From Rhodobacterales bacterium CG2_30_65_12 (lineage in GTDB: Bacteria; Pseudomonadota; Alphaproteobacteria; Rhodobacterales; Rhodobacteraceae), in contig MNZL01000150.1 of assembly GCA_001873585.1 (NCBI GenBank), positions 1 through 35,387 of the forward strand: a stretch of 35,387 nucleotides of DNA. Reading direction: 5' to 3'. Both the position numbers and the translations under genes were made by a program. Of the stretch, positions 1-35,387 are shown piece by piece (position 1 is the first letter of the stretch; each line of letters starts with the position of its first letter). Below the pieces are notes generated by a model. The model did not search any database. It was not told the origin of the DNA and saw only the letters and a program-made list of their open reading frames with translations.

Positions 1-826
1 CCCGGGCGTCGGCACTCGTCGCGAACTCGCTTAGCGCGGCGCGGGCAAGCGCGGCATAGCGCCCGTTCGGGAACGCATCGAGATAAGCCTCATAGGCAGC
101 GCGGTCGCCCCGGCCTTTCACCACATCCCAAAACACCGATTCGCGGTCTGGCGTCGGGGCCGGCTCCGGCGCGGTGCCCGCCGGCGCCGGCAGAAACGGC
201 ATAGCGCTCGACACGAAGCCCGAAACGGCCACGTCCTGCGCCACGCCGGCAAGGCTGCGGCCCGGCACCAGGGCCACGTCGCGCGCCACGTCAATCACAT
301 CGTCGAGCGCGCCCGTCACCAGCGTCACCCCCTGCGGCGGCACAAGCGCGAACCCCGTCGTCAGCCCCGCCCCATCCGGCGCATCGTCCGTCGGCGCCAC
401 CATAAGCACCGCCTCGCCTGGATGCGCGGCGGCTATATCAAACAGCGGCCCAAGCGGCACCGCGTTGCCGCCGATGGTAATGTCGGTCGGCCTGGTGGCA
501 TAAGGCGCGAGCAGCCAGGCCTCGCGCGCGGATGAAACCACATGCCCCGCCACCAGCACGAAAACCCGATCCGCCCGCTCGGCGAGCACCCGGAAATCCT
601 CCATCGCGCGGGCGGCATCTTCGGCATCCTCGTCGATCGCGGTCACCACGCGAAACCCGGACGCCGTGAGCATTTGGCCGAGCCCCCGCGCCTCGCTGGC
701 TCCGCCTGTGTCTGGCAGTCGGCGGTAATTGTCGCCGACGAGCAAAAGCGCCGCATCTTCTGCCTGCGCCCCGAACGGGGCAAGAACCACCACCCCAAGC
801 ACAAGGGCTTTCGCAAAACTCTTCAT
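1..826 (-). CDS. Secreted caspase-fold (peptidase C14-like) protein, C-terminus cut by left window edge
   Basis: Open minus frame from ATG at 826 to the window edge (missing from the ORF track because it has no stop). Starts MKSFAKALVLGVVVLAPFGAQAEDAALLLVGDNYRRLPDTGGASEARGLGQMLTASGFRVV with a signal peptide, then caspase-like order (VGDNY..., FVLVAGH...WLLAP), then YEAYLDAFPNGRYAALARAAL typical of the region after such domains. Confidence 0.75.
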   Translation of the reverse strand, partial: MKSFAKALVLGVVVLAPFGAQAEDAALLLVGDNYRRLPDTGGASEARGLGQMLTASGFRVVTAIDEDAEDAARAMEDFRVLAERADRVFVLVAGHVVSSAREAWLLAPYATRPTDITIGGNAVPLGPLFDIAAAHPGEAVLMVAPTDDAPDGAGLTTGFALVPPQGVTLVTGALDDVIDVARDVALVPGRSLAGVAQDVAVSGFVSSAMPFLPAPAGTAPEPAPTPDRESVFWDVVKGRGDRAAYEAYLDAFPNGRYAALARAALSEFATSADAR

Positions 827-1003
827 CGTCACGCCTCCTTTGGCCGATACCGTTTCACCATTGCGCGAATTGGGCCAATCTCAAAGCCGCTATGCAATAA
901 CAGGCGCGATTTCGCCTCTCCGCTACGGCGCAAAAAACGGCCCGTCCCCCTTTTCCCCCAGGCCCCGCCGGGGTAGCACTCCGGCAACGCCAGAGGAGCT
1001 TTC

Positions 1004-1108
1004 ATGTTGCAGATCACGCTCATCCGCCATGTCCAGGCCGATTCCGGGTCGAATTTCGGGGCAAAGACTGGGGCGTGCACTGACTTTCATCTCAGGAGAC
1101 CGGCATGA
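1004..1108 (+). other. 34-aa ORF resembling the N-terminus of a histidine phosphatase; gene remnant or leader ORF
   Basis: agaggagctttcATG start with a good SD; MLQITLIRHVQADSGSNFGAKTGACTDFHLRRPA*; LIRHxQ resembles the RHG motif; TGA overlaps the ATG of the next gene (ATGA). Confidence 0.45.
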
Positions 1109-2160
1109 CACATCTCTGGGTCCGCGCCGAGCAAAGGCAAAACGAAGAGCGGGTGGGGCTCACGCCCGAAGGCGCGCAAGCGCTGATTGCGGCGGGTATG
1201 CGGGTGAGCGTGGAGCAAAGCGCACAGCGCAAGATCAGCATCGAGGGCTACGCTTCGGCGGGTTGCGAGATCGTGCCGGAGAATGCCTGGCCCGAAGCGC
1301 CGACCGATGCGATCATCTTCGGCCTCAAGGAGCTGCCCGACGACGGCACGCCGCTGGTGCATTGCCACATCATGTTTGGCCACGCTTTCAAGGGCCAGCA
1401 CGCCGGTCGCCGCCTGCTGGCGCGGTTCAGGGCCGGGGGCGGCGCGCTCTATGATCTTGAGTATCTCGTTGCTGAAGATGGGCGGCGCGTCGCAGCCTTT
1501 GGCTACTGGGCCGGATTTTCAGGCGCGGCGGTTTCCGTCAAGGCCTGGGCGGCACAGGAAGCGGGCGGCATCTGCCACCCGGTGTCGAGCTACCCCGACA
1601 AGATGGCGCTGGTGGAGGAACTGCGCGCCGAGCTTGCCGCCACCGCCCGGCCACGCCCGCGTGCCATCGTCATCGGGGCTCTCGGGCGCGTTGGCACCGG
1701 CGCCGCCGATCTCTGCGCCGAACTGGGCATGGAGGTTACCCGCTGGGATATGGCCGAGACGGCACGCGGCGGCCCCTTCCCCGAGATCCTTGCACACGAC
1801 ATCTTCCTCAACTGCGTCTTCGCCCGCCCCGGCACACCGGTTTTCGTCGGACCCGACGCGCTCGCCGCGCCCCGCCGCCTCACCGTAATCGGCGATATCG
1901 CCTGCGATCCCGACAGCGATTACAACCCGGTGCCGCTCTACACGGCGGCAACCAACCGGGATGCGCCAGTGCTGCGGGTGGCCAAAAACCCGCCGCTCGA
2001 CGTGATGGCGATCGACAATCTGCCCTCGCTCCTGCCGGTGGAAAGTTCGCAAGACTACGCCGCCCAGCTCTTGCCGTCACTGCTCACGCTCGACCGGCTG
2101 GAGAAAGGTGTCTGGGGTCGGGCGCGGGCCACGTTCGACGCACAGATGAAACGGATCTGA
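1105..2160 (+). CDS. Saccharopine dehydrogenase (LYS1-like)
   Basis: 351 aa, MTHLWVRAEQRQNEERVGLTPEGAQALIAAG..., with AIVIGALGRVGTGAADLCAELG and VSSYPDKMALVEELRAEL. Confidence 0.85.
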   Translation: MTHLWVRAEQRQNEERVGLTPEGAQALIAAGMRVSVEQSAQRKISIEGYASAGCEIVPENAWPEAPTDAIIFGLKELPDDGTPLVHCHIMFGHAFKGQHAGRRLLARFRAGGGALYDLEYLVAEDGRRVAAFGYWAGFSGAAVSVKAWAAQEAGGICHPVSSYPDKMALVEELRAELAATARPRPRAIVIGALGRVGTGAADLCAELGMEVTRWDMAETARGGPFPEILAHDIFLNCVFARPGTPVFVGPDALAAPRRLTVIGDIACDPDSDYNPVPLYTAATNRDAPVLRVAKNPPLDVMAIDNLPSLLPVESSQDYAAQLLPSLLTLDRLEKGVWGRARATFDAQMKRI

Positions 2161-2293
2161 CGCACCCGGATTGAGCTTGCCCACCGCTGCGAAGCGCCCA
2201 ACCAAAGCCAAGCGGGGGCAATGTGAAAACCGTTTGCTGGGCCCGGCTTTGCGGTGCCGGCGACGTGAGCGCCAATACCCGGCAAAGTAGCAC

Positions 2294-2318
2294 GAAAACC
2301 ACTTCATGAATCGTTTTC
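2294..2318. repeat. Dyad gaaaac-cac-ttcatgaa-tc-gttttc in the spacer upstream of petA
   Basis: 6-bp outer arms GAAAAC/GTTTTC around the palindrome TTCATGAA. Confidence 0.5.
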
Positions 2319-2537
2319 AAATGGTTCGGCGTTTTTTCGAGCGATGGCAATACCAGGTCCTCATACCTCGCGCGGCGGCGTTTTGTGACGATCCACCCCA
2401 GCCCGCGCGCACCCTGCGCGCGAATGTCCGCTGGACTGGTAGAATTTCACGCGCTAAACAACGCCGCAATGGGCTTCCGTAAACCGTGGCCCGAGGTGTG
2501 TTGGCCGCCCGCGCGGCCTCAGAAGGGAGAAGTTCTC

Positions 2538-3101
2538 GTGTCACACGCAGACGACCACAAGGGAACCCGCCGGGATTTCCTGTATTACGCCACCGGTGGG
2601 GCCGGTGTCGTGGTGACTGGTGCCGCAGTCTGGCCGCTCGTCAACCAGATGAACCCCTCGGCCGACGTGCGGGCGATGAGCTCGATCCGGGTCGACATTT
2701 CCGAGATCGCTGAAGGAAGCCAGCTCACCGTGAAATGGCGCGGCAAGCCGGTGTTCATTCGCTACCGCAGTGCGGAAGACATCGAGTTTGCGCGCGCCGA
2801 CGCACTGGCCGATTTGCCCGACACAAACGCGCGCAATGCCAACATCGACGCGGCCGCCGATGCCGCCGACGAAAACCGCACCCTCGACGCCGAGGGTAAA
2901 TGGCTGGTGATGATGGGGGTTTGCACCCATCTCGGCTGTGTGCCGCTGGGCAACGGTGCCGGTGATTACCACGGCTGGTATTGCCCCTGCCACGGCTCGC
3001 ACTACGATGCCGCCGGCCGCATCCGCAAAGGCCCCGCACCCGAGAACCTGCCGATTCCGATCGCCGAGTTTCTCGACGAAACCACGATCAAGCTCGGTTA
3101 A
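2538..3101 (+). CDS. petA: Ubiquinol-cytochrome c reductase, Rieske iron-sulfur subunit
   Basis: GTG start after agaagggagaagttctc; Tat-like [20 protein letters not shown] and CPCHGSHYD cluster motifs. Confidence 0.95.
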
Positions 3102-3113
3102 GGGAGGAAATAC

Positions 3114-4439
3114 ATGTCTGGTATTCCGCACGACCACTACGAGCCGAAGGGTCGGTTTGCGACCTGGCTGCACGACCGCCTCCCCGTTGTGGGGCTGGCC
3201 TATGACGTATTGATGATCCCCACCCCGAAAAACCTCAACTGGTGGTGGATCTGGGGCATCGTTCTCGCCTTCACGCTGGTTCTCCAGATCGTGACGGGCA
3301 TCATCCTGGCGATGCATTACACCCCACATGTCGACCTTGCCTTCGCCTCCGTCGAGCACATCATGCGCGACGTGAACGGTGGCCACATGCTGCGCTACCT
3401 GCATGCCAATGGCGCATCGCTGTTCTTTGTCGCGGTCTACATCCACATCTTTCGCGGCCTCTACTACGGCTCCTACAAGAGCCCGCGCGAGGTGACCTGG
3501 ATCATCGGCATGCTGATCTATCTGGCGATGATGGCCACCGGCTTCCTCGGCTATGTGCTGCCCTGGGGGCAGATGTCGTTCTGGGGCGCCACGGTGATCA
3601 CCGGCCTGTTTGGCGCGATCCCGTTCATCGGCCCCGATATCCAGACCTGGCTGCTCGGCGGCCCGGCGGTGGACAATGCCGCACTGAACCGGTTCTTTTC
3701 GCTGCACTATCTGCTGCCCTTCGTGATTGCTGCTCTGGTGGCCGTGCACATCTGGGCTTTCCACACCACCGGCAACAACAACCCGACCGGCGTTGACGTG
3801 CGGCGCAGCTCCAAGCAAGACGCCGAGAAAGACACCCTGCCGTTCTGGCCTTACTTCGTGATCAAGGATTTCTTTGCGCTGGCGGTCGTGCTCCTGGTGT
3901 TCTTCGCCATTGTCGGTTTCATGCCGAACTACCTCGGCCACCCCGACAACTATATCGAGGCCAACCCGCTCTCGACGCCCGCGCACATCGTGCCGGAATG
4001 GTACTTCCTGCCGTTCTACGCGATCCTGCGCGCGTTCACGGCGGATGTCTGGGCGGTGCAAGCCGCGAGCTTCATCACCGGCGGGATCGTCGACGCCAAG
4101 TTCTTCGGCGTGCTGGCGATGTTCGGCTCCATCCTGGTGATGGCCCTCACCCCGTGGCTCGACACGTCGAAAACCCGCTCCGGCTCCTACCGCCCGATCT
4201 TCAAGTTCTGGTTCTGGCTGCTGGCGATCGACTTCGTTGTTCTGATGTGGGTTGGCGCGCAATCGACCGTGTTCCCGTATGACTGGATATCGCTCATCGC
4301 CTCGACCTATTGGTTCGCCTACTTCCTCGTGATCCTGCCGCTGCTTGGCTGGACCGAGAAGGCGAAAACGCCGCCGGCGACCATCGAGGACGACTTCAAC
4401 CACCACTACCCCGAAGCCTCCGGCTCGGCGGCTGAGTGA
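3114..4439 (+). CDS. petB: Cytochrome b of the bc1 complex
   Basis: 441 aa multi-pass protein; [23 protein letters not shown] and [14 protein letters not shown]. Confidence 0.97.
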
Positions 4440-4461
4440 GAGTAGAGAAAGGATCAAGAGA

Positions 4462-5280
4462 ATGATCAGGCAACTCACCCTCACCGCGATCACCGCGATG
4501 GCGCTGGGCCTTGGTGCCGGCGCGGCGCTGGCCTCGGGCGGCGAAGGCAACTATGGCCATGTCGAGGACCGTCAGTTCTCGTTTGAAGGCCCGTTCGGCA
4601 AGTATGACCAGATGCAGCTTCAGCGCGGTCTGAAGGTCTACACCGAAGTCTGCGCCGCCTGCCACGGGCTGCGCTATGTGCCGATCCGCGCGCTGGCCGA
4701 TCCCGGTGGCCCGGGCTACACCGAGGACGAGGTGCGCGCCTATGCCGCCGAGAACTTCACGGTGTTCGACCCCGAGCTTGATGACGACCGCGACGCAACG
4801 CCGGCGGACCACTTCCCGAGGGTAACCGGCGACGGCATGGGCCCGGATCTCTCGCTGGTGGCGAAGGGTCGTGCCGGCTTCCACGGGCCCTACGGCACCG
4901 GGATGAACCAGTTGTTCAAGGGGATTGGCGGCGCGGAATACATCACCGCCTACCTGCTCGGTTTCACCGGCGAAGAAAACGAGGTGGCTGGCCAGTATCT
5001 CTACGAGAACATGGCGTTCCCCACCGGCTGGGTGCAGATGCCGCCGCAGCTGGAGGATGATCTCATCGAATACGATGATGGCACCCCGGCGACGGCGGAG
5101 CAGATGGCCGAAGACGTATCCGCCTTCCTGATGTGGGCGGCGGAGCCAAAGATGATGGCCCGCAAGCAGGCCGGCGCCGTTGCCGTGCTGCTGCTGGTGG
5201 TGCTCTCGTCGCTGCTATACCTCGCCAACAAAAAGCTTTGGTATCCGGTCAAGCACGGCGGCAAAGAGGCCAATCTCTGA
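4462..5280 (+). CDS. petC: Cytochrome c1
   Basis: Start [20 protein letters not shown] (signal peptide) inside ORF 4345..5280; CAACHG heme motif; C-terminal TM anchor. Confidence 0.95.
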
Positions 5281-5303
5281 GCCCCCACCGACAAGATCCA
5301 AAC

Positions 5304-5331
5304 AAAAGGGCGCCCCTCGCGGCGCCCTTTT
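5304..5331. terminator. Bidirectional Rho-independent terminator between petC and thiQ
   Basis: aaaagggcgcccctcgcggcgcccttttt: GC stem with A/T tracts on both sides, between convergent genes. Confidence 0.85.
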
Positions 5332-6027
5332 TCATGTCCCAAGATAGGCGGTGAGCGCCGGCGGCGGATGGGCGAAAATCTCGGCTGTGCCAACAGGCGG
5401 CTGCGCCTTGCCACCTTCCACAAAAATCACCTGCCCCGCGATCCGCTTTGCGTCGTCGGGATCGTGGCTGACGATCAGCAGCGTTGCCCCGGTCTCGCCG
5501 GCGATCTCGACAACCAGATCGAGCATTTCGGCCCGCAGCGCCGGGCCGAGCGCACCGAACGGCTCATCGAGCAGCATCAGCGGCCTTTGCCGGAGCAGCG
5601 CGCGGGCCAGCGCCACCCGCGCCGCCTGCCCGCCCGAGAGCTGTCCGGGCTTGCGCGCGCCCAGATCCGCCAGCCCCACGCGCGCCAGAGCCGCCTTCAC
5701 CTGCGCCCGCTGCTCGGCGTTCAGCTTCAGATCCGGCCGGAGGCCAAGCCCAACGTTCTGCGAAGCAGTGAGATGGGGAAACAGGTTATTGTCCTGAAAA
5801 AGGATCGACACCGGGCGCTCCGCCGGCGCTTTCCTGGCGAGATCTTCGCCGTCCCACAGCACCCGCCCGGCGTCGGGCATCTGAAAGCCGGCGATCGCGG
5901 CAAGCAGGGTCGACTTTCCCGCTCCCGACGGGCCGATGAGCGCCACGCGCGCGCCGGTGGGCACGGAGAGGTTTGCCGTGAGCCGCCAATCGCCCCAGCG
6001 CATCTCAAGGTGGTCAAGCGTCAGCAT
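5332..6027 (-). CDS. thiQ: Thiamine ABC transporter, ATP-binding protein
   Basis: Walker A GPSGAGKST, signature LSGGQAARVALARAL, Walker B LMLLDEPF; adjacent to thiP/thiB and the TPP riboswitch. Confidence 0.93.
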   Translation of the reverse strand: MLTLDHLEMRWGDWRLTANLSVPTGARVALIGPSGAGKSTLLAAIAGFQMPDAGRVLWDGEDLARKAPAERPVSILFQDNNLFPHLTASQNVGLGLRPDLKLNAEQRAQVKAALARVGLADLGARKPGQLSGGQAARVALARALLRQRPLMLLDEPFGALGPALRAEMLDLVVEIAGETGATLLIVSHDPDDAKRIAGQVIFVEGGKAQPPVGTAEIFAHPPPALTAYLGT

Positions 6028-7576
6028 TCACACGGCCCCCACGGTCAAACACCCAGAAGATCAAGAGCGAACTCGCCAGCAGGATAAGCGCGGCGCCAGC
6101 GGCAGCGTCCATCTTGTAGGCAGCCATCAGGCGGTAGAGCGCAAGCGGCAGGGTGCCGCCTTCGGGGCTGGCAAACATGGCAATCACCCCAAGGTCGCCC
6201 ATCGAGAGCGCGGCGGCAAGCCCGGTGGCAAAGCCGAGCGGACGGCGCAAGCGTGGTAGCCAGAGGCGAGTGAGCCGCGCCGCGCCGGTCATGCCGAGGC
6301 TGTCGGCGAGCGGCCCGTAATCGGCCTCGATTGCGGTGAGCGCCGGCACGAGCGCACGCAGCGCGAAGGGTAGCGCCATCACGGCGTTAACGAGCGCAGT
6401 CACAGGCAACGCGAGCGCCGTCGGGTCGGCGACCGGAAAGAGCAGGATAAACAGCCCGGTGCCAATCACCAGCGGCGAGGCGGCGATGGTGAGGGTTCCG
6501 ATCATCTCCACCAGCCGCGCCCGACCGCGGACAATCCAGGCGGAGAGCGGCAAGGCGAGCGCCAGGGTGAGCGCCGCCGAGATCAGCGCCACCGCCAGCG
6601 AGCGCAGGGTCGCGGCAAAAATCGAGGGCGGCAGACCCAGAAGCGCGGGAACGCCGTCAACTGCGATCATCACCAGCGGCAAAACGAGAAAAAGCGTGGC
6701 AACGCCGATCAAGGCGGCATCCTGCGCCACCAGCAGCGGGCGGGCGGCATCCCAGCGCGTCACCGCGCGATCAAGCCCGGCACCCATCTCGGTGGGCAGG
6801 CTGAGGCGCAGCGCAACCAGCGCGGCAGCCCCGGCAATCGCCACCTGCACCAGCGCCAGAAGCGCGGCCTTGCCGAGATTGAAATCGAAGCGGAAGGCCT
6901 GGTAGATTGCCAGCTCCACCGTCGTGGCGCGCGGGCCCCCGCCAAGCGCGAGGGCGACCGCGAAGGAGGTGAGGCAGAGCAAGAAGATCACGAGGAACGC
7001 GCCGGGGACAACTTGCCGCAGCATCGGCCGCTCAAGAGTGCGCGCTACGTCAGCCGTGCCGAAGTCAAGCGAGGCGGCGAGGCGGAAGCGCTCGGCGGGA
7101 ATGGCGAGCCAGCCTTGCAGGATCAGCCGGGTGGCGAGCGGCAAGTTGAAAAACACGTGCGCCAGCACCACGCCCTGAAAGCCGTAGATCGAAACCGGCT
7201 CTGATCCCGCCCAAATCAGCATTTGACTGACAATTCCGCTGCGGCCAAACACGGCAATCAGCCCGAGCACGGCCACGATCACCGGCAAGATGAAAGGCGC
7301 TCCGAGGAGAGTGATCAGCAGCCCCCTCCCTGGAAATCGGCGGCGGGCAAGCGCGCGCGCCACCGGCACGGCGAGGGCCACCGAAAGCGTGGCGGAGAGC
7401 ACCGCCTGCAGGAGTGTGAAGCGCACCGCCGCCCAATCAGCCGGGCCAAGCCCAGCGCCAAACTCGGCGCGCAAAGCCACCGCGCCGAGCGTGCCCAGCG
7501 TGAGCGCGAGAACGACGGCAAGCGCCCCCGCCCCCGCCACCCGCGCCGGGCTCAGTTGGCCGACGCCGCGAGCCAT
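6014..7576 (-). CDS. thiP: Thiamine ABC transporter permease
   Basis: 520 aa fused permease with about 12 hydrophobic segments; overlaps thiQ and thiB. Confidence 0.92.
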   Translation of the reverse strand: MARGVGQLSPARVAGAGALAVVLALTLGTLGAVALRAEFGAGLGPADWAAVRFTLLQAVLSATLSVALAVPVARALARRRFPGRGLLITLLGAPFILPVIVAVLGLIAVFGRSGIVSQMLIWAGSEPVSIYGFQGVVLAHVFFNLPLATRLILQGWLAIPAERFRLAASLDFGTADVARTLERPMLRQVVPGAFLVIFLLCLTSFAVALALGGGPRATTVELAIYQAFRFDFNLGKAALLALVQVAIAGAAALVALRLSLPTEMGAGLDRAVTRWDAARPLLVAQDAALIGVATLFLVLPLVMIAVDGVPALLGLPPSIFAATLRSLAVALISAALTLALALPLSAWIVRGRARLVEMIGTLTIAASPLVIGTGLFILLFPVADPTALALPVTALVNAVMALPFALRALVPALTAIEADYGPLADSLGMTGAARLTRLWLPRLRRPLGFATGLAAALSMGDLGVIAMFASPEGGTLPLALYRLMAAYKMDAAAGAALILLASSLLIFWVFDRGGRVNADA

Positions 7577-8541
7577 TCGGCCAACGCCACATCGCGCATC
7601 TGCGCGGCCTCGTCGCCAAGGTAGATCAACGAGGTTTGCGGCTGCGCCAAGGTTTCAAAGCCAGCCGGCAGGCCACCCGCCGGGGTTACCGCCGGATACA
7701 TCCAGTTCGTCGTCGGGATCACCGATTGGAAGCCGTCCGACAGCATGAAACCAAGGAAGGCATCGGCAAGTTCCGGCTGGTCGGTCGTCGCCAGTTTGGC
7801 GGCCACCTCGATCTGCATGTAATTTCCCTCGTCGAAGGCCGCGGCCGCCTTGCTGTCGTCGTCCTCGGCGATCAGGTGATAGGCGGGCGAGGTGGTGTAG
7901 GAGAGCACCATGTCGGCCTCGCCTTCGAGAAACAGGCCATAGGCCTCGCTCCATCCCTTTGTCACTGTCACCACCTGGTCATTGAGCCGTTCCCACCCGG
8001 CTTGGGCTTCGTCGCCATAGACGGATTTAACCCAAAGCAGCAGGCCAAGGCCCGGCGTCGAGGAACGCGGATCCTGGATCACGAGCGAGTAGTCCGAGGC
8101 GGCGAGATCGTCGAAGGAGCGCGGCGGGTTGGGCACCTTTTCCTTGTCGTAGACGAAGGCAAACCAGCCCCAATCGAACGGGATGAAGGTATCGTCGTTC
8201 CAGGCGATCGGCAGATCGAGCGCGGAGGTGTCGATCTGGGCCGGTGCGAACAGCCCGGTGGCGCTGGCGGCGGCCAACAGGTTTGTATCGAGCCCCAGGG
8301 CCACGTCGGCTTTGCTGCGCGCGCCTTCGAGGCGAAGACGGGCGAGCAGTTCTGCGCCGTCGCCCACGGCCACAAATTGCAGATCGCAACCGCAGGTTTG
8401 TTCAAACGCCGCTTCCACCGCTGGGCCTGGGCCCCATTCCGACACGAAGCTGTCGTAGGTGTAGACGGTAAGCACGGGGGTATCTGCCAAGGCTGCTGAT
8501 GCTGCCAAGGTGATGCCTGCCGCAATGGTAATGGTTTTCAT
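7552..8541 (-). CDS. thiB: Thiamine ABC transporter, substrate-binding protein
   Basis: Start MKTITIAAGITLAASAALADTPVLTVYTYDSFVSEWGPGPAVEAAFEQTCGCDLQFV; first gene after the riboswitch. Confidence 0.93.
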   Translation of the reverse strand: MKTITIAAGITLAASAALADTPVLTVYTYDSFVSEWGPGPAVEAAFEQTCGCDLQFVAVGDGAELLARLRLEGARSKADVALGLDTNLLAAASATGLFAPAQIDTSALDLPIAWNDDTFIPFDWGWFAFVYDKEKVPNPPRSFDDLAASDYSLVIQDPRSSTPGLGLLLWVKSVYGDEAQAGWERLNDQVVTVTKGWSEAYGLFLEGEADMVLSYTTSPAYHLIAEDDDSKAAAAFDEGNYMQIEVAAKLATTDQPELADAFLGFMLSDGFQSVIPTTNWMYPAVTPAGGLPAGFETLAQPQTSLIYLGDEAAQMRDVALAEWLAASAN

Positions 8542-8587
8542 GTCATCCTCCATATCGGCCGGGCGGGTTCCGGGTGAGGATGATCTC

Positions 8588-8671
8588 AACCTTCCCTCCG
8601 CCGGTCCTAACCGGTTCAGGTTCAACGGGTTCGCTTGCGCATCTCAGCTGGTTTCCCAGCACCCCGAGGTA
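8588..8671 (-). ncRNA. TPP (thi-box) riboswitch upstream of thiB
   Basis: Reverse complement reads ctcggggtgctgggaaaccagCTGAGATgcgcaagcgaacccgttGAACCTGAaccggttaggaccggcggaggGAAG, matching the conserved TPP aptamer boxes. Confidence 0.95.
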
Positions 8672-8745
8672 AGGAGAACCCTAAGCCTCAAAGCTTGCCC
8701 CTTCAAGGCCAAACCCCTACACGGATTTGCGAAGGGAGCCCGGCC

Positions 8746-9846
8746 ATGATGAACAGCTTCGGACATATCTTCCGCGTCACGACCTGGGGTGAAAGCCACG
8801 GGCCGGCTTTGGGCGCGACGGTCGACGGCGTGCCGCCGGGGGTGAAGCTGGAGCCGGAAATGCTTCAGCACTGGCTCGACAAGCGCAAGCCCGGGCAGAA
8901 CAAGTATACCACCCAGCGGCGCGAGGCGGACGCGGTGAAGATCCTCTCCGGCGTCTACGAGGGCGAGACCACCGGCACCCCGGTGCAGCTGATGATCGAA
9001 AACACCGACCAGCGCTCCAAGGATTACGGCGATATCGCCGAGACGTTTCGCCCCGGCCATGCCGACATCACCTATTGGCTCAAGTATGGCATCCGCGATC
9101 CGCGCGGCGGCGGGCGCTCTTCGGCGCGCGAAACAGCCGCGCGCGTGGCCGCCGGTGGCCTAGCGCGCGAGGTTCTGAAGGCGCTCGCGCCCGGCATCGA
9201 GATCAAGGGCTACATGACCCGGATGGGCGTGCACGAGATCGACCGGGCGCGCTTTGATTGGGACGAGATCGAGCGCAATCCGTTCTGGGTGCCAGACGCG
9301 CGAGCGGCGCAAACCTGGGCCGACTACCTCGACGGACTGCGCAAGGCGGGCAGCTCGGTCGGCGCGATCTGCGAAGTGGTGATCCAGGGTGCCCCGGCGG
9401 GGCTGGGGGCGCCGATCTATGCCAAGTTAGACACTGATCTGGCTGCCGCGATGATGAGCATCAATGCGGTGAAGGGCGTCGAGATCGGCGCCGGCATGGC
9501 GGCGGCGATGCTCACCGGCGAGGAGAATGCCGACGAGATTTCGATGGGGCCAAATGGGCCGGTTTACAGCTCGAACCACGCCGGCGGCATCCTTGGCGGC
9601 ATCTCCACCGGGCAGGATATCGTCGTGCGCTTCGCGGTGAAACCGACAAGCTCGATCCTCACCCCACGCAAGACGATCACCAAGGCAGGGGCCCCCGCCG
9701 AGATCGTCACCAAGGGTCGGCATGATCCCTGCGTTGGCATCCGCGCGGTGCCGGTGGGCGAGGCGATGGCGGCCTGCGTGATCCTCGACCACTTGCTCCT
9801 GCATCGCGCCCAGGTTGGTGATGGGCCGCGCGGGATAATCGGCTAG
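8746..9846 (+). CDS. aroC: Chorismate synthase
   Basis: [49 protein letters not shown] gaaggga upstream of ATG 8746. Confidence 0.96.
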
Positions 9847-9873
9847 ACACTGATCCGGCTGAAATAGACACAC

Positions 9874-10247
9874 ATGCTTGCCGTTCTCGGCATCACCTTC
9901 CCGATCTTCGCCGTGGTCGCGCGTGGCTATGGCATAGTCTCGCGCCAGCTGGTGTTCCTACCCGCCGACATGAAGGTGCTGATCGCCTTCGTGTGGTTTT
10001 CCGCCACCACCGGGCCGGGCCGGCGCGGCGTGGGCGTGATGGGCATGACCTGCCCCAACTCAAGCTTCGTCGGCTATGCGCTGATGCTGATCGCCCTGAC
10101 CTCGCCGCGGCGATGCCGATGTTCACGATCTTCACGGTGTTTGCGCGGGAGGTGCGCCACGAAGGCCTTGCCTCGATCAACCACCCTGGCGCGACCACGG
10201 CGAGTTTCATCATCCTGAACCTGCTACTCTTGGTGCTCCTTCAGTGA
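9874..10247 (+). pseudogene. AEC-family (auxin efflux carrier) transporter remnant with internal deletions and a frameshift
   Basis: N-term MLAVLGITFPIFAVVARGYGIV...ADMKVL, then FVWFSATTGPGRRGVGVMGMTCPNSSFVGYALML, then in another frame AMPMFTIFTVFAREVRHEGLASINHPGATTASFIILNLLLLVLLQ. Only about 124 codons against about 300 for intact AEC proteins. Confidence 0.75.
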
Positions 10248-10362
10248 ATCGACGGAGGCATTTGACCCCCTCCGCCAAGCAAAGACACGTCGCGCCAAGT
10301 TATTCAAATGTCTTGACAAGTTGATCCAAAAATCCCGTGTGTGAAGCGACAGACTCGAACCA

Positions 10363-11259
10363 CTAGCCTGCCGTTGGCTTTTGTCTCGCAAGCTGCACCG
10401 CGAGGATACCAACCGTGATCACGGCGACGCCGATCACATCGAGCGCACTCAGTTTTTCGCCGAGCAGGAGCGCGGCGATGGTGACCCCGAAGAACGGGTT
10501 GAGAAAATGGAAGGTCGAGGCGCGCACCGGGCCGATCCGTCCCACCAGCGCGAACCACACCCAAGTGGCGCCGAGGCCTGGCACGAGGGTGGTGTAGAGG
10601 AAGGCGATAACAAGCGTCCAGCTCCAATTCACCTCGAAGGATTCAAGCACGAGCCCGAAGGGCGCGAGCACGGCAGCGCCGACGAGCATCTGCAGCCCGA
10701 CGACCATCAACAGGTTGCCGCCCGCCGCGGCGGTGCGCACGGTGAGCGTGGCGACGGCCAGCGCAACAGCGGCAACGATTCCCAGCACCAGCCCGGTAAG
10801 GTCGACCCCGCCAGAAATGCGGGTGCCCATGATCACGGCGACACCGGCAAAGCCGAGCATCAGCCCGCCCAGCGCCATCCGCGAGAGCCGGTCACGAAAC
10901 ACCGCCCAGCCGAGAAACGCCACGATCAGCGGCATCGACGAGGCGATAATCGAGGCCAGGCCCGCTTCGATCCATTGCATCGCCACGAAGTTGAGGCCGA
11001 GGTAGAGCGCGTTTTGGCTGACACCGAATACGACGACCGAAATCCACTGGCCCCGGGTGAGCGAGATCTTCTGCCCAAGCGAGGCGGCCAGCGCGATCCC
11101 GAGCAGGCCAGAGAAAACGAACCGCAGCGCGAGCGTGGTGATCGGCGGCGCATCGGCAACGATGATCCGCGCCGAAGTGAAGGCGGAAGACCACATCAAG
11201 ACAAACGCCAGCCCCATCAGGATGGAGCGCATATCAATACGCAAGGTCTTGAACTCCAT
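10363..11259 (-). CDS. DMT-superfamily (EamA) transporter
   Basis: Hydrophobic repeats; MGLAFVLMWSSAFTSARIIVADAPPITTLALRFVFSG; start taken at MEFKTLRIDMRS. Confidence 0.85.
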   Translation of the reverse strand: MEFKTLRIDMRSILMGLAFVLMWSSAFTSARIIVADAPPITTLALRFVFSGLLGIALAASLGQKISLTRGQWISVVVFGVSQNALYLGLNFVAMQWIEAGLASIIASSMPLIVAFLGWAVFRDRLSRMALGGLMLGFAGVAVIMGTRISGGVDLTGLVLGIVAAVALAVATLTVRTAAAGGNLLMVVGLQMLVGAAVLAPFGLVLESFEVNWSWTLVIAFLYTTLVPGLGATWVWFALVGRIGPVRASTFHFLNPFFGVTIAALLLGEKLSALDVIGVAVITVGILAVQLARQKPTAG

Positions 11260-11314
11260 ATGAAAAGGGCCGCCGTTTGGCGACCCTGATCGAAATCCTG
11301 CGGCAGTGCAAGGA

Positions 11315-11602
11315 TCAGCCGTTGGCGGCATCCTTGAGAGCCTTGGCGACGGTGACTTTCACCACCTTGTCGGCCTCTTTCTTGATCTGCTCGCCGGTGG
11401 CAGGGTTGCGCACGATGCGCTCGGGGCGCTCGCGCAGGTAAAACTTGCCGACGCCCGGAAGGGTGACGGCACCACCGCCCGACACTTCGCGGGTGATCAC
11501 CGAAACGATGCTGTCAAGCGCGTTGGTGGCGGTTTTCTTGTCCGAGCCCATCTCTTCTGCCAGAGCGGCCACCAGCTGGGTCTTGGTCATCGGTTTCGCC
11601 AT
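11315..11602 (-). CDS. HU-family DNA-binding protein
   Basis: MAKPMTKTQLVAALAEEMGSDKKTATNALDSIVSVITREVSGGGAVTLPGVGKFYLRERPERIVRNPATGEQI. Confidence 0.93.
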   Translation of the reverse strand: MAKPMTKTQLVAALAEEMGSDKKTATNALDSIVSVITREVSGGGAVTLPGVGKFYLRERPERIVRNPATGEQIKKEADKVVKVTVAKALKDAANG

Positions 11603-11669
11603 GTATTCTCTCCTCAATTATCCCACGACTTGGGTTTCATGGGCGGCATTTAACGTAATGTAGAGAAGC

Positions 11670-11689
11670 TGCACAACAATTTGTGTGCA
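11670..11689. promoter_or_regulatory. 20-bp dyad TGCACA-ac-AATT-tg-TGTGCA upstream of the HU gene
   Basis: 16 of 20 positions symmetric; about 70 bp upstream of the HU start. Confidence 0.4.
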
Positions 11690-11736
11690 TTTCGGTCAGA
11701 AAAATAACGGCTTTTCGCAAATCGGGCCGGCTTTTG

Positions 11737-13227
11737 CTAGAGAAAGGCCGTTTCGTCGAAAGAACGGAGTTTGCGGCTGTGGATGCGGTCGAGCGGCATC
11801 TCGCGCAGCCGTTCCATCGCCCGGATGCCGATCAGCAGGTGCCGACCGACTTGCTTGGTGTAAAACTCGGTAGCCATCCCGGGCAGCTTCAGCTCGCCAT
11901 GCAGCGGCTTGTCGGAGACGCACAGCAGCGTGCCGTAGGGCACCCGGAAGCGAAAACCATTGGCGGCGATGGTGGCGCTTTCCATGTCGAGCGCCACGGC
12001 GCGCGACTGGCTGAGGCGCAACACCGGGCCGGAGTGCTCGCGCAGCTCCCAGTTGCGGTTATCGAAGCTGGCCACGGTGCCGGTGCGCATGATCCGCTTG
12101 AGCTCGAAGCCCTCAAGCTCGGTCACTTCGGCCACCGCATCCTGCAACGCAATCTGAATCTCGGCCAGCGGCGGGATCGGCACCCAGATCGGCAAATCGT
12201 CGTCGAGCACCTTGTCTTCGCGCAGGTAAGCATGCGCCAGAACGAAATCGCCCAACCGCTGCGAATTGCGAAGCCCCGCACAATGACCAACCATCAGCCA
12301 GGCATGGGGCCTGAGCACGGCGATGTGGTCAGTCGCCGTCTTGGCGTTGGATGGGCCGACGCCGATATTTACCAGGGTAATCCCGCCGCCATCGGCGCGC
12401 TTGAGATGATAGGCAGGCATCTGCGGCAGCTTGGGAAGCGCCGGGATCTCGCCGTCGGCACTGGTAATTTCGGCGTTGCCGGGGGCGACAAAGGCGGTGT
12501 AGCCCGAGGCAGGATCACCCAGCACCGTGCGGGCAAAAGCCTCGAACTCCTCCACATAGAACTGGTAGTTGGTAAACAGAACGTGGTTCTGGAAATGCTC
12601 GGGCGTGGTGGCGGTGTAATGCGCCAGCCGCGCCAGCGAATAGTCGATCCGCTGGGCGGTGAACGGCGCGAGCGGATCGGAGCCATCTTCGTGGGTGTAG
12701 CCCATCCCGTTCACGATATCGTCGTTGGTGGTCGAAAGCTCGGGCACGTCAAACACGTCGCGCAGCGGAAAGGCCATCGCGCCTTCCTGCGGCACGGTGA
12801 TGTCAGACCGGCCCGCCACGGCGAAATGCACCGGGATCGGCGTGGCGGAATAGCCCACCCACACCGGCACGTCGTGGTTTTGGATCAACAGACCGATCTG
12901 TTGCACCAGGTAGTTGCGAAACAGATCGGGCCGGGTGATCGTGGTGGAATAGGTGCCGGGGCCGGCAACATGGCCAAACGCGAGCCGCGAGTCGACCTGG
13001 ACATGGCTCGCGGTGCGCAGGCGGATTTCCGGGTAATAGGCCCGAAACCGGCTTTCAGGCAATCCGGGCGCGCTGGCAGCCTGCGAAAAGGTGCGGGTGA
13101 GAAAGGCGCAAGCGGCATCGTAAAGCTCTGCCAACCGGGTTACGGCGGCAGCGGGATCGGTGAAGGCTTCGGGCGCCGGCGCGTCGGGTGTGACGACCGG
13201 AAGGGGCAGGGCATGGGCCAGCATCAT
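11737..13227 (-). CDS. amn: AMP nucleosidase
   Basis: 496 aa; DPAAAVTRLAELYDAACAFLTRTF...YPEIRLRT; C-terminal nucleoside phosphorylase-like region ALDMESATIAANGFRFRVPYGTLLCVSDKPLHGE. Confidence 0.92.
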   Translation of the reverse strand: MMLAHALPLPVVTPDAPAPEAFTDPAAAVTRLAELYDAACAFLTRTFSQAASAPGLPESRFRAYYPEIRLRTASHVQVDSRLAFGHVAGPGTYSTTITRPDLFRNYLVQQIGLLIQNHDVPVWVGYSATPIPVHFAVAGRSDITVPQEGAMAFPLRDVFDVPELSTTNDDIVNGMGYTHEDGSDPLAPFTAQRIDYSLARLAHYTATTPEHFQNHVLFTNYQFYVEEFEAFARTVLGDPASGYTAFVAPGNAEITSADGEIPALPKLPQMPAYHLKRADGGGITLVNIGVGPSNAKTATDHIAVLRPHAWLMVGHCAGLRNSQRLGDFVLAHAYLREDKVLDDDLPIWVPIPPLAEIQIALQDAVAEVTELEGFELKRIMRTGTVASFDNRNWELREHSGPVLRLSQSRAVALDMESATIAANGFRFRVPYGTLLCVSDKPLHGELKLPGMATEFYTKQVGRHLLIGIRAMERLREMPLDRIHSRKLRSFDETAFL

Positions 13228-15029
13228 GGCTCCTCGAACAATTCGGTGATTTCAAACTTCGTCACATCTACGAGGCCAAGATCGGAAATGCGCAGCTCGG
13301 GTATGACAACGAGCGCCAGCAGCGAGTGCTGCATATAGGCGTTGTTGAGCGTGCAGCCACATTCGGCCATCGCCTCGACCATACGCCCGGCCTTGAGCGC
13401 CACCGTCTGCGCATGCTCCTCGCTCATCAGCCCGGCAATGGGCAATTCGACCAACGCGATCTCTTCGCCATTGCGGAAGACGGTAATGCCACCGCCCACC
13501 TCGCCCAGCCGGTTCGCCGCCAGCGCCATGTTGGCCCGGTCGGTGCCAACCACGATCATGTGGTGGCTGTCATGCGCCACCGTCGAGGCCATGGCCATAT
13601 TGCCGGTATAGCCGAAGCCGGAGACAAAGCCATTCACCACGCCGCCGGTGCCGTGGTGGCGCTCAACGAGGGCGATCTGCACCACGTCATTTGCCGTGTC
13701 GGGCTCTACAATCGTGTCTATTACCGGCAAATCCGCCGTCAGCGCTTTGGTCGGGGCCTGGTTCTCGATCACGCCGATCACCTTCGCGGTCACGCTGTTG
13801 GCCCCCTCGGGTGCGCGGATCACAAAATCTTCCGCCGTGAGGGTCTTGCCCAGGTGCACCGTGTTGCGGGCATGGTCGGGCCAGGCAAGGTGCGGCGTTT
13901 CCACCGTGATTTCGCCGTTCAGCGCCACGGTTTGCCCGCGCGCGATCACCCGTTCGATCGGCAGCGATACCAGATCGGAGGTAAGCACCACGTCGGCCCG
14001 CCGCCCCGGTGCGATCGAACCAAGCTCGCGCTCAAGCCCGAAGTGTGTGGCGGTGTTGATCGTGGCCATTTGCAGCGCCACCAACGGCTCGGCGCCGCAG
14101 GCGATGGCGTGGCGCACGACGCGGTTCATGTGGCCCTCGTTCACCAGCGTGCCGGAATGGCTGTCGTCTGTGCACAGGATGAAGTTGCGCGGATCGAGGC
14201 CCTTTTGCGTTACCGCCGTGATCTGGCTTTCGACGTCATACCAGGCCGAGCCGAGCCGCATCATGCTCTTCATGCCCTGGCGCACCCGGGCAATGGCATC
14301 GGCCTCGCAGGTGCCCTCGTGATCGTCCGCCGGGCCACCTGCCACATAGGCGTGAAACGCCGGCCCCAGATCAGGCGATGCGTAATGCCCGCCCACAGTC
14401 TTGTGCGCGTTTTGCGTGGCGGCGATCTCGGCCAACATCTTGGCATCACCTGCCACCACACCGGGAAAGTTCATCATCTCGCCCAAGCCAACGATTCCGG
14501 GCCAGATCATCGCCTCGGCCACATCCTCAGCGCTGATCTCGAACCCCGTGGTTTCCAGCCCCGGCGCGGAGGGGGCGCAGGAGGGCATCTGGGTGAAGAT
14601 GCTGACCGGTTGCATCAGCGCCTCGTCATGCATCAGCCGCACGCCTTCGAGGCCCAGAACGTTGGCTATCTCGTGTGGATCGACAAACATGCTGGTGGTG
14701 CCATGCGGGATCACCGCGCGGGCAAACTCGGCGGGGGTGAGCATGCCGCTCTCGATGTGCATATGCGCATCGCACAGCCCGGGAATCAGGTAGCGCCCTT
14801 CGGCGTCGATAATCTCCGTCTCGGGGCCAATGCAATGGCTGGCATCGGGGCCAACATAGGCAAAGCGGCCCTCGGCGATGGCCACCTCCCAGCCGTCAAG
14901 CACCTCGCGGCTTTGCACATTCACCAGCTTGCCGCCGCGGATCACGCAATCGGCAGGCTCACGCCCGGCGGCAACGGCGATCAGGCGGGGGGCGACCTCG
15001 GGCCAGGATTTGATCGTTTGGTTCATCAT
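13224..15029 (-). CDS. ade: Adenine deaminase
   Basis: GRYLIPGLCDAHMHIESGMLTPAEFARAVIPHGTTSMFVDPHEIANVLG; stop overlaps the amn start (ATGA). Confidence 0.93.
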   Translation of the reverse strand: MMNQTIKSWPEVAPRLIAVAAGREPADCVIRGGKLVNVQSREVLDGWEVAIAEGRFAYVGPDASHCIGPETEIIDAEGRYLIPGLCDAHMHIESGMLTPAEFARAVIPHGTTSMFVDPHEIANVLGLEGVRLMHDEALMQPVSIFTQMPSCAPSAPGLETTGFEISAEDVAEAMIWPGIVGLGEMMNFPGVVAGDAKMLAEIAATQNAHKTVGGHYASPDLGPAFHAYVAGGPADDHEGTCEADAIARVRQGMKSMMRLGSAWYDVESQITAVTQKGLDPRNFILCTDDSHSGTLVNEGHMNRVVRHAIACGAEPLVALQMATINTATHFGLERELGSIAPGRRADVVLTSDLVSLPIERVIARGQTVALNGEITVETPHLAWPDHARNTVHLGKTLTAEDFVIRAPEGANSVTAKVIGVIENQAPTKALTADLPVIDTIVEPDTANDVVQIALVERHHGTGGVVNGFVSGFGYTGNMAMASTVAHDSHHMIVVGTDRANMALAANRLGEVGGGITVFRNGEEIALVELPIAGLMSEEHAQTVALKAGRMVEAMAECGCTLNNAYMQHSLLALVVIPELRISDLGLVDVTKFEITELFEEP

Positions 15030-15095
15030 GGGCCAATAGTGGAGAATCGGCGCCCGAGCGCAAGCCCCCTTGCATCGCACCGCATTGAACCCAAA

Positions 15096-15980
15096 ATGCC
15101 CAACATGACACAGACCTTGATCAGTTTCGGACACGGCTTTTCCGCCCGCGCGCTCACCCAACTCCTCCTGCCCGCCGGCTGGCGCGTGATCGGCACCACG
15201 CGCTCACCCGACAAGGCCAAGGCGCTTGAGGCGGCGGGCGTCGAGGCGATGGTCTGGCCGGGGGAAGACATGGCTTCGGCGCTGGCAGAGGCAACACACC
15301 TTTTGCTCTCCGCCGCGCCCGATGATGATGGCGACCCGGTGCTCGCCGCACTTGCCGGCGAGATCGCCGCCAATGCCGGGCATATCGAATGGGTGGGTTA
15401 TCTCTCCACCACCGGCGTTTATGGCGACCATCAGGGCGGCTGGGTGGACGAGCGCACACCGCTCACGCCCACCACCCGGCGCGGGCATCAGCGGGTGCTG
15501 GCCGAGGGCCAATGGCAAGCGCTGGCCGAGGCCACCGGGCTGCCCTTGCACATTTTTCGCCTCGCCGGGATCTACGGCCCGGGGCGCGGACCGTTTGCCA
15601 AGGTGCGGGCCGGCACGGCGCGGCAGATCGTCAAGAAAAACCAGGTGTTCAGCCGGATTCATGTGGACGATATCGCGCAAGTGCTGGCGGCGAGCATCGC
15701 CCGACCAAACCCGGGCGCCGTCTACAATGTGTGCGACAACGAAGCCGCCCCGCCGCAAGACGTGCTGGCCCACGCTGCCGCCTTGATCGGCATCGCCCTG
15801 CCGCCGGAAGAAGATTACATGACGGCGGAGATGACACCAATGGCCCGCAGTTTCTACGCCGAATCGAAGCGGGTGCGAAATACCCGGATCCGCAAAGAGC
15901 TTGGCGTAGAATTGCTTTATCCGACCTACCGTGAAGGGCTGGCGGCCCTGCTTGCGCTGGAGCGCGGCGCAAAAGAATAG
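15096..15980 (+). CDS. NAD(P)-binding SDR/epimerase-like protein
   Basis: Start MPNMTQTLISFGHGFSARALTQLLLPAGWRVIGTTRSPDKAKAL; YLSTTGVYGDHQGGWVDE; FRLAGIYGPGRGPF; SRIHVDDIAQVL. Confidence 0.88.
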   Translation: MPNMTQTLISFGHGFSARALTQLLLPAGWRVIGTTRSPDKAKALEAAGVEAMVWPGEDMASALAEATHLLLSAAPDDDGDPVLAALAGEIAANAGHIEWVGYLSTTGVYGDHQGGWVDERTPLTPTTRRGHQRVLAEGQWQALAEATGLPLHIFRLAGIYGPGRGPFAKVRAGTARQIVKKNQVFSRIHVDDIAQVLAASIARPNPGAVYNVCDNEAAPPQDVLAHAAALIGIALPPEEDYMTAEMTPMARSFYAESKRVRNTRIRKELGVELLYPTYREGLAALLALERGAKE

Positions 15981-16000
15981 GGCACCCGAAGGTGCCCTAT
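15977..16000. terminator. Hairpin between convergent genes, possible terminator
   Basis: atagggcacc-cgaa-ggtgccctat, perfect 10-bp stem including the stop codon; no good T tract. Confidence 0.5.
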
Positions 16001-16025
16001 CCGATACCGTTACCCATTTTCCTTG

Positions 16026-16214
16026 TCAGAGCAGGAAAAGCCCGGCCGCGACCGACAGCAGGAAGAACGCGGGCGGGATGATGTGTTGGTTTACCGACGA
16101 CGTTGCCGCCTGCTGCACGATCACCTCCGGCTCGATCACCGGACCGGCGATCGACCCAGCCATGGCCGTTGAGGCGACGAGAGCGAAGGCGGCACCGAGT
16201 AGAAGTTTTTTCAT
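16026..16214 (-). CDS. Short secreted/membrane protein of unknown function (62 aa)
   Basis: MKKLLLGAAFALVASTAMAGSIAGPVIEPEVIVQQAATSSVNQHIIPPAFFLLSVAAGLFLL; signal peptide plus C-terminal hydrophobic segment. Confidence 0.65.
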   Translation of the reverse strand: MKKLLLGAAFALVASTAMAGSIAGPVIEPEVIVQQAATSSVNQHIIPPAFFLLSVAAGLFLL

Positions 16215-16331
16215 GGCAATCCCCCGAAACGTGACATTTGAATGGGCGGATAATCGACTGACCGCCGGAGCGAGTCCAGCCGCTCCGGCGCAGGTTTGCC
16301 GCAACTGTTGCATTCGGGCGTCTCCCCCCGG

Positions 16332-18260
16332 TCAGGCGCGCTTGGCCTCGATATTGGCGATCCCCAGCGCCGCGAGCACCTTGGCCTCGATGTGGACGGC
16401 GGTAAGCCGGGCATCGGCATACATCTGGTCGGGGCTGCCATGGTCGATGAAGGTATCGGGCAGCACCATCGAGCGGAACTTGAGCCCGGCGTCAAACAGA
16501 CCGTTCTCAGCCAGAAGCTGCGCCACATGGCTGCCAAAGCCGCCCACCGCGCCCTCCTCGATGGTGATCAGCACTTCGTGGTCGCGCGCCAGCCTCAGGA
16601 TCATCTCCGCATCGAGTGGTTTCATGAACCGGGCGTCGGCCACCGTGGGGGTAATGCCGCGCTGGGCCAGGCGGTCCGCCGCACCCTGAGCGTGCGCGAG
16701 CCGGGTGCCGAGCGAAAGCAGCGCCACGCGCTTGCCCTCAGCCACGATCCGGCCTTTGCCGATCTCCAGCGGCGTGGGCACATCTGGCAGGTCCACCCCC
16801 ACGCCCTCGCCGCGCGGGTAGCGCACGGCGCTGGGCCCGTCATTGATTGCGTGTGCGGTGGCGACCATGTGCATCAGCTCGGCCTCGTCGGCGGGGGCCA
16901 TGATCACGAAACCGGGCAGATTGCCGAGATAGGACAGATCGAAGCTGCCGGCGTGGGTGGCGCCGTCCTGCCCCACCAGCCCGGCGCGGTCGACCATGAA
17001 GCGCACGGGGAGGTGCTGGATCGCCACGTCGTGCACGATCTGATCGTAGCCGCGTTGCAGGAAGGTGGAATAGAGCGCGCAGAAGGGCTTCATCCCGCCC
17101 GCCGCAAGACCGGCAGAAAAGGTGACGGCATGCTGCTCGGCAATTCCCACGTCGAAGGTGCGGGTGGGATAGCGCTCGGCCATCATGCCCACGCCGGTGC
17201 CGTCGGGCATGGCGGCGGTGATCGCCACCACCTTCTCGTCGCTCTCGGCAAGTTGGGTCAGCACCTTGCCGAACACGGCCGTGTAAGACGGCGCGTTGGA
17301 GGGCTTCTTTTCCTGCTTGCCAGTGAGCACGTCGAATTTTCCGGTGGCATGGCCGCGGTCGGCGGCCGCCTCAGCGGGCGCATAGCCTTTGCCCTTCTGG
17401 GTGATCACATGCAGCAGCACCGGGCCGGTCGCACGGTCATGCACCGTGCGCAACACGCCCACGAGGTGCTCGATATCGTGCCCGTCGATCGGGCCGATGT
17501 AGGAAAAGCCCAGCTCTTCAAAGATCGTGCCGCCCACAGTCATGCCCTTGAGCATTTCCTTGGCCCGGCGCGCGCCTTCCTGGAACGGTTCGGGCAGCAG
17601 GCCGATGGCGCCCTTGGCGGCGGCTTTGAGCTCCTGAAACGGCTCGGCCTCATAAAGCCGCGACAGATACGACGACAGCGCGCCGACGGGGGGCGCGATC
17701 GACATATCGTTGTCATTGAGGATGACAAACATCCGCTTCTTGAGAGCGCCGCCATTGTTGAGCGCCTCGAAAGCCATGCCGGCGGTCATCGCGCCGTCGC
17801 CGATCACGGCGATGGCGTCGCCCAGCGCCGGCTCGGGGCTGCCGCCGAGCTCGCGCGCCATGGTAAAGCCCACGGCGGCCGAGATCGAGGTGGAGCTGTG
17901 GCCCGCGCCGAACGGGTCGTAAGCACTCTCGGAGCGCTTGGTAAAGCCCGAGAGCCCGCCGCGCTGGCGCAGGGTGCGGATGCGCTCGCGTCGCCCGGTG
18001 AGGATCTTGTGCGGGTAAACCTGGTGGCCCACGTCCCATATCAGCCGGTCGCGCGGGGTATCAAACACATGGTGCAGCGCCACGGTCAGCTCGACCACGC
18101 CAAGCCCCGCGCCAAGATGCCCACCGGTTTCCGATACCGCGTTGATCGTCTCGGTCCGCACCTCGTCGGCAAGCTGGCGCAGCTCGGCGAGGCTGAGGCT
18201 CTTCATGTCTGCGGGCGATTTGATCCGGTCGAGCAGCGGGGTAACGGGGTGGTCGGACAT
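16332..18260 (-). CDS. dxs: 1-deoxy-D-xylulose-5-phosphate synthase
   Basis: 642 aa; [81 protein letters not shown] region. Confidence 0.97.
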
Positions 18261-18284
18261 GGCTGGTCCTGTCTCACTGATTAT

Positions 18285-19145
18285 TCATGTTTCCCGCGCA
18301 ATAACGAAGCGGGCGGCCTCTCGCAAGGTTTCTGCCCTTTCTCCATAGGGCGAAAGCGCGGCGACGGCTTCATTCACAAGGTCGCGTGCGCGGTTTTTCG
18401 CCGGCGCCAACCCGAGGAGCGATACGAAGGTGGCCTTGCCGGCACTGGCATCCTTGCCCACAGCCTTGCCCACGGTCGCCACGTCGCCCTCCACGTCGAG
18501 CACGTCATCAGCGATCTGGAAGGCAAGCCCGAGCGCTTCACCAAAGCGAGCCAAGGGGGCCGGGTCTTGCCCGGCAAGGAGTGCCCCCGACATCGCCGAC
18601 CAGCGGATCAGTGCGCCGGTCTTGCCGGCCTGCAGCGCGATAATCTCGTCGAGCGTGAGCGGACTGGCGGCGCTTTCGGCGGCGATATCGAGCGCCTGGC
18701 CCAGCACCATGCCACGCGCGCCTGCGGCCTCGGCCAGCGCGCGCGCGAGCGCCACGCGCACCTGCGCGCTTCCCACCTCATCGCGCATCACCAGCTCGAA
18801 CGCGGTCGATTGCAGCGCGTCACCGACGAGAATTGCGGTGGCTTCATCCCATTTGCGGTGCACGGTGGGCTGGCCCCGGCGCAGATCGTCATCATCCATC
18901 GCCGGCAAATCGTCATGCACGAGGCTGTAAGCGTGGATTGCCTCGATCGCGGCGGCGAGGAAGCGGGCAGCGCTCTCCGGCACCCCGAGCAGCGCCGCGC
19001 TCTCAAGCACGAGAAATCCGCGCAGGCCCTTGCCGCCGCGCACGGCATAAGCCATCGGCTCGGTCATCGGCCCGTTCTCGGGCAAGCTCTCGATCAGGCA
19101 GGCGCGCGCGGTAGCAGCGGCCTCGGCAAGACGTTTTTCAAACAT
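18285..19145 (-). CDS. ispA: Farnesyl/geranyl diphosphate synthase
   Basis: AYSLVHDDLPAMDDDDLRRGQPTVHRKWDEATAILVGDALQ and FQIADDVLD, the two Asp-rich motifs. Confidence 0.93.
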   Translation of the reverse strand: MFEKRLAEAAATARACLIESLPENGPMTEPMAYAVRGGKGLRGFLVLESAALLGVPESAARFLAAAIEAIHAYSLVHDDLPAMDDDDLRRGQPTVHRKWDEATAILVGDALQSTAFELVMRDEVGSAQVRVALARALAEAAGARGMVLGQALDIAAESAASPLTLDEIIALQAGKTGALIRWSAMSGALLAGQDPAPLARFGEALGLAFQIADDVLDVEGDVATVGKAVGKDASAGKATFVSLLGLAPAKNRARDLVNEAVAALSPYGERAETLREAARFVIARET

Positions 19146-19388
19146 TCAGAGGCCTTCGACGGGCTTGCTTCCGGTGGGACTGCCGTCGGCGTCAAGCGTG
19201 ATCGCGGCCACCTTTTCCTCGGCCTCCTTGAGCTTGACCTCACAGCGGGCCTTGAGCTTCGCCCCCCGCTCATACAGCGCGATCGACTGCTCCAGCGCCA
19301 CGTCGCCGCGCTCAAGCTGGCCCACCACCGCTTCGAGCTCGGCCATCGCCTCCTCAAAGCTCATTTCGGTCACATCTTTCTCGCTCAT
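19146..19388 (-). CDS. xseB: Exodeoxyribonuclease VII small subunit
   Basis: MSEKDVTEMSFEEAMAELEAVVGQLERGDVALEQSIALYERGAKLKARCEVKLKEAEEKV. Confidence 0.93.
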   Translation of the reverse strand: MSEKDVTEMSFEEAMAELEAVVGQLERGDVALEQSIALYERGAKLKARCEVKLKEAEEKVAAITLDADGSPTGSKPVEGL

Positions 19389-20320
19389 GCGCCCCGCTCC
19401 ATCAAGATTTCCACATGCAAGCCGACACTTTCGGCCAGCGCTTCCAGATCATATCCGCCCTCAAGTGTCGAGACGACCCGTCCCCCGCAGCACCGCGCGG
19501 CGAGGTCGCAAATCCGGTCGGTGATCCAGCCGAAATCTTCGGTGGTCCAGTGCAGCCCGGCAAGCGGATCACGGGCATGGGCATCGAACCCGGCGGAAAC
19601 GAGGATCAGCTCCGGCCCCCATTCTTCGATCCACGGCAAGATCTCGCCGTCCCAGGCGGCGCGCATTTCTGCACCACCGGTGCCTTCGCTGAGTGGCACA
19701 TTGTTGATCTGAAGATACGCCCCCTTCTCATGCCGCGCGCCGGTGCCGGGAAAGAGCGGCATCTGATGGCTGGAGGCAAAATGAATGCGGCTTTCGTTCC
19801 ACAGCACGTCCTGGGTGCCATTGCCGTGGTGCACGTCGAAATCGAGCACCGCCACGCGCATAAGCCCGTGGGTTTCCAACGCATGCAGCGCGCCGATGGC
19901 GACGTTGGAAAACAAACAAAACCCCATCGCGCGCGCGCGCTCGGCATGGTGGCCGGGTGGCCGGACAGCAACAAAAGCGTTGCTCACCTCGCCCGCCAAC
20001 ACAGCGTCGACGGCGGCGGTCACGCCACCCACCGCGCGCATCGCCGCCTCCCAGGAGTCCGGCGAAAGCGTTGTATCGGGGTCGATCTGGGTCCAACCCG
20101 TCTCGGGAACCGCATCATGGAGTGCGTCGATAAAGGCCTTGGAATGAGCGCGGCGGATCATCTCTTCGGTGCCCAGCGGCGCAGCGCGGCGGTCGAGCGC
20201 GGCGAAGCCGGGGGCGGAGAGTGCGGCCTCGATCGCCTTCAGCCGGGCAACCTGTTCGGGATGGCCGGGCGGGTTCACATGCGCCAGGCAGGCGGGGTGG
20301 GAAAAATAGGCGGTGGTCAT
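19385..20320 (-). CDS. Histone deacetylase family (acetylpolyamine/acetoin deacetylase-like) protein
   Basis: Start MTTAYFSHPACLAHVNPPGHPEQVARL; RPPGHHAERARAMGFCLFSNVAIGA; DFDVHHGNGTQDV; overlaps xseB start. Confidence 0.9.
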   Translation of the reverse strand: MTTAYFSHPACLAHVNPPGHPEQVARLKAIEAALSAPGFAALDRRAAPLGTEEMIRRAHSKAFIDALHDAVPETGWTQIDPDTTLSPDSWEAAMRAVGGVTAAVDAVLAGEVSNAFVAVRPPGHHAERARAMGFCLFSNVAIGALHALETHGLMRVAVLDFDVHHGNGTQDVLWNESRIHFASSHQMPLFPGTGARHEKGAYLQINNVPLSEGTGGAEMRAAWDGEILPWIEEWGPELILVSAGFDAHARDPLAGLHWTTEDFGWITDRICDLAARCCGGRVVSTLEGGYDLEALAESVGLHVEILMERGA

Positions 20321-20487
20321 GGCCCGAACATGATACTTTCGTCCCGTGCTGCCAAGGGCGAAACCGGGCGTTGGAGGTCGTCGATGGAACATCGGGACAC
20401 TTGCATGCCTCCCCTGCGACGATGGCCACAGGTGCGGCTGACGTAAGCACGCGAACCCGCACCCGCTTTGCGGAAATTCCCCAGCCG

Positions 20488-21150
20488 CTATTCGAGCGCC
20501 AGCATGTAGCCCGCGCCACGCACCGTCTGCAGGTGGCGCGGGTTTTTCGGATCATCCTCGATCTTGCGCCTGAGCCGGGTGATCTGCACGTCGATCGCGC
20601 GGGCCTTGGCCTGCAGTCCCTCCCGCCCGAGCCGCGCCACCAGTTCACCGCGCCCCATCGGCTTGCCCGGGTTGGCGGCGAAGATGCACATGAGCTGCAC
20701 TTCGGTATCGGTAAGCCGAACCGGCACGTCATCGCGGGTAAGGCGCGCGGCCTCGGCATCGAACGCAAGCGCGCCTATTCGGATCACCCTGGGCTTGGGC
20801 GCGGTGGCGGTTGGGGCGCGGTCGAGAATGGTGTTGATCTGTTCGCAAAGCGCCTTCGGCTCGAACGGCTTGGCGATGCTGGCGGCGTCATCCGGGGCGA
20901 AGCTCGATTTGTCGGCGAGGCAGAGCACCGGCGCATGCAGGCCGCTACGCAACCCCTCCGCGCCCGGCACCCCGGCATCGAGCAGCACGAGATCAAACAC
21001 AAGCCCGGCGAGCAGGCGGCGGGCATGGCCCTCGTCTCGCGCGAGGCTGACGAGGAAGCCCTGAGATTTCAGGTATTGGCGCAGGAGATCGCGCAGCCGC
21101 GCATCGCGGTCGATCACCAGCAGATGCGCCGGGGCCTCGGCGGGCGTCAT
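20488..21150 (-). CDS. petR: OmpR-type response regulator, PetR-like, atypical receiver
   Basis: C-terminal winged helix VRLTDTEVQLMCIFAANPGKPMGRGELVARL...ARAIDVQITRLRRKIEDDPKNPRHLQTVRGAGYML; next to a MarR gene as in petP-petR. Confidence 0.75.
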   Translation of the reverse strand: MTPAEAPAHLLVIDRDARLRDLLRQYLKSQGFLVSLARDEGHARRLLAGLVFDLVLLDAGVPGAEGLRSGLHAPVLCLADKSSFAPDDAASIAKPFEPKALCEQINTILDRAPTATAPKPRVIRIGALAFDAEAARLTRDDVPVRLTDTEVQLMCIFAANPGKPMGRGELVARLGREGLQAKARAIDVQITRLRRKIEDDPKNPRHLQTVRGAGYMLALE

Positions 21151-21653
21151 TCGTCGCGGTCCTTCATCCCGTTGAAATGGCGCCGCATCTGCGGATCCAT
21201 CATCGCCTCAAGCACCGTGCGAAAGCCGCGCACCGCGTCGGGCCCCGCCTCGCGGTAGGCTGCCCGCATCCGTTCGCGCTGCACCTGCGAAAGCTCGCGC
21301 TCCAGCGCCTCGCCCTTGGCGGTAAGAAACAGATTTCGCTCGCGCTTGTCGCGGGTGCCCACCCGCACCTCGACAAACCCCTCCTCGATCAGCGTGCGCA
21401 GCACCCGGTTCAGCGATTGCTTGGTCACGCCAAGGATCGACAAAAGATTGTTGACCGTGGTTGCCGGCGAACGGTGGATGAAATGGATCGCCCGGTGGTG
21501 CGCCCGGCCCAGTCTGTATTTATCCAATATGCGGTCGGGGTCGGCGGTGAAGCCGCGATAGGCGAAATACATCGCCTCGATCCCCTGCCGAAGCTGTTCA
21601 TCGGTGAGAAAGAGAAGCGACGGCCCGCCGCCAGACCCGATCCGGTCGTTCAT
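21147..21653 (-). CDS. petP: MarR-family regulator, PetP-like
   Basis: RSPATTVNNLLSILGVTKQSLNRVLRTLIEEGFVEVRVGTRDKRERNLFLTAKGEAL; start MNDRIGSGGG preceded by ggggagg; stop overlaps the petR start. Confidence 0.75.
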   Translation of the reverse strand: MNDRIGSGGGPSLLFLTDEQLRQGIEAMYFAYRGFTADPDRILDKYRLGRAHHRAIHFIHRSPATTVNNLLSILGVTKQSLNRVLRTLIEEGFVEVRVGTRDKRERNLFLTAKGEALERELSQVQRERMRAAYREAGPDAVRGFRTVLEAMMDPQMRRHFNGMKDRDE

Positions 21654-21700
21654 GCAAAGCGCCTCCCCGCGATCACATTTCATGTTTCAGCTTTCTTTTT

Positions 21701-21719
21701 ATGTCAGTCTTATTGACAT
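21701..21719. promoter_or_regulatory. Likely MarR operator in the petP/ilvE divergent promoter region
   Basis: ATGTCA-gtcttat-TGACAT, perfect 6-bp arms, overlapping a TTGACA hexamer oriented toward ilvE. Confidence 0.55.
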
Positions 21720-21828
21720 TCCAAGACTTAACTGGTAGCGAAACGCGGATTTTGCGAAATATTATGTCCGCCTCGGACTTTTCGCGGCAAGAAATGGAAT
21801 ACCGCAGGAGCGCGGGAGGGGAGGGTCA

Positions 21829-22695
21829 ATGGCTAATTACGATGATCGTGAAGGCAAGATCTGGATGGATGGCGCACTCTTGGATTGGCGCGATGCCAAC
21901 GTGCACATCCTCACCCACGCGATGCATTACGCCTCTGCGGTATTCGAGGGCGAGCGCGCCTATGGCGGCAAGATCTTCCTTTCGCGCAAGCACGGCGAAC
22001 GGCTTTTGAAATCGGGCGAGATGATCGACATGACGATCCCCTGGAGCGTAGACCAGATCGAGGCGGCGAAATACGAGGTGCTGGCGGCCAATGGGCTGAC
22101 CGATGCTTATGTGCGCGCCATCGCCTTCCGCGGTGCCGGCCCCGATATGGGCGTATCCTCGGCGCGCAACCCGATCCGGCTGGCAATCGCCGCCTGGGAA
22201 TGGGGCAGCTATTATGGCGACGCCAAGTTCAAGGGCGCCAGGCTCGACATCTCGAAGTGGAAGCGCCCGAGCCCGGAAACGATCCCGACGGCGGCCAAGG
22301 CCTCGGGGCTCTACATGATCTGCACAATCTCGAAGCACGCCGCCGAAGCCAAGGGCTGCTCGGATGCGCTGTTTTTCGATTATCGCGGCTATGTGGCGGA
22401 AGCGACCGGCGCCAACGTGTTTTTCGTGAAAGACGGCGAGGTGCACACCCCGCTGCCTGACGCGATTCTCAACGGCCTCACCCGGCAAACCGTGATCGGC
22501 ATGCTCAAGGAGCGCGGCATTACCGTGCACGAGCGCCATATCATGCCCGAAGAAATGGAAGGCTTCGAGCAATGCTGGCTGACGGGTTCGGCGGCAGAAG
22601 TGACGCCGGTGGGCGAGATCGGCCCCTACAGCTTCGAGGTTGGCGCGCTCACCCGCGACATCGCGGAAAGCTACGAGGCGCTGGTGCGCAGCTGA
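21829..22695 (+). CDS. ilvE: Branched-chain amino acid aminotransferase
   Basis: GKIWMDGALLDWRDANVHILTHAMHYASAVFEGERAYGGKIF; CWLTGSAAEVTPVGEIG; SD ggaggggaggg. Confidence 0.93.
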   Translation: MANYDDREGKIWMDGALLDWRDANVHILTHAMHYASAVFEGERAYGGKIFLSRKHGERLLKSGEMIDMTIPWSVDQIEAAKYEVLAANGLTDAYVRAIAFRGAGPDMGVSSARNPIRLAIAAWEWGSYYGDAKFKGARLDISKWKRPSPETIPTAAKASGLYMICTISKHAAEAKGCSDALFFDYRGYVAEATGANVFFVKDGEVHTPLPDAILNGLTRQTVIGMLKERGITVHERHIMPEEMEGFEQCWLTGSAAEVTPVGEIGPYSFEVGALTRDIAESYEALVRS

Positions 22696-22760
22696 CCGGG
22701 GTTCACTCTTCCTAAAGGCTTTGCCTCCAGAGTGTGCGGTGCGCAATCCTGGAGGCCGCG

Positions 22761-23171
22761 ATGTCGCAGCGCCGAAGTCTTGGTTATCTGTTCTTGATCA
22801 TTTTCGTGGTGGTCGCGCCTACGGTCGCCTCGCTCGGCTGGTATCAGCTTTCGAAAAATCCGAGCCTGCGCCCGCTCGGAATTACCAAACAGGCACTCAC
22901 GGCCTACAACGGCGGCAGTGACGGGATCGAGATCGTCGCCCTGGTCGATTGGGTGCCGACGGATGCCGGCAATTACTCCCAGGCGCGCCTATCGCGAGCA
23001 CTCACCGAGTCCTTTGCCGCCAAGGGGGTAGAGCTGCGCATCGAGTTCCGCCCCGGCCAGAGCACCACCCGGGTAACATATCGGGTCGGCAAAACGGTGC
23101 TGGGGCCCTATTCCACGGCCCGCGCAGCGGAAGGGATTGCAGCGGCAGTGGAGGCCTACAATATGTATTGA
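22761..23171 (+). CDS. Membrane-anchored protein of unknown function
   Basis: Start [30 protein letters not shown] (one TM), then a soluble domain; no family recognised by eye. Confidence 0.7.
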
Positions 23172-24262
23172 GCCGCGCGCAGCCGCGCCAGCGCCCAGCG
23201 CGCCGCTTCGGCGAGAACCGGATCCGGATCGCGCGCCAGCGGAGCCAGCGCCGGCACCAGGCTTGCATCGCCTGAATTGCCGATCGCATAGGCCACGTTG
23301 CGCAGAAACCGCGCCCGACCAACCCGCTTGATCGGCGAGCCGGCGAATTTTGCCCGAAACCCGGCATCGTCCAGCGCTGCGAGCGCGGCCAGGGGCGGCG
23401 CAGTCAGATCGTCGCGGGCCAGGTAGCGCGATTCCTGTGCGGCCACGGCAAACTTGTTCCACGGGCAGGCGGCTAGGCAATCGTCGCAGCCGTAAATCCG
23501 GTTGCCAAGAGCCGGGCGCAAGGCCTCCGGCACCGGCCCCTTGTGCTCGATCGTCAGGTAGGAAATGCAGCGCCGCGCGTCGAGCTGGCCGGGGGCGGGA
23601 AAGGCCCCGGTCGGGCAGGCGTCGAGGCAGGCAGTGCAGGAACCGCAGTGATCCTCCCCCGGCGCATCCACCGGCAAATCCAGCGTGGTGAAGATCGCGC
23701 CGAGAAAAAACCAGTTGCCCAGATCCCGGCTGAGCAGGTTGGTATGTTTGCCCTGCCAGCCCAGCCCGGCGGCGGCGCCAAGCGGCTTTTCCATCACCGG
23801 CGCGGTGTCGACAAATACCTTGATCTCCCCCCCAGCCACCTCGATCAGCCAGCGCCCCAGCCGCTTCAGGCGTTTCTTGACGATATCGTGGTAGTCGCGG
23901 TTCTGGGCGTAAACACTGATTGCGCCCCGATCAGGGTGGCCGAGCACCTCGGTCGGATCGCCCTCGGGCGTGTAGGGCTCGGCCAGCATGATCACCGAGC
24001 GCGCTTCGGGCCAGAGCGCCGCCGGATTGCCGCGCCAGGCCATGCGCTCGGCCATCCAGCCCATATCGCCATGCCAGCCCTGCCCGACGAAGGCGGCAAG
24101 CCGCTCGGCAATCTCCGGCACGGCATCGGGCCGGGTCACACCCACGGCGGCAAACCCTTCTGCGAGGGCGCGCTCTTTCATCTTGCGATAAATATCCTCG
24201 GGGGGAGAATGGGCCACAGGCCCAGAGCGGGGCAGACGGCCCCCCTTACCCCGCTCGCCCAT
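23156..24262 (-). CDS. queG: Epoxyqueuosine reductase
   Basis: Two 4Fe-4S motifs [16 protein letters not shown] and [38 protein letters not shown]; start at the TGATG overlap with the GST gene (MKERALAEG at 24181 is an alternative). Confidence 0.92.
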
Positions 24263-24927
24263 CAGAAATCGAGGTCCGCGTAATGCGGTGGCGGCGGGAA
24301 GCCCGGCAGGTGATCGGCGAGGATCGACCGAAACGCCGGGCGCGATTTGATCTTGGAATACCACTCGCGCACGTTGGCGTTGCGGTCCCAATCGACGTCG
24401 GAGATGTAATCGAGGCTTGAGAGATGCGCCGCAGCGGCGAAATCGGCGAGCGTCATGGTGTCGCCCGCGAGCCAACGGCGCATGTCGAGCAGCCAGCCGA
24501 GGTAATCGAGGTGATACTTGATCGCCTTCGCCCCCGCCTTCACATTGGCCGAATCGGGGTAGCCCTGGCCGGCGATCTTCTTGTTCACGCGCTCATAGAG
24601 CAGTTTCGAGGTGACTTCGTTGTGAAACTTGTCATCAAACCAGCTCACCAGCCGGCGCACTTCATAGCGGCCATCGGGGTCGGTTGGCATCAGCGGCGGG
24701 TTGGGATAGCGTTCCTCGATATATTCGTTGATCGCCGCACTCTCGCTCAGCGTCTTGCCGTCGAGCCTGAGCACCGGCACCTTACCGGCCGGGTTGCGGC
24801 GCAGAAACTCGGCGGATTTCTCCCAGTAGCGCTCTTCGACAAGCTCAACCTCGATCCGCTTCTCGGCCAGCGAGAGGCGCACCTTGCGGCAGTACGGCGA
24901 CAGGGGGAAGTGAAACAAACGGTTCAT
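24262..24927 (-). CDS. Glutathione S-transferase family protein
   Basis: [72 protein letters not shown]. Confidence 0.9.
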
Positions 24928-24981
24928 AGGTTCGCGGTTCTCGTGTCCTGGCAAAGGTAATGGCGCGAAACGGCGCGCGGT

Positions 24982-25707
24982 TCAATCCTCGAAGCACATG
25001 GCGCGGCCATCACGCAGGATCGTGGCGGCCCCATCGCGGATACCCGCCGAGCGGCGGGCGACAAATTGCGAGGGCTTCGCGGCGGAGCGGTCCTTGGGCG
25101 CGGGCAGCACGGCGGCAAGCCGGGCAGCCTGTTCGGCGGAAAGCGCGCTGGCCTCAACACCAAAGTAATGCCGCGCGGCGGCACCAACGCCAAACACACC
25201 CTCATCGAACTCGACCATGTTGAGGTAAACCTCGAGGATACGCTTCTTCGTCCAGACCAGCTCCACCACCGGTGTGATCAGCGCCTCCAGCGCCTTGCGC
25301 GGCCAGCTTCGGGCGGGCCAGAGGTAGATGTTTTTCACCACCTGCTGGGTGATGGTCGAGGCGCCACGGCTCTCGCCCGCCTCGATCACCTGCCGGATCG
25401 CGCCCATATCGAAGCCCCAGTGCTGGCAAAAATTGGCGTCTTCCGCCGCCACGACCGAGCGCGCCATGACCGGGGAAATCTCGCTGAAATCTACCCAGTC
25501 GTGCTTGATCCCATCGAGGCGCGATTTTTCGGCCGCCATATAGAGCGTGGTGGGCGGGTTCACCACGGTGAAAAGCGCGACGAGCGCGAAAATGAGCCCG
25601 CCGAAGCCCAGAAGCGCCCGCCACGCCCAGCGCCGCAGATAGCCCCGCGCAATGCGCCACGGGTTGTCGTCCTGCCTTCGGGTTTTCTTGCTCGCCGCTC
25701 GCGCCAT
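24982..25707 (-). CDS. mtgA: Monofunctional biosynthetic peptidoglycan transglycosylase
   Basis: SRGASTITQQVVKNIYLWPARSWPRKALEALITPVVELVWTKKRILEVYLNMVEFDEGVFGVGAAARHYFG. Confidence 0.93.
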   Translation of the reverse strand: MARAASKKTRRQDDNPWRIARGYLRRWAWRALLGFGGLIFALVALFTVVNPPTTLYMAAEKSRLDGIKHDWVDFSEISPVMARSVVAAEDANFCQHWGFDMGAIRQVIEAGESRGASTITQQVVKNIYLWPARSWPRKALEALITPVVELVWTKKRILEVYLNMVEFDEGVFGVGAAARHYFGVEASALSAEQAARLAAVLPAPKDRSAAKPSQFVARRSAGIRDGAATILRDGRAMCFED

Positions 25708-25755
25708 GCGCTTTCAGACCACGGCGGCAAAGCTACGGTCAAGGTCAGTCGTGAT

Positions 25756-25783
25756 GAAAAGGGGCGGCCCGCACACCGCCCCC
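25756..25783 (-). terminator. Rho-independent terminator after gltB
   Basis: Minus strand GGGGCGG-tgtgcggg-CCGCCCC followed by TTTT. Confidence 0.75.
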
Positions 25784-25808
25784 TCGTTTGCAAAACCAGC
25801 GCGCGCCA

Positions 25809-28800
25809 TTATTCGGCCGGGATGGCATCTTTTTCCAGCGAAAGGGGCGCGGGCAGATGTGCCAGCATCTCCTTGGGGCACACTTGCAGGAAGTTGCCGC
25901 GTTCCACGTCCCAGTTCTGCAGGATCTGATGCGCGCGCACGCTTGAGGTTTCGTCGGCATGGCGCAGGACCAGTTCCTTGAGCTGGTTCTCCCAGTGATC
26001 CACCTCAAGCGGCACCGTCACCAGCGTTTCCATGTTCATGAAGTCGCGCGCGGTGCCGTCGGGATCGTAGACGTAGGCCATCCCTCCCGTCATCCCCGCG
26101 CCGAAGTTGGCGCCGATCTCGCCGAGGATCACCGCCACGCCGCCGGTCATGTATTCACACCCGTTTGAGCCGCAGCCCTCGATCACCACCATGGCACCCG
26201 AGTTGCGCACCGCAAAACGCTCGCCCGCGCGACCGGCGGCAAACAGGTGGCCATCGGTGGCGCCGTAGAGCACGGTGTTGCCGATGATGGTGTTTTCCTG
26301 CGCCACCAGCGGGCTGCACATCGGCGGACGCACCACGATGGTGCCGCCCGACAGGCCCTTGCCGACGTAATCGTTTGCATCGCCCGAAACCTCGATCTTC
26401 AGCCCCGGCGCGGCGAAAGCGCCGAGCGACTGACCGCAGGAGCCGGTGAGCTTCACCGTCAGGTGGTCGGGCTGGAGATTGTTGCGCATCCCGAAGTTGC
26501 GCACGATATGGCTCGAGACGCGGGTGCCGATGGTGCGGTCGGTGTTGCGCACCGCGTATTGCAGCTGCATCTTTTCACCATCGTTAAGGAAGCGCGCGGC
26601 ATCCTTGATGATCTCGGCATCGAGCGTATCAGGCACCTCGTTGCGCGGCCGGTCAAGATCATAGGCGATCTTGTCGGTGGTGCCGACCCGCACCAGAAGC
26701 GGGTTGAGGTCGAGATCGTCGAGATGCGAGGCGCCACGGCTGACCTGGCTCAGAAGATCGGCCCGACCGATGATCTCATCCATCGACCGCGCCCCGATCC
26801 GGGCGAGAATCTCACGCACTTCCTGGGCGTAGAAGGTAATCAGGTTCACCACCTTGTCGGCGCTGCCGGTGAACTTGGCGCGCAGGTCTTCGCGCTGGGT
26901 GCAAACCCCCACCGGGCAGGTGTTGGACTGGCACTGGCGCACCATGATGCAGCCCATGGCGATGAGCGCGGCGGTGCCGATGCCATATTCTTCCGCTCCC
27001 ATCATCGCCGCCATGACGATATCGCGCCCGGTGCGCAACCCGCCATCGGTGCGCAGGGTGACGCGGCTGCGCAAGTTGTTCATTGACAGCACCTGATGCG
27101 CTTCTGTCAGGCCCATTTCCCACGGCAGGCCGGCAAACTTGATCGAGGTGGCGGGGCTCGCGCCGGTGCCCCCGTTGGCGCCCGAAATCAAGATCACGTC
27201 GGCCTTGGCCTTGGCCACGCCGGCGGCGATCGTGCCCACGCCCGAAGCGGCCACAAGCTTTACCGTAACCTTGGCGCGCGGGTTGATCTGCTTGAGGTCG
27301 TAGATCAGCTGCGCGAGGTCTTCGATCGAGTAGATATCGTGGTGCGGCGGCGGCGAAATCAGCATGACCCCCTTGGTGGAGTGGCGCAGCCGGGCAATAA
27401 GGTCGGTCACCTTCATGCCCGGGAGCTGGCCCCCCTCGCCGGGCTTGGCGCCCTGGGCCACCTTGATTTCAAGCTCCTCGCACTGGTTGAGGTATTCAGC
27501 CGTCACCCCAAATCTACCGCTCGCCACCTGCTTGATCTTGGCCGAAGGGTTATCGCCGTTGGACTCCGGCACAAAATGCGCCGGATCTTCCCCGCCTTCG
27601 CCACTGTCGGACTTTGCGCCAATCCGGTTCATCGCCACGTTGAGCGTCTTGTGCGCCTCCGGGCTGAGCGCGCCGAGGCTCATGCCGGGGGTGACAAAGC
27701 GCTTGCGGATCGCGGTGATGCTTTCCACCTGGTCGATCGGCACCGGCGCACCGAGCGGCTTGATATCGAGCATGTCGCGCAGATGAATCGGCGGGTTTTT
27801 CTGCATCAGGCTGGTGTATTTCTTCCACGTCTCATAGGAGGCGCGCTCACAGGCCGATTGCAGAAGATGCATGCCTTGGGCGTTCCAGGCATGGGTTTCG
27901 CCGCCCGAGCGTGCCTTGTAGAAGCCGCCGATCGGCAGCACGTTCGAGCCCTGCGAACGCCAGCCCTTGGCATGGATGGCTTCAAGCTTGGTCTGGATGC
28001 CGCCCACGCCAATGCCCGAGATCCGGCTTGTCATGCCAGGAAAATACTCGTGCACCATCGCGCGCGAAAGGCCGACCGCCTCGAAGTTGAGCCCACCGCG
28101 ATACGACGACATCACCGAGATCCCCATCTTCGACATGATCTTGAGCAAGCCTTGATCAATCGCCTCGCGGTATTTGTGGGTGGCTTCGGTAAGCGTGAGA
28201 TCGAGCAGCCCGCGCTCGATCCGGTCAGCAAGGCTGTCTTCGGCAAGGTACGCGTTGACCACCGTCGCCCCGGCACCGATCAGCACCGCGAAGTAATGCG
28301 GATCAATCGCCTCCGCCGAGCGCACGTTGAGCGAGGTAAAGGTGCGCAGGCCCTGACGCGTAAGCCAGGAGTGCACGGCGCTGGTGGCGAGTATCATCGG
28401 CATCGCCACGCGATCCTCGCTCTGGTGCATGTCGGTCAGCACGATGTGGCCGGCGCCTGAGCGCACCGCGTCTTCGGCCTCCGCACGGATGCGCCCCAGC
28501 GCTTCGTGTAGCGCCGTCGGGCCGCTGTCGGCGGGGAAGGTGCAATTGATCTCCGCCATCGGTGCAAGGAAATGGCCGAGCAGCGCCTCGAACTGCGCGT
28601 TGCCCACGAACGGGCTTTCGAGCACAAGAATCTCGGTATGGCTGCCAGCCTCATCGAGCACGTTCTTGAGGTTTCCAAACCGCGTCTTGAGGCTCATCAC
28701 CCGGTATTCGCGCAAAGAGTCGATCGGCGGGTTGGTGACCTGGCTGAAGTTCTGACGGAAGAAATGGCTGAGGTTTCGGTATTGGTTCGACAGCACCGCC

Positions 28801-30350
28801 GCCGGGGTATCGTCGCCCATCGAAGCAAGGATTTCCTTGCCGTCCTCGGCCATCGGCGCGAGGATCTGCTCTAGCTCTTCCAGCGTGTAGCCGGCGGCGA
28901 CCTGCCGGCGGCGCAGGTCTTCGCCGGCAAATAGCTGCTTTTCCTCGATCTTGGCGAGGTCGCCCTCGATATCCTTGATGTGCTGCACCGCGTCGCCGAA
29001 GGGGCGTGCGGCGGCGAGCTTGTCCTTGATCTCGCTGTCGTGGAACAAAAGGCCCTCGGCCATGTCGACGGCAAGCATCTGGCCCGGACCAAGCGCACCC
29101 TTTTCGATCACGGTGGCCTCATCGGTGGGCACCATGCCCGCCTCGGAGCCGGCGATCACCAGCCCGTCGCCGGTGACGACGTAGCGCATGGGGCGCAGAC
29201 CGTTACGGTCAAGCCCGGCGGCCACCCAGCGGCCATCGGTCATCGCCAGCGCGGCGGGGCCGTCCCACGGCTCCATCACCGCGTTGGCGTAGGAATACAT
29301 GTCGGCCCAGGCCTGCGGCATCTCGCTGCCCTGCTTCGACCACGCCTCTGGCACCAGCATCACCTTGGCCATCGGCGCCGAGCGCCCGGCGCGCACCAGC
29401 ACCTCGAACACCGAATCAAGCGCCGCCGAATCCGAGCTTGCGTGCGGCACGATCGGCTTGATGTCTTCGGCCAGATCGCCGAAGGCCGAAGAGGCCATGC
29501 GAATCTCGTGGCTTTTCATCCAGTTGAGATTGCCCTTGAGCGTGTTGATCTCGCCGTTATGGGCCAGCATGCGGAACGGCTGAGCCAGCCACCATTGCGG
29601 GAAGGTGTTGGTGGAATAGCGCTGGTGGTAGATCGCAAACGCGCTCTCGAAGCGCTCATCCTTCAGGTCGGGGTAGAATTCGGCCACCTGCTCGGCGAGC
29701 ATCATGCCCTTGTAGATGACCGAGCGGCACGACAGCGAGGCAAGGTAAAGCTCGCGCACGCCGCGCGCCACGGCGGCCTTTTCGATCCTGCGGCGGATCA
29801 CGTAAAGCTCGCGCTCGAAGGTTTCCTCGTCCACACCCTTGGCGTTCGAGATGATGATCTGCTCGATCTCGGGCCGGGTGGCATTGGCCTTTTCGCCAAG
29901 GCACTCGATGTTTACCGGCACACCGCGCCAGCCGTAGATGTAGTAGCCCATCTTGAGGATTTCGGTCTCGACGATGGTGCGGCAGGTTTCCTGCGCGCCA
30001 AAATCGGTGCGCGGCAAGAACACCTGGCCAACAGCGATCTGCTCGCTCGCGCGTGGCTCGTGGCCAGTGCGACGGATCTGGTCGTGAAAGAAGGCTTGCG
30101 GGATCTGCACATGGATGCCGGCGCCGTCGCCGGTCTTGCCATCGGCATCGACCGCGCCGCGGTGCCAGACCGCTTTCAGCGCGTCGATCCCGTGCTCCAC
30201 CACCTGACGCGAGGGTTTGCCGTCGATCGCCACCACGAGGCCGACGCCGCAGGAGGCGTGCTCTTGCTCTTCGCGGTACATGCCGTGTTCGGCAAGCCAG
30301 GTGCGGCGGGCTTCTTCTTCGGCCATCCAGCTATCGTCATATGTGGTCAT
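25809..30350 (-). CDS. gltB: Glutamate synthase, large subunit
   Basis: Start MTTYDDSWMAEEEARRTWLAEHGMYREEQEHASCGVGLV within ORF 25809..30614; SAGNGGTGASPATS-like ISGANGGTGASPATSIKFAGLPWE; CXXXXXC cluster CIMVRQCQSNTCPVGVCTQ. Confidence 0.97.
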   Translation of the reverse strand: MTTYDDSWMAEEEARRTWLAEHGMYREEQEHASCGVGLVVAIDGKPSRQVVEHGIDALKAVWHRGAVDADGKTGDGAGIHVQIPQAFFHDQIRRTGHEPRASEQIAVGQVFLPRTDFGAQETCRTIVETEILKMGYYIYGWRGVPVNIECLGEKANATRPEIEQIIISNAKGVDEETFERELYVIRRRIEKAAVARGVRELYLASLSCRSVIYKGMMLAEQVAEFYPDLKDERFESAFAIYHQRYSTNTFPQWWLAQPFRMLAHNGEINTLKGNLNWMKSHEIRMASSAFGDLAEDIKPIVPHASSDSAALDSVFEVLVRAGRSAPMAKVMLVPEAWSKQGSEMPQAWADMYSYANAVMEPWDGPAALAMTDGRWVAAGLDRNGLRPMRYVVTGDGLVIAGSEAGMVPTDEATVIEKGALGPGQMLAVDMAEGLLFHDSEIKDKLAAARPFGDAVQHIKDIEGDLAKIEEKQLFAGEDLRRRQVAAGYTLEELEQILAPMAEDGKEILASMGDDTPAAVLSNQYRNLSHFFRQNFSQVTNPPIDSLREYRVMSLKTRFGNLKNVLDEAGSHTEILVLESPFVGNAQFEALLGHFLAPMAEINCTFPADSGPTALHEALGRIRAEAEDAVRSGAGHIVLTDMHQSEDRVAMPMILATSAVHSWLTRQGLRTFTSLNVRSAEAIDPHYFAVLIGAGATVVNAYLAEDSLADRIERGLLDLTLTEATHKYREAIDQGLLKIMSKMGISVMSSYRGGLNFEAVGLSRAMVHEYFPGMTSRISGIGVGGIQTKLEAIHAKGWRSQGSNVLPIGGFYKARSGGETHAWNAQGMHLLQSACERASYETWKKYTSLMQKNPPIHLRDMLDIKPLGAPVPIDQVESITAIRKRFVTPGMSLGALSPEAHKTLNVAMNRIGAKSDSGEGGEDPAHFVPESNGDNPSAKIKQVASGRFGVTAEYLNQCEELEIKVAQGAKPGEGGQLPGMKVTDLIARLRHSTKGVMLISPPPHHDIYSIEDLAQLIYDLKQINPRAKVTVKLVAASGVGTIAAGVAKAKADVILISGANGGTGASPATSIKFAGLPWEMGLTEAHQVLSMNNLRSRVTLRTDGGLRTGRDIVMAAMMGAEEYGIGTAALIAMGCIMVRQCQSNTCPVGVCTQREDLRAKFTGSADKVVNLITFYAQEVREILARIGARSMDEIIGRADLLSQVSRGASHLDDLDLNPLLVRVGTTDKIAYDLDRPRNEVPDTLDAEIIKDAARFLNDGEKMQLQYAVRNTDRTIGTRVSSHIVRNFGMRNNLQPDHLTVKLTGSCGQSLGAFAAPGLKIEVSGDANDYVGKGLSGGTIVVRPPMCSPLVAQENTIIGNTVLYGATDGHLFAAGRAGERFAVRNSGAMVVIEGCGSNGCEYMTGGVAVILGEIGANFGAGMTGGMAYVYDPDGTARDFMNMETLVTVPLEVDHWENQLKELVLRHADETSSVRAHQILQNWDVERGNFLQVCPKEMLAHLPAPLSLEKDAIPAE

Positions 30351-31128
30351 CGTCGGTCTCCTTCGCAGAGAGGTGTTCGGGGGCCAGCGCGCGCGGCGCC
30401 AGCAAGGCGGCGTCGGCTGGCAGGCATTCGTAAAGCGGCGTGGTGGTGCCAAAGCCCGGCTCGCCGGGCTGGATGAAATCGACCGGGGAATTGTCATGCT
30501 CCGTGGCACGGCCATCCGCGCTCCAGGATGTTTCGGCCCCAAGGAAAAAATGCCCGAGCGCGCGCGCAAAAAACTGCGTGCCCTCCGAGCGGTAGTCCAC
30601 TGCGCCGCTTTCATTGATGATTTCGAACCGGGTCTGCACCAGATCGAGGGTGTAGCCGTCGATCATGGTGGTCTCGCCAGTCAGCACATCGGCGCCGGTC
30701 ACGCGGATATCGTATGTTTGATCGGGCTCTGAGCGGCGCAAGGTGAAATCGTAGGTGTCGATGCCGGTATCGAGCAGCGTGGCCAGGTCGATCGGGTCGG
30801 CGGCGGGGGGCAGGAACTCCTCGCGCGAGCTGTCCCAAACATAAAGGCTGTCGAGCCATTGATAGCTGGCCGAATAGCTTACCAAAGCTTCGAGCCCGTC
30901 CGCGCCGAAGCTGGCTTCGGTAAAATCGCCCTTTGGCGTCACATCGCAGCGCCACAGCACCGAGACAGAACAGCCACGGCTCTGCACGGTCAAAAACGCT
31001 TCGCAGCCCTCGGGCAGCGGCAGATCGGCCGCGCCCACCGGGGTGGCGAGGGCAAGCGCGAGCGCGAGCGCGGGGGCGCTCCGCTTGGCCTCGCGCGCGA
31101 GGCGCGCTGTTGTGGCGATCATGTGCAT
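30337..31128 (-). CDS. Secreted protein of unknown function between gltD and gltB
   Basis: Signal peptide (SAPALALALALATPVGA), GCEAFLTVQSRGCSVSVLWRCDVTPKGDF...; stop overlaps the gltB start by 14 nt. Confidence 0.8.
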   Translation of the reverse strand: MHMIATTARLAREAKRSAPALALALALATPVGAADLPLPEGCEAFLTVQSRGCSVSVLWRCDVTPKGDFTEASFGADGLEALVSYSASYQWLDSLYVWDSSREEFLPPAADPIDLATLLDTGIDTYDFTLRRSEPDQTYDIRVTGADVLTGETTMIDGYTLDLVQTRFEIINESGAVDYRSEGTQFFARALGHFFLGAETSWSADGRATEHDNSPVDFIQPGEPGFGTTTPLYECLPADAALLAPRALAPEHLSAKETDDDHI

Positions 31129-31164
31129 GCCGTTGTCCGTTCCTGTCGCGGGCCAGCCGGCCCG

Positions 31165-32598
31165 TTACTCCGCCGCGATCTCGCGCACGGCGTCGAAGCT
31201 TGAGAGAATGGCCGCAGCCGAATCGCGCCCGTCCCTGATCGCCCAGACGACGAGCGAGGCACCGCGCACGATGTCGCCGGCGGCATAGACATCGGCGAGC
31301 TCGGTCACGCCGGTGTTGAACTCGGCCAGAACCGTGCCCCAGCCGCTAACCGGAAGCTCGGGCTCGTCCCAGGCCTGGGCCAGGTCTTCCGGATCGAAGC
31401 CGAGCGCCTTGATTACCAGATCGGCGTCTTCGACGTAGTCCGAACCCTCGATCGGCTCCGGGCTTTGGCGTCCGGTTGCGTCGGGATCGCCCAGTTTCAT
31501 CCGCTGCACCACCACCCCGGCCACCGGATTGCCGGTGAAGCCCTTGGGGTTTGTCTGCCAGACGAAGATCACGCCCTCTTCCTCGGCATTGGCCACCTCG
31601 CGCTGGCTGCCGGGCATGTTGGCGCGGTCGCGGCGGTAGAGGCATTTGACGCTCGTCGCACCCTGGCGGATCGCAGTGCGCAGGCAATCCATCGCCGTAT
31701 CGCCACCACCGATCACCACCACCTTCTTGCCCTTGGCGTTGAGCGTGCCATTGTCATAGGCCTCAACCTCGTCACCGAAGCCCACCTTGTTGGAGGCGGT
31801 AAGGTAGTCTAGCGCAGCAACAATACCCGTGGCGCCAGCGCCCGGCCCCTTGAGATCGCGGGTCTTGTAAACGCCGGTAGCGATCAGCACCGCGTCATGC
31901 TGGCCGCGCAGGGCCTGGAAGCTGAGATCGGTGCCGATGTTGCAATTCAGCACGAACTTCACGCCGGCCCGCTCAAGCTGGGCAACGCGGCGCATCACCA
32001 CGTCTTTTTCCAGCTTGAAGCCGGGGATGCCATAGGTGAGCAACCCACCGGCGCGATCATGCCGGTCGTAGATCGTCACCTGCACCCCGGCGCGGCGCAG
32101 CACGTCGGCCGCTGCCATGCCAGCCGGACCCGCGCCGATGATGCCCACGCTCTCGGAACGCTCGGCACGCGGCACAATCTCTTGAACCCAGCCTTCGTCC
32201 CAGGCCTTGTCGGTAATGTATTTCTCGACCGAGCCAATCGTTACGGTGCCGTGGCCCGCTTGCTCGATCACACAATTTCCCTCACAGAGCCGGTCCTGCG
32301 GGCAGATGCGGCCGCAGATCTCGGGGAAGGTGTTGGTTTCCTGGCTGAGCTCGTAGGCTTCCTTGAGCCGGCCCATCGCCGTCATCCGCAACCAGTCGGG
32401 GATATTGTTGTGCAACGGGCAATGGGTCTGGCAATAGGGCACACCGCATTGCGAGCAGCGCGAGGCCTGTTCGGCCGCCTTCGCATCGGCGAACTCCGCA
32501 TAGATCTCATCGAAATCCGATTTGCGCGCATCTGCCGCGCGCTTCACCGGCATGTCGCGGGCCAGGTCCACGAATTTCAGCATCGGCTGCTTTGCCAT
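31165..32598 (-). CDS. gltD: Glutamate synthase, small subunit
   Basis: CSQCGVPYCQTHCPLHNNIPDWL; GIIGAGPAGMAAADVLRRAGVQVTIYDRHDRAGGLLTYGIPGFKL; VVVIGGGDTAMDC. Confidence 0.96.
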   Translation of the reverse strand: MAKQPMLKFVDLARDMPVKRAADARKSDFDEIYAEFADAKAAEQASRCSQCGVPYCQTHCPLHNNIPDWLRMTAMGRLKEAYELSQETNTFPEICGRICPQDRLCEGNCVIEQAGHGTVTIGSVEKYITDKAWDEGWVQEIVPRAERSESVGIIGAGPAGMAAADVLRRAGVQVTIYDRHDRAGGLLTYGIPGFKLEKDVVMRRVAQLERAGVKFVLNCNIGTDLSFQALRGQHDAVLIATGVYKTRDLKGPGAGATGIVAALDYLTASNKVGFGDEVEAYDNGTLNAKGKKVVVIGGGDTAMDCLRTAIRQGATSVKCLYRRDRANMPGSQREVANAEEEGVIFVWQTNPKGFTGNPVAGVVVQRMKLGDPDATGRQSPEPIEGSDYVEDADLVIKALGFDPEDLAQAWDEPELPVSGWGTVLAEFNTGVTELADVYAAGDIVRGASLVVWAIRDGRDSAAAILSSFDAVREIAAE

Positions 32599-32817
32599 CT
32601 TCGCCTCCGTAATTCCCGGAAGCCTCTTTAGCAGGGTTTTCCAAAAAGAAAAGGCATAATCACTGACCTAAAACCCAATCACTTTCGCGCGGAGACGGAA
32701 AAATCGCTATGGAGAGCACAAAAAAGGTCATTACCTATGACTTATATTAACAAACCGGCAATAAAACAGCGCTTTCCCGTGATCGAAAATTGAGCAGATT
32801 CGCCGAGCCGAAGCCTT

Positions 32818-33606
32818 TCAGAGCACGCCCAGAGCCATGAGCCCGAGCAAGAGCCCGCCAAAAAGGATCCGATAGACGGCGAAAACCGTGAATCTGTGGG
32901 TGCGGATGAAGCCCAGCAACCACTTGACCGAAATGAAAGCGGTGACTGTAGACACTACGAAGGCTATGCCAAGCGCTGTCCAGTCTTCATGCGCCGCGCT
33001 GCTGCCAAGCTGCTTTACGATCTCGTAGCCACTGGCGGCAAACATCGTCGGGATGCCGACAAGAAAGGCAAACTCCGTCGCCGCGCCGCGATTGGAGGTG
33101 CCCAGCAACATGGCGGCGAAGATCGTCGCCCCCGAGCGGGACGTGCCTGGAAATACGCCGGCGACGATCTGCGCCACGCCCACGGCGATGGCCACCCGCC
33201 ACAGAATTGCGCTCCGGTCGTCCTGTTTTTCGGCAAACCACTCGGCAACAATCATCCAGACCCCACCGATCACCAGCGCCCAGGCCACCGGGCCAATCGT
33301 CGACGGCAGCTCGAAACCAAGCGCTTTCACCACCAGCCCCAGCACTGCGGTAATCACGAAGGCAGCGGTGAGTTTTATCAGGTAATCACGGCTTACAGAA
33401 TCGTCCCAGCCGGTGAACAACCCGACGATCCGCTTCCAGTAGATCAGCGTGACCGCAAGGATCGCCCCAGCCTGGATGACGATATTATAGGTGTCCGACC
33501 GCGCACCAATCCAGTGCTGGGCCAGCAGCAGATGGCCGGTGCTTGAGATCGGCAGGAACTCTGTGATGCCCTCGATCACCCCGAGCAGAACGTCAGACCA
33601 GTACAT
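32818..33606 (-). CDS. uppP: Undecaprenyl-diphosphatase
   Basis: GVIEGITEFLPISSTGHLLLAQHWIG; VFPGTSRSGATIFAAMLLG. Confidence 0.95.
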   Translation of the reverse strand: MYWSDVLLGVIEGITEFLPISSTGHLLLAQHWIGARSDTYNIVIQAGAILAVTLIYWKRIVGLFTGWDDSVSRDYLIKLTAAFVITAVLGLVVKALGFELPSTIGPVAWALVIGGVWMIVAEWFAEKQDDRSAILWRVAIAVGVAQIVAGVFPGTSRSGATIFAAMLLGTSNRGAATEFAFLVGIPTMFAASGYEIVKQLGSSAAHEDWTALGIAFVVSTVTAFISVKWLLGFIRTHRFTVFAVYRILFGGLLLGLMALGVL

Positions 33607-33661
33607 CACCAAACCCAAGCCCTCTTGACCCTCTCGGCGAACTCCGCACGGCCCAGCCGGC

Positions 33662-34642
33662 TCACACCTTCAGGTGCTTCGCCGAAGCCCGGATCGCCGC
33701 GTATTGCCCGGAGGCGCGGAAGCGCCACAGGTAGGTGGGCAGCACTGTTTCCATCGCGCGCGGCTCGATCCCCAGCGCTGCAAAGCCCTGCGCGCCCTCG
33801 CTCACCACGTTGTCATGCGTGAGGCTCTTCACCTGGTCGACTGTGAGCGGCGCCTTGATCAACCCACCCGAAACCGTCTGCCAAAGATCGAACCACCAGG
33901 CCGTGAACTTGGCAATGGCGAAGGGGATATTGACGATCAGCCGGCGGCGCTCGATCACCGTGAGCATGTCTTGCATCAACGCGCGGAAGGTTTTCACCTC
34001 CGGCCCGCCAAGCTCGTAGACCCCAGGCTTCGCCGCGCCCGTCGCGGCCTTTTCCGCTGCGGCGGCCAGATCATCGACAAAGACCGGCTGGAATTTCGTA
34101 TTGGCACCGACGATCGCAAGAACCGGGCTCAGGCGGGCCATCCCGGCGAAGCGGTTGAAGAAGGAATCTTCTGGGCCAAACACCACCGAGGGGCGCAGGA
34201 TCACCGCGTCGGGGAAATGCTCCAGCACCCCGGCCTCGCCGCGCCCTTTTGATTTGGCGTAGAGCGAATCGCCATTCACGTTGGCGCCTATGGCCGAGAT
34301 ATGCACCAGCGACGCCACCCCCTCGGCAGCCGCAAGGCGCGCGATACGTTCGGCGCCCTCGTGCTGAACCGCATCGAAGTTGTTCTTGCCGCCCTTGTTG
34401 AAGGTGCCCACGCAGTTGATCACCGCATTGGCCCCTTGCATCGCCTGCGCCACCGACGCCTCGTTGCGGACGTTGCACAGCACCGGCTCGACTTGGCCGA
34501 CCACACCGTAAGTGCGCACGAAGAGCGCTTCGTTGGGGCGGCGCACCGCCACCCGCACCCGCCAGCCCGCGCGCGCCATCCGATGCGCGATGTAGCGCCC
34601 GACAAAGCCCGATCCGCCATAGATGGTCACCAGTTTCGACAT
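33662..34642 (-). CDS. NAD(P)-binding protein, complex I NDUFA9-like
   Basis: MSKLVTIYGGSGFVGRYIAHRMARAGWRVRVAVRRPNEALFVRTYGVVGQVEPVLCNVRNE; RPSVVFGPEDSFFNRFA; QPVFVDDLAAA. Confidence 0.88.
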   Translation of the reverse strand: MSKLVTIYGGSGFVGRYIAHRMARAGWRVRVAVRRPNEALFVRTYGVVGQVEPVLCNVRNEASVAQAMQGANAVINCVGTFNKGGKNNFDAVQHEGAERIARLAAAEGVASLVHISAIGANVNGDSLYAKSKGRGEAGVLEHFPDAVILRPSVVFGPEDSFFNRFAGMARLSPVLAIVGANTKFQPVFVDDLAAAAEKAATGAAKPGVYELGGPEVKTFRALMQDMLTVIERRRLIVNIPFAIAKFTAWWFDLWQTVSGGLIKAPLTVDQVKSLTHDNVVSEGAQGFAALGIEPRAMETVLPTYLWRFRASGQYAAIRASAKHLKV

Positions 34643-34783
34643 GCCGGCCTCCTTGGATTTCACGGGGTCCTGAATAGCCCTGCGGCCGCCACGGGACAAG
34701 CCGCAAACGCGGCGGCGAGAATCCACGCGAATCCCGTTGACACACCCCGCAGCTAGCCTTACATCGCGGCCCCACGCACCTGT

Positions 34784-34870
34784 GCCCAGGTGGCGGAATT
34801 GGTAGACGCGCTGGTTTCAGGTACCAGTGATCGAAAGGTCGTGGAGGTTCGAGTCCTCTCCTGGGCACCA
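34784..34870 (+). tRNA. tRNA-Leu(CAG)
   Basis: Acceptor gcccagg/cctgggc, anticodon stem ctggt-ttCAGgt-accag, long variable arm, T arm gaggTTCGAGTcctc, CCA encoded. Confidence 0.96.
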
Positions 34871-34901
34871 CTCATCCCGAACATAGATGCTCATAACTGC
34901 A

Positions 34902-34930
34902 AGAAAACATGGACTTTTCGTCTGTTTTCT
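34902..34930. repeat. Inverted repeat agaaaaca...tgttttct downstream of tRNA-Leu
   Basis: 8-bp arms plus inner gac-ttttc-gtc. Confidence 0.55.
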
Positions 34931-34959
34931 GTCTACCATTCTGAACATGGATGAACATG

Positions 34960-35037
34960 GTACCCCACCCGATACCCCACCAAAATGGGGTACGAAACTG
35001 GGGTATCATACGGCAAATGCAGGGATGATACCCCAGT
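34960..35037. repeat. Alternating TACCCCA / TGGGGTA inverted-repeat array at the integrase start
   Basis: GTACCCCA 34960, GATACCCCA 34971, TGGGGTAC 34986, TGGGGTATC 34999, GATACCCCA 35027; includes a perfect 13-bp inverted repeat actggggtatcat (34997-35009) / atgataccccagt (35025-35037). Confidence 0.85.
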
Positions 35038-35387
35038 GGCGCTGACGGACCTCAAGATCAAGAAAGCAAAGGCCCAGGAACGGCCGTACAAGCTCTACGA
35101 TTCCCTTGGCCTGTTCGTTCTGGTCAACCCGAACGGCTCGAAGCTCTGGCGGCAGAAGTATCAGATCGACGGCAAGGAACGTGTGATTGCCCACTGTTCG
35201 TATCCGGCGATCTCCCTGCGTGATGCACGGCAGAAGCGCGACGAAATCCGCGATCAGATCGCAGTTGGCACCGACCCAGCGGTGCAGAAGCGCCTGGATC
35301 AGATCGAGGCAGAGACCCAGGCACGCAACACGTTTCTTCTGGTCGCAGAAGACTACCTACAGATGGCGTATGATCGTGAGCTCGCGG
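35036..35387 (+). CDS. Tyrosine recombinase/integrase, P4-like with N-terminal arm-binding (DUF4102-type) domain, cut by right edge
   Basis: Frame from GTG 35036 (or in-frame ATG 34985): VALTDLKIKKAKAQERPYKLYDSLGLFVLVNPNGSKLWRQKYQIDGKERVIAHCSYPAISLRDARQKRDEIRDQIAVGTDPAVQKR...; missing from the ORF track because truncated. Confidence 0.92.
   Translation, partial: MALTDLKIKKAKAQERPYKLYDSLGLFVLVNPNGSKLWRQKYQIDGKERVIAHCSYPAISLRDARQKRDEIRDQIAVGTDPAVQKRLDQIEAETQARNTFLLVAEDYLQMAYDRELA

Follow-up and report, generated by a model that had tools for sequence, protein, structure and literature searches.

The window analysed here, a 35,387-nt stretch from Rhodobacterales bacterium CG2_30_65_12, derives from a draft genome of 1.94 Mb in 178 contigs that is 74% complete. 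At its right-hand end a tRNA-Leu(CAG) gene is followed, 165 bp from its 3' end, by the start of int, a gene for a P4-type tyrosine integrase that is cut by the contig end, and an array of short repeats occupies the space between the two (Table 1). The N-terminal part encoded by the truncated gene matches PF13356 (Arm-DNA-bind_3) with an E value of 2.1e-23. Its nearest full-length homologue, the integrase of the Aliiruegeria locus L033, is 89% identical and comprises the arm, central and catalytic domains (PF13356, PF22022 and PF00589, respectively). Alignment with the ATG or GTG codons of full-length relatives confirmed that int begins at GTG 35036, as the first-pass annotation had assumed. 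The remaining part of int and the far end of the island (attR and P arm) were searched for in the source draft assembly and were not found. Rfam matched the tRNA alone in this region; a microRNA match far under its threshold was set aside as chance. Scans of the region for a σ70 consensus and for terminators yielded none, and the int promoter was not located.

The heptamer TACCCCA occurs in five exact copies, designated A to E, and nowhere else in the window, against a mean of 1.05 copies in shuffled versions of the same 35 kb, none of which (0/100) reached five. The copies start 12, 13, 13 and 30 bp apart, and the full word is approximately YGATACCCCA. The count given in the first-pass annotation is thus exact, although the alternating orientation that it described gives way to the order + + - - +. 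Its pairing of the first copy with the third, and of the second with the fourth, is true but trivial, since any copy on the plus strand complements any copy on the minus strand. The perfect 13-bp inverted repeat that it recognized in the last two copies does exist: the arms lie at 34997-35009 and 35025-35037, flank a 15-nt loop, and the right one reaches the GTG start codon.

Table 1. Features of the tRNA-Leu/int region, in window coordinates
Feature	Position	Strand	Remark
tRNA-Leu(CAG)	34784..34870	+	ARAGORN, Rfam; presumed att core (attL side) at its 3' end
10-bp-period direct repeat CTGAACATGG/ATGAACATGG	34941..34960	+	candidate recombination directionality factor site
predicted arm-type site A (TACCCCA)	34961..34967	+	at -75 in close relatives
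predicted arm-type site B	34973..34979	+	at -63/-64 in many relatives
predicted arm-type site C, first of tandem pair C/D	34986..34992	-	counterpart of the P4 tandem arm repeats
predicted arm-type site D, second of tandem pair	34999..35005	-	C/D 13 bp apart
predicted arm-type site E, inverted copy directly before the int start codon	35029..35035	+	at -7; P4 arm repeat 3915-3926 likewise ends at the int start
int, P4-type tyrosine integrase, N-terminal 117 codons	35036..35387	+	PF13356 match; stops at the contig end

Alignment of the regions upstream of related integrases, which the first-pass annotation had proposed as a check, revealed that the repeats are conserved in homologous islands. The int start was placed in about 105 homologous loci. 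The array recurs at the same distances to the tRNA and to the start codon next to integrases of down to about 40% identity; close relatives keep all five copies (at -75, -63, -49, -36 and -7), while farther ones retain C, D and E, often together with one upstream copy, and use other words. These variant words (TACCCCCA, TACCCACA, GGCCCCCA, TACCAACA, TGCCATCA and TACTCACA) change in concert across all copies of a locus. A search for the C-D-E triple that favoured no one of its three pairings, with a threshold of at least 19 of 24, detected it in 54 of the 105 loci, compared with 0 of 315 shuffled controls. In 47 of 53 registered loci the distance from the beginning of site E to the start codon is 6-11 bp, and in about 40 loci the 3' end of a tRNA gene, differing from locus to locus, lies 159-167 bp upstream of int. 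We take these fixed distances between tRNA, array and int to be the rigid geometry of an attachment site.

If the repeats are integrase sites, the same word is expected at the island's far end, beyond the core, and it was found there in relatives. Complete islands carry at that end a repeat of the 3' end of their tRNA, which is the same as in the window or another one, and 15 relatives, L033/L112 (the closest) among them, have a tandem pair of the element's own word (P1 and P2) 56-79 bp ahead of this repeat. The two copies are 12-13 bp apart and usually lie about 75-79 bp before the tRNA-end repeat, the distance being about 56 bp in three elements; for L115 and L118 it was read from their sequences, as the tabulated values reflect the search window. 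The pair, seen in Aliiruegeria, Mameliella, Pseudooceanicola and others, lies downstream of int at a distance of 6 to 58 kb and thus outside the int mRNA and its leader. Across the 15 elements the distal word agrees with the element's own P' word at 7.63 of 8 positions, compared with 6.18 of 8 for the words of other elements, and 0 of 20,000 permutations gave as high a value. Furthermore, whichever two of P1, P2, C, D and E are compared (ten pairings), agreement at the two core positions that vary most is 0.87-1.00 within a locus and 0.36-0.55 between loci. The far end of the window island is absent from the assembly; we predict that TGGGGTA occurs there as a tandem pair, followed after about 77 bp by a CTCTCCTGG(G)CACCA repeat.

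The same arrangement is annotated in phage P4, whose integrase belongs to the same family. The GenBank record (NC_001609) lists 'attP arm sequence repeat' features at 3915-3926, 3942-3953, 3954-3965, 4151-4162 and 4163-4174 around a core at 4078-4097, and one further arm repeat at 3621-3632 inside int, which starts at 3926 on the minus strand. P4 thus shares with the window array an inverted arm repeat that runs up to the int start codon, a tandem pair of 12-bp repeats and a core at the 3' terminus of a tRNA-Leu gene, and shares with the relatives studied here the distal tandem pair. It differs in its word, TTGGGGGCA instead of TGGGGTA, and in that no opposing pair equivalent to A/B is annotated. 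A second counterpart is ICEMlSymR7A, in which five IntS arm-type sites with the consensus TGKTGGTATC are all required for efficient integration (PMC11963761). That consensus is one of the variant words found among our relatives, although not the one used in the window; the sites and their regulation were tested experimentally in ICEMlSymR7A, whereas ours are recognized from sequence. A text search of the literature for TGGGGTA together with integrase returned nothing relevant.

At the window locus, a PF13356 integrase gene adjoins the array, a tandem pair and an inverted copy lead up to its start, and the presumed core lies at the tRNA 3' end at the conserved distance. We therefore propose, with a probability of roughly 0.93, that the array represents the arm-type integrase sites on the P' arm of a P4-type island's attachment site at the 3' end of tRNA-Leu, and most likely also an autorepression operator. 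Of the two options raised by the first-pass annotation, the second, arm-type DNA sites, is thus strongly supported by the array layout, by the presence of the same word on both arms in relatives and by the P4 annotation. The array is an element of a known kind, in which the opposing pair A/B on the P' arm is particular to this group.

By analogy with these systems, the reader of the sites would be Int, acting through its arm domain, for which related structures have been solved (3ju0, 3jtz/3rmp). In the mechanism that we propose, each TACCCCA would serve as a binding site for the integrase encoded directly behind the array, which would contact it through its N-terminal arm domain. The tandem pair C/D and the inverted copy E at the start codon would reproduce the P4 layout, the opposing copies A and B, of which one or two are added in close relatives of the window element, would extend it, and a further tandem pair would lie on the P arm, at the opposite end of the island. 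Int would bridge arm sites and core during both integration and excision.

Since the sites fill the interval between the tRNA and int, Int bound there would most likely also lower transcription of its own gene, and we infer that the sites overlap the int promoter. The autorepression suggested by the first-pass annotation is accordingly probable by analogy. Repression of int by P4 Int was reportedly described by Piazzolla in 2006. In PAI I536, IntI represses its own promoter (PMC7286903), and in ICEMlSymR7A, IntS represses intS (PMC11963761); the situation is similar in the E. coli element KplE1, where IntS represses itself and repression is also exerted via the recombination directionality factor (RDF) TorI (PMC2951348). 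The intS/attL region of KplE1 and the intI region of PAI I536 resemble the window in their tRNA-int order, and in both the integrase promoter is situated within or near attL. Nevertheless, the KplE1 arm motif contains TAAA and is an unrelated word, and the work on PAI I536 centres on IHF. By eye, a -10 hexamer had been noticed at the C-D junction of some relatives (CATAAT in P4, TATAAT in L099); this candidate was dropped, as the distal P1-P2 junctions look similar.

The first option of the first-pass annotation was an RNA switch or hairpin in the int leader that hides the start codon, formed either by copies D and E or by crossing, pseudoknot-like and mutually exclusive pairings of the first with the third and the second with the fourth copy. 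The D-E hairpin is indeed stable (-23.5 kcal/mol), and its stem covaries in close relatives, with 19 cells changed on both sides and none of 500 shuffles as high. However, the minimum-energy fold consists of two plain hairpins, B-C and D-E together, with no crossing pairs, so that two mutually exclusive folds did not emerge, and the relatives provide no convincing covariation for the crossing 1-3/2-4 helices.

The D-E covariation is itself accounted for by DNA binding, because two copies of a binding word that drifts will necessarily covary. In the core, the direct copies C-D and P1-P2, which are unpairable, share their word as closely as the inverted copies D-E do, P1-P2 doing so outside the mRNA; compensatory change beyond that of the unpairable copies was not detected in the paired arms. 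Mismatches between D and E display no clear bias towards G-U: in the core, 5 would be tolerated as G-U pairs and 11 would not, and for the left flank the corresponding numbers are 21 and 15. Conservation does not extend to the outer stem pairs, which run into the start codon; of 15 distinct sequences, 12 lack the outermost pair. In L034 and L037 the stem is broken. An observation in favour of RNA pairing is that the agreement between D and E at positions -3, -1 and +7 of the flanks exceeds that shown by C. This agreement, at -3 to -1, is partly common to P2, and the most plausible reading of YGA is therefore a portion of the full recognition word, seen where no neighbouring tandem copy crowds the site. 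Taken together, the folding, the covariation counts, the wobble bias and the comparison with unpairable and distal copies led us to reject the RNA pseudoknot or switch, which we consider very unlikely. A dual role, in which D and E would serve as DNA arm sites and also form an int mRNA hairpin lowering translation if transcription starts upstream of D, is in our view very improbable; if true, a single sequence would control the amount of Int at two stages.

RDFs recognize repeats in att DNA and are able to regulate int, as exemplified by TorI of KplE1 (PMC2951348) and by RdfS (PMC11963761), but it is extremely improbable that the repeats serve an RDF, as the first-pass annotation had also entertained, or another repressor instead of Int. 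The boxes of RDFs are direct repeats with a spacing of about one turn, whereas the window word is partly inverted and stands on both arms in relatives; the equivalent repeats of P4 and ICEMlSymR7A are Int arm sites; and an RDF would be better matched by a separate repeat with a 10-bp period. This last repeat, which lies directly upstream of site A, has 9 of 10 matches at period 10, the best among periods 8-14, and is a candidate RDF site; PMC7498355 describes RDF sites as direct repeats one helix turn apart. In L018, L022, L017 and L027, at tRNA-Thr and tRNA-Phe genes, repeated TTGTCCGATG-like boxes about 10 bp apart occur between the core and the P' arm and resemble the TorI boxes of KplE1 (GTTCG, GATCG, GTCCG). 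No good IHF site was identified in the attL of the window, where the best candidate has 3 mismatches; among 13 attR arms of relatives, exact IHF sites were found in two and one-mismatch sites in three, matches that are suggestive only.

Under the proposed arm-site reading, both ends of P4-type islands would follow a simple rule, with a tandem pair and an inverted copy at the int-start end and, at the far end, a tandem pair whose distance to the repeated tRNA end is about 77 bp, or about 56 bp in some elements. As the word varies in step within each element, such sites form a natural data set from which to learn how DNA is read by the integrase arm domain. For the window itself, the start of an unassembled island at tRNA-Leu would be marked and a false RNA-switch candidate removed.

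Several minor features of the related islands were also observed. The closest complete island, that of L112 (Aliiruegeria), measures about 6 kb from tRNA to attR; a 744-aa RelA_SpoT-domain protein is encoded in or adjoining it (4103-6337, +), with a serine recombinase gene nearby (2443-3927, +), and PADLOC run on L112 named neither. In the attR of L112, L113, L114, L116, L123, L124, L129, L134 and L135 one G is missing before CACCA (..CCTGGGCACCA in the tRNA, ..CCTGG-CACCA in attR). These are all nine of the nine elements from the fuzzy search whose tRNA ends in GGCACCA, and the gap is common to tRNA-Leu, tRNA-Phe and tRNA-Thr targets and to different arm words, while L126 and L140, with tRNA-Glu or tRNA-Ser ends, display no such gap. 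Judging from these sequences, the crossover must lie 3' of the one-G gap. Moreover, in L123, L124 and L129 the right arm of the island supplies a strong hairpin followed by a T run just 3' of the tRNA (for instance AAAAGCCCGCGAAAGCGGGCTTTTTTG in L123), as if restoring the terminator of the tRNA gene; the window has a weaker GAAAACA/TGTTTTC pair at about 34903-34928.
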